DNA of 64,000 nt from positions 1,178,001-1,242,000 of the forward strand of contig NZ_CP040504.1 in the NCBI RefSeq assembly GCF_005886145.1, given 5' to 3'. The translations under genes were made by a program, and so were the position numbers. The stretch's first letter is position 1; the number at the start of each line of letters is the position of its first letter. The notes under the pieces were generated by a model. That model searched no databases, had not been told where the DNA came from, and saw nothing but the letters and a program-made list of their open reading frames with translations. This DNA is from Neisseria sp. oral taxon 014 str. F0314. GTDB lineage: Bacteria; Pseudomonadota; Gammaproteobacteria; Burkholderiales; Neisseriaceae. Below, piece by piece: positions 1-64,000 of the stretch.

Positions 1-215
1 TGGACACGGAAACGCTCAAAAGGGCGCGGCCTTATGTGATTGTAGGGGCGTTTATCGTCGCCGCCGTCATCACGCCGCCCGACGTCGTGTCGCAGATTCT
101 GCTGGCCGTGCCGCTGATTATCCTTTACGAGGCGGGGATTTGGTTCAGCCGCTTTACCAAACCGGTTGATCGGGATGACGCAAACGACACGCCGCAGCCG
201 CCCGTACAAGTTTAA
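1..215 (+). CDS. tatC: Sec-independent protein translocase TatC, C-terminal fragment
   Basis: Only the last ~71 codons are present; the gene begins outside the window and ends at the TAA at 213-215. The translated tail has the RPYVIVGAFIVAAVITPPD stretch and then LLAVPLIILYEAGIWF, which match transmembrane helices 5-6 of TatC, the polytopic inner-membrane receptor that binds twin-arginine signal peptides and exports folded proteins. A short acidic, proline-containing cytoplasmic tail follows. A DUS-hairpin terminator lies directly downstream, so tatC is probably the last gene of a tat operon. The assignment rests on these recognisable C-terminal motifs. Confidence 0.9.
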   Translation, partial: DTETLKRARPYVIVGAFIVAAVITPPDVVSQILLAVPLIILYEAGIWFSRFTKPVDRDDANDTPQPPVQV

Positions 216-227
216 CTTCAATACATA

Positions 228-269
228 AAAGGCCGTCTGAAACAAAATTCCTGTTTCAGACGGCCTTTT
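228..269. terminator. DUS inverted-repeat terminator after tatC
   Basis: AAAGGCCGTCTGAAAC and its reverse complement flank a short loop and are followed by a T run. It ends tatC transcription and carries two DNA uptake sequences in opposite orientation. Confidence 0.8.
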
Positions 270-343
270 ATTTGGCTGCGAAATGCAACGCGCCCACTGG
301 TTTTCTGTATAATCCGATATTCCCTTTTCCGGCAAAAAGCCAA

Positions 344-724
344 ATGAAACAACGCTCAGTAAATATATCCGCCCGCAAACCCCTACCGTATGCGGCAGCC
401 TGCGCCAGCCTGCTGGCGCTGATTGCCGTCAGTCTCGCTTGGGAACTTTGGATTGCGCCGCTGCGCGAGGGCGGTTCGTGGCTGGCACTCAAGGCATTGC
501 CGCTGTGCCTGCCGTTGTCGGGCATTCTCAAAGGCAGGGTTTATACCTACCAATACAGTTCGATGCTGGTTCTGATTTATTTCGCCGAAGCCGTTATGCG
601 CCTCTTTGACGCCACGCCCGCCGGACGCCTCTGCGCGGCGGCAGCAGCCGTATGCTGCACGGTGTTTTTCGTTTCCTGCATGGCTTTTGTCAAACAAAAA
701 CAGAAGGAGGCCCGTCATGGCTGA
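344..724 (+). CDS. DUF2069 family inner-membrane protein
   Basis: A 126-residue hydrophobic protein with about four predicted membrane segments (LLALIAVSLAWELWIAP, LALKALPLCLPLSGIL, YSSMLVLIYFAEAVMRLF and a C-terminal segment) and a basic cytoplasmic tail. The size and the WxxxIAPLREGGS...LALKALPL...YTYQ..SML pattern are those of DUF2069, a proteobacterial family of unknown function. An in-frame ATG lies upstream at 272, but it would add 24 non-conserved residues, so the start at 344 is preferred. The gene overlaps the start of pglL by 8 bp and the pglL Shine-Dalgarno sequence lies inside it, so the two are translationally coupled. I cannot propose a function. Confidence 0.75.
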   Translation: MKQRSVNISARKPLPYAAACASLLALIAVSLAWELWIAPLREGGSWLALKALPLCLPLSGILKGRVYTYQYSSMLVLIYFAEAVMRLFDATPAGRLCAAAAAVCCTVFFVSCMAFVKQKQKEARHG

Positions 725-2594
725 CCGCCGCTTGTTTTCAGACGGCCACGAAACCGCCTACAGCCCGTACTCCAGACAAATACGCCGCGACGAATGGAAC
801 ATGGGCCTTGTACCGCTGTGGTTCGGGTTTCTGTGGGTGTGCATCGCCCCGTTTCTCTCGCTCTACCGCGTCGGCCCCTTATCCAGCTTCTATCTGGAAG
901 CAGGTTCGTTGTTGGGCGCGGTGGTGCTGGTATTGGCCACCTCCACTTCCGGCCTGCTCAATGTACGCCTGCCGTCGGCGAGTATTGCCTTTTTCGTGCT
1001 GGCGGCTTTCTGGTGGCTCCAGGCCAGAATGATGCACTTAATGTACCCCGGGCTGAACGATATGGCCGCATGGACTTTCGTCATCCTCGCCCTGACTGCA
1101 TGGGCCTGCCGCGGCTGGGTTGCCGAATACGGACAGGAACGTGTGGCCGCGGTATTCGCGTGGGCCTTGCTGTTCGGCGCACTGATGCAGGCTGCGGTTG
1201 CCTTGATGCAGTTCAACGGCTGGGCGGGCATGAAAATCTTTCATAACATCCTCGCCTACGGCGGCCGCGAAAGCATTAACGGCCAGCTCGGCCAGCGCAA
1301 CCACTTGGGGCATTATCTGATGTGGGGCGTATTAGCCGCGTCGTACCTGTGGTCGGTACGCCGTATGCCCGCATGGGCCGGCGTATTGTCGATAACGGCG
1401 CTGTCCGCCGCCTTGGGTTTGGTCAATTCGCGCACCATCCTGACCTACGTCATCGGCGTCGGCCTGCTGCTGCCGGTATGGCGTTGGCGCGCAGGAAAAG
1501 AATCCAACCGCACGGTGCTGATTTTCCTGTTCACCATCGCCTTGGTCGCCATCATCCAGTTCGGCATGGGGCCGTTACTCGACACCTTCGGCAACGGCCA
1601 TTACGAAACCGCCGTCGAACGCGTAGGCCGCAGCAGCTTCGAAGGTTCGGCGCGCGAAACGGAATGGGGCAAGGCATGGATAGCGTTTAAAAACGCCCCC
1701 TTGTTCGGCCACGGTTGGAACGGCTTTGCGCTGCAAAGTTTCCTGATTAACGCCGAACAACACAACTTCATCAACAACGTCATCAGCGTACTCTTTACCC
1801 ATTCGCACAATATCGTCCTCCAGCTTCTGGCCGAAACCGGCTTGGTGGGCACGCTGCTTACCGCCGGCTGCCTGATTGCCGCAATATGGCGCATGACGGT
1901 GCGCCCGTACCATCCGGCCTCGTTGCTGATGCTGTCGCTGATGGCCGTTTCCTTGTGCCACAGCATGCTCGAATACCCGCTTTGGTATATCTATTTCCTG
2001 ACCCCGTTCGGCATCATGGTTTCCCTTTCCCCCATCCGCCGTAAAGACCTTTCAGACGGCCTGAACCAAGCCAAACTGCGTAATTACGCAGGCGGCATCG
2101 CCGCTTTGTACCTGATTGCGGGCATTCTGCATCTGGGCTGGGTCTATACGGACCTGACCGAATACAGCCGTCGGCCGAAAACCGACACGCCGGCCGACAC
2201 CGCCCTCAAAATAGAAGGCTTGAGACGCATCGCCGACAGCCAGCCCATGTTGCGTTACTACGCCCAACTGAGCCTGACCCATTACGCCGATCCGACCGAT
2301 ATCGTTATCCGTCCGTGGGCGGAGCAGGCGGCAATCGAAGCCCTGACCTTCCGGCCTTTCGCCAACGCCCACCAAGTCGGCCTTTACCGCTACCGCAGGG
2401 GCGAAACCGAGCAAGGCGCGCAATGGATGCAGTCGATATACTATTACTACCCCTACATGATGCCGTTTTACGCAAGCAAAATCCGCAGCAACGGCTTATT
2501 CAAGCCGCTGTTGCCTAAAATCCTGGCCGACTGCAAAGCCTTCGTTTCCGCCCCTAAACACGAAACAGCCAAATCCTGCGAAGCCCCGAAATAG
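717..2594 (+). CDS. pglL: Protein O-oligosaccharyltransferase PglL
   Basis: A 625-residue polytopic membrane protein. It transfers undecaprenyl-linked oligosaccharides en bloc onto serine in periplasmic proteins such as pilin, in the general O-glycosylation system of Neisseria. The Wzy_C/O-antigen-ligase core is visible in the middle: GQLGQRNHLGHYLMWG, then FGHGWNGFALQSF and a THSHNIVLQLLAETG periplasmic loop, with a soluble C-terminal PglL_A-type region (WMQSIYYYYPYMMP). The frame is open from 606, but AGGAGG at 706-711 and the ATG at 717, overlapping the DUF2069 stop, mark the true start. Internal in-frame DUS copies occur near 737 and 2050. From memory, the similarity to meningococcal PglL is high over the whole length. 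Confidence 0.92.
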   Translation: MADRRLFSDGHETAYSPYSRQIRRDEWNMGLVPLWFGFLWVCIAPFLSLYRVGPLSSFYLEAGSLLGAVVLVLATSTSGLLNVRLPSASIAFFVLAAFWWLQARMMHLMYPGLNDMAAWTFVILALTAWACRGWVAEYGQERVAAVFAWALLFGALMQAAVALMQFNGWAGMKIFHNILAYGGRESINGQLGQRNHLGHYLMWGVLAASYLWSVRRMPAWAGVLSITALSAALGLVNSRTILTYVIGVGLLLPVWRWRAGKESNRTVLIFLFTIALVAIIQFGMGPLLDTFGNGHYETAVERVGRSSFEGSARETEWGKAWIAFKNAPLFGHGWNGFALQSFLINAEQHNFINNVISVLFTHSHNIVLQLLAETGLVGTLLTAGCLIAAIWRMTVRPYHPASLLMLSLMAVSLCHSMLEYPLWYIYFLTPFGIMVSLSPIRRKDLSDGLNQAKLRNYAGGIAALYLIAGILHLGWVYTDLTEYSRRPKTDTPADTALKIEGLRRIADSQPMLRYYAQLSLTHYADPTDIVIRPWAEQAAIEALTFRPFANAHQVGLYRYRRGETEQGAQWMQSIYYYYPYMMPFYASKIRSNGLFKPLLPKILADCKAFVSAPKHETAKSCEAPK

Positions 2595-2756
2595 GGTTTG
2601 AGGCCGTCTGAAACACAAATGTAAAGACCTTTACGCTTGTTGCAAAAAAGCGCAAAAGCATAGAAATATACGCTATCTGCCAACTTAGATTGCATGTTAA
2701 GATAGTCCAATCCATCCGCCGGACAAAGGCGGGACAACTACAGAAAAGGAAAGACC

Positions 2757-3434
2757 ATGAGCCGTGTATTACTGGTAGATGACGACGCTTTGTTGACCGA
2801 ACTCCTCACCGAATACCTGACCGCAGAAGGCCTTAACGTACACAGTGTGCCCGACGGCGAAGCGGGCGTTCACGAAATCCTGACCGGCCAATACGACGTG
2901 GTCGTATTAGATTCCATGATGCCGAAAATGAACGGCTTGGACGTATTGAAAAACGTCCGCAGCCAAAGCACCGTCCCCGTGATCATGCTGACCGCCAAAG
3001 GCGACGACATCGACCGCATCATCGGTTTGGAAATGGGAGCGGACGACTATGTGCCGAAACCCTGCACCCCGCGCGAACTGCTGGCCCGAATCAACGCCAT
3101 CCTGCGCCGCGCACAACGCGGCGGCGAGCAAAACAGCGCGCCCAACAGCATATCGGTCAGCGACGTCGTACTCTACCCCGCCAAACGTCAGGCCACCATC
3201 CGCGAAGAACCGCTGGAACTGACCAGCACCGAATTCAACCTGTTGGAAGTCCTGATGCGCCACGCCGGACAAGTCGTCAGCAAAGAGACCCTGTCCATCG
3301 AAGCACTAGACCGCAAGCTGGCCAAGTTCGACCGCAGCATCGACGTACATATTTCCAGCATCCGCCACAAACTGGGTGATGCCTCGCTGATTCAAACCGT
3401 ACGCGGTTTAGGCTACCTGTTTGTTAAAAACTAA
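2757..3434 (+). CDS. misR: Two-component response regulator MisR (OmpR/CpxR type)
   Basis: 225 residues. The receiver domain (1-~120) has the acidic triad DDD at 8-10, the phospho-acceptor Asp52 in VLDSMMPKMNG, Thr79 and Lys101. It is followed by an OmpR-type winged-helix DNA-binding domain (~130-225) with the ELTSTEFNLLEVLM and SIRHKLGD...VRGLGYLF signatures. Its kinase partner starts 15 bp downstream. In pathogenic Neisseria MisR (CpxR-like) controls envelope-stress, LOS-modification and haemoglobin-use genes. A good Shine-Dalgarno (AAAGGAAAG) precedes the ATG. The ~160 bp upstream hold a DUS and a presumptive promoter region that I could not resolve firmly. Confidence 0.92.
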   Translation: MSRVLLVDDDALLTELLTEYLTAEGLNVHSVPDGEAGVHEILTGQYDVVVLDSMMPKMNGLDVLKNVRSQSTVPVIMLTAKGDDIDRIIGLEMGADDYVPKPCTPRELLARINAILRRAQRGGEQNSAPNSISVSDVVLYPAKRQATIREEPLELTSTEFNLLEVLMRHAGQVVSKETLSIEALDRKLAKFDRSIDVHISSIRHKLGDASLIQTVRGLGYLFVKN

Positions 3435-3449
3435 AGATTAAACAGATAC

Positions 3450-4823
3450 ATGAAACTGTTTCAACGTATATTCGCCACATTTTGCGCAGTCATCATCTGC
3501 GCAATCTTCGTGGCGAGTTTTTCATTCTGGCTGGTACAGAACACCTTGGCCGAAAACCAGTTCAACCAGCGCCGCACCATCGAAACCACATTGATGGGCA
3601 GCATGGTTTCCGCCTTCAGGTCACGCGGAGACAGCGGTGCGCGCGAAATCCTCAACGAATGGAAAGACAATCCGGTTTCCGATGCCGTGTTCGTTATCCT
3701 CGACGATGACAATAAAGACATCCTCGACCGCGACATCGACGAACAGACCATCAAACGCGCCCGCGCATTCGCCATCAACAATCCGAATTCGGATTTGGCG
3801 CGCATCGAATACGGACGTTTCGGCGAAGAATATCTGTTTTTCATCCGCGACTGGGACAATCAGCAGGCCAAACGCCTGCCCAGTCCGCTGTTTATCCCCG
3901 GCCTGCCGCTTGCCCCGATTTGGCACGAATTCATTATCCTGTCGTTCATTATCATCGTCGGCCTGCTGATGGCCTACATCCTGACCAACAACATCACCAA
4001 ACCCATCCGCATCCTTGGCAACGGTATGGACAGGCTTGCCCGCGGAGAATTGCAAACACGCATTTCGCAGCAGGTGGACGACCGCGACGACGAATTGTCC
4101 CATCTGGCCGTGCAATTTGACAAAATGGCCGCCCAATTGGAGAAGCTCGTCGCAAAAGAACGCCACCTGCTCCACCACGTTTCACACGAAATGCGTTCGC
4201 CGCTGGCGCGTATGCAGGCTATCGTCGGCCTGATTCAGGCCCAGCCGCAAAAACAGGAACAATACCTGAAACGGCTCGAAGGCGAGCTTACCCGTATGGA
4301 TACCCTCGTCGGCGAACTGCTGACACTGTCCCGCTTGGAAACATCCAACGTCCCGCTGGAAAAAGAAAGCCTTGCACTCGTCCCCTTCCTGACCAATCTG
4401 GTGGAGGACTGCCAAGCCATCGCCCAGCAGAACAAACAAACCGTCTCTCTCCATATCGATGCCAAAGTGCCGCAAACTGCAACCATCATGGCCAACGAAA
4501 GCTACCTCTACCGCGCGTTCGACAACGTCATCCGCAACGCCATGAATTACAGCCCCGAAGGCAGCACCATCAGCGTCAATATCAAACAAGACAGCAAGCA
4601 CTGGCTGATTGACGTAACCGACAACGGCCCGGGCGTAGACGAAATGCAGCTTCCGCATATTTTCACCGCGTTTTACCGTGCCGACAGCAGCGCCAGCAAG
4701 CCCGGTACCGGCCTCGGCCTGGCATTGACACAACACATCATGGAACAGCATTGCGGCAAAATCATCGCCGAAAACGTTAAACCGAACGGCCTGCGGATGC
4801 ACTTCGTACTGCCGAAAAAATAG
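3450..4823 (+). CDS. misS: Sensor histidine kinase MisS (CpxA type)
   Basis: A 457-residue inner-membrane kinase and the partner of MisR. An N-terminal membrane segment (~7-29) is followed by a periplasmic sensor region of ~130 residues and a second segment (HEFIILSFIIIVGLLMAYIL). Then come a HAMP domain, the dimerisation H-box HHVSHEMRSPLARM with His246, the N-box DNVIRNAMNYSPEG, and G-boxes DVTDNGPGVDE and KPGTGLGLAL. All catalytic motifs are intact. The two genes form an operon closed by the DUS hairpin downstream. Confidence 0.92.
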   Translation: MKLFQRIFATFCAVIICAIFVASFSFWLVQNTLAENQFNQRRTIETTLMGSMVSAFRSRGDSGAREILNEWKDNPVSDAVFVILDDDNKDILDRDIDEQTIKRARAFAINNPNSDLARIEYGRFGEEYLFFIRDWDNQQAKRLPSPLFIPGLPLAPIWHEFIILSFIIIVGLLMAYILTNNITKPIRILGNGMDRLARGELQTRISQQVDDRDDELSHLAVQFDKMAAQLEKLVAKERHLLHHVSHEMRSPLARMQAIVGLIQAQPQKQEQYLKRLEGELTRMDTLVGELLTLSRLETSNVPLEKESLALVPFLTNLVEDCQAIAQQNKQTVSLHIDAKVPQTATIMANESYLYRAFDNVIRNAMNYSPEGSTISVNIKQDSKHWLIDVTDNGPGVDEMQLPHIFTAFYRADSSASKPGTGLGLALTQHIMEQHCGKIIAENVKPNGLRMHFVLPKK

Positions 4824-4843
4824 GCCGTCTGAAACAACGGTGT

Positions 4844-4906
4844 GAGGCCGTCTGAAAACCAAAGGGAACGCCGGACGGCCTGTTTCCGCAGTTTTCAGAC
4901 GGCCTC
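4844..4906. terminator. DUS inverted-repeat hairpin after misS
   Basis: GAGGCCGTCTGAAAAC at 4844-4859 pairs with its complement at 4891-4906 around a 31-nt loop. A further single DUS sits just upstream at 4822-4833. It is likely the misRS terminator. Confidence 0.6.
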
Positions 4907-5031
4907 GATTTACATTACAATAACATAATTTTCTATCCCATCCGCCGACAGCAACAATAACAAAACACGGATAACCGGCAAATTAAAGAGGCCGATACCG
5001 GCCCGAAACCCATTCGAACAAAGGAGCAGCC

Positions 5032-7437
5032 ATGAGCGTACAATCCCTGCCCGCCTACTTCTTCACGCCGCAGCACATCATCCTCGTCGGCGCCAGCGAA
5101 CGCCCGCACAGCTTGGGCGAACGCATCCTGACCGCCCTTTTAAACGCGCCCTTCCAAGGCAAAATCACCCCCGTCAACCCGCGCCACAAAACCATTGCCG
5201 GCCTGACGTCCTACACCAACGTCGCCCGCCTTGAAGAAACGGCAGATTTAGTCATTACCGTTACCCCGCCCGAAACTTACGAATCCCTGTTCAAAGCCTG
5301 CCGCAAAAAACAACTGCACCACGTCATCATCATCCAAGACTGGGACAACCTGCCGCCTGAAGCGTGGGAAACCGCCGCGGCAGCCATCAGAAAACACCAC
5401 GGCGAAAAACTGAACATCAGCGTCTGCAATCCGGCGGGGGCACAGATTCCGACACAAGGGCTCAACGCCGGCATCCTGCCCGACTACCCCGCGGGACACG
5501 TCGCCGTATTGACCGGACAAGCCTCCCTCAGCAGCGAAATCAACGTCTTACTGCGCAAGATGAAACAAGGCGTATCCCGCCACATCAGCCTGAACTACGA
5601 TTTAAGTCCGACCACTTCCGCCGACTGGCTCAACCGCTTCGGCCACAAACGCCACACCCGCGCCGCAGTCATCCATTTCAATCCGCGGGAAAACCTGCGC
5701 AAACTGTTTAGCGCCATCCGCTACTTCACCCGCCACACCCCAATCATCCTGCATTGCACCCACCACGCCGACTCCGTCGAACGCTCCATCCTCCACTGTC
5801 TGGGCCGTCACTGCAACTTCATCGCCACCTTCAACAGCAGCGAACTCGAAGCCGCACTGCACGCGCACCTTTCCGCATTACAGCCCGCCTCCACCCTCAA
5901 CGTGCTGTCCAACACGCCCGTCGCATGGCTACAGGAAAAAGCCGTTCAATCGGGAATCTCACTGGTGATGCCGTCTGAAAAACCACATATCGACCAAGCC
6001 TATATCGGCAGCAACCCGTCGCCCATGCTCTACCGCAGCCTTGCCGTCGGCCAGTTGCAGCAGCATCAAACCGAGGCCCTGCTCGCCGTCGTCGCCCCCA
6101 CCGCCGAACACAACGAAAACACCCTAACAGGCGTTTTATCGGCATTGCAACAGCCCGACGGCAAGCCGCTGCTTATCAGCAGCCCATTTTCAGACGGCCT
6201 GTTGCAGTTCGACCGTCCCGAACAGGCCGTCAAAGCCCTGTCGTTACGCAACATTGCCGCCCATCTACAAAACGAACAAAACAAAACCGCCAAACCGCGT
6301 CCCGCATATATCAAAACACCGCAACTGAAAAACCTGCCCAAACTATTGGAAACACAAGATTTCGCCCAACTGGCAAAAAACCTGCACCTGCCCGATTACC
6401 GGCCACAGGCAACCCATGTCGGCGCACAGTTGACCTTTACCCGCCATCCCGCCTACGGCATCATCCTGTCTTGCACCTATAATGGCCGGACCCGCACCGT
6501 ACTACCGCCGTTCTCCACACTCGACGGCGAAAAACTCATTCGCTTCGCAGACCTGAAAACCAAACAAAAACACATCTGTCAGCTTCTACACAGTCTGAAC
6601 ACCCTGCTTGAACAAGAACAATACTTCGGCAGCATCATCATCAACCTCTGCGGCGACACCTTAACCAGCGACTTCAGGCCGTCTGAAAACGAGATACAGG
6701 CCATTGTCTCGAAAGATCAGAAAAGGCCCGCCGCCGCAACCGTACCCCGCAAAAACCTGACTGCGGCGGAATTCATCAGCACCACCAGCGAAGCCGCCGC
6801 CGAGTTTATCCGCAGCAAAAGCGAGGCCGCCGCCGAATTTCTGGCCGGCAAAGCAGATACCGCCGCACCGCCCGAAAACGTGCGCGCGCCCTATCCGTCC
6901 GGCTATCCGCAGAAAATCACACTGCCGGACGGAGAAACCCTCCGCATCCGGCCATTTACCCCCGAAGACGCCGAAGCAAAACAAGCATTCGTGCGCAGCC
7001 TCAGTCCCGAATCGCGCTACTTCCGTTTCATGGCACAAACCAACGAACTGCCGCAGGCAACCCTTGCCCGTTTCAGCAACCTTGACTATTACAGTGAGGG
7101 CGCATGGATAGCCGAAAATTCAGACGGCCTGATTCAAGGTATCAGCCGCTTCAGCCGCCTCACCCGAGACGAATGCGAGTTCGGCCTCACCCTTGCCGAA
7201 AATGCCCGCGGCAAAGGACTGGCCATCGAACTGATGCGGCTGATTATCCGATTAGCAACACAGCAGGGCTATCAGAGCATGAGTGCAGAAATCCTCAAAA
7301 GCAACCAAGCCATGCTGAAGCTCGCCCGAAAATTAGGATTTGCGCTGTCCGACTCCAATACAGACAAAGATTTATACCAAGCTAGGCTCAGCCTCCTGCC
7401 GCAGCCAACCGCCCCAAAACGCAAATTCCGGCAATAA
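5032..7437 (+). CDS. PatZ/YfiQ-like protein: CoA-binding domains with C-terminal GNAT acetyltransferase
   Basis: 801 residues. The N-terminal ~130 residues are an acyl-CoA-synthetase CoA-binding (Rossmann) domain (HIILVGASERPHSLGERIL, ITPVNPRHKTIAG). A succinyl-CoA-ligase-like flavodoxin domain follows (VAVLTGQASLSSEINVLLRK). A middle region resembles a decayed ATP-grasp domain. The C-terminal ~150 residues are a GNAT domain with the acetyl-CoA loop ENARGKGLAIELM. The order is that of PatZ, the lysine acetyltransferase that silences acetyl-CoA synthetase. A short tandem repeat (about SxAAAEFI three times, ~575-605) joins the ATP-grasp remnant to the GNAT domain. The E. coli enzyme is longer (~886 aa). 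Acetyltransferase activity is plausible; the substrate is inferred. Confidence 0.75.
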   Translation: MSVQSLPAYFFTPQHIILVGASERPHSLGERILTALLNAPFQGKITPVNPRHKTIAGLTSYTNVARLEETADLVITVTPPETYESLFKACRKKQLHHVIIIQDWDNLPPEAWETAAAAIRKHHGEKLNISVCNPAGAQIPTQGLNAGILPDYPAGHVAVLTGQASLSSEINVLLRKMKQGVSRHISLNYDLSPTTSADWLNRFGHKRHTRAAVIHFNPRENLRKLFSAIRYFTRHTPIILHCTHHADSVERSILHCLGRHCNFIATFNSSELEAALHAHLSALQPASTLNVLSNTPVAWLQEKAVQSGISLVMPSEKPHIDQAYIGSNPSPMLYRSLAVGQLQQHQTEALLAVVAPTAEHNENTLTGVLSALQQPDGKPLLISSPFSDGLLQFDRPEQAVKALSLRNIAAHLQNEQNKTAKPRPAYIKTPQLKNLPKLLETQDFAQLAKNLHLPDYRPQATHVGAQLTFTRHPAYGIILSCTYNGRTRTVLPPFSTLDGEKLIRFADLKTKQKHICQLLHSLNTLLEQEQYFGSIIINLCGDTLTSDFRPSENEIQAIVSKDQKRPAAATVPRKNLTAAEFISTTSEAAAEFIRSKSEAAAEFLAGKADTAAPPENVRAPYPSGYPQKITLPDGETLRIRPFTPEDAEAKQAFVRSLSPESRYFRFMAQTNELPQATLARFSNLDYYSEGAWIAENSDGLIQGISRFSRLTRDECEFGLTLAENARGKGLAIELMRLIIRLATQQGYQSMSAEILKSNQAMLKLARKLGFALSDSNTDKDLYQARLSLLPQPTAPKRKFRQ

Positions 7438-7441
7438 AAGC

Positions 7442-7471
7442 TTGCATAAAAACCACAAATTACCCTAAAAT
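7442..7471 (+). promoter_or_regulatory. Putative sigma-70 promoter of the rpsP operon
   Basis: TTGCAT at 7442-7447 and TAAAAT at 7466-7471, spaced by 18 bp, lie just after the previous gene and ~40 bp before the rpsP ATG. Confidence 0.5.
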
Positions 7472-7513
7472 TGACCGTTTCTAGATATCCGTATTTCTCA
7501 AAAAGGACTCAAA

Positions 7514-7762
7514 ATGGTAGTTATCCGTTTGGCTCGAGGCGGCTCCAAACACCGCCCTTTCTTCAACGTAATCGTAACTGACTCACGCAACCGCAGAGAC
7601 GGCCGCTTTATTGAACGCGTCGGCTTCTACAACCCCGTCGCAAACGAAAAACAAGAACGCGTACGCTTGAACGCAGATCGTTTGAACCACTGGATTGCAC
7701 AAGGCGCACAAGTCAGCGATGCAGTCACCAAATTGATTAAAAATCAAAAAGCCGCTGCTTAA
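7514..7762 (+). CDS. rpsP: 30S ribosomal protein S16
   Basis: An 82-residue basic protein starting [17 protein letters not shown] with the [14 protein letters not shown] signature of bS16, a structural protein of the small subunit. It has the full family length. It is first in the conserved order rpsP-rimM-trmD-rplS, and an AAAAGGA Shine-Dalgarno precedes the ATG. rimM starts 16 bp after its stop. Confidence 0.98.
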
Positions 7763-7778
7763 ATCTGCAATTCCTGCC

Positions 7779-8288
7779 ATGACCGACACTCAACAACGGG
7801 TAGCCATGGGCTACATTAAAGGCGTATTCGGCATTAAAGGCTGGTTAAAAATCGCAGCCGATACCGAATACCCGGACAGTCTGTTGGACTACCCCGAGTG
7901 GCTGTTAAGCAAAAACGGGAAAACCCTGAATGTTGTGCTTGAAACCGGGAAGCTGGTAGGAGATGAACTCCAAGTTAAGTTCGAAGGCATTGATGACCGC
8001 GATCAAGCGTTTGCCTTACGCGGTTATACCGTAGAAATTCCACGTGCCGAATTCTCCCCTGCCGGAGAAGACGAATACTATTGGACGGATTTGGTCGGCA
8101 TGACCGTCGTCAACAAGGAAGGCATTACACTGGGTACCGTCAAAAACCTGATGGAAACCGGCGCGAACGACGTATTAGTCATTCAGGGCACAGACAAACA
8201 AATTCTGATTCCGTTTGTATCCAACTATATTGAAACCGTCAATCACGACAGCAAAACCATCACGGCAGACTGGGGCTTGGATTATTGA
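7779..8288 (+). CDS. rimM: 16S rRNA processing / ribosome maturation factor RimM
   Basis: 169 residues. The N-terminal RimM beta-barrel ([16 protein letters not shown]) is followed by a PRC-barrel half ([17 protein letters not shown]...PFVSNYI). It binds S19 and assists maturation of the 30S head. The stop codon overlaps the trmD start by 4 bp (ATGA), which indicates coupling. It has the typical length and no damage. Confidence 0.97.
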
Positions 8289-9034
8289 TGTTTATACAAA
8301 GCATCACCCTGTTTCCCGAAATGTTCGACAGTATCACCGAATACGGTGTAACCGGTCGCGCATTGAAACAAAAACTCTGGCGGTTCCAAGCTATCAATCC
8401 GCGCAGATTTGCCGATAACAAACTCGGCTATATCGATGACCGTCCTTTTGGTGGCGGACCGGGAATGATAATGATGGCTCCGCCATTACAAGCTGCAATC
8501 GACCAAGCGAAACAAGCATGTGGCGGCGGCAGGGTTATTTACCTAAGTCCGCAAGGGCAGCCTTTCACACAGCAAAAAGCCGCCGAATTGGCCGAATCGG
8601 AAAACCTGATTCTACTTTGCGGCCGCTACGAAGGCATAGACGAACGTTTGCTGCAAAGCAGTGTTGACGAAGAAATCAGTATGGGGGACTTCGTCGTCTC
8701 CGGCGGCGAACTTCCGGCCATGATGTTGATGGATGCAGTATTACGGTTAATACCGGGCGTATTGGGCGATATTCAGTCCGCCGAGCAAGATTCGTTTTCA
8801 GACGGCCTTTTGGACTGCCCTCATTACACCAAACCCTTAGAATTTCAAGGCATGAGTGTTCCGGACGTACTGCGTTCGGGCAATCACGGCCTGATAGCCG
8901 AGTGGCGGTTGAAACAATCGCTGCAACGCACTTTAGAGCGCCGCCCCGATTTATTGGAAAAGCGCAGTTTAATCCCAAAGGAATCCCGCCTCTTAAAAGA
9001 AATCTTGCAAGAGCAACAGGAAATCCAATCATAA
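8285..9034 (+). CDS. trmD: tRNA (guanine-N1-)-methyltransferase TrmD
   Basis: A 249-residue SPOUT-class enzyme that makes m1G37 in tRNAs reading CNN/GGG codons, using S-adenosylmethionine. Key motifs: [11 protein letters not shown], the knot segments [13 protein letters not shown] and [15 protein letters not shown], and the [16 protein letters not shown] catalytic loop. It overlaps rimM by 4 bp; rplS follows after 13 bp. A DUS lies inside the coding sequence at ~8798-8809. Confidence 0.98.
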
Positions 9035-9047
9035 CTTAGGAAAAACA

Positions 9048-9413
9048 ATGAACTTGATTCAACAATTAGAGCAAGAAGAAATTGCTCGTTTGAACAAAGA
9101 AATCCCTGAATTCGCACCCGGCGACACCGTAGTCGTTTCCGTACGCGTAGTAGAGGGTAACCGCAGCCGTTTACAGGCCTACGAAGGTGTCGTTATCGCC
9201 CGTCGTAACCGCGGTTTGAACAGCAACTTCATCGTCCGCAAAATTTCCAGCGGTGAAGGTGTTGAGCGTACATTCCAACTGTATTCTCCTTCCGTAGAAA
9301 AAATCGAAGTGAAACGTCGTGGCGACGTACGTCGTGCCAAACTGTACTATCTGCGTGGTCTGACTGGTAAAGCGGCACGCATTAAAGAAAAACTGCCCGC
9401 ACGCAAAGGTTAA
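9048..9413 (+). CDS. rplS: 50S ribosomal protein L19
   Basis: A 121-residue bL19 of full length with [20 protein letters not shown] and the basic C-terminus [16 protein letters not shown]. It sits at the 30S-50S interface. It is last in the rpsP operon and is followed by a strong non-DUS terminator. Confidence 0.98.
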
Positions 9414-9430
9414 TTCCTTCCAATCAAGAA

Positions 9431-9457
9431 ATGCCCGCCCCAACGGCGGGCATTTTT
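9431..9457 (+). terminator. Rho-independent terminator of the rpsP-rplS operon
   Basis: ATGCCCGCC-CCAAC-GGCGGGCAT followed by TTTTT, starting 17 bp after the rplS stop. Confidence 0.9.
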
Positions 9458-9511
9458 GCAACTATTTCAGACGGCCTTTCGACCCATATCGGAATTTGCT
9501 AGAATCATTCT

Positions 9512-9600
9512 TTCCAAGGAAACAGGGGTGCTGCATCATGCGGCTGAGAAAAACCCTTCGCACCCGATACAGTTAATACTGTCGTGGGGAGTTTGCTTTA
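9512..9600 (+). promoter_or_regulatory. TPP (thi-box) riboswitch
   Basis: The conserved thi-box elements are present in order: GGGGTGC at 9525-9531, CTGAGA at 9544-9549, ACCCGATACAG and then TAATACTGTCGTGGGGAG ending at 9590. P1 can form between AAGGAAAC (9516-9523) and GTTTGCTT (9591-9598) with one mismatch. Thiamine pyrophosphate binding would therefore be sensed in the leader of the transporter gene that follows. The motif order and spacing make this assignment firm. Confidence 0.9.
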
Positions 9601-9612
9601 AGCTGATGATTT

Positions 9613-9653
9613 AAAAAAACCTGTTTCTTTCGTTTTTAGGAAACAGGTTTTTT
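9613..9653 (+). terminator. Riboswitch-controlled intrinsic terminator
   Basis: AAACCTGTTTC and GAAACAGGTTT flank a short loop and end in a T run. The left arm CCTGTTTC (9620-9627) can alternatively pair with GGAAACAGG at 9518-9526, which overlaps P1 of the riboswitch, so antiterminator and P1 are mutually exclusive. This fits TPP-induced premature termination. Confidence 0.8.
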
Positions 9654-9689
9654 GTTTGTCTCATTCCCTGTCAGCTTTAAGGAATCCAA

Positions 9690-10904
9690 ATGTTTTGGAA
9701 AAACTTTTCACGCCAATTCGGCCCCGGTATCATCATGGCTTCATCTTGTGTCGGCGGCTCCCATATCATTGCTTCCACTCAAGCCGGTGCATATTACGGT
9801 TACCAACTTGCCTTTTTTATTTTATTAGTCAATCTATTAAAATACCCTTTCTTTCGCATTGCCTTTGATTACAGCAGCGTGAATAACCGAACCTTGCTTG
9901 AAGGATATGCTGGGAAAGGTCGCCTTTATCTTTATCTGTTTTTGGTTTTCAATTTTTTCGCCACCATCATCAATATTGCAGGTGGGACGCTGCTTTCCGC
10001 CGTATTGCTTGGAATGTTGCTACCATTTAACCTTCCTCTCAACATATTAAATGCTGCTACACTCGCCAGTTTCTTAATCCTACTGTTCAGCCGTCAATAT
10101 CAATCTTTGGACAAAATATCAAAATGGATTATGTTCAGCCTCAGTATCATTACCTTGCTCGCCCTTTTGATGGCTTTCAACAAAGGCACTGCCGCTCCTG
10201 CACCCGATTTCACTGTTACGTCGCCGTGGACAATAACTGCCATCCCTTTCTTTGCCGCCTTGATGGGTTGGATGCCTGCTCCGATGGAATTAAGCGTTTC
10301 CAGCTCAATGTGGGTTATTGAAAAAAACAAGCTTAATCCTGACTATCGCCCGAAACGCATGATTGATTTCAATACCAGCTATATATTAACTATCGTCTTA
10401 GCCTTGATGTTCATGGCACTCGGCGCATTAGTGCAATACGGAAAAACCACAACGCCATTAAGCGGAGGGAAATTTATCGGCCAGTTTGTCGATATGTATA
10501 CCCACAGCATCGGAGAATGGACTCGCCTGCCAATTATCTTTGTTGCCTTTGCCTGCATTTACGGCACAACCATCGTTGCCGTAGACGGCTATTCCCGCTG
10601 CAACATGCAGGCCGTGGACTTACTTCTCAAAAAACCTCTTGGTCATGACGGAACGAAATTGCGATATTGGCTCTTTGGAGCATGTATTTTGTCCTTTGTA
10701 TTGATACAGTTCTTCAACAGTGCCATCGGAAAAATGATACCGTTCGCCATGACTGCCTCTTTCCTATCTGCACCCGTTTTCGCATGGCTTAATCTGAATT
10801 TGGCCAAACAATATGCACCCAAACCGCTGTGGCTCATACCTTTAGCTTGGCTGGGCTGGATTTCGCTCATTATCACTGCCATTGTCTATTTAATTTGGGT
10901 TTGA
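9690..10904 (+). CDS. NRAMP-fold (SLC11-like) transporter under TPP riboswitch control
   Basis: A 404-residue inner-membrane protein with ~11 predicted helices. Its N-terminus (FGPGIIMAS then QAGAYYGYQL) aligns with helix 1 of NRAMP metal transporters. However, the metal-binding DPGN is GGSH here (residues 22-25), and the helix-6 MPH motif reads MPAPM (WMPAPMELSVSSS). The usual Mn/Fe ligands are therefore absent and the substrate is unlikely to be Mn2+. The TPP riboswitch just upstream is evidence that the substrate is thiamine-related (thiamine, a precursor or a thiazole/pyrimidine moiety), or at least that the gene belongs to the thiamine regulon. The start has an AAGGA ribosome-binding site. 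Substrate assignment is inference. Confidence 0.8.
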   Translation: MFWKNFSRQFGPGIIMASSCVGGSHIIASTQAGAYYGYQLAFFILLVNLLKYPFFRIAFDYSSVNNRTLLEGYAGKGRLYLYLFLVFNFFATIINIAGGTLLSAVLLGMLLPFNLPLNILNAATLASFLILLFSRQYQSLDKISKWIMFSLSIITLLALLMAFNKGTAAPAPDFTVTSPWTITAIPFFAALMGWMPAPMELSVSSSMWVIEKNKLNPDYRPKRMIDFNTSYILTIVLALMFMALGALVQYGKTTTPLSGGKFIGQFVDMYTHSIGEWTRLPIIFVAFACIYGTTIVAVDGYSRCNMQAVDLLLKKPLGHDGTKLRYWLFGACILSFVLIQFFNSAIGKMIPFAMTASFLSAPVFAWLNLNLAKQYAPKPLWLIPLAWLGWISLIITAIVYLIWV

Positions 10905-10979
10905 ATAAATCACATAAAACTAACCGCCGAAATTCTGATTACGGTTTTCCATAAAAATTTCGACGGTCGTTTTTTTAAA

Positions 10980-11042
10980 AGAGGCCGTCTGAAAAAATTT
11001 GCACAAGATTGAGAATACCCGGCAAATTTTCAGACGGCCTTT
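10980..11042. terminator. Bidirectional DUS-hairpin terminator
   Basis: GAGGCCGTCTGAAAA and its complement lie between the convergent transporter and gdhA genes, with A/T runs on both sides. Confidence 0.65.
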
Positions 11043-11061
11043 ATATACTAAACCCTATGAT

Positions 11062-12484
<1,423 letters not shown>

Positions 12485-12739
12485 GTATTTTTTTGTAAAA
12501 TTGTTGACATTATTTATTTTGGTTTTTGAGTTATAGCTTTTTCACACCTTATAAATTTATTTTTATAAAATTTAAAATCTTATTTTTGACAAAAGAAGAT
12601 TTTAAATTGCTAATCGCTTATTCCAAATAGAAAGTGTTTTTCAAAAAATATCAATCAAATAATTCAATAAAAATAAAAATTCTTATTAAAATTGTCAACA
12701 ATTTATCTTCATACGGCTCACCCGCCATGCTGTCTGAAA
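12485..12739. other. AT-rich divergent intergenic region gdhA/thyA
   Basis: About 255 bp of very AT-rich DNA (long A/T runs, TTGACATTATTTATTTTGG near 12504) with no open frame of note. It is probably regulatory for gdhA, or a curved or nucleoid-protein-binding segment. No named operator was recognised. Confidence 0.4.
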
Positions 12740-12748
12740 TGCTACAAT
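12740..12748 (+). promoter_or_regulatory. Putative extended -10 promoter of thyA
   Basis: TGCTACAAT, a TGn-extended -10 element, lies 38 bp before the thyA ATG. There is no good -35. Confidence 0.4.
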
Positions 12749-12785
12749 AGCGTCCGATTATTGACGTTCATTCACAAGGATCTCC

Positions 12786-13580
12786 ATGAAAGCCTACCAT
12801 GACCTGATGCGCCACGTTCTCGAACACGGCATAGACAAATCCGACCGTACCGGAACAGGCACGCGCTCAGTATTCGGCTATCAGATGCGCTTTGATTTAA
12901 GTAAAGGTTTTCCGCTGTTGACTACCAAAAAACTCCATCTGCGTTCGATTATTCACGAGTTATTATGGTTTCTCAAAGGCGATACCAATATCAAATATCT
13001 AAAAGACAACAATGTTTCGATTTGGGACGAATGGGCGGACGAAAACGGAGATTTGGGCCCTGTTTACGGTTACCAATGGCGAAGCTGGCCCGCTCCTGAC
13101 GGCCGCCACATCGACCAAATCGCTAATGTGACCGAACAAATTAAAAAAAATCCCGATTCGCGCCGCTTAATTGTTTCCGCATGGAATCCTGCCCTTGTTG
13201 ATGAAATGGCTCTTCCCCCTTGCCATACGATGTTTCAGTTTTATGTAGCAGACGGCAAACTTTCTTGTCAGCTTTACCAGCGAAGTGCCGATATTTTTTT
13301 GGGCGTCCCGTTTAACATAGCCAGTTACGCACTCTTGACCATGATGATGGCGCAAGTTTGCAGACTAAAAATCGGAGAATTTATCCATACTTTCGGTGAT
13401 GCCCACCTTTACAGCAATCATATGGAACAAGCAAAGTTACAGCTTTCACGCGACTTTCGCCCTTTACCGGAAATGAAAATAAATCCTGAAGTAAAAGATT
13501 TATTCGCATTCAAATTTGAAGACTTCGAGTTGACCGGCTACAACCCTCACCCTCACATCAAGGCCGAAGTTGCTGTTTAG
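12786..13580 (+). CDS. thyA: Thymidylate synthase
   Basis: A 264-residue enzyme converting dUMP to dTMP with methylene-tetrahydrofolate. It has the family length, the [19 protein letters not shown] opening, the catalytic cysteine in [32 protein letters not shown], and the C-terminal [10 protein letters not shown] loop that closes over the folate. AAGGATCTCC precedes the ATG. Confidence 0.98.
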
Positions 13581-13641
13581 AAATCATCTTTAATTTATCT
13601 CGCATTCCCATAATCGCTGTTTTTTAATTCAAGCAATAGTA

Positions 13642-13682
13642 AGGCCATCTGAAAATCAGTTCATGAATTTTTCAGATGGCCT
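13642..13682. terminator. Hairpin with variant uptake sequence after thyA
   Basis: AGGCCATCTGAAAA pairs with TTTTCAGATGGCCT. Both arms carry the same G-to-A/C-to-T change from the normal DUS, so the stem is perfect although the uptake sequence is altered. Confidence 0.65.
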
Positions 13683-13755
13683 CTTAAAATATATGGTGAC
13701 GGTAGTAATCCATTTAGCTGACTCATACATTTGAAAAGCAATAAACTCAAAAAAG

Positions 13756-13785
13756 AAAAAACCCTGCTTCTCAGCAGGGTTTTTA
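13756..13785 (-). terminator. Terminator of the adhesin gene
   Basis: Read on the minus strand, AAACCCTGCTGAGAAGCAGGGTTT is followed by TTTCTTTTTT, ~10 bp after the adhesin stop codon. Confidence 0.85.
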
Positions 13786-13795
13786 TTCAGACTAA

Positions 13796-16700
13796 TCAGC
13801 CGATAGTTTCAACATGGTTTTGCAATACGCTGTCCAACGTTTCTCCTACTGACAATCCATTGAAAGTAATGCTGTTTTGGTAGGTAGTACCGTCTTTACC
13901 AACACCGGTGAAACTCAGGGTATGGGTTTCGTCATTCCAAACTGCATTCTGCAAATCATGCGGACTTACCAAATCGGCAAATACTACTTTGTCGACACCT
14001 GCTTGGAAATCTGTGATGACATCATTACCGTTATTGCTGTTGGCCAAGAATACAAACTGATCCGCACCTTCGCCGCCAGTCAGAGTATCGTTACCTGCAC
14101 CACCAAACAGAACATCATCGCCTTTACCTCCATTCAAAGTATCGTCACCACCGTCTGCGCGGTTGTCCAACAAGTCTTTCCAATGATTTTTTACATAATT
14201 GGCCACTTGCTGATCTGTCGCATCAGTACCGGCATTGTCCGTCCACTTAATATATTCGGTCAACGCTTTGGCGCCCATGGCATCATGCGAACCTGAGGTA
14301 TAAGCAACACCCGTGATACCGTTAGTCCAAGACAGATGATCAGTATTGATACTGTCACCGAACAAGACGTCATCACCCTCACCTCCGGTCAAAGTATCCG
14401 AAGATACATTGTTCACGACACGCTCAGTACTGCCTCGTTCCAGTGCCGCATCTAACTGACTCGGATTAGACACGACCTGCGACTCGCCCACTGCTCCTGA
14501 ATAATACACAGGAGATGGATAGGTTTGATACCATAGACTGCCTTCAGTAATACTATGGCCGTCTGAAACAGTATTGTCGTAGTAATCCAACATGGACTCT
14601 TTCGCACCCTTGGCAAAACCAACGGCATGAACGTCAGATACTGCAGATAGTTTTTTGAAACTATGCAATGCTGCATTGACCGCATCCTGTGTTACATAAC
14701 CTCTCCACGGTGTCTCACCCGTATCGCCATAGGTAGTCGGTTGTCCGTCAGTCAGGAAGTAAGTAACATTATGATATCCGTTGGACGATACTTTGCTAAA
14801 CCAATCTGTTGCGTCACGGAATGCATCATCGTAATTAGTTACGCCGTGCGCTCTTAACGACATAATTTGATTCAACAACTTATCAACATTTTGCTCGGTC
14901 AGATCATTAATCGTCACAACCTGTTTTGCAGTTGAATTAAACGCAAACAAGGTTACATTCAAATGGCCGTCATGATGAGCAAAATCTTTTGCTAATTTCA
15001 ACAACGATTTACGTGCCATCTCGATATACGCTTCCCCCGAATCGGTTCTAAACGTATTCATACTTTCAGATGTATCCAATACAAGGGCAACATTGTAGTT
15101 TTGACCGGGTTTGATAATCAGCCGATAACCACCGGCATCACCGATTAAGGCATCGTTACCTGTTCCGCCGGTAATGTTATCACCACCGTTTTTACCAATT
15201 ACAGCTTTGTCCGCGTCAGTGCCGTTAATGGTAATATCGAGAGTCGCAGTAGATTTGTCACCATCTGCATCTGTCACGGTATAAGTGAACGAGTCCTTCA
15301 ATGTTTCACCTCCGTTCAATGCTTTAACCGCGGCATTGTTCGGATTGACCGTGTATGTATATTGTCCATTAGCATTAAGTGTCAACGAACCATACTGACC
15401 GTTTGTATTGCCAACAGTTACTGCAACCGGTGTATCTGCACCTAATACATCATTAGACAACACGTCACCGCTTACCGACATACCCGTGTCTTTAATACTG
15501 TTCGTATCATGTACAGCAACTGGGGCTGTATCCGTGATGCGGATATCCAAACTGTCCATTGCTGTATTACCGGCAGCATCACGAACCATCACTACAAAAC
15601 TATCTTTCACTGAATTGTCGCCTGTACTGTGGTCGGCTGCTTTACCTCCTTCGACATAACGGTAAGTTACCTTACCAGATGCAGCATCATACCCTGTTAC
15701 AATCAATGTACCTCGAACGGTATGAATCATTACCGGATGCGCAGCAGTCGCCGAAGTCACATCCTTACCTGCAACAGTAATTGCAGTAACGGGGGATTTA
15801 TCGCTCACTTGGATAAATCCTTTAACGGCGGCCGATGATGCCTCTTCGACTGAATGTCCAGGCGCATTAACTATGGGTGCCGTGGTGTCGATGGTACCGT
15901 TGTCGCTGGCTCTGCCTTCGTTACCGGCCGGGTCTTTGACGGCGGCTTCGGCAGTGTAACGGCCTTCGGCCAATGCCTTCGGCACTTCGACGCTGTAACG
16001 GCCGTCCGCACCTACGCTGGCGCTGACGGTTTGTACGCTGTCTCGGCTGTCGGTCACGGTAATGCTGACAATGGAACCGGCCGGGGCATCGGTGGTACCG
16101 CTGATAAGCGGGGTGTTGTCGGAGGTGTTGTCCGGGGCGTCTACGGTAATGACCGGGGCCGTGGTATCGATGGTACCGTTGTCGCTGGCTCTGCCTTCGT
16201 TGCCGGCCGGGTCTTTGACGACGGCTTCGACGCTGACCGGACCTTCGGGTAAGGCTTCCGGTACGTCTACTTCGAAGCTGCCGTCATCTTTGACGGTAGT
16301 CGTCACAACCTGCGGATGACCGTCTTTGCCGGTTACGGTAATGGTAACGACCGTGCCTGCCGGTACGTCGGTTTTACCGCTGATGGTGGGGGTGGTATCC
16401 CGGCTGACTTCCGGAATGTCGACGCTGATGACCGGTGCGGTAATATCGATGCTGCCGTTGTCGCTGGCCTTACCTTCGTTACCAGCCGGGTCTTTGACGG
16501 CGGCTTCGGCAGTGTAGCGGCCTTCGGCCAATGCTTTCGGCACTTCGACGCTGTAACGGCCGTTTGCACCTACGTTGGCGCTGACCGTTTGTACGCTGCC
16601 TCGGCTGTCGGTCACGGTAATGCTGACGACGGAACCGGTCGGAGCATCGGTGGTACCGCTGATAAGCGGGGTGTTGTCGGAGGTGTTGTCCGGTGCGTCT

Positions 16701-19207
16701 ACGGTAATGACCGGTGCCGTGGTGTCGATCACGTTTCCTTTGCCGTTATTGTCATCACGGGCTTCGGCTCGGTTTCCTGCTTTGTCGCTGACAACCGCCT
16801 CAACGCTGTAGCGGCCATCCGGCAGTGCATTCGGTACTTCCGCCTGATAGCTGCCGTCAGCCTGTACCGTGGCAGTCACCACTTGGCTGCCGCCGCGGCT
16901 GTCGGTTACGGTCAGGGTAACGAGCTGTCCTTCTTCCACATCGGTAGTGGTACCGGTGAGGGTCGGCGTGTTGTCGTTGCTCAAATCCGGCGCTTCAACG
17001 GTAATGGCTGCCGTCGTATCTACCGAACCGTTGTCGCTGGCTCTACCTTCGTTGCCGGCCGGGTCTTTGACGGCGGCTTCGGCAGTGTAACGGCCTTCGG
17101 CCAATGCCTTCGGCACTTCGACGCTGTAACGGCCGTCCGCACCTACGCTGGCGCTGACCGTTTGTACGCTGCCTTGGCTGTCGGTCACGGTGATGCTGAC
17201 AATGGAACCGGCCGGAGCATCGGTGGTACCGCTGATAAGCGGGGTGTTGTCGGAGGTGTTGTCCGGTGCGTCTACGGTAATGACCGGGGCCGTGGTGTCG
17301 ATGGTACCGTTGTCGCTGGCTCTGCCTTCATTGCCGGCCGGGTCTTTGACGACGGCTTCGACGCTGACCGGACCTTCGGGTAAGGCTTCCGGTACGTCTA
17401 CTTCGAAGCTGCCGTCATCTTTGACGGTAGTCGTCACAACCTGCGGATGACCGTCTTTGCCGGTTACGGTAATGGTAACGACCGTGCCTGCCGGTACGTC
17501 GGTTTTACCGCTGATGGTGGGGGTGGTATCCCGGCTGACTTCCGGAATGTCGACGCTGATGACCGGTGCGGTAATATCGATGCTGCCGTTGTCGCTGGCC
17601 TTACCTTCGTTACCAGCCGGGTCTTTGACGGCGGCTTCGGCAGTGTAGCGGCCTTCGGCCAATGCTTTCGGCACTTCGACGCTGTAACGGCCGTTTGCAC
17701 CTACGTTGGCGCTGACCGTTTGTACGCTGCCTCGGCTGTCGGTCACGGTAATGCTGACGACGGAACCGGTCGGAGCATCGGTGGTACCGCTGATAAGCGG
17801 GGTGTTGTCGGAGGTGTTGTCCGGTGCGTCTACGGTAATGACCGGTGCCGTGGTGTCGATCACGTTTCCTTTGCCGTTATTGTCATCACGGGCTTCGGCT
17901 CGGTTTCCTGCTTTGTCGCTGACAACCGCCTCAACGCTGTAGCGGCCATCCGGCAGTGCATTCGGTACTTCCGCCTGATAGCTGCCGTCAGCCTGTACCG
18001 TGGCAGTCACCACTTGGCTGCCGCCGCGGCTGTCGGTTACGGTCAGGGTAACGATCTGTCCTTCTTCCACATCGGTAGTGGTACCGGTGAGGGTCGGCGT
18101 GTTGTCGTTGCTCAAATCCGGCGCTTCAATGGTAATAACGGCTGTTGTATCAATTTCACCTGTGTCAGAAGCCGTTGCGGTTTTACCTGTAGAATTGGAT
18201 ACTGTTGCAGATACAGTGTATTTGCCATCAGGCAACTGTTCACTCAAATCGACAGCATAGGTTCCTTCTTCAGTGACAGGTACAGTTACGGTATGTGTTG
18301 CACCTTTGGAATCAGTAATAACCAGATTAACATTACTACCAATGGCATCAGACGTGCCACTGATATAGGGTGTATTGTCATTGGATACACCATCCGGAGC
18401 ATTTACGGTAAGTGTAACCACAGCATCAATCATACCTGTATCGGTTGCAGTAGCTGAATTACCGGCTTTATCGGCAACAGTCGCAATAACGGTATATGCG
18501 CCATCCGGCAATTCATTAGGCACTTCCACCCGATAGGTACCGTCTTCCGCAACCACTGTACTGACAACCTGAGTCTTACCTTCACTGTCTTTAACCGTTA
18601 TTGTAACGATTTGTCCCGCTTCTACATCGGTAGTGGTGCCGGTAATAATCGGCGTCGTATCAACCTGATCATTTGGTGCATCAACTGTTATTGCTGCAAA
18701 TTTATCAGAACTATCATGATGGCTGTTTGCTGCAACTGCCGCTGCGGCACCCAACGGAACTAGAGCGGCCAACCACAAAGGATTAAACGCCCACATACTT
18801 CCGATAATTTCGCCGCCCAAAGCCTGCCCCGCTACGACTTCTTCAGCCAGCATAGTTACTGCTTCGGAAGGTTCGGCACTTTCGGGGACATAAGGATAAG
18901 TTGCACCGTTTTCATGTTGACCGATCAACAGGCTGCTTTTTGACGCATCTGTTGCTTCTGAGTAATAGCCTTCCAAAATCAAATCGGGATTACTGATATC
19001 CGAACCTTCGAAAGCAATTTCCAAATTATCGCCCACACGTTTGGTCATGATGTTTTCAGGACCGAATTGTGTAGCTTCATCAATGAATTGGTAGTTCACT
19101 TCGGACTGCGCGGGAATGCGTAAAACCTCGCCCGAGGCCGTCTGAAATTTAACGGTTTCAACTGTTTCTTTAGCGTTATTGATTTTTAACGTAATGTTTT
19201 TAGACAT
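13796..19207 (-). CDS. Large BapA/RTX-type repetitive surface adhesin
   Basis: An acidic protein of 1803 residues with no cleavable N-terminal signal, as expected for a type I secreted giant adhesin. Order: a BapA-prefix-like N-terminal domain with the hydrophobic WLAALVPLGAAAAVAA segment (~1-175); about ten bacterial Ig-like domains (~175-1110), many with NDNTPTLTGTT or SDNTPLISGTT; a VCBS/cadherin-like region (~1210-1335); RTX nonapeptide pieces; a von Willebrand A domain with MIDAS motif DTSES (~1370-1550); and C-terminal RTX calcium-binding repeats (GGDDTLNGGKGDDVLFGG, ~1700) before a secretion tail. Domains within residues ~350-1105 are near-identical. No ABC exporter, membrane fusion protein or TolC gene is adjacent. 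The role in biofilm or host adhesion is inferred. Confidence 0.85.
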   Translation of the reverse strand: MSKNITLKINNAKETVETVKFQTASGEVLRIPAQSEVNYQFIDEATQFGPENIMTKRVGDNLEIAFEGSDISNPDLILEGYYSEATDASKSSLLIGQHENGATYPYVPESAEPSEAVTMLAEEVVAGQALGGEIIGSMWAFNPLWLAALVPLGAAAAVAANSHHDSSDKFAAITVDAPNDQVDTTPIITGTTTDVEAGQIVTITVKDSEGKTQVVSTVVAEDGTYRVEVPNELPDGAYTVIATVADKAGNSATATDTGMIDAVVTLTVNAPDGVSNDNTPYISGTSDAIGSNVNLVITDSKGATHTVTVPVTEEGTYAVDLSEQLPDGKYTVSATVSNSTGKTATASDTGEIDTTAVITIEAPDLSNDNTPTLTGTTTDVEEGQIVTLTVTDSRGGSQVVTATVQADGSYQAEVPNALPDGRYSVEAVVSDKAGNRAEARDDNNGKGNVIDTTAPVITVDAPDNTSDNTPLISGTTDAPTGSVVSITVTDSRGSVQTVSANVGANGRYSVEVPKALAEGRYTAEAAVKDPAGNEGKASDNGSIDITAPVISVDIPEVSRDTTPTISGKTDVPAGTVVTITVTGKDGHPQVVTTTVKDDGSFEVDVPEALPEGPVSVEAVVKDPAGNEGRASDNGTIDTTAPVITVDAPDNTSDNTPLISGTTDAPAGSIVSITVTDSQGSVQTVSASVGADGRYSVEVPKALAEGRYTAEAAVKDPAGNEGRASDNGSVDTTAAITVEAPDLSNDNTPTLTGTTTDVEEGQLVTLTVTDSRGGSQVVTATVQADGSYQAEVPNALPDGRYSVEAVVSDKAGNRAEARDDNNGKGNVIDTTAPVITVDAPDNTSDNTPLISGTTDAPTGSVVSITVTDSRGSVQTVSANVGANGRYSVEVPKALAEGRYTAEAAVKDPAGNEGKASDNGSIDITAPVISVDIPEVSRDTTPTISGKTDVPAGTVVTITVTGKDGHPQVVTTTVKDDGSFEVDVPEALPEGPVSVEAVVKDPAGNEGRASDNGTIDTTAPVITVDAPDNTSDNTPLISGTTDAPAGSIVSITVTDSRDSVQTVSASVGADGRYSVEVPKALAEGRYTAEAAVKDPAGNEGRASDNGTIDTTAPIVNAPGHSVEEASSAAVKGFIQVSDKSPVTAITVAGKDVTSATAAHPVMIHTVRGTLIVTGYDAASGKVTYRYVEGGKAADHSTGDNSVKDSFVVMVRDAAGNTAMDSLDIRITDTAPVAVHDTNSIKDTGMSVSGDVLSNDVLGADTPVAVTVGNTNGQYGSLTLNANGQYTYTVNPNNAAVKALNGGETLKDSFTYTVTDADGDKSTATLDITINGTDADKAVIGKNGGDNITGGTGNDALIGDAGGYRLIIKPGQNYNVALVLDTSESMNTFRTDSGEAYIEMARKSLLKLAKDFAHHDGHLNVTLFAFNSTAKQVVTINDLTEQNVDKLLNQIMSLRAHGVTNYDDAFRDATDWFSKVSSNGYHNVTYFLTDGQPTTYGDTGETPWRGYVTQDAVNAALHSFKKLSAVSDVHAVGFAKGAKESMLDYYDNTVSDGHSITEGSLWYQTYPSPVYYSGAVGESQVVSNPSQLDAALERGSTERVVNNVSSDTLTGGEGDDVLFGDSINTDHLSWTNGITGVAYTSGSHDAMGAKALTEYIKWTDNAGTDATDQQVANYVKNHWKDLLDNRADGGDDTLNGGKGDDVLFGGAGNDTLTGGEGADQFVFLANSNNGNDVITDFQAGVDKVVFADLVSPHDLQNAVWNDETHTLSFTGVGKDGTTYQNSITFNGLSVGETLDSVLQNHVETIG
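15890..18151 (-). repeat. Two tandem 1131-bp units inside the adhesin gene
   Basis: The segment 15890-17020 recurs at 17021-18151 in register with a 1131-bp (377-codon) offset. Most stretches compared are identical; the few differences seen include GAGCTG versus GATCTG at 16922/18053. Each unit encodes four Ig-like domains. Confidence 0.85.
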
Positions 19208-19229
19208 TTTATGTACCTTTTATCGTTTG

Positions 19230-20126
19230 TTATTTTTCACCGTGCAGAATGATTTCTACACGACGGTTAGGTTGATCGCACTTTTCGCGCGCTTTGGCAT
19301 TTTTCGGAAAACGTTTGCGGCAATTCGTTACCACCAATTCTCTTTCACCTTTACCTTGCGTACTGATGATATTGCCGTCTAGGCCGCTAGAGGACAGAGC
19401 CTGTTTGACGGTTTGCGCACGTTTGACAGAGAGCGCGTCGTTATATTCCGGTTTGCCTTCCGGATCGGTATGGCCGACAACGTTAACACTGGTTACAGCT
19501 GCGGGATTTTGTTTGATGTCTTGAGAAATGGTCGAAACTTCGCGCTTGCCCTGTTCCAGCATGTCTTGATAGCCCGAACGGTCAAATTTAAACAACGCCG
19601 AGGCTTGCAAATTGTATTTTTTCAATACTTGTGCACATTTATCTTTGCTGACGACGCGCGACAAGGTATGGTTTTGACGTTTTACACCTTTCATTTCCGC
19701 TTCGGCTTGTTCAGGGGAAACGCTCTGCAATATAGGGCGGCCACTGCCATCATTGATGACTTTGAAGAAAGACACCGTACCTTCGGGCAGATTGTAGTAA
19801 TCGCCTGAATGGGCTTTATGCTGGTAGGCAGCATCCTGCTTGGTGAAATCAGCATGGAATTTTTGGTTCTGCGCGCAGATTAATTCCTGACGGTAGGCAT
19901 TAGGCTGCAATGAACCAAGATATTGGCTGTTGACATAGATATTGATGGTAGAACCTTCAATAGCGTTGGCTTGACGGTAAAATACAACGGACGAACGACC
20001 ATCCGGTACATCCGTCGTATAGGCCGCATCGGTTGTATCAATCCATGTTTCTTTTTTCTGATGGGCGCAGGCAGACAGCAACACCAGCGGCAGCAAACCC
20101 CATAATACGTTACGACACTTCAGCAT
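19230..20126 (-). CDS. OmpA-like outer-membrane lipoprotein
   Basis: 298 residues. A lipoprotein signal peptide ends in the lipobox LLSAC (Cys20). An uncharacterised ~170-residue middle region follows, then an OmpA/MotB peptidoglycan-binding domain with VVGHTDPEGKPEYNDALSVKRAQ and the NRRVEI end that contacts diaminopimelate. The adhesin starts 22 bp downstream, so the two probably form one operon. OmpA-family lipoproteins often accompany Bap-like adhesins and may anchor or retain the secreted protein; that role is inference. CAGGAGCG precedes the ATG. Confidence 0.8.
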   Translation of the reverse strand: MLKCRNVLWGLLPLVLLSACAHQKKETWIDTTDAAYTTDVPDGRSSVVFYRQANAIEGSTINIYVNSQYLGSLQPNAYRQELICAQNQKFHADFTKQDAAYQHKAHSGDYYNLPEGTVSFFKVINDGSGRPILQSVSPEQAEAEMKGVKRQNHTLSRVVSKDKCAQVLKKYNLQASALFKFDRSGYQDMLEQGKREVSTISQDIKQNPAAVTSVNVVGHTDPEGKPEYNDALSVKRAQTVKQALSSSGLDGNIISTQGKGERELVVTNCRKRFPKNAKAREKCDQPNRRVEIILHGEK

Positions 20127-20582
20127 TTATACGCTCCTGATTATTTGATTAAAGGAAATTTTCGGATATTAAGTTATTAATTTATGAATGACATATAACA
20201 GAATAAGATTTTCAATATTAATTGCATTATCCGGACTGTCGTTATCCATCATTCCTAATATTATGAAAGATGATATAACTTCTATACGTCATTATCCCTT
20301 TTGTCATACAAACGGTACTTTAATGTGATAATAGGTAATTGAAAAATAACTATCTATTTATAAAGAAAATCTTTTAAAATCCCGTGTAATTATCCGAAAA
20401 ATCCCATCAAAGATAGCATATTCCGCAAATTTAAATATCTGAAAGACATAATATTACTGGCGTTACTGATTAAACTGACTCTTTTATGCAACAGCCATAA
20501 CAATCATATTTCATTCTCTTTTTTCAATACCGCCAATTTCTGTATTTATTGAAGAAACTGCTTTCGGAAATTTCTACAAATC
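20127..20582. other. AT-rich intergenic region, divergent lipoprotein/smc
   Basis: About 455 bp of AT-rich DNA with no supported gene and no DUS. It must hold the promoter of the lipoprotein-adhesin operon on the minus strand; I could not choose one candidate. Confidence 0.4.
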
Positions 20583-20611
20583 CTGAAAACACTGTCTGTT
20601 TCCGCTAAAAT
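20583..20611 (+). promoter_or_regulatory. Putative smc promoter
   Basis: CTGAAA at 20583-20588 and TAAAAT at 20606-20611 with a 17-bp spacer, ending 22 bp before the smc ATG. The -35 is weak. Confidence 0.4.
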
Positions 20612-20633
20612 ACGTCTTTTTTCCTTCTCCCCC

Positions 20634-23600
20634 ATGCGCCTGTCCCACATCAAACTCTCCGGCTTCAAATCTTTTACCGACCCGACCACGATTCATGTGC
20701 CGGGGCAGCTTGTTGCGGTTATCGGGCCGAATGGCTGCGGCAAGTCGAATGTGATTGACGCGGTGCGCTGGGTGTTGGGCGAGGCTTCGGCGAAGCAGCT
20801 TCGCGGCGAGAATATGCAAGACGTGATTTTTAACGGTGCGGCAACGCGCCGTCCTGCGCCTAGGGCTTCGGTGGAGCTGGTGTTTGACAATAGCGACCAT
20901 AGTTTGCAGGGGGCGTGGGGGCAGTATGCCGAGGTGAGCATCAAGCGGCAGCTGACACGTCAGGGCGAATCGACGTATTTCATCAACAATCAGACCGTTC
21001 GCCGCCGCGACATTACCGATTTGTTTCTGGGTACGGGCGTGGGGGCGCGCGGTTATGCCGTTATCGAGCAGGGGATGATTTCGCGCATCATTGAAGCGCG
21101 GCCGGAGGAGTTGCGCGCCTATATCGAAGAGGCGGCGGGCGTGTCCAAATATAAGGAACGCCGCAAGGAAACGGAAGGTCGTCTGAAAGACACGCGCGAG
21201 CATTTGCAGCGTTTGGGCGATTTGCAGAACGAATTGGCGCGTCAGGTGGAAAAGTTGGAGAAACAGGCGGAAACCGCCGAACGCTACAAATCCCTGACCG
21301 CGCAGTTGAACCGACAACAGGATTTGCTCGATTACGCCCAATGGCAGCAATCGCTTGCCGCCGCAGATAAGGCGACCGCGCAGCATCAGTCTTTGCAGGC
21401 GCAGCAGGACGAAACCGCCGCGCAGGTTCAGGCGTTAAATGACGAAGTACACGCCTTGCAGACCGCCGAACAGTCGCAGCAACAGGCGGTACACGAATTG
21501 AGCAACAAACGCGGCGTGTTACGCGAGCAGATTGCCCGTTTGGAAGAACAAATCCGCCATCAGCAAAACCTGCACCAACGCATCGAACGCGACAAGCAGG
21601 CGGCGCAGGCGCAGATGCAGCGCATCCATCAGGAGCAGCAGCAAATCCGCGTGCAGCTTGAAGAAAACGAGTTGCAGGCCGAAGAAAAGCAAACCGAATT
21701 GGCGGAATGGGCGATGCAGGTTGCCGAACACGAAGAGCGTCTGCCCGAATTGGAAGAAGCCCAAGCCACGCTCAACGCCGCCTTCCAAACCCAGCAGGAC
21801 GAGGCAAACCGCATCCGCCGCGAACTGGCGTTGAAGCAGCAGCAGCTTGCCCATGCCGAACAAACCGTTGCCAAGCATGAAGAGCGCAAAGGTCGTCTGA
21901 AACAGGAAAACCAAGCCCTGAACCTGCCCGACGAAGCCGAAACCGCCGCCGTGCAGGAAGCCGCCGCCCTGTTGCAAAGCCAGCAAGAGCATTACGAAGA
22001 ACAAATCATCGCCGCCGAAGAAGCCTTACACGCCGCCCGCGAGGCGTTTCAGACGACCTCAAGCCGCTTCCAAAGCCTGAAGCAGCAACACATTACCTTG
22101 CAGGCGCAGCAACAGGCGTTGTCGCAAATCCTGTCGCAACAGCAGGAAGCCGCCGACTTCTGGCAGGCAACCGACCATGCCGCCGCGCCGCAGCTGTGGC
22201 AACACATCACCGCGCCCGCCGAGTGGCAGCACGCCTTGTCCGTTATCCTTGCCGAACGCCTGCACGCCCGCGCCGTGCCGCACGGCTTCGTGCCGCCCGC
22301 GCCGTTGCCGCAGGGGCAGGCGGCATGGCTTTCAGACGACCTCTCCGGCGGCCTCAAAAAATCCCTGCCCGTACAGGCATTGCTGAACCAAATCCAAGCG
22401 CAGCCGCCGTTTCAGACGGCATTGCATCACTGGCTCGACGGCGTATTGTGCGCGCCCGATTTGAGCTACGCCCTCGCGCATCAAAACGATTTGGGCACGC
22501 ATCAAATCTGGCTCACGCCCGCAGGCCATCAGGTCGATAAAGTCAGCGTCCTGCTCTATGCCAAACCCGCGCAGGAAAGCCTGATTGCCCAAAAAGCGCG
22601 TCTCGACGGCATCGCGTCCGAACTGGAAAACCTCGCCCCCGAACTTTCCGCCGCCGAAGCCGCGTTCAAACAGGCAGAGGCTGCCGTGCGCTCGTCCGAA
22701 GTGCAGCACAAAAACCTGATGCAGCAACAACAGCAGCACACGCGCCAATACAGTCAAGCGCAGCAACGCGCCGCAGAACTTCTGGCGCGCACCAACCAAG
22801 GGCAAATCCGCCGCGAACACATCGAGCGCGAACTGGCGCAGTTGGCGGAAGAACAGACCGTGTTGCAACACACGTCCGACGGGCTTTCAGACGACATCGC
22901 TACTTTGCAGGAAGCCGCCGCCGAACTCGAACACCAGCAGCAAACCACCGCGCACAGCCGCCAAGAGCAGCAAGGTCGTCTGAAACAGGCGCAGCTTGCC
23001 CTGCTGGAAGCCAACCGCCAATACGGGCTTGCCGAAGTCGCCGTCCACAAGCTCAACCAGCAAAAACAAAACTACCAGCAGCAAATCGCCCGGCTCGAGC
23101 AGCAAACCCTCGACTGGCAGGAACGCCAGCAAGAGCTTGCCCTCGCCTATGAAACCGAGTTCCAAAACGACGAGCAGCACATCAAGCTCGACGAGCTGAC
23201 CGAAGCCGTACACACGCTGGACGAAGAATACATCGCCGTGCAGGACAAACTCGCGCAGATTCAGGAGCAGGGCAGGGAGCAATACGCCCGCGTACAAACC
23301 CTGCAAACCAAGCTGCCGCAGCTTCAGGCAGCCACCCAAACCGCCCTGTTGCAGCAGCAGGAAGCCCTGATCAACGCCAAACGCTACCATCAAAACCTGA
23401 CCGAACGCGCCGCCGATTTGGATGCGCTCGAAGCGTTGGCGAAAGAATCGCCGAAAGTATTGAACAGCAGCATCGGCAGCCTCACCCAGCAAATCGAAGC
23501 TCTCGGCGCCGTCAACCTCGCCGCCCTGCAAGAACTCGAAGAAGCGCGCGAACGCGACGGCTACTACCGCAGCCAAAGCGAAGACGTGCAGGCAGCCATT

Positions 23601-24119
23601 ACCCTTTTGGAAGAAGCCATCGCCCAAATCGACGACAAAACCAAAGCGCGTTTCAAAGAAACCTTCGACGCCGTCAACGGCAAAGTCCAAACCTTCTTCC
23701 CCACCCTGTTCGGCGGCGGCGAAGCCACCCTCAAAATGATAGGCGACGACCTCCTGACCGCCGGCGTGTCCATCATGGCGCGCCCGCCCGGCAAGAAAAA
23801 CAGCACCATCCACCTCCTCTCCGGCGGCGAAAAAGCCCTCACCGCCATGAGCCTCGTGTTCGCACTGTTCAGCCTCAACCCCGCCCCCTTCTGCCTTCTG
23901 GACGAAGTCGACGCCCCGCTGGACGACGCCAACACCTCGCGTTTCTGCAACCTGGTCAAAGAAATGTCGGCGCAAACCCAGTTCCTCTACATCTCCCACA
24001 ACCGCCTGACCATGGAAATGGCGGAGCAGCTGGTCGGCGTAACCATGCAGGAAAAAGGCGTCTCGCGCGTCGTTGCCGTAGACATCAAACAGGCGTTGGA
24101 AATGGCGGAACCGGCCTGA
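20634..24119 (+). CDS. smc: Chromosome segregation ATPase SMC
   Basis: 1161 residues. The N-terminal ATPase half has Walker A GPNGCGKSNVIDAVRWVLGE. Two long Gln/Glu/Ala-rich coiled coils (~170-510 and ~660-960) flank a hinge (~520-650). The C-terminal half has the ABC signature LLSGGEKALTAMSLVFALF and Walker B FCLLDEVDAPLDD. SMC extrudes DNA loops with ScpA/ScpB to condense and separate sister chromosomes. There is no obvious Shine-Dalgarno before the ATG. The gene carries six copies of the variant uptake core GTCGTCTGAA and one standard GCCGTCTGAA, unlike its surroundings, which suggests import of this allele from a relative with another DUS dialect. Confidence 0.95.
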   Translation: MRLSHIKLSGFKSFTDPTTIHVPGQLVAVIGPNGCGKSNVIDAVRWVLGEASAKQLRGENMQDVIFNGAATRRPAPRASVELVFDNSDHSLQGAWGQYAEVSIKRQLTRQGESTYFINNQTVRRRDITDLFLGTGVGARGYAVIEQGMISRIIEARPEELRAYIEEAAGVSKYKERRKETEGRLKDTREHLQRLGDLQNELARQVEKLEKQAETAERYKSLTAQLNRQQDLLDYAQWQQSLAAADKATAQHQSLQAQQDETAAQVQALNDEVHALQTAEQSQQQAVHELSNKRGVLREQIARLEEQIRHQQNLHQRIERDKQAAQAQMQRIHQEQQQIRVQLEENELQAEEKQTELAEWAMQVAEHEERLPELEEAQATLNAAFQTQQDEANRIRRELALKQQQLAHAEQTVAKHEERKGRLKQENQALNLPDEAETAAVQEAAALLQSQQEHYEEQIIAAEEALHAAREAFQTTSSRFQSLKQQHITLQAQQQALSQILSQQQEAADFWQATDHAAAPQLWQHITAPAEWQHALSVILAERLHARAVPHGFVPPAPLPQGQAAWLSDDLSGGLKKSLPVQALLNQIQAQPPFQTALHHWLDGVLCAPDLSYALAHQNDLGTHQIWLTPAGHQVDKVSVLLYAKPAQESLIAQKARLDGIASELENLAPELSAAEAAFKQAEAAVRSSEVQHKNLMQQQQQHTRQYSQAQQRAAELLARTNQGQIRREHIERELAQLAEEQTVLQHTSDGLSDDIATLQEAAAELEHQQQTTAHSRQEQQGRLKQAQLALLEANRQYGLAEVAVHKLNQQKQNYQQQIARLEQQTLDWQERQQELALAYETEFQNDEQHIKLDELTEAVHTLDEEYIAVQDKLAQIQEQGREQYARVQTLQTKLPQLQAATQTALLQQQEALINAKRYHQNLTERAADLDALEALAKESPKVLNSSIGSLTQQIEALGAVNLAALQELEEARERDGYYRSQSEDVQAAITLLEEAIAQIDDKTKARFKETFDAVNGKVQTFFPTLFGGGEATLKMIGDDLLTAGVSIMARPPGKKNSTIHLLSGGEKALTAMSLVFALFSLNPAPFCLLDEVDAPLDDANTSRFCNLVKEMSAQTQFLYISHNRLTMEMAEQLVGVTMQEKGVSRVVAVDIKQALEMAEPA
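21176..22984. repeat. Cluster of mucosa-type DNA uptake sequences within smc
   Basis: AGGTCGTCTGAA or its complement at 21176-21187, 21890-21901, 22048-22059, 22331-22342 and 22973-22984, plus TTCAGACGACAT at 22886-22897. A single AT-dialect copy is at 22411-22422. The T in the third core position is the mark of the N. mucosa/sicca/macacae dialect. Confidence 0.8.
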
Positions 24120-24137
24120 CAGGGTTTTCCGGCACAC

Positions 24138-24172
24138 AAAAGGCCGTCTGAATGTTTCAGACGGCCTTTTTT
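24138..24172. terminator. Bidirectional DUS-hairpin terminator smc/selO
   Basis: AAAAGGCCGTCTGAA and TTCAGACGGCCTTTTTT separated by two or three bases, between the convergent genes. It is a tight, strong hairpin. Confidence 0.85.
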
Positions 24173-24189
24173 CCAATATGTCCTCTCGT

Positions 24190-25659
24190 TCAACTCGAGC
24201 AGCTTACCCGGACAGGCGTGCTGCCCGCAGGCGGCGGTTCGGCGAAATCGGCGAACTCCGCACGCTCTTCAAACGGGTTTTCCAAGCAGCGGCGCAGGCG
24301 TTCGATTTCGCGGTAGTCGCCGCTTTGCGCCAAAACAATGACCTGTTCGGCAAGATGGTTACGCAAAACGTACAGCGGGTTGGTGCGGTTCATGCGTTCC
24401 GCGCGTTCGGCGGAACGGCTGTTTTCGCCGCGCAGCCGCCGTCGGTATAAGCCCAGCCAGAGATTGAACACCGGCGTTACGTTGCCGCCGAACAGGTTTT
24501 CCAATTCAATCGGCAGCGGGTCGCCGTGGACATGGCTGATTTTGGCCAGATGCCTGAAAAACAGGGTGAAATCGACGTTGCCGTCCTGCAAGGCGGCGAG
24601 CAGGTCGGCAATCAAGGCATCATCGCCGCTTTCGGCGTGTTGCAAACCGAGTTTTCCGCGCATTTTGTGCAGATAGGCCGTCTGAAAAACATCGGGCCAC
24701 TGTTCGAGCGTTTGATTGATAAACTCTTCGGGCACAAGGCTTTCAAAGCAGTTGGCCAGTGCGGAAAAATTCCAGTGCGCGATATAGGGCTGGGCATTGT
24801 AGGCGTAGCGGCCCTTACCGTCGGAATGATTGCTGACATGATGGCGGTCGTAGGCGTCCATAAAACCGAACGGGCCGTAGTCTATCGTCAGCCCCAGCGC
24901 GGACATATTGTCGGTATTCAGCACGCCGTGGCAGAAACCGACGCTCTGCCATGCGGCGGCAAGCGAGGCGGTGCGAAGGCCGATTTGATGCAACAGTTCG
25001 GCGTAGGGGTTGGCGGCGACACGGCAGTCGGGATAGTGATGGCGGATTAGAAAGTCGGCGAGCAGTTTCAATTCGGCTTCGCGGCCTTGGTAAAACAGGT
25101 ATTCGAAGTGGCCGAAGCGGATAAAGCTCGGTGCGATGCGCGTCAAGACGGCGGCGGTTTCCTGCCGTTCGCGGTACACGGGGTCTTGGCTGCCGCATAA
25201 GGCCAGCGCGCGCGTGGTCGGAATGCCCAAACCGTGCATCGCTTCGGAACAGAGGTATTCGCGTATGCTCGAACGCAGCACCGCGCGGCCGTCGGCAAAG
25301 CGGGAATACGGCGTTTTGCCCGCGCCTTTGAGCTGCCATTCCCAACGCCGGCCGTGCCTGTCTTCGGAATCGCCCAGCAACAGCGCGCGCCCGTCGCCCA
25401 GCCGCGGGGTATACGCGCCGAACTGATGGCCGCTGTACACGGTTGCCAGCGGCTGCGGCCGGTAACGTTCCGCGCTGCCGGAGAGATAGGCGAGGTTGGA
25501 GGCCGTCTGAAAATCCTCATCCAAGCCCAATGCTTCCGCCAAACAGGGATTGAAGGCCACCCAATATGGCCGGTTCAAGGGTTCGGGATTGACGCTCGAA
25601 TAAAATGTGGCGGGCAACTCGGCAAACTGCGGCGGTTGCAGGGAAAGATTGCGGGACAT
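24190..25659 (-). CDS. selO: Protein adenylyltransferase SelO (YdiU)
   Basis: 489 residues. A pseudokinase-fold enzyme that transfers AMP from ATP to Ser/Thr/Tyr of target proteins, linked in other bacteria to redox stress. Family signatures: VYSGHQFGAYTPRLGDGRA, LKGAGKTPYSRFADGRAVLR, VGFCHGVLNTDNMSALGLT with DYGPFGFMD, and a C-terminal CSS tail, the position held by selenocysteine in animals. The frame opens 15 codons earlier, but MSRNLSL at 25659 is the natural start. It is monocistronic and divergent from fetB. Confidence 0.93.
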   Translation of the reverse strand: MSRNLSLQPPQFAELPATFYSSVNPEPLNRPYWVAFNPCLAEALGLDEDFQTASNLAYLSGSAERYRPQPLATVYSGHQFGAYTPRLGDGRALLLGDSEDRHGRRWEWQLKGAGKTPYSRFADGRAVLRSSIREYLCSEAMHGLGIPTTRALALCGSQDPVYRERQETAAVLTRIAPSFIRFGHFEYLFYQGREAELKLLADFLIRHHYPDCRVAANPYAELLHQIGLRTASLAAAWQSVGFCHGVLNTDNMSALGLTIDYGPFGFMDAYDRHHVSNHSDGKGRYAYNAQPYIAHWNFSALANCFESLVPEEFINQTLEQWPDVFQTAYLHKMRGKLGLQHAESGDDALIADLLAALQDGNVDFTLFFRHLAKISHVHGDPLPIELENLFGGNVTPVFNLWLGLYRRRLRGENSRSAERAERMNRTNPLYVLRNHLAEQVIVLAQSGDYREIERLRRCLENPFEERAEFADFAEPPPAGSTPVRVSCSS

Positions 25660-25827
25660 GGGAAATCCTGACGGGCGGTTGTTTTTGCCGGCACGATAGC
25701 ACATCCGGCAGGCAATAGAAACCCAGATAATGATTTAAAAAATCTATTCTGCACGATACACCGCTCCCCACCCTTCAGGCCATCGGTTTGGCGTGCTGGC
25801 AAATATGATTGGTTTATGTCAAAATAA

Positions 25828-25848
25828 AAGCGAATAATTCTCATCCTT
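25828..25848. promoter_or_regulatory. Putative Fur box upstream of fetB
   Basis: The complement reads GGATGAGAATTATTCGC, close to the neisserial Fur core ATAATGAGAATTATTAT. It lies ~55 bp before the fetB ATG, a sensible place for iron repression of the fet operon. Confidence 0.5.
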
Positions 25849-25899
25849 TTCTTACCCGTCATTTCAGACGGCCTCATCCTGCCTGGAGACACAATCAAA

Positions 25900-26868
25900 A
25901 TGTTACGTTTCACCGCTCTTGCCGTATGCTGCGCTTTGGCATTAGGCGCATGTTCGCAGAAAGATTCCGCCCAGCCCGCCGGTTCCGCTTCCGGCGTGAT
26001 GGCGTCCGCCAAAATCGAAGGACCGAGCGTTACGGTCAAAACCACACGGGGCGAGGCGGCCGTTCCGCAGAATCCGGAGCGCGTCGCCGTGTACGACTTC
26101 GGTATGCTTGATACTTTAAACAAGCTGGGCGTGCCGACGGGTATGTCCGTCGACAAAAACCTGCTGCCCTATCTCGACGCCTATTTCAAGCAGACCAAAC
26201 CGGCGGGAACGCTGTTCGAACCCGACTATGAGGCGTTGAACGCCTACAAGCCGCAGCTTGTCATCATCGGCAGCCGCACGGCCAAAGCGTTCGACCAACT
26301 GAGCCGGATTGCCCCCACCATCGAAATGACCGCCGACACCGCGCACCTGAAAGACAGTGCGAAAGAACGCATCGACGCGCTGGCGCAGATTTTCGGCAAA
26401 CAGGCGGAGGCGGACAAATTGAAAGCGGAAATCGACGCTTCGTTTGAAGCGGCCAAGGCCGCCGCCCTAGGCAAGGGCAAGGGGCTGGTGATTCTGGTCA
26501 ACGGCGGCAAGATGTCCGCCTTCGGCACCGGCTCGCGCCTGGGCGGCTGGCTTCACCAAGACATCGGCGTGCCTGCCGCCGACTCCTCCATCAAGGAAAA
26601 GGGCAACCACGGCCAGCCCGTTACGTTCGAATACATTAAAAAAACCAATCCCGACTGGTTGTTTGTGCTGGACCGTTCTGCCGCCATCGGCGAGGAAGGC
26701 AAGGCGGCCAAAGATGTTTTGGACAATCCGCTGGTGGCCGAAACGACAGCTTGGAAAAAGGGACAGGTGGTCTACCTGCCGCCGGAAACCTACCTTGCCG
26801 CAGGCGGCGCCCAGGAATTGCTGAATGCGTCCAAACAGGTAACGGAAGCGTTTAACGCCGCCAAATAA
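25900..26868 (+). CDS. fetB: Ferric-siderophore ABC transporter periplasmic binding lipoprotein FetB
   Basis: 322 residues. The lipoprotein signal MLRFTALAVCCALALGACS has its lipobox Cys at 18. A class III (FatB/FepB-type) solute-binding domain follows (VAVYDFGMLDTLNKLG, VDKNLLPYLDAYFK, LVIIGSRTAKAFDQLS, GWLHQDIGVPAADSSIKE). The sequence is close to meningococcal FetB, which delivers ferric enterobactin-type xenosiderophores to FetCD-FetE. A Fur-box-like site precedes it. Two DUS copies separate it from the next gene. The cognate outer-membrane receptor fetA is not in the window, although in meningococcus it is adjacent. Confidence 0.92.
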   Translation: MLRFTALAVCCALALGACSQKDSAQPAGSASGVMASAKIEGPSVTVKTTRGEAAVPQNPERVAVYDFGMLDTLNKLGVPTGMSVDKNLLPYLDAYFKQTKPAGTLFEPDYEALNAYKPQLVIIGSRTAKAFDQLSRIAPTIEMTADTAHLKDSAKERIDALAQIFGKQAEADKLKAEIDASFEAAKAAALGKGKGLVILVNGGKMSAFGTGSRLGGWLHQDIGVPAADSSIKEKGNHGQPVTFEYIKKTNPDWLFVLDRSAAIGEEGKAAKDVLDNPLVAETTAWKKGQVVYLPPETYLAAGGAQELLNASKQVTEAFNAAK

Positions 26869-27025
26869 ACCGACAGCGCGGAATCTGGTATGGCGGCAGT
26901 GGGATTTCAGACGGCCTGTGCGCCGCAACGGCAGTCTTGTCCCTTTTCCGCCTCCTTCCCGCCGCTCGGAAAGAGTAGATTACCGAATATGGCCGTTACT
27001 GTTTTTTAGATATTTCACTATACTG

Positions 27026-27064
27026 TTTCAGACGGCCCCGTCCTGCTTTTGAGGCCGTCTGAAA
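27026..27064. repeat. Outward-facing DUS pair upstream of DUF1737 gene
   Basis: TTTCAGACGGCC and GGCCGTCTGAAA separated by 15 bp form an inverted repeat in the opposite order to the usual terminators' loop content. It could act as a weak attenuating hairpin between fetB and the rest of the operon. Confidence 0.5.
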
Positions 27065-27091
27065 ATGTTTTTCACACTGGAGAAACCGCTC

Positions 27092-27289
27092 ATGAAACTC
27101 TACCGCTACCTCACCGGACCGGACGACGCCTCGTTCTGCCGCCGCGTTACCGAAGCCCTGCAAAACGGCTGGGAGCTGTACGGCAACCCCACCCTCACGT
27201 TCGACGGCGAACACATTATCTGCGGGCAGGCCGTCGTCAAGGAAAGCGACGGCGGCTACGACCCGGAAAAACCGCTGTCGGAATACTGA
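27092..27289 (+). CDS. Small DUF1737-type protein
   Basis: 65 residues: MKLYRYLTGPDDASFCRR then ALQNGWELYGNPTLTFDG and GQAVVKE, the compact pattern of the DUF1737 family (function unknown, soluble). The frame is open to an ATG at 27065, but that ATG sits inside DUS sequence; the GGAGAA ribosome-binding site favours 27092. It lies inside the fet operon between fetB and fetC with DUS repeats on both sides. No role in iron import is known to me. Confidence 0.65.
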   Translation: MKLYRYLTGPDDASFCRRVTEALQNGWELYGNPTLTFDGEHIICGQAVVKESDGGYDPEKPLSEY

Positions 27290-27378
27290 CCGGACGCGCC
27301 GCCGGTTTTTGTTTTTTTATTTTTCAGACGGCCCCGATGACGGTTTGAGGCCGTCTGAAACCCGTCCCCACCGAACCT

Positions 27379-28347
27379 ATGCCTCCGAAACCTTCTTATT
27401 TCAACCTGTCGAACCTGCTGGCGCTGGCGGTACTCTTTATCGTCAGCCTCTCCGTCGGCGTTGCCGATTTCAGTTGGCGGCACATCCTTTCGCTGTCGGA
27501 CGACATGCGGCTCATGCTCGTCAGCCGCCTGCCGCGCACGTCGGCCCTCGTATTGACCGGCGCGTCGATGGCGGTGGCGGGGATGATTATGCAGATTCTG
27601 ATGCGCAACCGCTTTGTCGAACCTTCGATGGTCGGCGCCAGCCAGAGCGCGGCACTGGGCCTGCTGCTGATGTCGCTGTTTTTCCCCGCCGCGGCGCTGA
27701 TGGGGAAAATGGCGGTGGCCGCCGCGGCCGCACTGGCGGGGATGCTACTGTTCATGGCCTTAATCCGCAGGCTGCCGCCGACGGCGCAGTTGATGGTGCC
27801 GCTGGTGGGGATTATCTTCGGCGGCGTGATTGAATCGGCGGCGGTGTTTATCGGTTACGAAACCGATATGCTGCAAATGCTCGGCATCTGGCAACAGGGC
27901 GATTTCTCCGGCGTGCTGCTCGGCCGCTACGAACTGCTGTGGTTCACCGGCATACTGGCGCTGGCGGCCTATCTGATTGCCGACCGGCTCACCATCGCGG
28001 GCCTGGGCGAAACGGTCAGCGTCAACCTCGGCCTGAACCGCAATACGATATTGTGGTCGGGATTGGTTATCGTCGCGCTGATTACCTCGCTGGTGGTGGT
28101 TACCGTCGGCAATATTCCGTTTATCGGGCTGGTCGTGCCCAACATCGTCAGCCGCATCATGGGCGACAGGCTGCGCCGCAGCCTGCCGGCGGTCGCCCTG
28201 CTCGGCGCGTCGTCGGTTTTGTTGTGCGACATCATCGGCCGCGTCATCGTGTTTCCGTTTGAAATCCCCGTATCCGTCGTGTTCGGCGTAGCGGGCACGG
28301 TGCTGTTTTTGTGGTTATTGCTGAGGAAGCCCGCCCATGCCGTCTGA
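27379..28347 (+). CDS. fetC: Ferric-siderophore ABC transporter permease FetC
   Basis: 322 residues, about nine hydrophobic helices, FecCD/BtuC family. Typical sequence: RLPRTSALVLTGASMAVAGMIMQ, NRFVEPSMVGASQSAALGLL, and the cytoplasmic coupling loop GNIPFIGLVVPNIVSRIMG. It forms the inner-membrane channel with FetD. Its 3' end overlaps fetD by 11 bp. The start is the ATG at 27379, just after a DUS pair. Confidence 0.9.
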   Translation: MPPKPSYFNLSNLLALAVLFIVSLSVGVADFSWRHILSLSDDMRLMLVSRLPRTSALVLTGASMAVAGMIMQILMRNRFVEPSMVGASQSAALGLLLMSLFFPAAALMGKMAVAAAAALAGMLLFMALIRRLPPTAQLMVPLVGIIFGGVIESAAVFIGYETDMLQMLGIWQQGDFSGVLLGRYELLWFTGILALAAYLIADRLTIAGLGETVSVNLGLNRNTILWSGLVIVALITSLVVVTVGNIPFIGLVVPNIVSRIMGDRLRRSLPAVALLGASSVLLCDIIGRVIVFPFEIPVSVVFGVAGTVLFLWLLLRKPAHAV

Positions 28348-29311
28348 AAACCATATCGGATTCATGCAGGGCGGCAGCCGGCCGCTGTGGACGGCGGCCG
28401 CCCTGCTGCTGGCTTCGTGCGCCCTGTTCCTCACGCTGGACGCGGGCGGCAACTGGGATTTCGTGCTGCCGCTGCGGCTGGGCAAGCTCGCCGCGCTGCT
28501 GACGGTGGCCTATGCGGTGGGCGTGTCGACCATGCTTTTCCAGACGCTGACCAACAATCCGATCCTCACTCCCTCCATCCTCGGCTTCGATTCGCTGTAC
28601 ATCTTTTTGCAGACGCTGCTCGTGTTCGCCCTCGGCGGCGCGGGTTATTCGCAGTTGCCGCCGGCGGGCAAGTTCGGCTTCGAACTGGTTGCGATGATGG
28701 GCGGCTCGGTGCTGCTGTTTTTCATCCTGATGAAACAGGGCGGGCGCGATTTGGCGCGGATGATACTGATAGGGGTGATTTTCGGCGTTTTGTTCCGCAG
28801 CCTTTCGTCGCTGCTGCAACGCATGATAGACCCGGAGGAATTTGCCGTCGCCCAGGCCTATACCTTCGCTTCGTTCAATACCGTCAACCAAAAGCTGCTC
28901 GGCATCGGTGCGGCGGTCATTGCCGCCAGCGTGTTCTTCGTCTGGCGCGAACGCCACCGCCTCGACGTCTATATGCTCGGCCGCGACCAAACCGTCAATC
29001 TGGGCATAAACTACACACGCAATACTTTGTGGATATTGCTCTGGATTGCCGCGCTAACCGCCACTTCCACCGCCGTGGTCGGCCCGATCAGCTTCTTCGG
29101 TCTGCTCGTCGCCGCGCTGACCAACCACCTCGCCTCCAGCATGAAACACGCCGTGCGCCTGCCGCTGGCCTTCTGCACCGCGGGCATCCTGCTGGTCGGC
29201 GGGCAAACCCTGTTCGAACACCTGCTGGGCATGAAGGCCGTATTGAGCGTGGTGGTCGAATTTGCGGGCGGGCTGGTGTTTTTGTATTTGATTTTAAGGA
29301 AACGGAAATAA
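28337..29311 (+). CDS. fetD: Ferric-siderophore ABC transporter permease FetD
   Basis: A 324-residue second FecCD-type permease (TNNPILTPSILGFDSLYIF, YMLGRDQTVNLGINY, GPISFFGLLVAALTNHLASS). It starts inside the end of fetC; the initiating ATG is itself part of an ATGCCGTCTGAA uptake sequence, so the first residues MPSEN are DUS-encoded. A DUS hairpin follows the stop. Confidence 0.9.
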   Translation: MPSENHIGFMQGGSRPLWTAAALLLASCALFLTLDAGGNWDFVLPLRLGKLAALLTVAYAVGVSTMLFQTLTNNPILTPSILGFDSLYIFLQTLLVFALGGAGYSQLPPAGKFGFELVAMMGGSVLLFFILMKQGGRDLARMILIGVIFGVLFRSLSSLLQRMIDPEEFAVAQAYTFASFNTVNQKLLGIGAAVIAASVFFVWRERHRLDVYMLGRDQTVNLGINYTRNTLWILLWIAALTATSTAVVGPISFFGLLVAALTNHLASSMKHAVRLPLAFCTAGILLVGGQTLFEHLLGMKAVLSVVVEFAGGLVFLYLILRKRK

Positions 29312-29313
29312 AC

Positions 29314-29364
29314 AGGCCGTCTGAAAACGCGGCACCGCCCGCCCCTTGTGTTTTCAGACGGCCT
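29314..29364 (+). terminator. Intra-operon DUS hairpin between fetD and the FmdE-like gene
   Basis: AGGCCGTCTGAAAAC pairs with GTTTTCAGACGGCCT around a 21-nt loop. It has no strong T run, so it may only reduce read-through to the downstream genes. Confidence 0.5.
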
Positions 29365-29379
29365 CATAAGGAGATGGTC

Positions 29380-30003
29380 ATGACCCAGATAAAATACCCC
29401 GAATTTTTCAATCGGGCACCCGTGTTGCGGGTGCAGGACAAGCTCGCCGAATTTCTCGGCGCGGCGGAGCACGGCATCATGGAATACCGCTATGCCGACG
29501 CAGTGCGCCTGTGCGGGCATTCCTGCCCTACCGTCGCCGGCGCTTATCTGATGGTGCTCAAAGGTTTGCAGGCGCTGTACGGTACCGAGCTGCCGCAGCG
29601 CGGCGAAATCGAAGTCGCCATGCAGGGCGCGCGCGACGGGGGAACGGTCGGCGTAACTGCGGCCGTCGCCCAGCTTCTGACCGGCGCCGCGCCGGAAACC
29701 GGCTTCGGCGGCATCGGCCCGCACGGACGGTTTTCCCGCCGCAACCTTTTGAGTTTCGACGCCGGCACCGACGCCGTGCTGACCCTGCGCCGCAAAGACA
29801 ACGGCAAAACCGTCGCCGTCAGCCTCAACGCAGGCATGTACCCCTTCGCGCCCGAAATGCGCGAACTCATGCCCAAAGCCGTCGGCGGAGCGGCCACGCC
29901 GGAAGAACTCAAACGCTTCGGCGAACTCTGGCAGGCGCGGGTGAAGGCGTTTCTGCTGGATTTGGCCGACAACCCGCAATTTGTGGACGTGCGCGCGGCC
30001 TAG
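29380..30003 (+). CDS. FmdE-family protein in the fet operon
   Basis: 207 residues with the FmdE (formylmethanofuran dehydrogenase subunit E-like) signature CGHSCPTVAGAYLMVLKGLQALYG and downstream GEIEVAMQGARDGGTVGV. The Cys/His motif is expected to bind metal. A longer open frame runs upstream, antiparallel to no gene but overlapping fetD in another frame; AAGGAG at 29368 sets the start at ATG 29380. It is placed between the permeases and the ATPase, so it may handle iron or haem released from the siderophore. That is inference; no FmdE of this class has a role known to me. Confidence 0.75.
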   Translation: MTQIKYPEFFNRAPVLRVQDKLAEFLGAAEHGIMEYRYADAVRLCGHSCPTVAGAYLMVLKGLQALYGTELPQRGEIEVAMQGARDGGTVGVTAAVAQLLTGAAPETGFGGIGPHGRFSRRNLLSFDAGTDAVLTLRRKDNGKTVAVSLNAGMYPFAPEMRELMPKAVGGAATPEELKRFGELWQARVKAFLLDLADNPQFVDVRAA

Positions 30004-30090
30004 TGCCGCACCGTCGGCATTTCAGACGGCCCCATCACCCGTTTCAGACAAACATACCGCTTTCCTTCCAATACACACCGTTCAGACACC

Positions 30091-30849
30091 ATGATCAGCA
30101 TCCGCAACGTCAGCCACAAAATCGGCTCCCAACTTATCCTAGACGATGTCAGCCTTGAGATTCCGCAGGGCGGGATTACCGCGCTTATCGGGCCGAACGG
30201 CGCGGGCAAATCGACGCTGCTGTCGTTTATGGCGCGCCTGCGCCCTCTGGAGCGCGGCCGGATCAGTTATGCGGGCAAAGACGTTTCCTCCACGCCGACC
30301 GCCGAACTGGCCAAAACGCTGTCGATTCTGACGCAGGAAAACAGCATCATGAGCCGCATCACCGTGCGCGACCTGCTGATGTTCGGACGTTACCCCTACC
30401 ATCAGGGCAGGCCGTCTGAAACGGACAAGGCGGTTGTCGGAAACGCGCTTGGCGAGTTCCGGCTTGAAAGTTTTGCCGACCGCTACCTGACCGAGCTTTC
30501 GGGCGGGCAGCGGCAGCGGGCGATGATTGCCATGGTGTTCTGCCAATGCACGGACTATGTGCTGCTGGACGAACCGCTGAACAATCTGGACATGTACCAC
30601 GCCCGCGCGCTGATGCGCCTGTTGCAGCGGCTGACGCACGAACACAAACGCACGACGGTGGTGGTGCTGCACGATATCAATCAGGCGGCGGCGTATGCGG
30701 ATTTCGTGGTGGCGATGAAAAACGGCCGCGTAGCCCTGACCGGCAGGCCGGAAGAGGTGTTTACGGAAGAAAATATCAGGGATTTGTTCGATATGGATGT
30801 GGCGGTGCTGGATTATCAGGGCAAGAAGCTGATTGTGCACCATGTTTGA
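30091..30849 (+). CDS. fetE: Ferric-siderophore ABC transporter ATPase FetE
   Basis: 252 residues. Walker A GPNGAGKSTLL, Q-loop LTQENSIMSRITVRDLLMFGRYPYH, signature LSGGQRQRAMIAMV, Walker B DYVLLDEPLNNLD and switch His in VLHDINQAAAY. It powers FetCD. An in-frame DUS (GRPSETD) lies in the helical subdomain. It is the last gene of the operon, with a DUS hairpin 22 bp downstream. Confidence 0.92.
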   Translation: MISIRNVSHKIGSQLILDDVSLEIPQGGITALIGPNGAGKSTLLSFMARLRPLERGRISYAGKDVSSTPTAELAKTLSILTQENSIMSRITVRDLLMFGRYPYHQGRPSETDKAVVGNALGEFRLESFADRYLTELSGGQRQRAMIAMVFCQCTDYVLLDEPLNNLDMYHARALMRLLQRLTHEHKRTTVVVLHDINQAAAYADFVVAMKNGRVALTGRPEEVFTEENIRDLFDMDVAVLDYQGKKLIVHHV

Positions 30850-30871
30850 CGGCGGCAAACCGCAAAAGGGA

Positions 30872-30911
30872 AGGCCGTCTGAAAGGGACATAATCCGTTT
30901 TCAGACGGCCT
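30872..30911. terminator. Bidirectional DUS hairpin fetE/MetE-like gene
   Basis: AGGCCGTCTGAAA and TTTCAGACGGCCT with a 14-nt loop between convergent genes. Confidence 0.6.
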
Positions 30912-30934
30912 GACGGCAACTACGGGAACCGGCC

Positions 30935-32083
30935 TTAAGCGTTGCCCCACACTTCTTCTACGATGCTGCGGATCAGCGCCAGTTTCTTCCATTGCTCTTC
31001 CTCGGTCAGCACGTTGCCTTCTTCGGTGGAGGCGAAACCGCATTGCGGACTGAGGCATAACTGGTTGATGTCCACATACTGCGCGGCTTCCTTGATGCGC
31101 CCGATAACGGCGTCGCGGTCTTCCAGTTCGCCCGATTTGGACGTTACCAGCCCCAGCACGACCTGCTGGTTTTTAATGAAGCGCAGCGGTTTGAAGCTGC
31201 CGGCGCGGTCGCTGTCGTATTCCAGAAAAAAACCGTCGACGTTGCAGCCGCCGAACAGGATTTCGGCCACCGGTTCGTAATCGCCGCTGGAGAACCATGT
31301 CGAACGGAAATTGCCGCGGCAGACATGCATGGTAAGCACCATATCCGCCGGCGCGGCGGCGCGGATGTCGTTCAGCATCTTCACATAGCTGCGGGCGGTC
31401 GCATCCACATCCACCCCCTGCGCCTGATACAGCGCGCGTTTTTCTTCCGAACAGAACTCGCCCCACGAAGTGTCGTCAAGCTGGAGGATGCGGCAGCCCG
31501 CGTCATACAGCGCGTTGACGGCTTTGACATAGGCGGCGGTAATGTCGGCCAGCAGCAGGTCGTTGCGGCCCGCATAGCGTTCGATAAGCTGCGGGTTGGG
31601 CGTGCGCACGCAGGTAATCAGGTGCAGCATACTCGGCGACGGGATGGTGAATTTCACCGGATGGCCGCCCGCCTCTTCCTGCAATGCCTTGAAATGCGCC
31701 AAAAACGGATGCGCGTTCGGAAATTCGATTTTGCCGGTGATTTTCAGGGTAACGGGGCGGTGCATGTGCGCTTGGAATTTGGTGCTGTATTCTTCCGCCT
31801 CCGCCAGCTCCACGCCCAGCAGTTCGAACAGGAAATCCAGATGCCACCATGTGCGGCGGAACTCGCCGTCGGTTACGTTGGGCAGGCCGACCGCTTTTTC
31901 TTTGGCAATCAGTGTGGCGATTTCCCTGTCTTCGACGCGGTGCATCTCTTCAAGGCTGCATTCGCCGCAGGCGCAGCGGCGGCGCGCCTGCTTCAGGGAG
32001 TCGGGACGCAGGAAGCTGCCGACGATGTCGAAACGGTAAGGGGCGCGGGTGCGCATAACGGCATTGGGAAAGAGTTTGCTCAT
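30935..32083 (-). CDS. MetE C-terminal-domain-like methyltransferase (YxjG/YxjH type)
   Basis: 382 residues, a single (beta/alpha)8 barrel of the cobalamin-independent methionine synthase superfamily. It lacks the N-terminal half of true MetE. Zinc-ligand motifs are visible: MHVCRGNFRS (His-x-Cys) and a later Cys in SPQCGFASTEE, with LQLDDTSWGEF contributing to the substrate site. Such stand-alone barrels transfer methyl groups to thiols; the methyl donor here is unknown. It is monocistronic with an AAAGGAAC ribosome-binding site. Not to be called metE without genetic proof. Confidence 0.8.
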   Translation of the reverse strand: MSKLFPNAVMRTRAPYRFDIVGSFLRPDSLKQARRRCACGECSLEEMHRVEDREIATLIAKEKAVGLPNVTDGEFRRTWWHLDFLFELLGVELAEAEEYSTKFQAHMHRPVTLKITGKIEFPNAHPFLAHFKALQEEAGGHPVKFTIPSPSMLHLITCVRTPNPQLIERYAGRNDLLLADITAAYVKAVNALYDAGCRILQLDDTSWGEFCSEEKRALYQAQGVDVDATARSYVKMLNDIRAAAPADMVLTMHVCRGNFRSTWFSSGDYEPVAEILFGGCNVDGFFLEYDSDRAGSFKPLRFIKNQQVVLGLVTSKSGELEDRDAVIGRIKEAAQYVDINQLCLSPQCGFASTEEGNVLTEEEQWKKLALIRSIVEEVWGNA

Positions 32084-32141
32084 GATGTTCCTTTAATAAG
32101 AAAACAAGAATCCTATCGGATGAAGTATAGCAGAAAGCAAA

Positions 32142-32184
32142 ACGGACAGGCCGTCTGAAAAGCCTTTTCAGACGGCCTGTCCGT
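32142..32184 (-). terminator. DUS-hairpin terminator between MetE-like gene and queE
   Basis: 21-bp arms (ACGGACAGGCCGTCTGAAAAG and complement) with a one-base loop, ~27 bp after the queE stop. The extra ACGGAC base pairs outside the DUS make the stem unusually long. Confidence 0.75.
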
Positions 32185-32210
32185 TATCTTCGCATCAAAC
32201 GCGGGAAGGC

Positions 32211-32849
32211 TTACTCTATCCCCGCCCATTTGTGCGTCTGCACGCTCAACTGCCAATGCACGGACGCGTCGGGGCGGCTGTTTAAGAGACCGATTTGGCG
32301 GATGGTGTCGTAGATGTTCATCACGCTGTTTTGTTCGCAGGGCGAAAGGTAGTAATGGCGCGCGCGGATTTTGCGTTCCATGTTTTCGCAGAACGCAACG
32401 ACATCGCCGTCGGCCACGATGCGCACTTCGTCGGCCTCGGCGATGCAGTTGGTTTCATATTTGGCGGCGTAGCAGGCTTTGGGGCTGGTGGCGACGTAGT
32501 CGATTTGCGGCGGCGCGGGCTTGAGTCCGTTGGTTTCGATACAGAGGAAATAGCCTTCGGCCTTGAGCGCGTCCAGCAGCGTATCGAGATGCGGCTGTAT
32601 GGTCGGCTCGCCGCCGGTGATGATGATATTGCGCGCGGCGTAGGTTTTCAGACGGCCTAAGATGTCGGACAGGCTCATCATGCCGAATTTCAAATAATCG
32701 GTATCACACCAGCCGCACGCCAGATTGCATTTGCCCAAACGGACGAAAACGGCAGGCATGCCCGTATTCCAGCCCTCGCCTTGCAGGCTCTCGAAAATTT
32801 CAACGATGCGGTATTGCGGATTTTCGGGGACAACGCTGATTTTTTTCAT
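32211..32849 (-). CDS. queE: 7-carboxy-7-deazaguanine synthase (radical SAM)
   Basis: A 212-residue radical-SAM enzyme that contracts 6-carboxytetrahydropterin to CDG in queuosine/preQ0 synthesis. The cluster motif is CNLACGWC, following the ESLQGEGWNTGMPAVFVRLG opening; ITGGEPTIQPHLDTLL is the SAM-binding GGE motif. The long upstream frame is not coding; the MKKISVV start at 32849 overlaps the DUF1304 stop as ATGA. It belongs with queD and queC nearby. Confidence 0.93.
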   Translation of the reverse strand: MKKISVVPENPQYRIVEIFESLQGEGWNTGMPAVFVRLGKCNLACGWCDTDYLKFGMMSLSDILGRLKTYAARNIIITGGEPTIQPHLDTLLDALKAEGYFLCIETNGLKPAPPQIDYVATSPKACYAAKYETNCIAEADEVRIVADGDVVAFCENMERKIRARHYYLSPCEQNSVMNIYDTIRQIGLLNSRPDASVHWQLSVQTHKWAGIE

Positions 32850-33217
32850 ACTGCCAACACCGCCGCCGCTGCCAGCATTGCGGGCAAACCTTGTTTGACG
32901 AGTATGCCTTTGTTGCCGGAAGAGAACGCGCCCCATGCGGCGGCAATCAAAACGAAGCCGAGAAACAGAATCGTCGCGCCGTAAACGGCGTTGTCCGGCG
33001 CGGCAAACCGCGACCAAATCAGCCCGATGCCGAGAAAGCCGTTATACAGCCCTTGGTTGCTGAACAGGGTCTGCACGCGCTTTTGTTCCATAAATTCATA
33101 AGGCAGCTTGAAAATTTCCGTCGCCTTTTCGCTGGGAATCTGCGTCATTTCAAGCCAGGCGATGTAGAAATGTTCGGCGGCGACGAGGAGGACTAAGAGG
33201 GTGGAAAGGAGTTTCAT
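32846..33217 (-). CDS. DUF1304 small membrane protein
   Basis: 123 residues, four hydrophobic helices: MKLLSTLLVLLVAAEHFYIAW, then NQGLYNGFLGIGLIWS, YGATILFLGFVLIAAAWGAF and a C-terminal helix. The AAEHFYIxxLEM and NQGLYNGFL motifs are those of DUF1304, function unknown. It is coupled to queE by a 4-bp overlap. Whether it serves queuosine metabolism (for instance precursor transport) is open. Confidence 0.75.
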   Translation of the reverse strand: MKLLSTLLVLLVAAEHFYIAWLEMTQIPSEKATEIFKLPYEFMEQKRVQTLFSNQGLYNGFLGIGLIWSRFAAPDNAVYGATILFLGFVLIAAAWGAFSSGNKGILVKQGLPAMLAAAAVLAV

Positions 33218-33297
33218 GGGTGTTCCTTTGAATGGGTGTGTTGGTATGGAAGGCCGTCTGAAAAAACGGGGAATCCGTGCAGGAGAAAAAACCGTTT

Positions 33298-33463
33298 TAC
33301 AGTAAATTCAAATAAGAACGCCCCACACCGTCATTCCCGCGCAGGCGGGAATCCAGAGGGTTGGAATTGCTGCAATTTTTAAATATTCCTGAAAAACCAA
33401 AGTCTGGATTCCCGCCTGCGCGGGAGTGACGCGGTTGGGCATGCCTTATTTGAATTTACTATA
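33298..33463. mobile_element. 166-bp MITE-like element built around dRS3 repeats
   Basis: The ends are 19-bp inverted repeats, TACAGTAAATTCAAATAAG at 33298-33316 and the complement of TATAGTAAATTCAAATAAG at 33445-33463 (18/19 identical). Inside lie a neisserial dRS3 repeat, ATTCCCGCGCAGGCGGGAAT at 33333-33352, and a degenerate inverted copy at 33408-33427 with matching flanks (ATCCAGA/TCTGGAT). It has no coding capacity. It sits between the queD 3' end and the DUF1304 start. Confidence 0.7.
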
Positions 33464-33484
33464 TCGATACGTTCAAGATATTCC

Positions 33485-33907
33485 CTACTCCCCTTCATAT
33501 TCCGCACACGATGTCGGCGTTTCCCACAATTTCACGCTGCACACTTTCAGCCCCGCGTTTTTCAAACGGTCATACATTTCGACCGCCATATTTTCGGCAG
33601 TGGTGCGGCAAGGCAGGCATAGGGTTTTCATGTTCCAGCCCTCCAAGAGCGCGGCGATTTGGCATTCGCGGTCGTTGCCGCCGTGGTAGATAAACGCGTG
33701 GTCAAAAGGGTCGGTAATGTGTTTTTTGACGGCGGCTTTTAGGTCGGTGAAATCCATCACCATGCCGTCTTTCGGCCCGCCCCTGACGGGGTCGTCTGAA
33801 ACGGTGATTTCGAGTTTGTAGGTATGCCCGTGCAAGTTTTGGCATTTGCCGTCATGCCCGTCGAGCATGTGCGAGGAGTCGAAGGTGAATATCTTGGTAA
33901 TTTTCAT
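33485..33907 (-). CDS. queD: 6-carboxy-5,6,7,8-tetrahydropterin synthase QueD
   Basis: 140 residues, PTPS fold. Zinc histidines in FDSSHML and NLHGHTYKLEI, catalytic Cys in GKCQNLHGH, and the GMVMDFTDLKAAVKKH segment. It converts dihydroneopterin triphosphate to CPH4, the QueE substrate. It carries a variant GTCGTCTGAA uptake core at 33791-33800. Separated from queE by the MITE-like element and DUF1304. Confidence 0.93.
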   Translation of the reverse strand: MKITKIFTFDSSHMLDGHDGKCQNLHGHTYKLEITVSDDPVRGGPKDGMVMDFTDLKAAVKKHITDPFDHAFIYHGGNDRECQIAALLEGWNMKTLCLPCRTTAENMAVEMYDRLKNAGLKVCSVKLWETPTSCAEYEGE

Positions 33908-33967
33908 GGTTTGTTCTTTGCAAACACAGCGGATAAATTATTTTTCAACAAAACAGCCGCCGCAGGG

Positions 33968-34720
33968 CTAATCCAGCCATCTGAACGCGCGGCGCAGTTC
34001 GTCCGTGCCGCCGGTTTCGTAGCAGCGGCCGTGCGCCAGTATGATTTTTTCCGGCTGCCAGTCCAGCATCTGCTTCAGGCAGGCGCGGGCGGCGGTTTTG
34101 TCTTTGAAGGTGGCGCGCCAGTCGGCGGGGGCTTTGCCGTCGGGGTAGGCGATACCCGTCAGTTTCATCACGCCCGCCCAAAAGCGGTTGGGAAATTTGG
34201 CGGTTTCGAAGTTTTCAATCAAATCGGCCAGTATCAGGGTTCGGCTCGCACGGTGGAAAAACACGGTTTCCTCCATCGCTGCGCTGCCCGCAAACGGCAT
34301 TTGCGTCAAATCGTCCGCCCATTGCGGCGGCGCGGCGGCACCGAGGTCGGCATCGAAACAAACGGCAATATGCTGCGACGCCGCCCGTTCGCGCACGCCG
34401 GAACTTGCCCACGCAAGCGCCTGCGGGTAATGCCGTTTCCACGCGGCGATGTGGGCGTAGTGGATTTTGTTGGGCGAAACCAGATGGCGGACTTCGCCGA
34501 GCGCGTCGATTTGCCGCAGCAGTTCGGGCGCGGGTTCAACCGGCGAATGGCACCACAACCCGCCGTCGTTCAGGCGCACGACGGTCATGCGGGTGCTGAA
34601 CGGCACTTTGATGCCCAGCGGAAATTTCATGTGTATGACTTTTCCGTCGGCAATCCAGATGCCGTCTGAAAAAGGTTTCAGGGTATGGAGCGGGTGGTAG
34701 AGATGGATTTTGTCGGTCAT
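33968..34720 (-). CDS. DUF4336 protein
   Basis: 250 residues from ATG 34720; the open frame upstream (46 codons) runs through DUS-bearing intergenic DNA and is rejected. The GGLWCHSPVEPAPELLRQIDALGEVRHLVSPN and HIAAWKRHYP segments give the DUF4336 pattern, related to the metallo-beta-lactamase fold but with most metal ligands not evident. Function unknown. It is located between queD and the small peptide gene, on the same strand as the que genes. Confidence 0.7.
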   Translation of the reverse strand: MTDKIHLYHPLHTLKPFSDGIWIADGKVIHMKFPLGIKVPFSTRMTVVRLNDGGLWCHSPVEPAPELLRQIDALGEVRHLVSPNKIHYAHIAAWKRHYPQALAWASSGVRERAASQHIAVCFDADLGAAAPPQWADDLTQMPFAGSAAMEETVFFHRASRTLILADLIENFETAKFPNRFWAGVMKLTGIAYPDGKAPADWRATFKDKTAARACLKQMLDWQPEKIILAHGRCYETGGTDELRRAFRWLD

Positions 34721-35040
34721 GACGGCCCTTACAGTTGTTCTCGGCTTATTATTCGACCGCCCTCTTGCCGCAGACGTTCCCACTACGGACGGAACACTTT
34801 TTTCAGACGGCCTTTTTGCCCTCCAAATATTCCGCCAACCCGCGCCTTGGTCAGGCACTCCAGCAAAAGCAAAAAATTGTCAGGCTGTCCGTTTTAAAAT
34901 GAACTTTCCTAACCAACAGCCTACTAAATTCAGAGTAAGACAGTTCAAATACAGATTGAGCGGCTGCCGCCGATATGTGTTTTAAAAGTGTTTTACGGTA
35001 ATTTTAATCTCTTTATTTAAATGGATAAAAGGAGTTGATT
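34721..35040. other. Intergenic region upstream of the GG-leader peptide
   Basis: 320 bp with one DUS near 34801-34812 and an AT-rich end that should carry the peptide gene promoter (TTTACGGTAATTTTAAT around 34991). No other gene is supported. Confidence 0.4.
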
Positions 35041-35154
35041 ATGACTGTTTTAGATTCGCACGAACTGGAACAAGTTTCCGGTGGTATTTGGGGTGCCCTT
35101 GTAGTCGGTGGCATTATTGTCGCCTGCGTGGTTGCCGCGCCGCCTGCATACTAA
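35041..35154 (+). CDS. Double-glycine-leader peptide, bacteriocin/microcin-like
   Basis: A 37-residue ORF with a strong AAAGGAG ribosome-binding site. The first 15 residues, MTVLDSHELEQVSGG, form a textbook double-glycine leader (acidic, ELxxVSGG) as cut by C39-peptidase ABC exporters. The 22-residue mature part is hydrophobic and glycine/alanine/valine-rich (IWGALVVGGIIVACVVAAPP then AY), with one Cys. The pattern fits class II bacteriocin-like peptides. No C39 exporter, modification enzyme or immunity gene lies nearby, so secretion would need a remote transporter. It is followed 6 bp later by a DUS terminator shared with convergent queC. Function as toxin or signal is inference. Confidence 0.75.
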   Translation: MTVLDSHELEQVSGGIWGALVVGGIIVACVVAAPPAY

Positions 35155-35160
35155 ACGCTC

Positions 35161-35192
35161 AGGCCGTCTGAAAACCGTTTTTCAGACGGCCT
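35161..35192. terminator. DUS-hairpin terminator shared by peptide gene and queC
   Basis: AGGCCGTCTGAAAA-CCGT-TTTTCAGACGGCCT followed by TTTT. The queC stop codon TGA is the one inside the left DUS arm's complement. Confidence 0.85.
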
Positions 35193-35841
35193 TTTTGCTT
35201 TCCAAATATTCCGCCAGCCCGCGCTCGCGCAACACGCAGCTTGGGCATTCGTGGCAGCCGCCGACGATGCCGTTGTAGCAGGTATGGGTCTGCTCGCGGA
35301 TGTAGTCCAGCGCGCCCATTTCGTCCGCCAGCGCCCAAGTTTGCGCTTTGGTCAGGTACATCAGCGGGGTGTGGATTTGGAAGGCGTAATCCATCGCCAG
35401 ATTGAGGGTAACATTCATGGATTTGACGAACACGTCGCGGCAGTCGGGGTAGCCGGAGAAGTCGGTTTCGCACACGCCCGCGATGATGTGCCTGATGCCC
35501 TGTCCTTTGGCGTAGATGGCGGCGTAGAGCAAAAACAGGGCGTTGCGTCCGTCCACAAAGGTATTGGGCAGGCCGTCTGAAGCGGTTTCGATGGCGGCAG
35601 TGTCGTCCATCAGGGCGTTGTGCGTAATCTGCTGCATCAGGCTCAAGTCGAGTACGGTTTGTTTGACGCCCAAATCCTGCGCGATCCAGCGGGCGCGTTC
35701 CAGTTCGACGGCGTGGCGTTGCCCGTATTGGAAGGTGATGGCTTGGACGTTTTCGCGCCCGTAGGTTTGAATCGCCTGAATCAGGCAGGTGGTAGAGTCC
35801 TGACCGCCGGAGAAGATGACCAAGGCTTGTCGGTTTTGCAT
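35182..35841 (-). CDS. queC: 7-cyano-7-deazaguanine (preQ0) synthase QueC
   Basis: 219 residues. ATP-pyrophosphatase P-loop [11 protein letters not shown], zinc site with [15 protein letters not shown] near the C-terminus. It turns CDG into preQ0. Its last codons and stop (KAV-TGA) are encoded by the DUS of the terminator hairpin. It completes a queE/queD/queC set; queF/queA/tgt are elsewhere. Confidence 0.95.
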
Positions 35842-35957
35842 GGTGAATCCTAGTTTTGGTAACGCGGGAGGTTTGCGAACCGCGTGGTGGGAAAGTTGAC
35901 GGATTATAACGGATTTCGTCTATAATCGCGGCACTTCGTTTATTTTCAGACGGCATA

Positions 35958-36560
35958 ATGATGAGCATCTACGCCCTTAAACCCAAATTCCAAAACCTGC
36001 TGCGTCCGCTGGTGCGCCGGCTTTATCAGAAGGGGGTAACCGCCAATCAGGTTACGCTGGCGGCTTGCGCGGTGTCGGTCGCGGTCGGGCTGCTGCTGTC
36101 GCTCGGCGCGCAGGTTCCTGCCTTGTTTTGGCTGTTGCCCGTGTGGCTGTTTGTCCGCATGGCGTTGAACGCGGTGGACGGAATGCTGGCGCGCGAGTTC
36201 GGCCAGCAGTCGGCATTGGGCGGCTATCTGAACGAAATCACCGATGTCGCCGCCGATGCCGCGCTGTATCTGCCTTTCGCCTTTATCGCCCCGTTTGACG
36301 GCGCACAAATCGGCCTGTTTGTCTGGCTGGCGGCGATGACGGAATTTTGCGGCGTGTTGGGGCAGGTACACGGCAACGGGCGACGTTATGACGGGCCGTT
36401 CGGCAAGAGCGACCGCGCGTTCTTTATCGGCGTACTGGCGGTGTGGTATGCGGTGGCGGGCAGCTTCCATGCGATTTTCTACGTCGTCATGTGGCTGGCT
36501 TGCGCGGCATTGGTTTACACCTGCTATAAACGCGTCGTCAATGGTTTGAAGGCCGTCTGA
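35958..36560 (+). CDS. CDP-alcohol phosphatidyltransferase, YnbA-like
   Basis: 200 residues, ~5-6 membrane helices, with the CDP-alcohol phosphotransferase region RMALNAVDGMLAREFG then GGYLNEITDVAADAALYLPF. The consensus DxxDGxxAR...GxxxDxxxD reads NAVDGMLAR and probably G-GYL-N-EIT-D here, so the first and third acids look like Asn; from memory, E. coli YnbA shares this pattern. It makes a phospholipid head group from CDP-diacylglycerol, alcohol unknown. The start could be 35958 or 35961 (MMS). It is the first gene of a dispersed ynbABCD-like cluster. Confidence 0.8.
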   Translation: MMSIYALKPKFQNLLRPLVRRLYQKGVTANQVTLAACAVSVAVGLLLSLGAQVPALFWLLPVWLFVRMALNAVDGMLAREFGQQSALGGYLNEITDVAADAALYLPFAFIAPFDGAQIGLFVWLAAMTEFCGVLGQVHGNGRRYDGPFGKSDRAFFIGVLAVWYAVAGSFHAIFYVVMWLACAALVYTCYKRVVNGLKAV

Positions 36561-36605
36561 AAATCGTCCCCCCTCTTCCATTCCATTGATAACACGATAA
36601 ACTTT

Positions 36606-37226
36606 ATGCAAAAAACTTCGCACATCATCCCTTTGCTGCTCACGGTTTTCATTGCCGCACTCATCGCCTGGTCGGGCATCAACCCGTCCGACCGCGCCGT
36701 TTGGTACGCCGAAATCCTCCCCGTTTCCACCGTATTTGTCGCGCTCATTGCCACTTACCGCCGCTTCCGTTTCAGTAATCTGGCTTATGTATTCATGAGC
36801 TTCTGGCTGATTATGCACACCGTCGGCGCACACTACACCTTCGCCGATGTGCCCTTCGACTGGGCAAACCGCCTGCTTGCGCCGTTTCTAGGCGAAGGGC
36901 GCAACCATTTCGACCGCGTCGGCCACTACATTATCGGTTTCTACGCCTATCCGATGGCGGAATGGCTGTTGCGCCGCAAAATCTGCCGCCCTGCCCTTGC
37001 CCTGTTTTTCTCCCTGTTCTTCATCATGAGCGTCGCCGCCGTTTACGAAATCATCGAATGGCAGTATGCGGTGATTGAGGGCGGCGAGGCGGGGCTGGAA
37101 GTGCTCGGTTCGCAAGGCGATCTTTGGGATGCGCAAAAAGACATGCTCGCCGATACGCTGGGCGCGCTGACTTCGCTGGCAGTGTTTGTGTCCGCGCGGC
37201 CGGACAAGCGGCTCGGCAGCCGTTGA
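36606..37226 (+). CDS. DUF2238 (YjdF-like) membrane protein
   Basis: 206 residues with about six helices and a conserved polar set HTVGAHYTFADVPFDW, GRNHFDRVGHYIIGF, YEIIEWQYAVIEGG and GSQGDLWDAQKDMLADTLGA, all typical of DUF2238. The many His/Asp/Glu residues at membrane borders suggest metal or lipid chemistry, but no function is known. It follows the YnbA-like gene after 45 bp and ends at a DUS hairpin. Confidence 0.8.
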   Translation: MQKTSHIIPLLLTVFIAALIAWSGINPSDRAVWYAEILPVSTVFVALIATYRRFRFSNLAYVFMSFWLIMHTVGAHYTFADVPFDWANRLLAPFLGEGRNHFDRVGHYIIGFYAYPMAEWLLRRKICRPALALFFSLFFIMSVAAVYEIIEWQYAVIEGGEAGLEVLGSQGDLWDAQKDMLADTLGALTSLAVFVSARPDKRLGSR

Positions 37227-37246
37227 ATAAGGCAGAGAATCCTTCA

Positions 37247-37280
37247 AAGGCCGTCTGAAAATCAGTTTTCAGACGGCCTT
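37247..37280 (+). terminator. DUS-hairpin terminator after DUF2238 gene
   Basis: AAGGCCGTCTGAAAA-TCAG-TTTTCAGACGGCCTT, 20 bp after the stop. Confidence 0.75.
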
Positions 37281-37382
37281 ATCATTCATTATCCGTTTCA
37301 ACCGCCTGTCCTACCGATACCCTCTGCGCATTTTTTCATGTCATAATGCGCGCCTCGCAGGATATATCAATCAGGAGCCACC

Positions 37383-39125
37383 ATGCAGGAACAGCAAAAA
37401 CACTTCGCCACCCAAGACGGTACCGAACTTTTCTACCGCTACCGCCCAGCTGCCGACGGTTCGGCCGATAAGGCCATCGTGCTGTTCCATCGCGGTCATG
37501 AACATTCCGGCCGGATGATGTTTGTTGCCGACGAACTCGGTTTCGACGATTTTGCCTATTTCGCATGGGACGCGCGCGGCCACGGCCACAGCCCCGGCGA
37601 ACGCGGCGACAGCCCGAGCATCGGTACTTCCGTTGCCGATGTGGACGACTTTATCCGCCACATCCAAAGCGAATACGGCATCAAGCCCGAAAACATCTGC
37701 GTGATCGCGCAAAGCGTCGGCGCAGTGTTGGTTTCCACTTGGCTGCACGACTACGCCCTGAAAATCCGCTGCGCCGTATTGGCATCGCCTGCATTCAAAG
37801 TCAAACTCTACGTTCCTTTTGCACGCACCGGTCTGAAAATCATGCAGAAATGGCGCGGCAATTTCTTTGTCAACAGCTACGTCAAAGCCCATTACCTGAC
37901 GCACAACCAAGAACGCCAAACCAGCTACGACAACGATTCGCTGATTACCCGCGCCATTTCCGTGCGCATTCTGCTCGGTTTGTATGAAGCCGCCGAACGC
38001 GTCGTCGCCGATGCGCAGGCCATTACCACGCCTGTACAGCTTTTGATTTCCGGCAGCGACTGGGTTGTTCATCACAAACCGCAACACGATTTCTACAACC
38101 GCTTGGGCAGCCGCATCAAAGAACGCCATATTCTGCCCGGCTTCTATCATGACACATTGGGCGAGCAAAACCGCGAAATTGCCTTTGTCGAAATGCGCCG
38201 CTTTATCCGCGAACGTTTCAATCAACCTTTATATCAAGTCGATTTGACCCAAGCACACTTACACGGCGAAAGCCGCCGCGAAGCCGACGAGCTGGCCACG
38301 CCTTTATCTATTTGTTCGCCGCGCGGCGCATTTTGGGCGGTTTACCGCGCTTCCCTCGACCTCGGCGCGCGTTGGAGTGAGGGTTTGAAAATCGGCAAGG
38401 AAACCGGCTACGACTCCGGCAGTACGCTCGATTATGTGTACCGCAACCAGCCGCAGGGCAGCAACGCCTTTGGTGTGGCGGTGGACAAACACTATCTCAA
38501 CGCCATCGGCTGGCGCGGCATCCGCCAACGCAAAATCAATATCGGCAAAGCGATTCAGACGGCCTCTGCCAAGCTGCGCGAAGCGGGCAAACCCGTACAC
38601 GTTCTCGATATTGCCTCGGGGCATGGACGCTATGTACTCGATGCGTTGACTGCCGACACGCTGCCCGATTCTGTGCGTTTGCGCGATTACAGCCCGATTA
38701 ACGTCGAAGCCGGCCGCAAACTGATTGCCGAACGCGGCCTGCAAGACACGGTTACCTTCGACGAAGTCAATGCCTACGACCGAGCCAACTATCAGGATTT
38801 TCAGCCCCGTCCTACGCTGGGCATCGTTTCCGGTCTGCACGAATTGTTTGCCGACAACGATTTGATTTTGAACTCGCTCTACGGCTTCGGCGATGCGATT
38901 GAAACAGGCGGCTACCTGATTTACACCGGACAGCCGTGGCATCCGCAGCTCGAAATGATTGCACGCGCGCTGACCAGCCACAAAGCAGGCAGCCCGAACT
39001 GGGTAATGCGCCGCCGCAGCCAGCAGGAAATGGATCAGTTGGTTGAGAAAGCCGGTTTTGAAAAAATCCATCAGTGGATAGACGAAGACGGCATCTTTAC
39101 CGTCAGTCTGGCTGTGAAGAAATAA
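37383..39125 (+). CDS. Fused alpha/beta hydrolase and SAM methyltransferase, YnbC-like
   Basis: 580 residues. N-terminal serine-hydrolase domain (monoacylglycerol-lipase/lysophospholipase type, ~1-290) with AWDARGHGHSPG, nucleophile motif IAQSVGAV, and a late catalytic His region LPGFYHDTLGE. C-terminal class I methyltransferase (~300-580) with VLDIASGHGRYVLDAL and IVSGLHELFADN. The fusion and length equal E. coli YnbC. It has its own AGGAG-like site and a terminator on each side, so it is transcribed alone. It probably trims and methylates a lipid made by the neighbouring enzymes; the substrate is unknown. Confidence 0.85.
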   Translation: MQEQQKHFATQDGTELFYRYRPAADGSADKAIVLFHRGHEHSGRMMFVADELGFDDFAYFAWDARGHGHSPGERGDSPSIGTSVADVDDFIRHIQSEYGIKPENICVIAQSVGAVLVSTWLHDYALKIRCAVLASPAFKVKLYVPFARTGLKIMQKWRGNFFVNSYVKAHYLTHNQERQTSYDNDSLITRAISVRILLGLYEAAERVVADAQAITTPVQLLISGSDWVVHHKPQHDFYNRLGSRIKERHILPGFYHDTLGEQNREIAFVEMRRFIRERFNQPLYQVDLTQAHLHGESRREADELATPLSICSPRGAFWAVYRASLDLGARWSEGLKIGKETGYDSGSTLDYVYRNQPQGSNAFGVAVDKHYLNAIGWRGIRQRKINIGKAIQTASAKLREAGKPVHVLDIASGHGRYVLDALTADTLPDSVRLRDYSPINVEAGRKLIAERGLQDTVTFDEVNAYDRANYQDFQPRPTLGIVSGLHELFADNDLILNSLYGFGDAIETGGYLIYTGQPWHPQLEMIARALTSHKAGSPNWVMRRRSQQEMDQLVEKAGFEKIHQWIDEDGIFTVSLAVKK

Positions 39126-39131
39126 AAAAAT

Positions 39132-39173
39132 AAAGGCCGTCTGAAAACCGCAAAACGGTTTCAGACGGCCTTT
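39132..39173. terminator. Bidirectional DUS-hairpin terminator
   Basis: AAAGGCCGTCTGAAAACCG and CGGTTTCAGACGGCCTTT between the convergent hydrolase-methyltransferase and adhesin complex protein genes. Confidence 0.75.
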
Positions 39174-39185
39174 GATAGAAAAATA

Positions 39186-39548
39186 TTAGTTGCTTACAGG
39201 CGAACAGTTTTTCACGATGAAGCGGCCGCCCGGAGCAGTCAAACCCACCACGTCGGAAGTGGTGTGGGTGTTTTTGTCGATATAGCCGGCAGACAAGGAG
39301 TAGCCGCGACGGTTGGTAAAGGTGGTACCGGTGCTGTCAGACTGCTTTTTGTTCACAGTAAGATTGGCCTGCGTTCCGGCGGCATTGACCGCAACGTTTA
39401 CCGCTCTGCCTTGGCGGTCAAATTCATACAGTGCGTTCAACTGTTTGCCGTTGTCGCAAGTGTAGGAAACCATGCCTGCGGGCGCAGCCACAGCACTCAG
39501 GGAAACGGCAGCCAGCGCCGCCGCAGTAACAACAGATAATAATTTCAT
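39186..39548 (-). CDS. acp: Adhesin complex protein (MliC-like lysozyme inhibitor)
   Basis: 120 residues: a Sec signal peptide (MKLLSVVTAAALAAVSLSAVAA) and a ~98-residue beta-rich domain with VSYTCDNGKQLNALYEFD, TNRRGYSLSAGYID and a final IVKNCSP, so two cysteines can form a disulphide. It matches the layout of meningococcal ACP, a surface/periplasmic protein that inhibits C-type lysozyme and aids adhesion. The sequence is diverged from my memory of the meningococcal form, so homologue status is firm but functional identity less so. Monocistronic, interrupting the lipid cluster on the opposite strand. Confidence 0.75.
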   Translation of the reverse strand: MKLLSVVTAAALAAVSLSAVAAPAGMVSYTCDNGKQLNALYEFDRQGRAVNVAVNAAGTQANLTVNKKQSDSTGTTFTNRRGYSLSAGYIDKNTHTTSDVVGLTAPGGRFIVKNCSPVSN

Positions 39549-39787
39549 AATTGTATGACTCCATATTGAGCATCAGGAAATTTTTCAGGTAGCCTAAGCC
39601 GCCCGTGCTGCCCTAAAACAGCAGGCCGTATTGTATCCTTCCGAGAATAATATTCAACTCATGAAACGGTAAAATAATATTATGCTTCCGATATGGCAGA
39701 TTAACTTAATTTCCGATACGTTACTGGCCCATCTTGTATCAAAAGCGTGTTAATCCGCTATAAAATTGCATCAAACAATCATAACCT

Positions 39788-41278
39788 ATGAAACCCGCCT
39801 TCAAAACCTCCCTGCTGAAACTCGCCCTAATCGGTGCGCTGTTCTACACCAGCTACGGCCTGTCCAACCATTATGCGGCATCGCTGGCCTATGTGCCGGA
39901 AATCGCTTTTGCGTGGGAGCGCGGCATTCCGTTTTGGGCGTGGACGATTGTGCCGTATTGGTCGTTGAATCTGATGTACGCAGCGGCGTTTTTCCTTTGC
40001 CGAAATGCGTGTGAACAAAACCGCTATGTCGCACGGCTGTTAGCAGCGCAAATCGTCGCTACCATTTGCTTCATGCTGTTTCCGCTGCATTTCGGCTGGC
40101 CGAAGCCGCCAACCGACGGGTTGTGGGGTTGGCTTTTTGATTCGTTGGTAGCGTTTGACTTGCCGTACAACCAAGCACCGTCGCTGCATATCGCGTTGGC
40201 GGTTATTGTCGGTGCGTTTTATTGGATGCGGTTTCCCAAAATCCGTTTGCCGATTTTTCTGTGGCAAAGCCTGATTGCTTTGTCGGTGCTGACAACTTAC
40301 CAACACCATTTTATCGACGTGCCGACCGGCGCGCTGCTGGGTTGGCTGGTGTTGTGGGCAATACCGCAACACGGCGTATCGCCTTTCAGACGGCCTTTTG
40401 GTACTCAAGGCCGTCTGAAAACGAGCGAAGCGAGTTTCTGCGAAGCTAAAACGAACGCAGTGAGTTTCGCTAGAACGAGCGAAGCAAGTTTCCGAGAAGC
40501 CAAAACTTCCCCAGAAACACGTTCCCGAGAAATCAAAATCGCCATGCTGTATCTGGCAGGCGCGGTATTGTCGGCTCTGCCGTCCTTGTTCGGCGGTGCG
40601 TGGTTGTGGATGTTGTGGGTCAGCGTATCGCTATCGGTAGTCGCTTTCGCCTATTTGACCGGCAACGCGGCGGTGTTCCAAAAACAGGCAGACGGCAGGC
40701 TGTCGGCAGCGGCAACAATTTTGCTGTTGCCCTATCTGGCAGGCGTGCGGCTGAACATGGCTCATTGGCTGAGCGGCAAGGTGAAGACGGCGCAGGTGCG
40801 CGATGGTGTGTGGATTGGCAGCGTATCAGGGATTTCAGACGACCTCTCAGCCGTATTGGACGTATGCGCCGAATATCCCTGCCCCCGCTATCGCGGCGCA
40901 TGCCGCGTTCTGCCGCTATTGGACATGGTTGCGCCGTCTGAAAACGATTTGGTGCAGGCGGCTTTGTTGCTGGAAGCATTGCGTCGGCAACACGGCAAGG
41001 TTTTGACCTGTTGCGCGCTGGGCTACGGACGCAGCGCGGCGGTGGTGCTGACTTGGCTGCTGGTTTACGGCGGCTGTCGGGATTTGGCACAGGCAACGGC
41101 GGAACTGAAACAGGCTCGCCCGCAGATGATGCTGCCGCCGGAAACGGCAAAGGCAGTAGAAGCGGCGGCAGGTTGTCTGAAAACGAGCGCAGTGAGTTTC
41201 GCCAAAACAAGCGAAGCGAGTTCCTCAGAAGCTAAAACAAACAAAGCGAGTTTTTGCGACGCTAATCGAGATAGCTAA
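39788..41278 (+). CDS. PAP2 / dual-specificity phosphatase membrane protein, YnbD-like
   Basis: 496 residues. N-terminal PAP2-like membrane domain (~1-200) with PSLHIALA and HHFIDVPTGALLGWL as the phosphatase histidine motifs, and a C-terminal tyrosine/dual-specificity phosphatase domain (~320-460) with loop CCALGYGRSAA (Cys-x5-Arg; the usual preceding His is Cys). This is the E. coli YnbD layout. Two low-complexity tracts (TSEASFCEAKTNAVSFA type, ~205-240 and ~463-496) are encoded by DUS-linked short repeats and are probably not part of the ancestral protein. Likely dephosphorylates a lipid phosphate. Confidence 0.8.
   Translation: MKPAFKTSLLKLALIGALFYTSYGLSNHYAASLAYVPEIAFAWERGIPFWAWTIVPYWSLNLMYAAAFFLCRNACEQNRYVARLLAAQIVATICFMLFPLHFGWPKPPTDGLWGWLFDSLVAFDLPYNQAPSLHIALAVIVGAFYWMRFPKIRLPIFLWQSLIALSVLTTYQHHFIDVPTGALLGWLVLWAIPQHGVSPFRRPFGTQGRLKTSEASFCEAKTNAVSFARTSEASFREAKTSPETRSREIKIAMLYLAGAVLSALPSLFGGAWLWMLWVSVSLSVVAFAYLTGNAAVFQKQADGRLSAAATILLLPYLAGVRLNMAHWLSGKVKTAQVRDGVWIGSVSGISDDLSAVLDVCAEYPCPRYRGACRVLPLLDMVAPSENDLVQAALLLEALRRQHGKVLTCCALGYGRSAAVVLTWLLVYGGCRDLAQATAELKQARPQMMLPPETAKAVEAAAGCLKTSAVSFAKTSEASSSEAKTNKASFCDANRDS
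40408..40506 (+). repeat. DUS-linked ~28-bp degenerate repeat array, copy 1
   Basis: After a DUS, the unit AAAACGAGCGAAGCGAGTTT recurs about three times with changes (ACGAACGCAGTGAGTTTC, ACGAGCGAAGCAAGTTTC), in frame inside the PAP2/phosphatase gene. Confidence 0.7.
41172..41262 (+). repeat. DUS-linked ~28-bp degenerate repeat array, copy 2
   Basis: A DUS-like TTGTCTGAAAACGAGCGCAG is followed by AAAACAAGCGAAGCGAGTTC and AAAACAAACAAAGCGAGTTT. The array forms the C-terminus of the phosphatase. Confidence 0.65.
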
Positions 41279-41412
41279 GACAAGTAGATGAAAAGCCCAA
41301 GCTGAGCAAATCATTCTCTATTGAGCTTGTGCAAGGCAATGCAGTCCTAGTTTAAAGTAAATTCACGATACGACGACTCATCTGTGCCGAACCAAAGTAA
41401 GGAGGGAAACTC

Positions 41413-42234
41413 ATGACTAAAAGCTACCGCCCCGTTGCGTTTTACACTTTATCCCTGCTGATTCCGTGGACTTTATGGTTTGCTGCCGCCTACATCAGCC
41501 ACCGCCCTGATGCTGTTGAGTACCAGTGGGCACAGGCTGCATTAGGGCTGGCCGGGCTGTTCGCACCCATGCTCGTGGCGGCGTTTCTGTTGTACAAACA
41601 GCCCAAATTGTGGACGGACGCGAAACACCGCCTGTTCCGTCTGACAGGTTTTCCCAAGCGATACCTGCTCGCTGCCGCGCTGCTCGGTCCGGTTACCTTG
41701 GTGCTGGCGCAACTCATTTCCATCGCTTTCGGACACAGTTGGGCGCAGTTTCACATTTCGGGACATCCGTCATTTACGTCCGCCTTGCTGTCGCCATGGT
41801 TCATGCTCCTTATTGCGCCTGTTGCCGAAGAATTGGCGTGGCACAGCTATGGCACCGACGCGCTCACGGCACGCAGAAGCCTGTTTGTCGCATCCTTGCT
41901 ATTTACCGTGTATTGGGCGTTTTGGCACATGCCGCTTGCCTTCGTCAAAGGCTATTATCACAGCCAAATCGTTTCCGAAGGCGCACTCTACACGGTTAAT
42001 TTCGTGGTCAGTATGTTCGTCTTCGTCCTATTGATGAACTGGTTGTACGCCAAAAGCGGGCGCAGCATCGCCGTGGCGACGATATTCCACCTGTGCGCCA
42101 ATCTGGGTAACGAGATTTTCGCCACCCACCCTGTCAGCAAGGTTATTCAGACGGCCATTTTGTCGGCAGTAGCCATTTATATTTTGATTGCAGAAAAGAA
42201 TTTGTTTTTAGGTAAGCCCGTGCCATCCCGATAA
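41413..42234 (+). CDS. CPBP family intramembrane metalloprotease
   Basis: 273 residues, ~7-8 helices. The Abi/CPBP (Rce1-like) motifs are seen: paired glutamates in APVAEELAWHSYGTDAL, FWHMPLAFVKGY, and a late HLCANLGNE (His/Asn). Such proteases process prenylated or bacteriocin-like peptides or act in immunity; the target is unknown here. AAGGAGG precedes the ATG. It lies between the phosphatase and acyltransferase genes of the lipid cluster. Confidence 0.8.
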   Translation: MTKSYRPVAFYTLSLLIPWTLWFAAAYISHRPDAVEYQWAQAALGLAGLFAPMLVAAFLLYKQPKLWTDAKHRLFRLTGFPKRYLLAAALLGPVTLVLAQLISIAFGHSWAQFHISGHPSFTSALLSPWFMLLIAPVAEELAWHSYGTDALTARRSLFVASLLFTVYWAFWHMPLAFVKGYYHSQIVSEGALYTVNFVVSMFVFVLLMNWLYAKSGRSIAVATIFHLCANLGNEIFATHPVSKVIQTAILSAVAIYILIAEKNLFLGKPVPSR

Positions 42235-42301
42235 CAAATTCAGACGACCCTTGGACATGATATGCCCCGAATGACGGTTTCCATACCCAAAAGGAATGTG
42301 A

Positions 42302-42676
42302 ATGGACAATTCCACTGACAGCCTGATTACCGCCCGCCTGCTTGCCACCGCCCGCTATACCGCTGTGTTCAATGCCTTGCTATTCGTTTTGTCCGCGCAA
42401 CGCGGCGGCGCGTGGTCGGCGGTGCAGCTTGTCTTGGCGGCGGCGCTGTTGTACTACCACATCCGCATCGAATTCGACCGCCGCGTGTTCCAAGATTTTG
42501 CCGACGGCCGCTATACGCCCGCAGCCTTTGACCAAGCTTTACGGCAAACCGGCTTGCGCCGTGTTTCAGACGACCCCTCCATGCCGCAGCGTGTGGCAGG
42601 AGCGATTGCCTTGTGGCGCAAAAGCCTTTACCTGACCGCTGCACAATCGGCAGTTTTCCTTATCCAAATCCTCTGA
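42302..42676 (+). CDS. Unrecognised small membrane protein in the lipid cluster
   Basis: 124 residues with two central hydrophobic segments (YTAVFNALLFVLSA, WSAVQLVLAAALLYYHI) followed by a charged stretch FDRRVFQDFADGRYTP and a C-terminal hydrophobic helix. No family recognised. It is 4 bp upstream of the acyltransferase and surely co-transcribed with it and the CdsA-like gene. Its own AAGGAATG ribosome-binding site and codon use look real. It contains a GTCGTCTGAA-type uptake core. Confidence 0.65.
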   Translation: MDNSTDSLITARLLATARYTAVFNALLFVLSAQRGGAWSAVQLVLAAALLYYHIRIEFDRRVFQDFADGRYTPAAFDQALRQTGLRRVSDDPSMPQRVAGAIALWRKSLYLTAAQSAVFLIQIL

Positions 42677-42680
42677 TGTC

Positions 42681-43367
42681 ATGAAAAATTTTCTTAAAAA
42701 ACAACTTGCATGGCTGACCGACCAAGCATTGTGCCTGTCGGTATCCTTCCTTACCGGCGTCCGCCCCAAAAGCCCGCGCGAGCTGGCGTTCAATCCGCAG
42801 CAGAAAGTGTATTACGCCAATCACGGCAGCCACGGCGATTTTTTGCTGGTGTGGATTTCCCTGCCGCGCCGCTGGCGGCTTTCGACGCGTCCCGTTGCCG
42901 GATCGGATTACTGGCTGACCAACAAACTCAAACGCTTCATCATCCAAAACGTCTTCAACGCGCTCTTGATTCCGCGCCACAGCGACAATCCGCAGTCGAT
43001 TACCGAACAGATGAACCACGCGCTCCAAGCGGGCGATTCGCTGATTATTTTCCCCGAAGGCACTCGCAATACGGACGAAAACGAAATCCTGCTCCCTTTT
43101 AAATCAGGCATTTACCATCTGGCGAAAAGCAAGCCCGACACCGAATTTGTGCCGATATGGATAGACAACATCAACCGCGTCCTGCCCAAAGGCAAAGTGC
43201 TGCCCGTGCCGCTGTTGTGCGAAGTCCACATCGGCGAACCGCTGACCCTGCGCGAAGATGAAGACAAAGAAACCTTCCTGACACGCACCCGCGAAGCTTT
43301 GCTGGCGTTGGGGTCGTCTGAAAACGAGTGCAACGAGTCGCAACAAAACAAAGGAGCTGCATCGTGA
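42681..43367 (+). CDS. 1-acyl-glycerol-3-phosphate acyltransferase-like protein
   Basis: 228 residues, PlsC superfamily. Motif I NHGSHGDF (HxxxxD form), motif III FPEGTRNTDEN, and the substrate segment LLIPRHSDNPQSITEQ. It acylates a lysophospholipid or related acceptor at the membrane. It overlaps the next gene by 4 bp (GTGA) and follows the small membrane protein by 4 bp, so these three form an operon. A second paralogue to a housekeeping plsC is expected elsewhere. Confidence 0.85.
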   Translation: MKNFLKKQLAWLTDQALCLSVSFLTGVRPKSPRELAFNPQQKVYYANHGSHGDFLLVWISLPRRWRLSTRPVAGSDYWLTNKLKRFIIQNVFNALLIPRHSDNPQSITEQMNHALQAGDSLIIFPEGTRNTDENEILLPFKSGIYHLAKSKPDTEFVPIWIDNINRVLPKGKVLPVPLLCEVHIGEPLTLREDEDKETFLTRTREALLALGSSENECNESQQNKGAAS

Positions 43368-44353
43368 GCTTTGTTAACACGTCCGGCCAAATCATTACCG
43401 AACAAACCGCAGCCCATCTGACCCCGCAGGCAGGCTATATCTTTACCGGCGTATTTGCCATATTGATTTTCGCCAGCGTCATCGGGCAATGGCTGAAACG
43501 CAAAAACGGCGCAGACAATGCCACCATCTCCAACCTCAACGCCCGCATTTACGCTTGGTGGCTGATGACGCTGGTGCTGCTGGTCGCATTTTGGTTCGGC
43601 AAAACGGGGACGGTGGTGCTGTTTTTCCTGATTTCGTTTGCCGCCTTGCGCGAATTTATGACCCTCGTCTATCGCCGCCGCAGCGACTATTACAGCATGG
43701 TAGTGTGTTTCTACCTGCTGCTGCCGGTGCAATATTATTTCGTCTATGACGGCTGGTACGGCATGTTCAGCATTTTCATCCCCGTGTACGGGTTTTTGGT
43801 GTTGCCGATTATTGCCAGCCTGAGCGGTCAAACCGCCCATTTCCTCGAACGCGCCGCCAAAACGCAGTGGATGTCGATGATCTGCATCTTCTGCCTTTCA
43901 CACGTTCCCGCCCTGATGTTCCTGAACTTGGATGACTTTGACAGCAGCGGCAATATCCTGCTGCTGATGTTCCTGATTTTCGTGGTACAGGCTTCGGACG
44001 TGCTGCAATACGTTTGGGGCAAACTGGTCGGCGGTGCCAAAATCATGCCGTCACTTTCTCCGTCTAAAACCATATCCGGCACGGTCGGCGGCATTTTGTC
44101 TGCCACCGCGCTCGCTGCGCTGCTGTCGCCGATGACGCCGTTTAGCCACGGACAAGCCGCCGCTATCGGTTTTGTCATCTGCCTGATGGGTTTCTTCGGC
44201 GGGTTGGTGATGTCTGCCATCAAACGCGACTACGGCGTCAAAGACTGGGGCAACATGATACGCGGCCACGGCGGTATGCTCGACCGCGTGGATTCCATCT
44301 GCTTCGCCGCGCCCGTGTTCTTCCACATCGTCCGATATTACTGGCACGGTTGA
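43364..44353 (+). CDS. Phosphatidate cytidylyltransferase (CdsA-like), YnbB type
   Basis: 329 residues from a GTG at 43364, which overlaps the preceding TGA and has AAGGAG at 43351-43356. An in-frame ATG 12 codons upstream is less likely. Eight or so helices and the CDS signature SPSKTISGTVGGIL then IKRDYGVKDWGNMIRGHGGMLDRVDSICFAAPVF. It activates phosphatidic acid as CDP-diacylglycerol, the substrate of the YnbA-like enzyme. It ends the operon with a DUS hairpin downstream. Confidence 0.87.
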   Translation: MSFVNTSGQIITEQTAAHLTPQAGYIFTGVFAILIFASVIGQWLKRKNGADNATISNLNARIYAWWLMTLVLLVAFWFGKTGTVVLFFLISFAALREFMTLVYRRRSDYYSMVVCFYLLLPVQYYFVYDGWYGMFSIFIPVYGFLVLPIIASLSGQTAHFLERAAKTQWMSMICIFCLSHVPALMFLNLDDFDSSGNILLLMFLIFVVQASDVLQYVWGKLVGGAKIMPSLSPSKTISGTVGGILSATALAALLSPMTPFSHGQAAAIGFVICLMGFFGGLVMSAIKRDYGVKDWGNMIRGHGGMLDRVDSICFAAPVFFHIVRYYWHG

Positions 44354-44390
44354 ATCTGATTAGTCGGTTAACTGTCTGCTCATTTCCAAA

Positions 44391-44419
44391 GAGGCCGTCT
44401 GAAAATTTCAGACGGCCTC
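44391..44419 (+). terminator. DUS-hairpin terminator of the acyltransferase-CdsA operon
   Basis: GAGGCCGTCTGAAAATTTCAGACGGCCTC, a nearly loopless perfect inverted pair. Confidence 0.7.
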
Positions 44420-44495
44420 AATTCATTCTGGCTGACACAACATGATACCCTTAAATACCTGTTTCCCCATTCCTATCCCGCAGCTACAACAAACA

Positions 44496-44524
44496 AAAAG
44501 GCGTATCCTTTCAGATACGCCTTT
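44496..44524 (-). terminator. Intrinsic terminator of the cco operon
   Basis: On the minus strand, AAAGGCGTATC-TGAAAG-GATACGCCTTTTTG, 20 bp after the ccoP stop. No DUS is used here. Confidence 0.85.
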
Positions 44525-44543
44525 ATCCTGATCCAGTCAGAGA

Positions 44544-45905
44544 CTAAAATTTTGCACCGGATTCATTCGCCATGTAGTCCACGGCAGCCTTCACTTCATC
44601 GTCGCTCAGACCGCTGTTGCCGCCTTTGGCCGGCATGGCATTGAACCCTTCAAGGGCATGTTTGTGCAAAGTTTCTTTACCTTGCTTGATACGCGGCGCC
44701 CAATCTGCTTTCGTACCGACATGAGGGATTCCGGGAATAGCGTTGCCATGGCAGGATTTGCAGCTTGCCTCATAGACTTTTTTACCATCCGCCTTGGCTA
44801 CCGGAGCTGCTTCTGCCTTATCGGCTGGCTTGGCTTCAGTAGTAGTAGCGGAACCAGCTTTATTATCAGCCGATGACGCTGCTTTATCTGCCGGAGCGGC
44901 GGCCTCTTTTTCCGCAGGCGATGCTGTCGGAGCAGGTGCTGCCACCGGTGCGGGTTCTGCTTTCTTGGTCGGCGCTTTACCGTCTTTGTTTGACAAACCC
45001 CAAACATACGCCGTCATGATATGCAGCTTGTCTTTATCCAAGAAACCGCCCCATGCGGGCATTTGGCTGTGGCGGCCATTGGTAATGGTCTCAATAATGG
45101 CTTTTTGCGTTCCACCCCAAAGCCATATATTATCAGTCAGATTCGGACCCAAGCCCTGAATACCCTGCCCCTTATCTCCATGACAAGTAAAGCAGTTGGC
45201 CGGCGGACCGCTGAACAAGGCCTTACCGCGTGCGGCACGCTCTTGGTCATACTGGTCTTTCGGTTTGGACAAAGACATCACATAGTTTGCAACGTCTTTA
45301 ACGCGTTCTTCACCTAAAGCAGGCCCCCATGCAGCCATAGTCGCTATGCGGCCTTTTTCAATGGTCTCATGGATTTTTTCAGGTTCGCCGCCCCACAGCC
45401 AATCATTGTCGGTCAGGTTCGGAAACCCTTTGGAACCTTTCGCATCCGAACCGTGGCATTGGATACAATAAGTATCAAACATATTCTTACCGATTTGGCG
45501 TGCTTCAGGATTTTTGGCAACCTGTTCAATCGGCATCTTGGCAAATTTCGCATACAGTTTTCCGTATTGCTCGTTCGCCTTTTGCATTTCCTCTTCGTAC
45601 TGCCCGTGGCTGCTCCAGCCCCAATAGCCTTTATAGTCGCCAATCCCTGGGAACATAATCAAATAACCGATACCGAACAACCAGGTGCAGACGTATAACC
45701 AAAACCACCAACGCGGCAGCGGATTATTGTACTCTTCGATACCGTCCCAGTTGTGTCCTGTGGTTTTAACCTCTTCGCCTTTTTTCAGCGGCTTCACAAC
45801 ATTTTGCGAAAGCAGCAGCCAAGCCAAGCCGATAAAACTGAACAGGACGATGACGGCAATGTATATATTCCAGAAATTACTGGTAAATTGGGAAGTTGTG
45901 TTCAT
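44544..45905 (-). CDS. ccoP: cbb3 cytochrome c oxidase subunit CcoP, tri-haem form
   Basis: 453 residues. N-terminal helices (YIAVIVLFSFIGLAWLLL, then WFWLYVCTWLFGIGYLIMF) anchor three periplasmic cytochrome c domains, each with its own CxxCH: CIQCH (~residue 147), CFTCH (~235) and CKSCH (~390). Domains two and three are joined by a long Ala/Pro/Lys linker (~310-375). Standard CcoP has two haems. The third domain is the neisserial extension that in gonococcus also passes electrons to the nitrite reductase AniA and that is lost by a stop codon in meningococcus. It is intact here. Confidence 0.93.
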   Translation of the reverse strand: MNTTSQFTSNFWNIYIAVIVLFSFIGLAWLLLSQNVVKPLKKGEEVKTTGHNWDGIEEYNNPLPRWWFWLYVCTWLFGIGYLIMFPGIGDYKGYWGWSSHGQYEEEMQKANEQYGKLYAKFAKMPIEQVAKNPEARQIGKNMFDTYCIQCHGSDAKGSKGFPNLTDNDWLWGGEPEKIHETIEKGRIATMAAWGPALGEERVKDVANYVMSLSKPKDQYDQERAARGKALFSGPPANCFTCHGDKGQGIQGLGPNLTDNIWLWGGTQKAIIETITNGRHSQMPAWGGFLDKDKLHIMTAYVWGLSNKDGKAPTKKAEPAPVAAPAPTASPAEKEAAAPADKAASSADNKAGSATTTEAKPADKAEAAPVAKADGKKVYEASCKSCHGNAIPGIPHVGTKADWAPRIKQGKETLHKHALEGFNAMPAKGGNSGLSDDEVKAAVDYMANESGAKF

Positions 45906-45935
45906 TCTTTTGCTCCGTTATCGCGGATTAACCGG

Positions 45936-46103
45936 TTATCGCCCGTTTTTATCGGACGTATTATCGTCGTTATTGTCGAAAATACTGTTTGCGGCATCAT
46001 CATAGTTTTTCTTATTGCGCCGATTAAACACAATATAGATAACCAAAATAAAACTGACGAATACCCAAAGGGTAAAAAGCGAGCGCGCCCAGTTAGCATC
46101 CAT
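45936..46103 (-). CDS. ccoQ: cbb3 oxidase small subunit CcoQ
   Basis: A 55-residue ORF: MDANWARSLFTLWVFVSF, one membrane helix (IL VIYIVF), then a basic NRRNKKNYDD and an acidic tail. Its position between ccoO and ccoP, length and topology define CcoQ, which stabilises the core complex. The start at 46103 is 4 bp from the ccoO stop; CAT at 46101-46103. Confidence 0.85.
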   Translation of the reverse strand: MDANWARSLFTLWVFVSFILVIYIVFNRRNKKNYDDAANSIFDNNDDNTSDKNGR

Positions 46104-46107
46104 GATG

Positions 46108-46719
46108 TTACCTTACGTTTTTCAATGCCAAACCCAACCCTTGCAGGTAAGCGATTACGGCGTCCAGCTCTGATTTGTTTTCCAAAGCTTCCGGAGCTTT
46201 TTCAATTTCTTCGTCGCTGTAAGGTGTACCGACAGAGCGCAGAGCCTTCATATGTCTGACAGTGGCTTCCGCATCCACTTTATTACGGGCCAGCCACGGG
46301 AATGCAGGCATATTGGATTCGGGGACGACATCGCGCGGGTTGAGCAGATGGATACGGTGCCACTCATCGGAATAACGTCCGCCGACACGGGCCAAATCAG
46401 GACCGGTACGTTTCGAACCCCATTGGAACGGACGGTCGTAAACCGACTCCCCCGCTACTGAATAATGGCCGTAACGTTCGGTCTCGGCACGGAAAGGGCG
46501 AATCATCTGCGAGTGGCAGTTATAACAACCTTCACGCACATAAATATCCCTTCCCGCCACTTGCAAAGCGTTATACGGTTTAACGCCCGGAGCCGGTTGG
46601 GTTACCGCTTTGGTAAAGAACAACGGTACTGCTTCAATAAGCAAGCCGACGCTGATAACCAGAACGGTAAACACTATCAGGAACCCGACTTTTTCTTCGA
46701 CTAAGTGTTGCAATTTCAT
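46108..46719 (-). CDS. ccoO: cbb3 oxidase mono-haem cytochrome c subunit CcoO
   Basis: 203 residues. One N-terminal membrane anchor ([24 protein letters not shown]), haem motif CYNCHSQ in [21 protein letters not shown], and an axial-Met region [14 protein letters not shown]. It passes electrons from CcoP to the CcoN haem-copper centre. It lies 25 bp downstream of ccoN. Confidence 0.96.
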
Positions 46720-46744
46720 TTTGGTAGCCTATCTTTCTTATACG

Positions 46745-48181
46745 TTAGTGGTGCTGCGCTTGGGAAACCGCAGGGATTTCCGCATCCACCGGCCTGCCGC
46801 CGACCGCCGTACGGTAAACGTTGTATGCCATGATGCACATACCGCTCAAATACAGCATGCCGCCCACAAATCGGATTTGATAATAAGGCATAGTGTGTTT
46901 CACGGATTCTACAAACGAATAAGTCAGCGTACCGTCTTTATTTAAAGAACCCCACATCAGACCTTGGTACACACCGGCAATCCACATTGCGGCGATGTAC
47001 AAGACCACGCCGATAGTGGCAATCCAAAAATGCGCCTCAATCAATTTGGTACTGTGCATCTCGTTTTTACCGAAAAGACGCGGAATCATGTAGTACACCG
47101 AACCGATTGTCACAAAGCCTACCCAACCCAACGCACCCGCGTGTACATGTGCGATGGTCCAGTCGGTATAATGGCTCAGGGAATTAACTGTTTTGATGGA
47201 CATCATCGGGCCTTCGAAAGTCGACATACCGTAGAAAGAGAGGGAAACTATCAGAAATTTCAAAACCGGATCGGTTCGCAGTTTGTCCCACGCACCGGAC
47301 AAGGTCATGATGCCGTTAATCATGCCGCCCCAAGACGGCGCAAACAGAATCAGAGACAGAACCATGCCCAAAGACTGAGTCCAGTCGGGCAATGCAGTAT
47401 AGTGAAGGTGGTGCGAACCCGCCCACATGTAAGTGAAAATCAACGCCCAGAAATGGACGACGGACAAACGATACGAATAAATCGGACGAGCGGCCTGTTT
47501 CGGAACGAAGTAATACATCATGCCCAAGAAGCCCGCAGTCAGGAAGAAGCCGACAGCGTTATGGCCGTACCACCATTGCACCATTGCGTCGATAGCACCG
47601 GAATAAACGGGGTAGGATTTCATAAAACCGGCTGGAACACTGATATTATTAACGATATGCAGCAAGGCTACAGCCAAGATGAAACCGCCGTAAAACCAGT
47701 TGGCTACATAAATATGCTTTACTTTGCGTTTGGCAATGGTACCGAAGAAAACTACGGCGTAAGCAATCCAAACCAATGCGATTAAAATATCAATCGGCCA
47801 TTCCAGTTCCGCATATTCTTTGGCTTGGGTAAAACCCATAGGCAGTGAAATTGCGGCTGCCACAATAACGGCCTGCCACCCCCAGAACGTAAACGCCGGC
47901 AGCCAGTTGCCGCCGAACAAACGCACATTACAAGTACGCTGCACCACATAATAGGACGTCCCCATCAGGCCGCATCCGCCAAAAGCAAAAATCACCGCAT
48001 TGGTATGCAGCGGACGCAGGCGACCGAAGTGAAACCACGGGCCGACATCGGATAAATCAAGGGAAGGGGCAAACAGTTGTGCGGCAACGATAACACCTAC
48101 CAACATGCCCACGATGCCCCAAACTACGGTCATGATGGCAAATTGCCTCACCACTTTGTAGTTGTAAGTTTGCGTGTCCAT
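46745..48181 (-). CDS. ccoN: cbb3 oxidase catalytic subunit CcoN
   Basis: 478 residues, twelve helices, haem b/b3-CuB subunit. Histidine ligands appear in [34 protein letters not shown] and GSHHLHYT..., [14 protein letters not shown]. The [14 protein letters not shown] start at 48181 has TGGAGA before it; the ATG four codons earlier is rejected. It reduces O2 with high affinity, so the operon serves microaerobic growth; an FNR-like box lies ~60 bp upstream. Confidence 0.97.
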
Positions 48182-48238
48182 AAAAGTCTCCATTAATCAT
48201 GGCAATAAGAATTTTTTATTACAGCCGATTTCTGATTT

Positions 48239-48252
48239 TTGAGTCAAATCAA
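48239..48252. promoter_or_regulatory. FNR-like box upstream of ccoN
   Basis: TTGAGTCAAATCAA, one mismatch from TTGAT-N4-ATCAA. A minus-strand TAATAA lies ~27 bp closer to ccoN, roughly a class II arrangement. It would give oxygen-limitation control of ccoNOQP. Confidence 0.55.
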
Positions 48253-48506
48253 GCGAAACAATGGGCTATTTTTCTAAATTTAACATAGATACTGGTATGC
48301 GCCAAGCGATATTACATTGCTGACAATATGTCAAAAATATTTTTTTGAAAAATAAAAACAATACAAATCAAATTATTAACAAAATACTTACTAAAATTTT
48401 GTCATATCCTCCATCCTTCCTTTTCAGACGGCCTTTTTTGATGCAGCCTGTGGGCTGTATTAAAATACCGGCAAAATATTAAAATTTAACAAACAGAATA
48501 ATAGCT
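48253..48506. other. AT-rich intergenic region ccoN/M61 peptidase
   Basis: About 250 bp with long A/T tracts, one DUS at ~48422-48434 and no supported gene. It must hold the promoter of the peptidase gene. Confidence 0.4.
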
Positions 48507-50264
48507 ATGATTAATTACACTCTTTCGCCAAATTTACTCTCCCGCCAATGGGAAATCACTCTTTCTTTTATTAAAAACAATGAACTGCCAACAGAAATCA
48601 GTTTACCGAACTGGGTTCCGGGCAGTTATCTGATTCGTGATTTCTCACGTCATATCACTGAAATCCGGGCTTTTTGCGATGGCATTCCGGCCGAGTTGAC
48701 CCAAATCGACAAAAATACATGGCATACCGCCGCTATTAGCGGAGAGTGGCGGATTTGCTACACCGTTTACGCTTTCGATTTGTCCGTCCGCGGCGCATTC
48801 CTAACCACGGAGCGGGGCTTCTTTGACGGAGCCTGCATCTTCTTGAAAGTCAAAGGATACGAGCATGAAGCCCACCGTGTGGCCTTGTCGCAACTCCCTG
48901 AACACTGGCGGATAGCGACCACTCTGCCGACCGTCGGAGAGCACGTTTTTCAGGCGGTTTCTTATATGGATTTAATCGACCATCCCGTCGAACTGGGGAA
49001 TATCGAATTTCTTAGCTTTGAAGCGGCAGGTATTCCGCACCGCATTGCTTTGAGCGGTTTCTATCATCCGTTTGACCGCGACCGCCTAGTGTCCGACATC
49101 CGCAAAATCTGCGAAACCGAACTGGCGGCTTTCCCTAGTCCCGCTCCGTTTGACCAATATCTTTTCTTGCTTCATGTCGGCGACAACATCTACGGCGGCC
49201 TCGAACATATCGACAGTACCGCCCTTCTTGCCGACCGCAACAGTCTGCCCCCGTTTGAAATGGGCGCGGCGAACGACGCCTATACACAACTGCTCGGCTT
49301 GTTTTCCCACGAATACTTCCACGCATGGAACGTTAAATCCATCAAGCCCGAAGCATTCGTCCCCTACCATCTCGACCGCGAAAACTACACTGAGCAACTT
49401 TGGGCTTTCGAAGGGATTACATCCTATTACGACGACCTGTTCCTCGCCCGAAGCGGTTGCATTTCGCCTGAAGCCTATCTGAACCTGCTTGCGCAAGGCA
49501 TTACCCGCGTACAACAAACCAAAGGCCGTCTGAAACAAACCCTTGCCGAATCCAGCTTTACCGCATGGAACAAGTTTTACAAGCAGGATGAAAACAGCCC
49601 TAACGCCATCGTCAGCTATTATCAGAAAGGCGCCCTTGCCGCCCTCTGCCTCGACTTGCTCATCCGAAGCAAAAGTACGGGACGGCATTCGCTCGACAGC
49701 GTAATGCGCCAACACTACCGCGACTGGTGTGCAACGCGGCAAGGCATTCCCGAAAAACAATGGCAGGTGCGTTGTCAGGAAATCACCGGCTTGAACTTGG
49801 AAGATTTTTTTCAGACGGCCTTATACAGTACCCGCGACCTGCCGCTGGCCGAATGTCTCGCCACAGCCGGCGTTGCCCTAACATGGCGCGCCCTGCCCCA
49901 CAGCCACGGCGGCGGATTGGCGGACGCCAAGACTGACTCTTTCCCGCCGGCACCTGACTTTGGTGCCCGCTTCAAACAAAACGGCGACGGCGCCACCCTG
50001 ACTCATGTCTTCAACGGCGGCAGCGCGGAAAACGCCGCCCTCTGCCCGCAAGACAAAATCATCGCCCTCAACGGCTTCGCCTGTACCGACCTTGCCTTAC
50101 AATGGTCGCAGCAACCGGTCGGCAGTCAGGTACATGTTCACTTCTTCCGCACCGGCGTATTGCACGAAACCGTTATCACCGTAGAGGAGGCCGGTGCGGA
50201 AACCGCCCTGCTGGCGGTAAGCGACAGACAACTGTTGGAACAATGGCTGTTTGACCGTCCGTAA
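48507..50264 (+). CDS. M61 family metallopeptidase (glycyl aminopeptidase type) with PDZ domain
   Basis: 585 residues. The N-terminal beta domain (LPNWVPGSYLIRDFSRHI) is followed by the zinc site HEYFHAWNVK (~HExxH at residue 270) with WAFEGITSYYDDLFLAR supplying the third ligand, then a C-terminal PDZ domain (GSAENAALCPQDKIIALNGF). Family M61 removes N-terminal Gly/Ala residues. No signal peptide is seen, so it is probably cytoplasmic. Internal DUS copies occur at ~49522 and ~49810. Confidence 0.88.
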   Translation: MINYTLSPNLLSRQWEITLSFIKNNELPTEISLPNWVPGSYLIRDFSRHITEIRAFCDGIPAELTQIDKNTWHTAAISGEWRICYTVYAFDLSVRGAFLTTERGFFDGACIFLKVKGYEHEAHRVALSQLPEHWRIATTLPTVGEHVFQAVSYMDLIDHPVELGNIEFLSFEAAGIPHRIALSGFYHPFDRDRLVSDIRKICETELAAFPSPAPFDQYLFLLHVGDNIYGGLEHIDSTALLADRNSLPPFEMGAANDAYTQLLGLFSHEYFHAWNVKSIKPEAFVPYHLDRENYTEQLWAFEGITSYYDDLFLARSGCISPEAYLNLLAQGITRVQQTKGRLKQTLAESSFTAWNKFYKQDENSPNAIVSYYQKGALAALCLDLLIRSKSTGRHSLDSVMRQHYRDWCATRQGIPEKQWQVRCQEITGLNLEDFFQTALYSTRDLPLAECLATAGVALTWRALPHSHGGGLADAKTDSFPPAPDFGARFKQNGDGATLTHVFNGGSAENAALCPQDKIIALNGFACTDLALQWSQQPVGSQVHVHFFRTGVLHETVITVEEAGAETALLAVSDRQLLEQWLFDRP

Positions 50265-50310
50265 CCTTCAGGCGTGAAAGGCCGTCTGAAAACAACCGAA
50301 AGGAAACATC

Positions 50311-50745
50311 ATGGCAATCTTGAACCTGAGCGAAAATCTTTATATTTCCCCGCAACTGAGCGAAGCCGACGCAGCACAAGCCGCAAAACTCGGCATCAAA
50401 AGCGTTATCTGCAACCGGCCCGACGGCGAAGAAGCAGGCCAGCCCGAGGCCGCCCAAGTACGGCAATGGCTGGAACAGGCGGGCATTGCGGCCTTCCGCC
50501 ACCAACCCGTTACCGCTCCGGCCATCACCGATGCCGACATCGACATGTTCCACAAGCTGCTGGCGGAACTGCCGCCGCCGGTACTGGCCTATTGCCGAAC
50601 CGGAACGCGCTGTTCTCTGTTATGGGGTTACCGCCAGATTCAAAACGGCAGCAGCGTGGCCGAAGTAAAAACCGCATCAGCCCGGGCCGGCGTGGATTTG
50701 ACCAATTTTGAAGCCCGCCTGGAAGCGGCGGCGGATAACCGTTAA
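50311..50745 (+). CDS. TIGR01244/DUF442 phosphatase-like sulfur-transfer protein
   Basis: 144 residues. Pattern LSENLYISPQLSEADAAQAA, IKSVICNRPDGEE and loop AYCRTGTRCSLLW (Cys-x5-Arg) of the TIGR01244 family, related to dual-specificity phosphatases and found fused to sulfide-detoxification enzymes (Blh). Here it stands alone, 46 bp after the peptidase, separated by a DUS. Its substrate is not known. Confidence 0.8.
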   Translation: MAILNLSENLYISPQLSEADAAQAAKLGIKSVICNRPDGEEAGQPEAAQVRQWLEQAGIAAFRHQPVTAPAITDADIDMFHKLLAELPPPVLAYCRTGTRCSLLWGYRQIQNGSSVAEVKTASARAGVDLTNFEARLEAAADNR

Positions 50746-50752
50746 ACGTTCA

Positions 50753-50798
50753 AAGGCCGTCTGAAAAAAGATTTGCAATATCTTTTTTCAGACGGCCT
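50753..50798 (+). terminator. DUS-hairpin terminator
   Basis: AAGGCCGTCTGAAAAAAGAT and ATCTTTTTTCAGACGGCCT with a 7-nt loop, 8 bp after the stop; the stem extends beyond the DUS. Confidence 0.8.
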
Positions 50799-50840
50799 CA
50801 TTGTTTAAACCCGTCAGGATAAACGGCGCCCGGCAAACAC

Positions 50841-50963
50841 CTAAAAATCTTTGTTATACGCCGACATTACGATGAATCGTAAAAATCCGACCACCGCAAA
50901 TACGCCCAACACTGCCGCCAATCCCGCGGCAATCCACAATACGATACCCAACCATTCAGGCAT
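50841..50963 (-). CDS. Possible 40-residue membrane protein
   Basis: MPEWLGIVLWIAAGLAAVLG then VFAVVGFLRFIVMSAYNKDF: one or two hydrophobic helices with a short charged tail. GGAGAAG lies at good spacing before the ATG at 50963. It is too short for family assignment. The ribosome-binding site, regular helix pattern and lack of stops support a real small protein, but no homologue is recognised. Confidence 0.55.
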   Translation of the reverse strand: MPEWLGIVLWIAAGLAAVLGVFAVVGFLRFIVMSAYNKDF

Positions 50964-51120
50964 GTTCTTCTCCAAACGACATCTTTAGGATTATGAACAG
51001 CAGATGCGCCACCATCCGCCTTGCCCGCTTTTCCGCGAATTTCTTGTATCGGTTAGACGGCCGAATCAGGTTGGTGTTTCCCCATATCTTTAAAAAAATG
51101 TAATGCTTCGGTAAACCGAT
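50964..51120. other. Intergenic region without supported gene
   Basis: Contains a short plus-strand frame at 50993 with no ribosome-binding site or recognisable sequence. It must carry the promoter of the 40-residue gene. Confidence 0.3.
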
Positions 51121-51170
51121 AAAACGGAGAGGCCGTCTGAATTTCGTTTTTCAGACGGCCTCTCCGTTTT
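51121..51170 (-). terminator. DUS-hairpin terminator of tonB-exbB-exbD
   Basis: 21-bp arms AAAACGGAGAGGCCGTCTGAA and complement with an 8-nt loop, 25 bp after the exbD stop. Confidence 0.8.
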
Positions 51171-51194
51171 ACAGAAGACTGCGTTACTTATTGA

Positions 51195-51635
51195 TTACTT
51201 GGCTACCGATTTGGTCTCGGTTACAAAGCCTATCTTGCTGATACCCGCCTCACGCGCCGCTTCCAGTGCTTTGTTGACGTAATCGTACTCCACCGATTTA
51301 TCGGCGGCGATGGCGACAATCAAATCTTCTTTTTCCGCTTTAGCGGTTTTCAGTTTCTCAGCTACCCCCTCGATACTGACTTTGGAAACCGATTCCGTAC
51401 CGAAATAATAAGAACCGTCGGCACCGATCGTCAGCCGCAGCGGGTCGGTCGGCTGCTTCTCTTTTTTCGCCGCCTGCTCGGAAGCGGTCGGCAGCTCCAG
51501 AGGAATCGAATGCGTCAATACCGGCATGGTAATCATAAACACAATCAGCAACACCAGCATCACGTCAACCAACGGCGTAACGTTGATTTCCGACATCGGG
51601 GCATCATCACCCGAATTCATCGAACCGAATGCCAT
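51195..51635 (-). CDS. exbD: TonB-system energiser ExbD
   Basis: 146 residues. One N-terminal helix (VTPLVDVMLVLLIVFMITMP) with the essential Asp in PLVDVMLVLL, then a periplasmic domain (IVAIAADKSVEYDYVNKALEAAREAG). It works with ExbB to pass proton motive force to TonB. 3 bp downstream of exbB. Confidence 0.95.
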   Translation of the reverse strand: MAFGSMNSGDDAPMSEINVTPLVDVMLVLLIVFMITMPVLTHSIPLELPTASEQAAKKEKQPTDPLRLTIGADGSYYFGTESVSKVSIEGVAEKLKTAKAEKEDLIVAIAADKSVEYDYVNKALEAAREAGISKIGFVTETKSVAK

Positions 51636-51638
51636 AAC

Positions 51639-52298
51639 TTAATCCTTCTGATTCAAAAGACGTACATGCAGGTCGTGAGCGTAGGCGTCCATGTCCTGCG
51701 ACAGGGTTTTCGTACTGCGGTTGAGGAAATTGTAGGCCAACACCGCAGGAATCGCCACGAACAGGCCGGCGGCTGTCGATACCAAAGCCTCGCCAATCGG
51801 ACCGGCCACAGCGGCAATACTCATCTGGCCGCTTTGGCTGATATTGATCAAAGCATGATAAATGCCCCATACCGTACCGAACAGGCCGATAAACGGCGCA
51901 GTCGCACCGATGGAGGCCAATGAAGTCATACCGCCGTCAAACTGACGCATAATCTGACTCATGCTGTTGCGGATTTGGGTAACGAGGTATTCGTTCAAAG
52001 GCAGGGCATTGGCCAAAAGTTTGGCATCACTCTGACGGTAGTTCTGATGCGCCTTAACCGCCTCCTCAGTCAAACGCCCCATAGGCGAATCGACGCTTTT
52101 GGCTTTCTGCACCGCTTCGTTCAGCGTGAACGAAGCCAACACCAATTTTTTAACCGCCGCATTGCCGTTTTTGGCCTTGCGCAATCTGATGGCACGCAGA
52201 ATGATGATGCTCCAAGTTACGATGCTCATAATAACCAGTATGATGAACACGCTGATCAATACGAAATCGCCCGATTGAAATACTAACGCTAAATTCAT
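51639..52298 (-). CDS. exbB: TonB-system proton channel ExbB
   Basis: 219 residues, MotA/TolQ/ExbB family, three helices: [20 protein letters not shown], then [26 protein letters not shown] and [26 protein letters not shown] with the conserved Thr/Glu proton-path residues. Forms the pentameric channel around ExbD. 85 bp after tonB, with a DUS near the tonB stop. Confidence 0.96.
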
Positions 52299-52383
52299 GT
52301 TTTTTTTTCCAAAAATATAAAACAGAGTTTAAAAAAATGAAACTTTAAATCATCAAGGTGGCTTTCCGATTTTCAGACGGCCT

Positions 52384-53325
52384 TTAGTTGGTTATTTTGA
52401 AAACAACGGTTCCTCTGAAATTCATCCAACCCTTGGTTTTGTAACTACCTACTCTGGCGGCATTCATCGCGGCCCTATCTAAACGCGGATAGCCGCTCCC
52501 CTTGACTTTGGTCACCGACACAATATTCCCGCCGGGAGCCACAAGCACATTCACGACTACCGTACCTTCCTCACCGTTTTCTTCAGAAAGTTGGGGATAC
52601 GGAGGGGTCGGAATCATGCCGGACGACTGTATCGGATTACCGCGGCTGCTGCCCGGCCCCGTTCCGCCGCCTTCGCCGCCCGTACCGCTGCCGTGGTCGC
52701 CGGGTCGGCCGCCGCTGCCCGGGCCGTCGCCCAACCCACGGCCGGTACCTTCGCCTTTAAAGCCTTTGCCCGAACCGCCGCCTTCGCCGCCTTGGCCTTT
52801 GCCGCCTTCCTTACCGCCGGCAGCCCCAGCCCTGCTGCTGCGGACGTAAGTATCGGTTGTCGGACTTTCCGCTGCAGGTTTGAATTCGGGAGCCGGTTTT
52901 TCAACCGGTTTGGGTGGTTCGACAGGTTTTTCCTCAGGTTGCGGAATCGGTTTTTCAACAGGCTTAGGTTTTTCTTTAGGCTGCTCAATATCGGCATCCG
53001 CCTTTTTCGTTACGACAGGTTTGATAACCGGTTTAGGGCGTTCTACCGGCTTGGGTTTCGGCGGCTCTACTTTTTTAGGTTTAGGCTTGGGTTTCGGCAG
53101 CTCCGGTTGCGGCTGAAGCGGAGCGGGATTCTCCGCGGGGGCGGGCGAACCTGCTCCTTCGGCATTCCCGTCTCCGCCACCGAAATCGCCCAAATCGACA
53201 AACTCGATGTGCTCAACTTCCACAGGCGACGGCACATGTGCGCGCCACAACAACGACATCAGGCCGACATGCAGCAGCGCCACAGCGGCAACCACTGTGG
53301 GGTTTAAAATTCGTTCTTTATTCAT
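52384..53325 (-). CDS. tonB: TonB energy transducer
   Basis: 313 residues. A short cytoplasmic start, one helix containing the ExbB-contacting His (VVAAVALLHVGLMSLLW), a Pro/Lys/Glu-rich spacer (PKPKPKPKKVEPPKPKPVE), then an uncommon glycine-rich segment (~170-225, KEGGKGQGGEGGGSGKG) and a C-terminal TonB fold (PPYPQLSEENGEEGTVVVNV ... GYPRLDRAAMNAAR). Drives siderophore/haem receptor uptake at the outer membrane. The glycine segment is longer than I would expect in TonB. The stop codon is just inside a DUS-bearing intergenic stretch. Confidence 0.93.
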   Translation of the reverse strand: MNKERILNPTVVAAVALLHVGLMSLLWRAHVPSPVEVEHIEFVDLGDFGGGDGNAEGAGSPAPAENPAPLQPQPELPKPKPKPKKVEPPKPKPVERPKPVIKPVVTKKADADIEQPKEKPKPVEKPIPQPEEKPVEPPKPVEKPAPEFKPAAESPTTDTYVRSSRAGAAGGKEGGKGQGGEGGGSGKGFKGEGTGRGLGDGPGSGGRPGDHGSGTGGEGGGTGPGSSRGNPIQSSGMIPTPPYPQLSEENGEEGTVVVNVLVAPGGNIVSVTKVKGSGYPRLDRAAMNAARVGSYKTKGWMNFRGTVVFKITN

Positions 53326-53336
53326 AGTGCCAGCAT

Positions 53337-53356
53337 AGTAATAGCAATTATTTCTG
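53337..53356. promoter_or_regulatory. Possible Fur box upstream of tonB
   Basis: The complement reads CAGAAATAATTGCTATTACT, a partial match to repeated NATAAT Fur hexamers, within 30 bp of the tonB ATG. Weak by eye; iron control of tonB-exbBD is known in Neisseria. Confidence 0.35.
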
Positions 53357-53663
53357 TTTGCAACTTATTTCTACAAACGGAGGATTTTGAATACAATCAG
53401 TTACGTCATTGATAATCTTCAAAAAAATCGTACCTTCAAGCCATAGGCAAACGGTCTGTTCGGTAAGGTTCCCAATATGGTTTTCAGCAGAGAAAGGCCG
53501 TCTGAAAACGAAACGGATTATTCAAACCGCATTGTGCATTCTTTAAGTGGAATATGAAGCCCGAAACAGACGTAAGTTCCCGACTGATATACAATACGTT
53601 GCATTCCAAAGAAATTTTTTTAAAATTTTGGGCCATCCTGCTTGATTTATGGAAGTCCCGCGC
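53357..53663. other. Intergenic region tonB/nsrR
   Basis: About 307 bp, one DUS at ~53495-53507, otherwise no gene, repeat or terminator supported. Confidence 0.4.
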
Positions 53664-54116
53664 TCAGTTCGTCCGTTCGACCGAAATATCGACTTTCGGC
53701 ATGTAGAGTAAATCGTAAGTAGGTTTATTCAGCAAATCCGACAGGGTGAAACCGTCCAGATAATTCAGAAACGCCTTAATCCCCCCGCTCAAAATATCCG
53801 CCAGCCTGCATGACGGCGTAATCAGACAGTTGTTGTCCCGCCCCATACATTCGACCAACTGCATCGGTTCCAAATGGCGCACCACCGAACCGATATTGAT
53901 TTTCTCCGGCGGTTCCGCAAGTTTCAAACCGCCCCCTTTCCCCCTGACGCTGGTCAGGAATCCGCCTTTTACCAGCGCGGTAACGACCTTCATCAAGTGG
54001 CTCTTGGAAATATTATAAGTCTCGGCAATCGTACTGATATTGACCAACGCATCATCATTTATCGCCGTATAGATCAATACGCGTAAACCGTAATCCGTAT
54101 GTTGGGTTAAATACAT
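53664..54116 (-). CDS. nsrR: Nitric-oxide-sensing Rrf2 repressor NsrR
   Basis: 150 residues from the MYLTQHTDYGLRVLIY start at 54116; the frame upstream (12 codons) is rejected. Winged helix with ISTIAETYNISKSHLMKVV, wing VRGKGGGLKLA, and the iron-sulfur cysteines in CMGRDNNCLITPSC (C-x6-C-x5-C). The sequence is very close to my memory of meningococcal NsrR, which represses aniA/norB, mobA, dnrN and its own gene until NO damages the [2Fe-2S] cluster. The neighbouring genes and the palindrome upstream agree with an NO regulon. Confidence 0.95.
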   Translation of the reverse strand: MYLTQHTDYGLRVLIYTAINDDALVNISTIAETYNISKSHLMKVVTALVKGGFLTSVRGKGGGLKLAEPPEKINIGSVVRHLEPMQLVECMGRDNNCLITPSCRLADILSGGIKAFLNYLDGFTLSDLLNKPTYDLLYMPKVDISVERTN

Positions 54117-54146
54117 GGTATTCTTCTGGCCTGCGGGTTCATTCCC

Positions 54147-54186
54147 AAACACATACAGCCGCTTTCGGCAACGGCTGTATGTGTTT
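54147..54186. promoter_or_regulatory. Perfect 15-bp inverted repeat in the nsrR leader
   Basis: AAACACATACAGCCG (54147-54161) and CGGCTGTATGTGTTT (54172-54186) around a 10-nt loop, 31-70 bp before the nsrR ATG. It could be a leader stem-loop affecting nsrR expression or a terminator for leftward read-through. No known motif recognised. Confidence 0.6.
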
Positions 54187-54197
54187 GACTTTATATA

Positions 54198-54230
54198 TGT
54201 TTAAGTTTCATAATATATGAAACTTAAACA
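54198..54230. promoter_or_regulatory. Perfect palindrome, candidate NsrR operator
   Basis: TGTTTAAGTTTCAT-AATAT-ATGAAACTTAAACA. Its inner 23 bp, AAGTTTCAT-N5-ATGAAACTT, keeps the spacing of the NsrR consensus AAGATGCAT...ATGCATCTT (7 of 9 positions per half). It lies between nsrR and the hemerythrin gene and can serve both. Confidence 0.65.
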
Positions 54231-54295
54231 TTAATCCAGCCCATCATTAAAATCATACTTTACCGTTCCAACCCGGCATACCGTCAATAAAACCT

Positions 54296-54670
54296 ATGAA
54301 ACCGCTGAAACGCCACCCCGCACTCATCGAGCTTTCGCGCGACCACCACCGTTCGCTGTCTCTCTGCGTGCGTCTTCTGCGCACTCCCGCCGAAAGCCAC
54401 CGAGCCGAATTGGAACCGCACTTCCCCGAGCTATTGGAACATTTCCTTGAAGAAGAAACTTTGTTCGCACCGTACTGGCCGCGAATCGACAACGCGTTGC
54501 GCGAACGTTTTGAAACGGATCATGCCAAACTGCGCACCATGATTGCCGCGCCCGAGCATACCAGCGAAACGTGGAACAAAGATTTTGCCACCACCTTGCG
54601 CGATCATGCCCGTTTTGAAGAACGCGAACTGTTCCCTGCCGTCGAAGCTTATTTGGACACACCGGAATAA
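54296..54670 (+). CDS. Hemerythrin-like di-iron protein
   Basis: 124 residues, single HHE-cation-binding domain: LSRDHHRSLSL, LLEHFLEEETLFAPYW, FETDHAKLR and TLRDHARFEERELFPAVE give the histidine/glutamate set of a di-iron four-helix bundle. Such small proteins bind O2 or NO and assist iron-sulfur repair or NO tolerance. Its place between the NsrR-like operator and nnrS supports an NO role. It is not the two-domain DnrN/YtfE type. Confidence 0.85.
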   Translation: MKPLKRHPALIELSRDHHRSLSLCVRLLRTPAESHRAELEPHFPELLEHFLEEETLFAPYWPRIDNALRERFETDHAKLRTMIAAPEHTSETWNKDFATTLRDHARFEERELFPAVEAYLDTPE

Positions 54671-54699
54671 AACCTTACCTTTCTGTTTTATAAACCGAT

Positions 54700-54743
54700 G
54701 AGGCCGTCTGAAAAACATGGCCGGCACCTTTTCAGACGGCCTC
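54700..54743 (+). terminator. DUS hairpin between hemerythrin and nnrS
   Basis: GAGGCCGTCTGAAAA and TTTTCAGACGGCCTC around a 14-nt loop; probable terminator, so nnrS likely has its own promoter. Confidence 0.6.
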
Positions 54744-54788
54744 ACCTATAAAAACCACCTCCCACAATAAAAAACACAAGGAACCACC

Positions 54789-55946
54789 ATGAGCACCCTG
54801 TTCAAACATCCGATTTGGGCAATGGCTTTCCGCCCGTTTTATTCGCTGGCGGCGCTGTACGGCGCACTGTCTATTCTGCTTTGGGGCTTCGGCTATCAAG
54901 GCACGCCCGAACTATCCGGTTTCTATTGGCACGCCCATGAAATGATTTGGGGTTACGCCGGTTTGGTCGTTATCGCTTTCTTGCTGACCGCGGTCGCCAC
55001 ATGGACCGGACAGCCCCCCACCCGCGGCGGCGCATTGGCCGGACTGACCGCGTTTTGGCTGGCCGCCCGTATTGCCGCATTTATTCCCGGCTGGGGGGCT
55101 GTTGCCAGCGGTATCGCCGGTACCGTCTTTTTTTGGTATGGCGCAGTCTGCATGGCCATCCCCGTATATCGCAGCCGAAACAAACGCAACTATATCGCCG
55201 TGTTCGCCATCTTCGTATTGGGCGGAACACATGTCGCATTCCACCGCCATCTCAACCCGCTTGACGGTATGGCGCTGCTCAACGGACTCGTCGCCGGCCT
55301 GATTATGGTCGCCGCCTTTATCGGCCTCATCGGAACCCGCATCATCTCGTTCTTTACCTCCAAACGCCTGAACATCCCGCAAGTGCCCAGCCCGCAATGG
55401 CTGGCACTCTCCGCCTTGGTTCTGCCCATGATTGCCGCCATGCTGACCGCACACCAGTTCCTGCTGCCGCTGGCCGCCCTCTTCACATTCGCCGCCGGCA
55501 TTATCAACCTCATACAGGTCTGCCGCTGGTGGAACAACGCCATTTTGAAAGAACCCATGCTGTGGATTCTGTTTGCGGGTTATTTCTTTACCGCACTCGG
55601 CCTCACCGCCATCGGCCTCAGCCATTTCAAGCTGCAACTGCTTAATTTAGGCGTACACCTCATCGGCGTGGGCGGCATCGGCGTACTCACTCTCGGCATG
55701 ATGGCACGCACCGCACTGGGCCATACCGGACACCCTATCTACCCCGCCCCAAAACCCATCCCCCTTGCCTTCTGGCTGATGATTGCCGCCACCCTCATCC
55801 GCATACTCGCCACTTTTGTTTCAGGCACGGCATACACACACAGCATCCGCTGTTCCGCCGCACTGTTCGCCGCTTCGTTGTTGCTATACGCTTGGCGCTA
55901 TATTCCGTGGTTGATCAAACCGCGGGCCGATGGCAAGGCAGGATAA
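54789..55946 (+). CDS. nnrS: NnrS family nitric-oxide-response membrane protein
   Basis: 385 residues, ~12 helices: opening HPIWAMAFRPFYSLAALYGALS, HAHEMIWGYAGLVVIAFLLTA, NGLVAGLIMVAAFIGLIGTR, LLNLGVHLIGVGGIGVLTLGMMARTALGHTG. The NnrS family is a haem- and copper-containing protein that protects against NO and iron-dinitrosyl formation and is regulated by NO sensors. Here it closes an nsrR-hemerythrin-nnrS group. Confidence 0.9.
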   Translation: MSTLFKHPIWAMAFRPFYSLAALYGALSILLWGFGYQGTPELSGFYWHAHEMIWGYAGLVVIAFLLTAVATWTGQPPTRGGALAGLTAFWLAARIAAFIPGWGAVASGIAGTVFFWYGAVCMAIPVYRSRNKRNYIAVFAIFVLGGTHVAFHRHLNPLDGMALLNGLVAGLIMVAAFIGLIGTRIISFFTSKRLNIPQVPSPQWLALSALVLPMIAAMLTAHQFLLPLAALFTFAAGIINLIQVCRWWNNAILKEPMLWILFAGYFFTALGLTAIGLSHFKLQLLNLGVHLIGVGGIGVLTLGMMARTALGHTGHPIYPAPKPIPLAFWLMIAATLIRILATFVSGTAYTHSIRCSAALFAASLLLYAWRYIPWLIKPRADGKAG

Positions 55947-55972
55947 TTCCAGATATTTGCGCACAATAAGTA

Positions 55973-56010
55973 ATGAGGCCGTCTGAAAATACATTTTCAG
56001 ACGGCCTCAT
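55973..56010. terminator. Bidirectional DUS-hairpin terminator nnrS/galE
   Basis: ATGAGGCCGTCTGAAAAT and ATTTTCAGACGGCCTCAT separated by two bases, between convergent genes. Confidence 0.8.
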
Positions 56011-56022
56011 CTTATCTTGCAA

Positions 56023-57039
56023 TCAATCGCCGTATCCGTTTGGATTCCGGCTTACCCAACGCCAGGCGTCTTCTATCATTTGAGTCAAATCACGTTTGGT
56101 TTCCCAGCCGGTTTGCTGTTTGGTATAAGTCGGATCGGCATACACACAGGCCAAGTCGCCTTCGCGGCGCGGCTTGATTTGATAAGGAATGGTTAAGCCC
56201 GAAGCGGCTTCAAATGCACGGACAATCTCCAACACCGAATACGCCCGCCCCGAACCCAAATTCAGCAGGTGTACGCCGGGAACATGGCTTTTGGCCTTCA
56301 TTGCGGCAACATGGCCTTCCGCCAAATCCACCACATGAATATAGTCGCGCATACCCGTACCGTCAGGAGTTGGATAATCATCGCCGAATACGGAAAGATA
56401 CGGTAGTTTCCCGCCGGCCACTTGGCAGATATACGGCAGCAGGTTATTCGGAATCCCGTTGGGGTGCTCGCCGATTAAGCCGCTTTGATGCGCACCGATA
56501 GGGTTGAAATAACGCAATAAAATCACGCTCCAACGAGGGTCGGCTTTCTGAATATCGGTCAAAATCCGTTCCACCATAGCCTTGGATGTACCGTAGGGAT
56601 TGGTGGTGTCGCCCGGTTTCATGTCTTCTGCGTAAGGGACTTTACCCGGATCGCCGTACACCGTGGCCGACGAACTGAACACGATGTTGAACACACCCGC
56701 CCGCGCCATTTCTTCAGCCAACACCAAGCTACCCGACACATTGTTATCGTAATACTTCATCGGTTCGGCCACGCTCTCGCCTACAGCTTTCAGACCGGCA
56801 AAATGAATCACCGAATCAATATCATGTTCCGCAAAAATCCGCCGCAAAACCTCACGATCACGAATATCGCCTTCATAAAACGGCACAGATTTACCCGAAA
56901 TCTGCTGTAAGCGGGGCAGAATTTTTGCGGACGAATTACATAAATTATCCAAAATTACAACATCAAATCCCGATTGGAGTAAGGAGATAACGGTGTGCGA
57001 ACCGATAAAGCCGGTACCGCCGGTAACGAATATGGTCAT
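56023..57039 (-). CDS. galE: UDP-glucose 4-epimerase
   Basis: 338 residues, SDR family: NAD-binding [16 protein letters not shown], catalytic Ser/Tyr in [11 protein letters not shown] and [12 protein letters not shown], nucleotide pocket [16 protein letters not shown]. Supplies UDP-Gal/GalNAc for LOS and capsule. Neisserial galE lies in the D region of the capsule locus, which fits the divergent polymer genes here. Divergent from the ACP gene across 135 bp of AT-rich DNA. Confidence 0.96.
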
Positions 57040-57174
57040 TTTTTACGCTTCCACATTTAATAAAATTCAAAAAATTTAAAATTAAAATTTAGATAATTTC
57101 ACTAATTACAATACATTATAGTATAATTCGAAATCCTTACCTAAAATCACAACTTTTTAACAAAAGGAACGACG
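57040..57174. promoter_or_regulatory. AT-rich divergent promoter region galE / carrier-ligase operon
   Basis: 135 bp, almost pure A/T near the centre (e.g. TTATAGTATAATTCG at 57115-57129, a good -10), marking the change to the AT-rich capsule-type DNA. Confidence 0.45.
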
Positions 57175-57405
57175 ATGTCCATCACCAACGAAATTTTAAC
57201 CCTTGTCTCAAAAGCCGCCCAAAAGCAAGTATCCGAACATGAAGAACTACTTGCATCAGGTTTAATTGATTCGATCAGTGCAATGGATTTGATGCTGTCC
57301 ATCCAAGAAAAATTCAATGTTGAAATTCCATTCGAACAAGTAGTGAATATATTTGCAAATACATCCAACATCATTGAATTTGTAGAGCGAAACTACAAAG
57401 GATAA
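57175..57405 (+). CDS. Acyl/aminoacyl carrier protein (DltC-like)
   Basis: 76 residues, four-helix phosphopantetheine carrier: LLASGLIDSISAMDLMLSI with the attachment Ser33 in the LDS-type motif, and FNVEIPFEQV on helix III. The LxSGLIDS pattern and the partner ligase 7 bp downstream make it a dedicated DltC-like carrier and not the housekeeping AcpP. AAAAGGAAC precedes the ATG. Strongly AT-rich. Confidence 0.85.
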   Translation: MSITNEILTLVSKAAQKQVSEHEELLASGLIDSISAMDLMLSIQEKFNVEIPFEQVVNIFANTSNIIEFVERNYKG

Positions 57406-57412
57406 GAAGAAC

Positions 57413-58852
57413 ATGAAAAGCATAACAGATTTTTCTTCCTTGGAAGATTATTTAGCATATCTGTTTAACAACACATCAGGTATCGCCATTGCCAACTCCC
57501 AAGAAAATTGCTCATGGGAGCAACTACTCAAACGGATGGATGAGTTTCTTAACAAATATAAAAAAATTGCCAACATCAACAAAAATATCCCTTTAATTGT
57601 GCACGGCCATAAACAAATAAATTTTGTTATAGCTATATACGCCTGCTTGTTAAATAAAATTCCTTTTATTCCGGTAGACAGTATCTATCCTGAAAAGCGC
57701 TTGGAACATATCTGTAATTTATCCAAGGCACAATACGTTTACCGTGCGGAAAATGATTCGTTCGAGAAGAAAAACGACGAAGAGCACGAACTGAGCGAAC
57801 GAGATCTGGCCTACATCATGTTTACTTCAGGCACTACCGGGCAGCCTAAAGGTGTCCAAATCGGCAGGGAAGCAGTATTCAACCTAATGAAATGGATGAC
57901 AATGCAACTTAATTTGGCAAAACCCAACATCTTTATGAATCAAGCGCCGTTTGCATTCGATTTATCTATGTATGAAGTATTTGGTAATCTTGCTTACGGT
58001 GGATGCATAGTATTAAACAGCCGTGAAGACATCGCCAATTCAAGCACTTGGACGGATTTCTTAGCAAAGCAACAGATTTCGACATGGGTTTCAACCCCAT
58101 CGTTTGCCATGCAGCAATTGCTCAATCCCAAATTGAATCAGCAAAATATTCCGAGTTTGAAAGAATTTCTTTTTTGTGGAGAAAAATTAGGAAAACCGGT
58201 TGTCAAAATGATTTTCCAAAAATTCCCTCAGGCAAGAATTATTAATACCTATGGCCCTACTGAAGCGACAGTGGCAACTACTTACATCGATATTACCCGA
58301 GAAATGCTGGAGGCTGAAGAAGAATTGCCGGTCGGCTATGCCGTCTTAAATTCAGATTTGAACATTGTCGATGAGGAAATTTGGATTAGCGGTATCCATG
58401 TTATGCGCGGTTATTTGAATAATGAAGTCGAAAATACCAAACGCCTTATTATTCATGACAATGAAACCAGAACATACAAAACAGGCGATTATGGCTTTGT
58501 AAAAGACAATGTATTTTATGTATTGGGACGCAGGGACGAACAGATTAAATTAAACGGCTACCGGATTGAATTATCTGAAATAGAAGAAAAAATTTTAGAT
58601 TTAAAACAATTTGGATTTGAAAACGCAGCAGTCATCGCATTAAAACGCGATACCGGCACAGTATTACGATTGGTATGTTTTTATACCTCAAAAGAAGCAA
58701 CCGAATCCACGATTATCAAGGAAGCTTTGGCAAAAAATCTGCCGTCTTATATGATGCCGTCTGAATTTATCAAGATTGATGAAATTCCGGTCAGCACCAA
58801 CCACAAAACCGACAAAAAAGCATTGTTGGAAAAATATCAGCAGGGTTTATAA
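57413..58852 (+). CDS. DltA-like aminoacyl/acyl adenylate ligase for a carrier protein
   Basis: 479 residues, adenylate-forming enzyme: P-loop YIMFTSGTTGQPKGVQI (~135), FNQAPFAFDLSMYEVF-type core motif at ~185, TYGPTEATVAT (~285), YKTGDYGF (~360) and C-terminal Lys465 in NHKTDKK. LFCGEKLG puts Cys255 where Bacillus DltA has the Cys that selects D-alanine, and the NQAP..FDLS stretch is DltA-like. So D-alanine, or a similar small acid, is the likely substrate, loaded onto the carrier protein encoded upstream. Length is slightly under DltA (~500). Substrate is inferred. Confidence 0.82.
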   Translation: MKSITDFSSLEDYLAYLFNNTSGIAIANSQENCSWEQLLKRMDEFLNKYKKIANINKNIPLIVHGHKQINFVIAIYACLLNKIPFIPVDSIYPEKRLEHICNLSKAQYVYRAENDSFEKKNDEEHELSERDLAYIMFTSGTTGQPKGVQIGREAVFNLMKWMTMQLNLAKPNIFMNQAPFAFDLSMYEVFGNLAYGGCIVLNSREDIANSSTWTDFLAKQQISTWVSTPSFAMQQLLNPKLNQQNIPSLKEFLFCGEKLGKPVVKMIFQKFPQARIINTYGPTEATVATTYIDITREMLEAEEELPVGYAVLNSDLNIVDEEIWISGIHVMRGYLNNEVENTKRLIIHDNETRTYKTGDYGFVKDNVFYVLGRRDEQIKLNGYRIELSEIEEKILDLKQFGFENAAVIALKRDTGTVLRLVCFYTSKEATESTIIKEALAKNLPSYMMPSEFIKIDEIPVSTNHKTDKKALLEKYQQGL

Positions 58853-58854
58853 AA

Positions 58855-60225
58855 ATGGATTTATATCAAATTCAGAAAAATATCTTACAAAAAGCCAAAA
58901 TTGATTCTAGAAAAGTCTCTGCTTGGATTTATAACGATCAAAGCATTGTATTTGATTTTCTGCTCAACGACTATTTCGTCAGCATCAGTTATACAGTATT
59001 AGGTCAAACCTTTAACTTTATCGAACGTAATAAGAGCAAGGTTTCTAAAATTTCCAGCTTCCCAAAATTCCTGAAATATATTTCAGAAATCTATGGAAGC
59101 TACCCGCAATCGGTTAATCAGGCAAATACTGTATTGTCTTTCAAATTTGCAGAGGCCGATTGGGCAAAAATTGAGGCTAAATTCAGTGAAATTTTGGAAG
59201 TTACTTCCATTTATTTTGGCAGCAAACTTTGCTACATCCTTAATGTAGAAAGAGACAACGGCATCAATCTGGCCGAGTACTTGGATAAACCAGAAGTCGA
59301 ATACATTGGCATTCAAGGCAATAGTAATGAGTTTTTCCTGAGCTATGCTCGGAATCATGGTTTAAATGATTATGTTTACGAGTTAAACAGCAAAGGTTTT
59401 TTGGCTGTTGAACACAAAATGGGCGTGAGTGTGTTCCGTCGCGTAAACAAGCACAGCTATAAAGATCTCTTAGCTTATTTTCCAGACTCTTTCCATGAGC
59501 TAGAAAATGTGATTTATACCGTTGAAGCGCCAAAAGTGTTGAATACCAACAAGAAAAACCTGTTGGTGTTGTTCTCTTATACCAATAAGAGTAATGAAAA
59601 CATGGTCGACCGTTATTATAGCCACCCGTTTCCATTTATAAGCAACAGCATTATGCCAAACACCTACATTATCCGTATGGCTGATGTGTCAGATGCGTTC
59701 GGTAGTCATGGTTTAAACACAAAATTTGATGAAAACATCGAAGCTAATATCCAGAATTTCATCAAGAGCTTGATGAATATTTATAGTGTAGATAAGGAAA
59801 ACGTAGTCATTTGCGGTGCATCATCAGGCGGTACGGGGGCGGTATATCACGGTTTAATAGGCGGGTACAAAACCTTTGCGATTGACCCATTTTTAGGCAA
59901 TCATAAATATTATGGCGGTAAAGATCCATTGTATCTACACTCTATTCGTACGCCGATTGGGGAAATTTTCAAAAAGCTACCGAATGAAATTGATCATAAC
60001 CTAGAAAATCAAGTAGTTATTTCATCAGCTAAAGTGTCGGAATTTTATCCTGACATTAAAGAGCTGAAAAAAGCATTGCCTACGATTACATTGTGCGAAT
60101 TTGACTTTGAAAAAATTCAAAAACACCTTGATTTTTCAGGAAATACCGTATTCTTATCCAATACCATCATCAATAATTTGCTGTTGGGCATCCACATTAC
60201 TGATTCGGACATTAATCTCAACTAA
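58855..60225 (+). CDS. Serine-hydrolase-like protein of the CpsF/XcbB / Asp2 type
   Basis: 456 residues. N-terminal ~200 residues with no recognised domain, then an alpha/beta hydrolase-like half with nucleophile GASSGG (Ser323), NLLVLFSYTNKSNENM, YIIRMADVSDAFGSHG and AIDPFLGNHKYYG. The pattern resembles the capsule proteins XcbB/CpsF and the Asp2 acyl-ester enzymes. It is two bases after the ligase, so the three genes form one unit. It may move the carrier-bound group onto polymer hydroxyls; neither a DltB-type MBOAT nor DltD is in view. The role is inference; I am moderately sure of the fold. Confidence 0.6.
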   Translation: MDLYQIQKNILQKAKIDSRKVSAWIYNDQSIVFDFLLNDYFVSISYTVLGQTFNFIERNKSKVSKISSFPKFLKYISEIYGSYPQSVNQANTVLSFKFAEADWAKIEAKFSEILEVTSIYFGSKLCYILNVERDNGINLAEYLDKPEVEYIGIQGNSNEFFLSYARNHGLNDYVYELNSKGFLAVEHKMGVSVFRRVNKHSYKDLLAYFPDSFHELENVIYTVEAPKVLNTNKKNLLVLFSYTNKSNENMVDRYYSHPFPFISNSIMPNTYIIRMADVSDAFGSHGLNTKFDENIEANIQNFIKSLMNIYSVDKENVVICGASSGGTGAVYHGLIGGYKTFAIDPFLGNHKYYGGKDPLYLHSIRTPIGEIFKKLPNEIDHNLENQVVISSAKVSEFYPDIKELKKALPTITLCEFDFEKIQKHLDFSGNTVFLSNTIINNLLLGIHITDSDINLN

Positions 60226-60235
60226 ATGCAAGGTA

Positions 60236-60270
60236 AAATAGACAGTAAGTTCAAATTTACTGTCTATTTT
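60236..60270 (+). terminator. Intrinsic terminator of the carrier-ligase-hydrolase operon
   Basis: AAAATAGACAGTAA-GTTCAAA-TTACTGTCTATTTT followed by further T residues, 10 bp after the stop. Not DUS-based. Confidence 0.9.
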
Positions 60271-60347
60271 TTTTTAAACATTTAAGTCATATTTGTAATA
60301 TTCGGGGAATACAATGGAAGTCAAAACGACTGAAGAATTTCAACGTA

Positions 60348-60387
60348 AGAAGGCCGTCTGAAAACTTATGTTTTCAGACGGCCTTCT
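60348..60387. terminator. DUS-hairpin terminator of the TagF-like gene
   Basis: 18-bp arms AGAAGGCCGTCTGAAAAC and complement, four-base loop; 16 bp after the stop of the minus-strand gene that follows. Confidence 0.8.
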
Positions 60388-60403
60388 TTAAATAAAACAG
60401 AAT

Positions 60404-63400
60404 TTACTCTAAACAAGCCAACTGTTTTTGCAGACATTCAGCCTGTAAAGTCTTGTCTTCTTTAGCTTCAGCCACTTCCGCTGCCAGCTTCCAGTAGGCT
60501 GTCGTGTTTTGCAGAGCCAGTCCGTCAAAATAACGCTGTGCTACCTTATGGTTTTTCAGACGGCACAAAGCAGTTATATAAAGATACATAGCTTCGGGTG
60601 AGGCTTGTGCGAAATCAGCCAATATTTTGGCTACAGACTCCCAATCTTGGTTTTTGGAAAGTTTCTCTGCTTCATACAAGGCTAGCGACTGATTTTCAGG
60701 GTATTTTTGGCGTAGTTGAGCCAATAGATACGCTTCGCCGTCAGTATTGCCGGTATCGTACATTTTTTTTAGATAATTAACCGTTAAATCCTCAGGAATT
60801 AATAGCAGATTTTCTTCAAAAGCGCGGTTGAGCTGGGTAAACAGTTTTTCAGAATCACCGCGTAATTTTGCAAGTCTTGCAATCGCAATACGGCAACTTG
60901 GGTCGTTTTGCGTGTGTTTTTCAAAAGCAACCAAATACTGATGCGCACCTTGCAGATTGCCAAGTTTCATACAGAGATAGGAAGCCAACAGTTCGGGTTT
61001 CAGACGGCTTTTTTCATGATTATCCAAACTATCAATATAAGTTCTTAGCAAAGCCAGGGCCGTAAAATAATTCTGCTCCAACAGCTTTTGTGCTACGGTC
61101 AGCAAAGGTTTGTATGAATCGGGCAGGTTTGTACCGATTCGTGCAAACAGTTTTTCAGATAGTGTTTGTTCTTGATTGAATGAGGCTGCAAGCAAGGCGG
61201 CTAAAATATCTTCTTGCGTACCAATTTGGTCGTGTACAGCAAAAAATTCTGCACCTTTCACGGCATTGCCGATACACAAATCCATTTTTGCCTGCCAGTA
61301 ATCCGCAATATCGGGATAGTCAGGTAACAGATTTTGCAATACGTCAAACTGTTTGTTTGCAAATAAGGCATTCAGATAACGCTGGCGATAATCAGCGCTT
61401 TCTTCCGCATTCAGACGGCCTGCATCAAGCAGTGCCTGAATACGGCTTGCAGCCAAGCTCCATGCATGATGGTTTTCGGCTTGAGTAATCATATCCTGAA
61501 GAATAGGCAGACTATCGGCAGTTTCAGGCTGGTCAAGTGCCATAATAGCCTGATACACGCGTTCGCAGTTACCGCCTTTTTGGAATGGGAAGGTGGCATG
61601 AATACGTTCAAGATATTCCGGTTTTAAACCCGTTTTTAGAATATTTTCTAGTTCATCAAATGTTTCTTGTTCAGTCAGCGTAACTGGCCCAAATCCGGAA
61701 TTTTCATAGTCAAACCACCCTCTTTGAAGTGTATGGGCACCAGAAAAAAACTCTTCTTGGTCGAATTGATAATAGATAATAGATTTATTCAGATAAGCCA
61801 TATCAAAGGCTACAGAGGAATAATCAGTAATCAAAATTGATGATTGGCTAAATAAGTTTTGTATGCTTTCTGTAGCACTTGCTCCTCTCCAAACCTGAAT
61901 GTAATCAGGAATATCAAATAAATCTAAATAAGGCTCAATGTTTGGGTGTGGGGCAAATGTTATTTCATAATTAAACTTTTCTGCCAATTGTTTCAAATTT
62001 TTAGAGTGTAAAAAATTAAACCAATGCTGTGCATAGGAAGTTTTCATAAAATCGGTATTTATAGCGCGTGTATTGCTACCGCTACCAATATTTTGTCCTA
62101 CAATATTGTTCCGCCAAGTAGGCATAATCAGAATTTGTTTACTTTGAGCAATATTCTTTGATACCAAATTGTCATAACGCGGAAAGCCTGCTAACACTAC
62201 CTCTTTTTCTGTGAGTTTATAACGGCTAGGATTAGCTATGATTGTTTGATATTCAGGAGTAGCAGTGGCAATAAAACAATGCAGATTGGTCTTAGTATTG
62301 AACCATGCGGAAAGATCGTTTTGGGTCACTCCATGTTGGAGGAAAACAAATTTTTTGCTGTGTTCGTATAAATCACCGAAATAATTATTGATATGTTTTT
62401 CCAAGTGGCTAGAAATGATTTTTTCGGCTTTACGCAAGTGGTGCTCGTATTCACTGCTGCCGAATTCTACCAGCTTGAAACCTTCCTGTTTAAGGCGATC
62501 CCAGTCTGGCGCGGTTTTGTTCAACACGAAATAGCAGGTCTGTTCAGGGTGGTGCTGCATCATATAACGGTAGAAATGCTCGGCGTTGTCATCTGCTTTG
62601 GTTTCTCTATCCATTAATAGCCAGCTACCGTCCGAAAGATATTTTTCAGACGGCATGAATAAGCCTGTCAGCTCGTTCAAAGTGATGCCGTGCATAAAGG
62701 TTTTGCCTTTAATTGAAATTCGCATCGGTTTTTGGTTGAGCAGGATATTGATTTTGGCATTCTCAGCAACTCCGCCGTAAGGAATCCAAAGGCGTTTTTC
62801 GTAAACGAATAATTGCTCGTTCAAATTGTTAATGACGCTTTTTGTGTAAGCGGGAATAATGTCATCCCCATTAGCCTGCACGGAATAGGGCAGATCAAAA
62901 TGAGTGAAATAGCTGACAAGAAACTGTTTGCGTTCATGGTCGATGTTTTCAATATAGGCAATTTGGAATGGTGGCTCGCTCTGTTTGAACATACCGAGCA
63001 TACCAACCTTATGGAACAGCCATATACCCGCCAAGCCAAACTCCATGATGTTTTTTTCATCAATATAATTAAAAACCTGCTTCATTAAGGCATAAAAGTG
63101 TGCTTTTTGTTCAGCATTCAACAATTCCAGACGCTCAGGTCTATTGAGTAATTGTTGGATATACCATGCCATATCGTACAATGCAGTTTTTTGGATTGAA
63201 GATGGTACGCTTCCCAAGCGGTTTTTATAGTTTTGGAGCATAGGCAAAAAGCCATACTCAAAAACATTAGAAAACTTTTCCACTTTCTGCCAAGAAGTAT
63301 CTAAAGTAGATGTACCGCTCTCGCGTTTGCGGTAGAAATAGACGGCATCTTTGTCAAACACTGCTTTTGCGTCCTGCAAACCTAATAGATAGTCGGCAAT

Positions 63401-64000
63401 AAATTTGCCGTCTTCAAAATTTGGTTTAACATTGTGGTTAAACGCCAAGCCTTGTTTTTTAATATGACTGACTTTGAAAAAGGTTGAAGCGGCTGACATA
63501 TTGATGAATTTGTCGAGCTTAGCAACATCAACAACCTGAGTTTTGTTGAAGCGGAATTTTAAAGGATGACTATCTTTAACAATATTCTGATTTTCAAAGA
63601 AAAATTTTATATTAGTAGCTACCGTTACTGCCGACGGATGGTGACTAATTTGGGTATCCACTGATTTGAAGTAATCGGGGTGAAGGTAATCGTCAGGGTC
63701 TGTAAATACTACCCATTCAGTTTGCGTATATTGCAATCCCAAATTGCGTGCCGAAGCCTGACCGCCGTTTTCTTTGTAAAAATAATGAATATTTTTTGGA
63801 AATTTAGCTTGCCATTGTTTGATAATTTCTGCCGAACGGTCGGTCGAACCGTCATCCACTAAAATCAGTTGGATATGTTTTTTGAAATTCAGACTTTGCT
63901 TCGTCAGGCTAGAGAAGTAGTCGTTTAGATATTTCTCAACATTATACACAGCAGAAACAACTGTATATTGTTGCGTACCGTTGTATTTTACCGGTAAATA
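60404..64000 (-). CDS. Capsule polymerase-like fusion: GT2 + CDP-glycerol glycerophosphotransferase + TPR-like tail (5' end missing)
   Basis: The reading frame stays open past 63949 (GTG in SAVYNVEKYL) to the window edge, so ~1198 residues are visible and the start is outside. N-terminal glycosyltransferase family 2 domain (~1-230: VVSAVYNVEKYL, LVDDGSTDRS, FTDPDDYLHP). A middle region, then a TagF/TagB-like CDP-glycerol glycerophosphotransferase (~435-800) with FLQHGVTQNDLS, FAPHPNIEPYLDLF and ILITDYSSVAFDMAYLNK. A C-terminal helical, TPR-like part (~820-1190) follows. The layout recalls meningococcal group H/Z-type polymerases that make glycerol-phosphate polymers. AT-rich in the TagF half. 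Confidence 0.8.
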   Translation of the reverse strand, partial: YLPVKYNGTQQYTVVSAVYNVEKYLNDYFSSLTKQSLNFKKHIQLILVDDGSTDRSAEIIKQWQAKFPKNIHYFYKENGGQASARNLGLQYTQTEWVVFTDPDDYLHPDYFKSVDTQISHHPSAVTVATNIKFFFENQNIVKDSHPLKFRFNKTQVVDVAKLDKFINMSAASTFFKVSHIKKQGLAFNHNVKPNFEDGKFIADYLLGLQDAKAVFDKDAVYFYRKRESGTSTLDTSWQKVEKFSNVFEYGFLPMLQNYKNRLGSVPSSIQKTALYDMAWYIQQLLNRPERLELLNAEQKAHFYALMKQVFNYIDEKNIMEFGLAGIWLFHKVGMLGMFKQSEPPFQIAYIENIDHERKQFLVSYFTHFDLPYSVQANGDDIIPAYTKSVINNLNEQLFVYEKRLWIPYGGVAENAKINILLNQKPMRISIKGKTFMHGITLNELTGLFMPSEKYLSDGSWLLMDRETKADDNAEHFYRYMMQHHPEQTCYFVLNKTAPDWDRLKQEGFKLVEFGSSEYEHHLRKAEKIISSHLEKHINNYFGDLYEHSKKFVFLQHGVTQNDLSAWFNTKTNLHCFIATATPEYQTIIANPSRYKLTEKEVVLAGFPRYDNLVSKNIAQSKQILIMPTWRNNIVGQNIGSGSNTRAINTDFMKTSYAQHWFNFLHSKNLKQLAEKFNYEITFAPHPNIEPYLDLFDIPDYIQVWRGASATESIQNLFSQSSILITDYSSVAFDMAYLNKSIIYYQFDQEEFFSGAHTLQRGWFDYENSGFGPVTLTEQETFDELENILKTGLKPEYLERIHATFPFQKGGNCERVYQAIMALDQPETADSLPILQDMITQAENHHAWSLAASRIQALLDAGRLNAEESADYRQRYLNALFANKQFDVLQNLLPDYPDIADYWQAKMDLCIGNAVKGAEFFAVHDQIGTQEDILAALLAASFNQEQTLSEKLFARIGTNLPDSYKPLLTVAQKLLEQNYFTALALLRTYIDSLDNHEKSRLKPELLASYLCMKLGNLQGAHQYLVAFEKHTQNDPSCRIAIARLAKLRGDSEKLFTQLNRAFEENLLLIPEDLTVNYLKKMYDTGNTDGEAYLLAQLRQKYPENQSLALYEAEKLSKNQDWESVAKILADFAQASPEAMYLYITALCRLKNHKVAQRYFDGLALQNTTAYWKLAAEVAEAKEDKTLQAECLQKQLACLE

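Follow-up and report, generated by a model that had tools for sequence, protein, structure and literature searches.

The capsule locus of Neisseria sp. oral taxon 014 str. F0314 raises the question of what a ligase and a carrier resembling those of the Dlt system do beside a hydrolase and a capsule polymerase. Judged from sequence, the trio of carrier, ligase and hydrolase probably carries out a carrier-fed aminoacylation of the capsule polymer, whichever small amino acid is used.

Organization of the locus

In the window (the whole stretch of 64,000 nucleotides that was analysed), the three genes form a tight operon on the + strand, with intergenic gaps of 7 and 2 bp. They encode a 76-residue carrier with its phosphopantetheine site at Ser33 (57175..57405), a 479-residue DltA-like aminoacyl-carrier ligase (57413..58852) and a 456-residue XcbB/CpsF-family protein of the alpha/beta-hydrolase fold, the proposed aminoacyl transferase, with Ser323 and His424 (58855..60225). 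A terminator-like hairpin followed by a T-run was spotted by eye 3' of the hydrolase gene (60236..60274, + strand). The trio is set between galE (56023..57039; TIGR01179, E 5e-141), which provides context only, and a TagF-like capsule polymerase (60404..64000), both on the - strand; the polymerase gene runs off the window, its start lying outside, and ctrA-D follow beyond it. The GC content of the trio is 0.36-0.38, compared with 0.46-0.55 in 2-kb windows of the preceding 10 kb. An earlier note on this DNA had described an AT-rich, tightly packed operon of carrier (Ser33), DltA-like ligase (Cys255, Lys465) and GASSGG hydrolase in this position, and sequence, family matches, base composition and gene map all bear out that description.

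Genes of this kind have been catalogued before. In Region A of PMC6202450, NEIS2941, NEIS2943 and NEIS2974 are a polymerase, an alpha/beta-hydrolase and a gene that bears the name D-alanine-D-alanine ligase, and the species that carry them are N. oralis, N. subflava and N. elongata (PMC6202450). Matched by name, order and identity ranges, the window genes other than the carrier are very probably the same. The available text of PMC6202450 names no carrier, aminoacylation or mechanism for the Region A genes.

Distribution and selection

Carrier, ligase, long hydrolase and polymerase are found together in seven of 83 Neisseriaceae genomes. The genomes with the ligase are precisely the seven with the long hydrolase, and each also has carrier and polymerase, so that carrier orthologues are present in six further trio loci; the other 76 genomes hold no long family member over the cut-off and no ligase above 35% identity. 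Sub-cut-off hydrolase matches in the family survey (G001, G002, G003, G006 and G020) were left out of the members. The polymerase adjoins the trio in all seven loci, and a trio without it, for which all 83 genomes were searched, was found in none, which supports the proposed tie to polymer genes. The seven loci do not represent independent events. Among 15 gene pairs from four of the seven genomes, dN/dS is 0.02-0.17 in 11, while the other four, all ligase pairs, are saturated. The trio genes are under purifying selection and, given this and their presence in seven genomes, are not a chance assembly.

Across 369 genomes of the class, the hydrolase family exceeds the cut-off in two, one of them the genome of the window, and matches at E 0.001 in 25; the ligase is found at E 1e-60 in at least two, again including the window's own, among the best four candidates per genome. 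On plasmids, the hydrolase appears in four records, all from Paracoccus. No DNA match to the trio was found in E. coli genomes, and none of the five stretches of viral contigs that fit a search pattern encodes a relative. A profile search of genome contigs with one pattern from a seven-row alignment returned three loci only, all already in the alignment.

The carrier and the ligase

The carrier matches PF00550 (E 3.6e-8), and Ser33 is read from the sequence as part of a DS motif. It scores below the cut-offs of the DltC models, with 32.6 bits for NF003464 (E 5.9e-8, cut-off 68) and 27.5 for TIGR01688 (cut-off 52.35). For the phosphopantetheinyl transferase family PF01648, two matches in the genome exceed the cut-off.

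The ligase matches PF00501 (E 1.8e-52) and, below the curated cut-offs, the DltA models NF003417 (E 3e-113, 379.1 bits, cut-off 476) and TIGR01734 (E 7.5e-112, 374.5 bits, cut-off 559.85). Cys255, within FCGE, and Lys465 were confirmed. The predicted pocket, DLYSLCTVAK, equals the DLMSLCTVAK of three of four DltA proteins at nine of ten positions, the sole change being Tyr in place of Met, and agrees with the fourth at eight. This likeness to Gram-positive DltA supports the proposal that a small amino acid is activated as in Dlt systems. A ligase of the fatty-acid type, raised in the earlier note as a refuting outcome, was looked for and not found; fatty-acid activation was rejected on the strength of the amino-group residue, Asp183, and of the DltA-like pocket. 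Cys255 occupies what we take to be the chirality position of DltA. LgrA also has a Cys at this place in its second adenylation domain, which presumably activates Gly, and for this reason Cys255 was rejected as proof of D-alanine. In addition, a Tritonibacter ligase from a non-Dlt cluster with an acyl-CoA dehydrogenase and a P450 has eight of ten pocket residues in common with the window ligase. The closest full-length relative on plasmids (43.6%) has a different pocket, equal at five of ten positions, and lies within a DltD-MBOAT-ligase-carrier operon in Klebsiella electrica and Enterobacter cloacae, indicating that a related activation pair occurs with another transferase.

The hydrolase

The hydrolase belongs to the NCBIfam family XcbB/CpsF (NF033892; 237.1 bits, cut-off 125, residues 163-445). 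It has no Pfam match at E 0.001 and no family match to the Asp2 models PF16929 and TIGR03712. Ser323, in GASSGG, is invariant in the relatives compared, and the protein shares with CsaC the alpha/beta-hydrolase fold, a GxSxG motif and a Ser-His pair. Its nearest solved relative, XcbB (PDB 9hvz), was deposited with the label 'ACoA'; a literature search found no paper naming that group of entries. The family profile also picks up CsaC (E 0.004) and Gap2 (E 0.09) by sequence. CsaC and Gap2 also top the structural list obtained with a weak model (mean pLDDT 55.6, 4 sequences), where an ordinary serine hydrolase lies within 1 Z of them. The structural lists lack 9hvz, an absence that is uninformative. 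The Asp2-like assignment put forward earlier gives way to XcbB/CpsF as the family.

The proposal that a soluble transferase replaces DltB and DltD is supported by the XcbB/CsaC-type family and fold, by a hydropathy profile in which no trio protein has a strongly hydrophobic, membrane-like segment, and by the search for DltD. At E 0.001, the complete genome yielded no match to DltD (PF04914), although the same search, run on 14 controls, gave a signal for B. subtilis and L. lactis. No DltB (MBOAT) protein appears among the trio, galE and the polymerase, as judged for the ligase and galE among the best 25 NCBIfam matches.

Long and short forms of the family are distinct near the active site. In the seven long forms the nucleophile is followed by Ser, where all four short forms, 9hvz and CsaC have Lys and Gap2 has Met; positions 285-286 are HG in the seven long forms, and an aromatic residue followed by Tyr in all four short forms, 9hvz, CsaC and Gap2. 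Because the long forms, all seven, are so closely related (72-91% to the window hydrolase), these changes could reflect descent rather than function. The neighbourhoods of four short XcbB genes (Neisseriaceae G064, Pseudoxanthomonas, Paracoccus and E. coli CFT073) contain no AMP-binding ligase or carrier.

The long form also carries an N-terminal domain of about 140 residues (58855..59274, + strand), which is missing from the short XcbB proteins compared; the profile match to 9hvz starts at residue 142. A hexapeptide acetyltransferase encoded in sister loci has an N-terminus similar to this domain, and the predicted order of elements is alike in the two at low confidence, the acetyltransferase model being poor (mean pLDDT 42.2). 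A gene of this acetyltransferase type, checked in one of four cases, follows the hydrolase in four of the seven trio loci. Positions 57175-60344 of the window match positions 480-3647 of one sister locus (L049) as DNA, after which the alignment jumps by about 1 kb, and a second (L050) behaves in the same way; the segment 60314..60344 (+ strand) is a remnant of the start of the acetyltransferase gene.

The polymerase and its polymer

The polymerase consists of a GT2 domain (PF00535, E 3.4e-27), a TagF-like domain (PF04464, E 7.2e-39) and a C-terminal extension. With these two domains and a QHG motif, it falls within the GT-A/TagF-like subgroup described in PMC5974469, the motif of which is given in a legend of PMC11666461. 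The QHG motif is present in all seven trio-locus polymerases, and a WHG string about 100 residues past it in four of the seven, the window's not among them. Given its GT2 domain and QHG motif, the polymerase fits the sugar-phosphate better than the glycerol-phosphate TagF-like members, and its product is probably of the sugar-phosphate type and not a glycerol teichoic acid. A glycerol teichoic-like polymer is less likely because the motif reads QHG and not WHG and because the genome has no glycerol-3-phosphate cytidylyltransferase over the cut-off (best 43.8 and 20.5 bits, against 165.4), with the WHG strings of the four sister polymerases as a counterpoint.

Proposed mechanism and alternatives

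In the proposed mechanism, the ligase would adenylate a small amino acid, with D-alanine the likeliest candidate and glycine or L-alanine possible, and load it as a thioester onto the phosphopantetheine of the carrier, as family and pocket suggest. By analogy with CsaC, in which acetyl passes from acetyl-CoA to a serine, the long XcbB/CpsF-type enzyme would accept the carrier-bound aminoacyl group on Ser323. Gene neighbourhood and fold suggest that the group would then go to a hydroxyl on the sugar-phosphate chain that the adjacent GT2/TagF-like polymerase produces, and the extra N-terminal domain may position the hydrolase on the polymer or the polymerase. The decorated polymer would be exported by CtrABCD, the established export route for this type of capsule; the acetyltransferase-derived enzyme would act in the cytoplasm, before export. 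Dlt-type activation, a soluble transferase and a tie to polymer genes are kept from the original interpretation, with the hydrolase assigned to XcbB/CpsF instead of Asp2 proper and the polymer probably a sugar-phosphate one.

Whether the amino acid is D-alanine, if the capsule polymer is indeed aminoacylated from the carrier, is about an even question. That the module works as described with glycine, L-alanine or another small residue is an appreciable though lesser possibility, consistent with the Tyr for Met in the pocket, the Cys shared with LgrA, the pocket of the Tritonibacter ligase and the carrier ligase AlmE, which uses glycine and mis-activates D-alanine (PMC12930378); the near identity of the pocket to those of the four DltA proteins argues against it. 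In an unlikely alternative, the hydrolase would be a conventional acetyl-CoA O-acetyltransferase, and ligase and carrier would act on something else, for example the LOS, the lipid anchor or a sugar precursor. The label of 9hvz, the use of acetyl-CoA by CsaC (PMC7501274) and the short XcbB genes without a ligase would agree with this, but the close spacing of the three genes and their exact co-occurrence would not, and among the sequences compared the active-site changes and the extra domain are confined to ligase-linked forms. Furthermore, the separate hexapeptide-type acetyltransferase in four of the seven loci would make a second one less needed.

Amino acids in amide linkage occur on Gram-negative polysaccharides, and a 41% relative of the ligase lies, by sequence reading, in a polysaccharide cluster with an 84-residue carrier-like protein and an aminoglycoside-3-N-acetyltransferase-like protein. 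An amide to an amino sugar, in the polymer or in a nucleotide sugar, in place of an ester is nevertheless at best equally unlikely, as the target of CsaC is a hydroxyl of the assembled polymer (PMC7501274) and no aminotransferase gene for amino-sugar synthesis was seen between galE and ctrA. Very improbable is a role of the hydrolase as a transition transferase joining the polymer to its Kdo anchor, as once proposed for CsxB. CsxB, recorded as xcbB, was chosen as a candidate in PMC11666461 but showed no such activity in the test described there, although its authors do not exclude a role; in addition, the window hydrolase has the family, fold and serine motif of acyl transferases and esterases, and neither ligase nor carrier would be needed for such a role.

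Carrier-fed aminoacylation of the polymer also suggests a history, which is possible but somewhat short of probable. An acetyl-CoA-dependent XcbB/CsaC lineage may have switched its donor to an aminoacyl-carrier by gaining the ligase-carrier pair, by changing SK to SS and the aromatic-Tyr pair to HG, and by acquiring an N-terminal docking domain shared with the hexapeptide acetyltransferase. The result would be cytoplasmic, pre-export D-alanylation and a zwitterionic sugar-phosphate capsule in commensal Neisseria.

Aminoacylation of polymers is known from the Dlt system, with membrane transferases acting outside or at the membrane, and that of lipid A from Alm; if the proposal is true, capsules would add a third case, with a soluble version acting before export. 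XcbB/CpsF proteins would thereby gain a testable role, and perhaps so would CsxB, the function of which is listed as unknown in PMC3647402. Since all parts look soluble, rebuilding the system in vitro should be easy. A polymer bearing both phosphate and amine could change the encounters of commensal Neisseria with antimicrobial peptides and the immune system.

Comparison with known systems

Within the XcbB/CpsF family, which includes a protein of the E. coli CFT073 capsule locus, PDB 9hvz and, by name only, CsxB of serogroup X, the window hydrolase exceeds the curated cut-off. However, the other members seen are about 340-354 residues long and are without the N-terminal domain. CsaC (SacC), the capsule O-acetyltransferase of meningococcal serogroup A, also lacks this domain, has other residues beside the nucleophile and uses acetyl-CoA as its donor, unlike the carrier proposed here.

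The plasmid operon of Klebsiella electrica and Enterobacter cloacae shares with the trio a related ligase and a Gram-negative host, but there DltB-like and DltD-like membrane proteins would carry out the transfer. AlmG is presumably an LpxL-type acyl transferase, of another family than XcbB/CpsF; no LpxL-type family was shown among the five proteins scanned, and the third trio gene is XcbB/CpsF. As in the trio, a ligase, a carrier and a transferase aminoacylate a Gram-negative surface molecule in AlmEFG of Vibrio cholerae (PMC12930378), although the target of AlmG is lipid A and the neighbour here is a capsule polymerase. The Dlt system (DltA, DltB, DltC and DltD) resembles the trio in its DltA-like ligase, with eight to nine of ten pocket residues in common, its DltC-like carrier and its target, a phosphate-rich surface polymer. 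Unlike in Dlt, the ligase and carrier of the trio fall under the curated DltA and DltC cut-offs, and the transferase is a soluble alpha/beta-hydrolase-fold protein that would act in the cytoplasm.

Distribution and Allele Exchange

Among 83 Neisseriaceae genomes, the hydrolase family is found above cut-off in eight and at E 0.001 in 13, the five genomes with a below-cut-off match being left out of the member count. All but one of these eight encode the long form, with an extra N-terminal domain, and a ligase of at least 72% identity is encoded in exactly these seven genomes; three more ligase matches in the 83 genomes at E 1e-40 have only 28-35% identity. The carrier and the polymerase adjoin the ligase and long hydrolase in all seven loci, ctrA-D lie within the stretch examined in six, and galE adjoins the trio in five. 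The eighth genome, G064, encodes a short hydrolase and lacks the ligase and the carrier. An AMP-binding ligase or carrier was found next to none of four short forms (G064, Pseudoxanthomonas, Paracoccus and Escherichia coli CFT073), a count in which two neighbourhoods were judged by record annotation alone, with an incomplete plasmid gene table, and the other two by BLAST at E 1e-4, which a highly divergent carrier could escape.

Values of dN/dS are 0.02-0.17 in 11 of 15 trio gene pairs drawn from four of the seven genomes; the remaining four pairs, all ligase, are saturated. Neisseria elongata ATCC 25295 (G013) has a ligase 99.6% identical to the one in the window, and four other Neisseria have ligases about 75% identical to it, whereas the window hydrolase is about 91% identical to four of those five Neisseria and 82% to G035, so alleles of the activation pair (carrier and ligase) are passed on independently of the hydrolase. 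Two carrier and ligase alleles circulate in Neisseria, with mutual amino acid identities of 63-66% and about 75% (window 57175-58852; loci L049, 480-2157, and L050, 5569-7242, each in its own coordinates). Since the module is shared within a single genus and by one other, with exchange of ligase alleles, the seven loci are not independent.

Capsule Locus and Polymer

The complete, 2.50-Mb genome carries a capsule locus in the order galE (-), carrier-ligase-hydrolase (+), polymerase (-) and ctrA-D, bearing out the observation in the earlier note of a carrier, a DltA-like ligase and a serine hydrolase in such a locus. This gene set agrees with PMC6202450, which lists Neisseria oralis with polymerase NEIS2941, hydrolase NEIS2943 and NEIS2974 (named D-alanine-D-alanine ligase) and places galE adjacent to or near region A; from gene content, we infer that the window genome is N. 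oralis. The terms 'acyl carrier' and 'AMP-binding' are absent from the main text of that paper, and no description of aminoacylation by such a trio was found in the literature searched, with subscription journals mostly outside coverage. The polymerase and ctrA are separated by a stealth-type gene (L003, about 1990-2892, outside the window; L052, 14025-14468) that is a full-length reading frame in five of the seven trio loci (one checked by Pfam); in the window genome and G035 no more than a remnant of it seems to be left.

The window polymerase combines an N-terminal GT2 domain with a TagF-like domain, and the QHG motif is present in all seven trio-locus polymerases; four of them, the window polymerase not included, also have a WHG string about 100 residues past it. 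In the literature, GT-A-domain members such as CslB synthesise poly(oligosaccharide phosphate) (PMC5974469), WHG marks glycerol-phosphate and QHG hexose-phosphate transferases (PMC11666461, figure legend), and this polymerase gene group is 32-33% identical to CslB (PMC6202450). A glycerol-3-phosphate cytidylyltransferase is not found above cut-off in the window genome. Together, the GT2 domain, QHG, the likeness to CslB and this absence point to a sugar-phosphate chain as the probable acceptor, a correction to the earlier account of the polymer.

Carrier and Ligase

Family searches identify the carrier as a PP-binding protein, and the phosphopantetheinyl transferase family has two matches above cut-off in the window genome. 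The NCBIfam models nearest to the ligase are those of DltA, with scores under their cut-offs. Ten pocket positions, set by motif on PheA numbering, read DLYSLCTVAK in all seven trio ligases. Of the four DltA proteins compared, three read DLMSLCTVAK and that of Staphylococcus aureus reads DLMSFCTVAK, a likeness that contrasts with the mere 30-34% or so of residues identical to DltA over the whole ligase. The foremost candidate for the amino acid that would be loaded is D-Ala. A strict D-Ala reading is weakened by a Tritonibacter ligase, encoded in a cluster with an acyl-CoA dehydrogenase and a P450, that has eight of the ten pocket residues in common with the trio ligase, and, within the same account of the module, a different small amino acid is about as likely as D-Ala.

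Among plasmid-borne relatives, the nearest full-length ligase found (43.6% identity) belongs to a DltD, MBOAT, ligase and carrier operon in Klebsiella and Enterobacter, flanked by insertion sequences (L062, 3618-7670; L063, 2618-6670), and its pocket, DLISIISIAK, is unlike that of the trio. Another polysaccharide cluster (L083, 7211-9706) holds, on our own reading of the sequence, a 41% related ligase, an 84-aa carrier-like protein and an aminoglycoside-3-N-acetyltransferase-like protein, possibly a third kind of transferase serving the same activation pair.

Long and Short Hydrolases

All seven trio hydrolases carry about 140 extra N-terminal residues that are absent from the five short proteins compared (G064, Pseudoxanthomonas, Paracoccus, E. 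coli CFT073 and 9hvz, the nearest solved XcbB). Position 324, directly after the nucleophile, is Ser in all seven long forms, while its equivalent is Lys in four short forms, 9hvz and CsaC, and Met in Gap2; in CsaC, the main-chain amide of this residue, K115, supplies half of the oxyanion hole (PMC7501274). Positions 285-286 are HG in all seven long forms, and an aromatic residue followed by Tyr in the other seven sequences. These changes would fit a changed acyl group or donor, but could be explained by descent alone, because the seven long proteins are closely related (72-91% identity to the window protein).

In E. coli CFT073, the short XcbB/CpsF gene (L086, 7206-8234) adjoins a TagF-like capsule polymerase gene, and the locus includes a 396-bp gene annotated as pantoate--beta-alanine ligase. 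Other Neisseria polysaccharide or capsule loci encode different serine hydrolases with only below-cut-off XcbB/CpsF matches (L055, 8274-9512; L056, 7246-8421; L057, 7370-8113), perhaps other capsule acyl transferases.

The N-Terminal Domain

In four of the seven trio loci (G013, G014, G024 and G037), the hydrolase gene is followed by a whole gene for a 353-aa protein (L049, 3605-4666), a hexapeptide acetyltransferase in the one of four checked; in the window only its start is left (60314-60344). The first 120 residues of the acetyltransferase (gene at L048, 8334-9395) align with the hydrolase N-terminus (window 58855-59274) at 22% identity over 121 residues, with a pair BLAST E of 0.001. Alignment z is 3.1-6.9 in eight of eight pairs, with 0-5 of 500 shuffles equally good, compared with -1.1 to 0.8 for 15 control stretches, and the score beats all 501 background chunks in every pair. 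Low-confidence models of both agree in the order of elements: first a helix, next four strands, and further on another strand and another helix. Profile comparison gives P 0.003 yet a probability of only 9.6%, which counts against homology. Apparently, one homologous domain is carried by two unrelated catalytic folds, an XcbB-type enzyme and a hexapeptide acetyltransferase. It may dock on the polymer or polymerase; carrier binding is less likely, as hexapeptide acetyltransferases use acetyl-CoA.

Proposed Place of Transfer and Comparison with Known Systems

The peak 19-residue hydropathy averages of the three trio proteins are 1.54, 1.61 and 1.37, compared with 2.58 for CtrC, and the proteins are therefore expected to have no membrane segment. 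DltD has no match in the window genome, a difference from the Dlt system. With neither, acyl transfer to the polymer would take place in the cytoplasm, ahead of export by CtrABCD. The decoration by a soluble transferase put forward in the earlier note remains the best available account, with its comparators amended: the putative transferase is a member of XcbB/CpsF that lies near CsaC and also near Gap2 and Asp2, and differs from CsaC in having Ser324 where that enzyme has Lys after the nucleophile.
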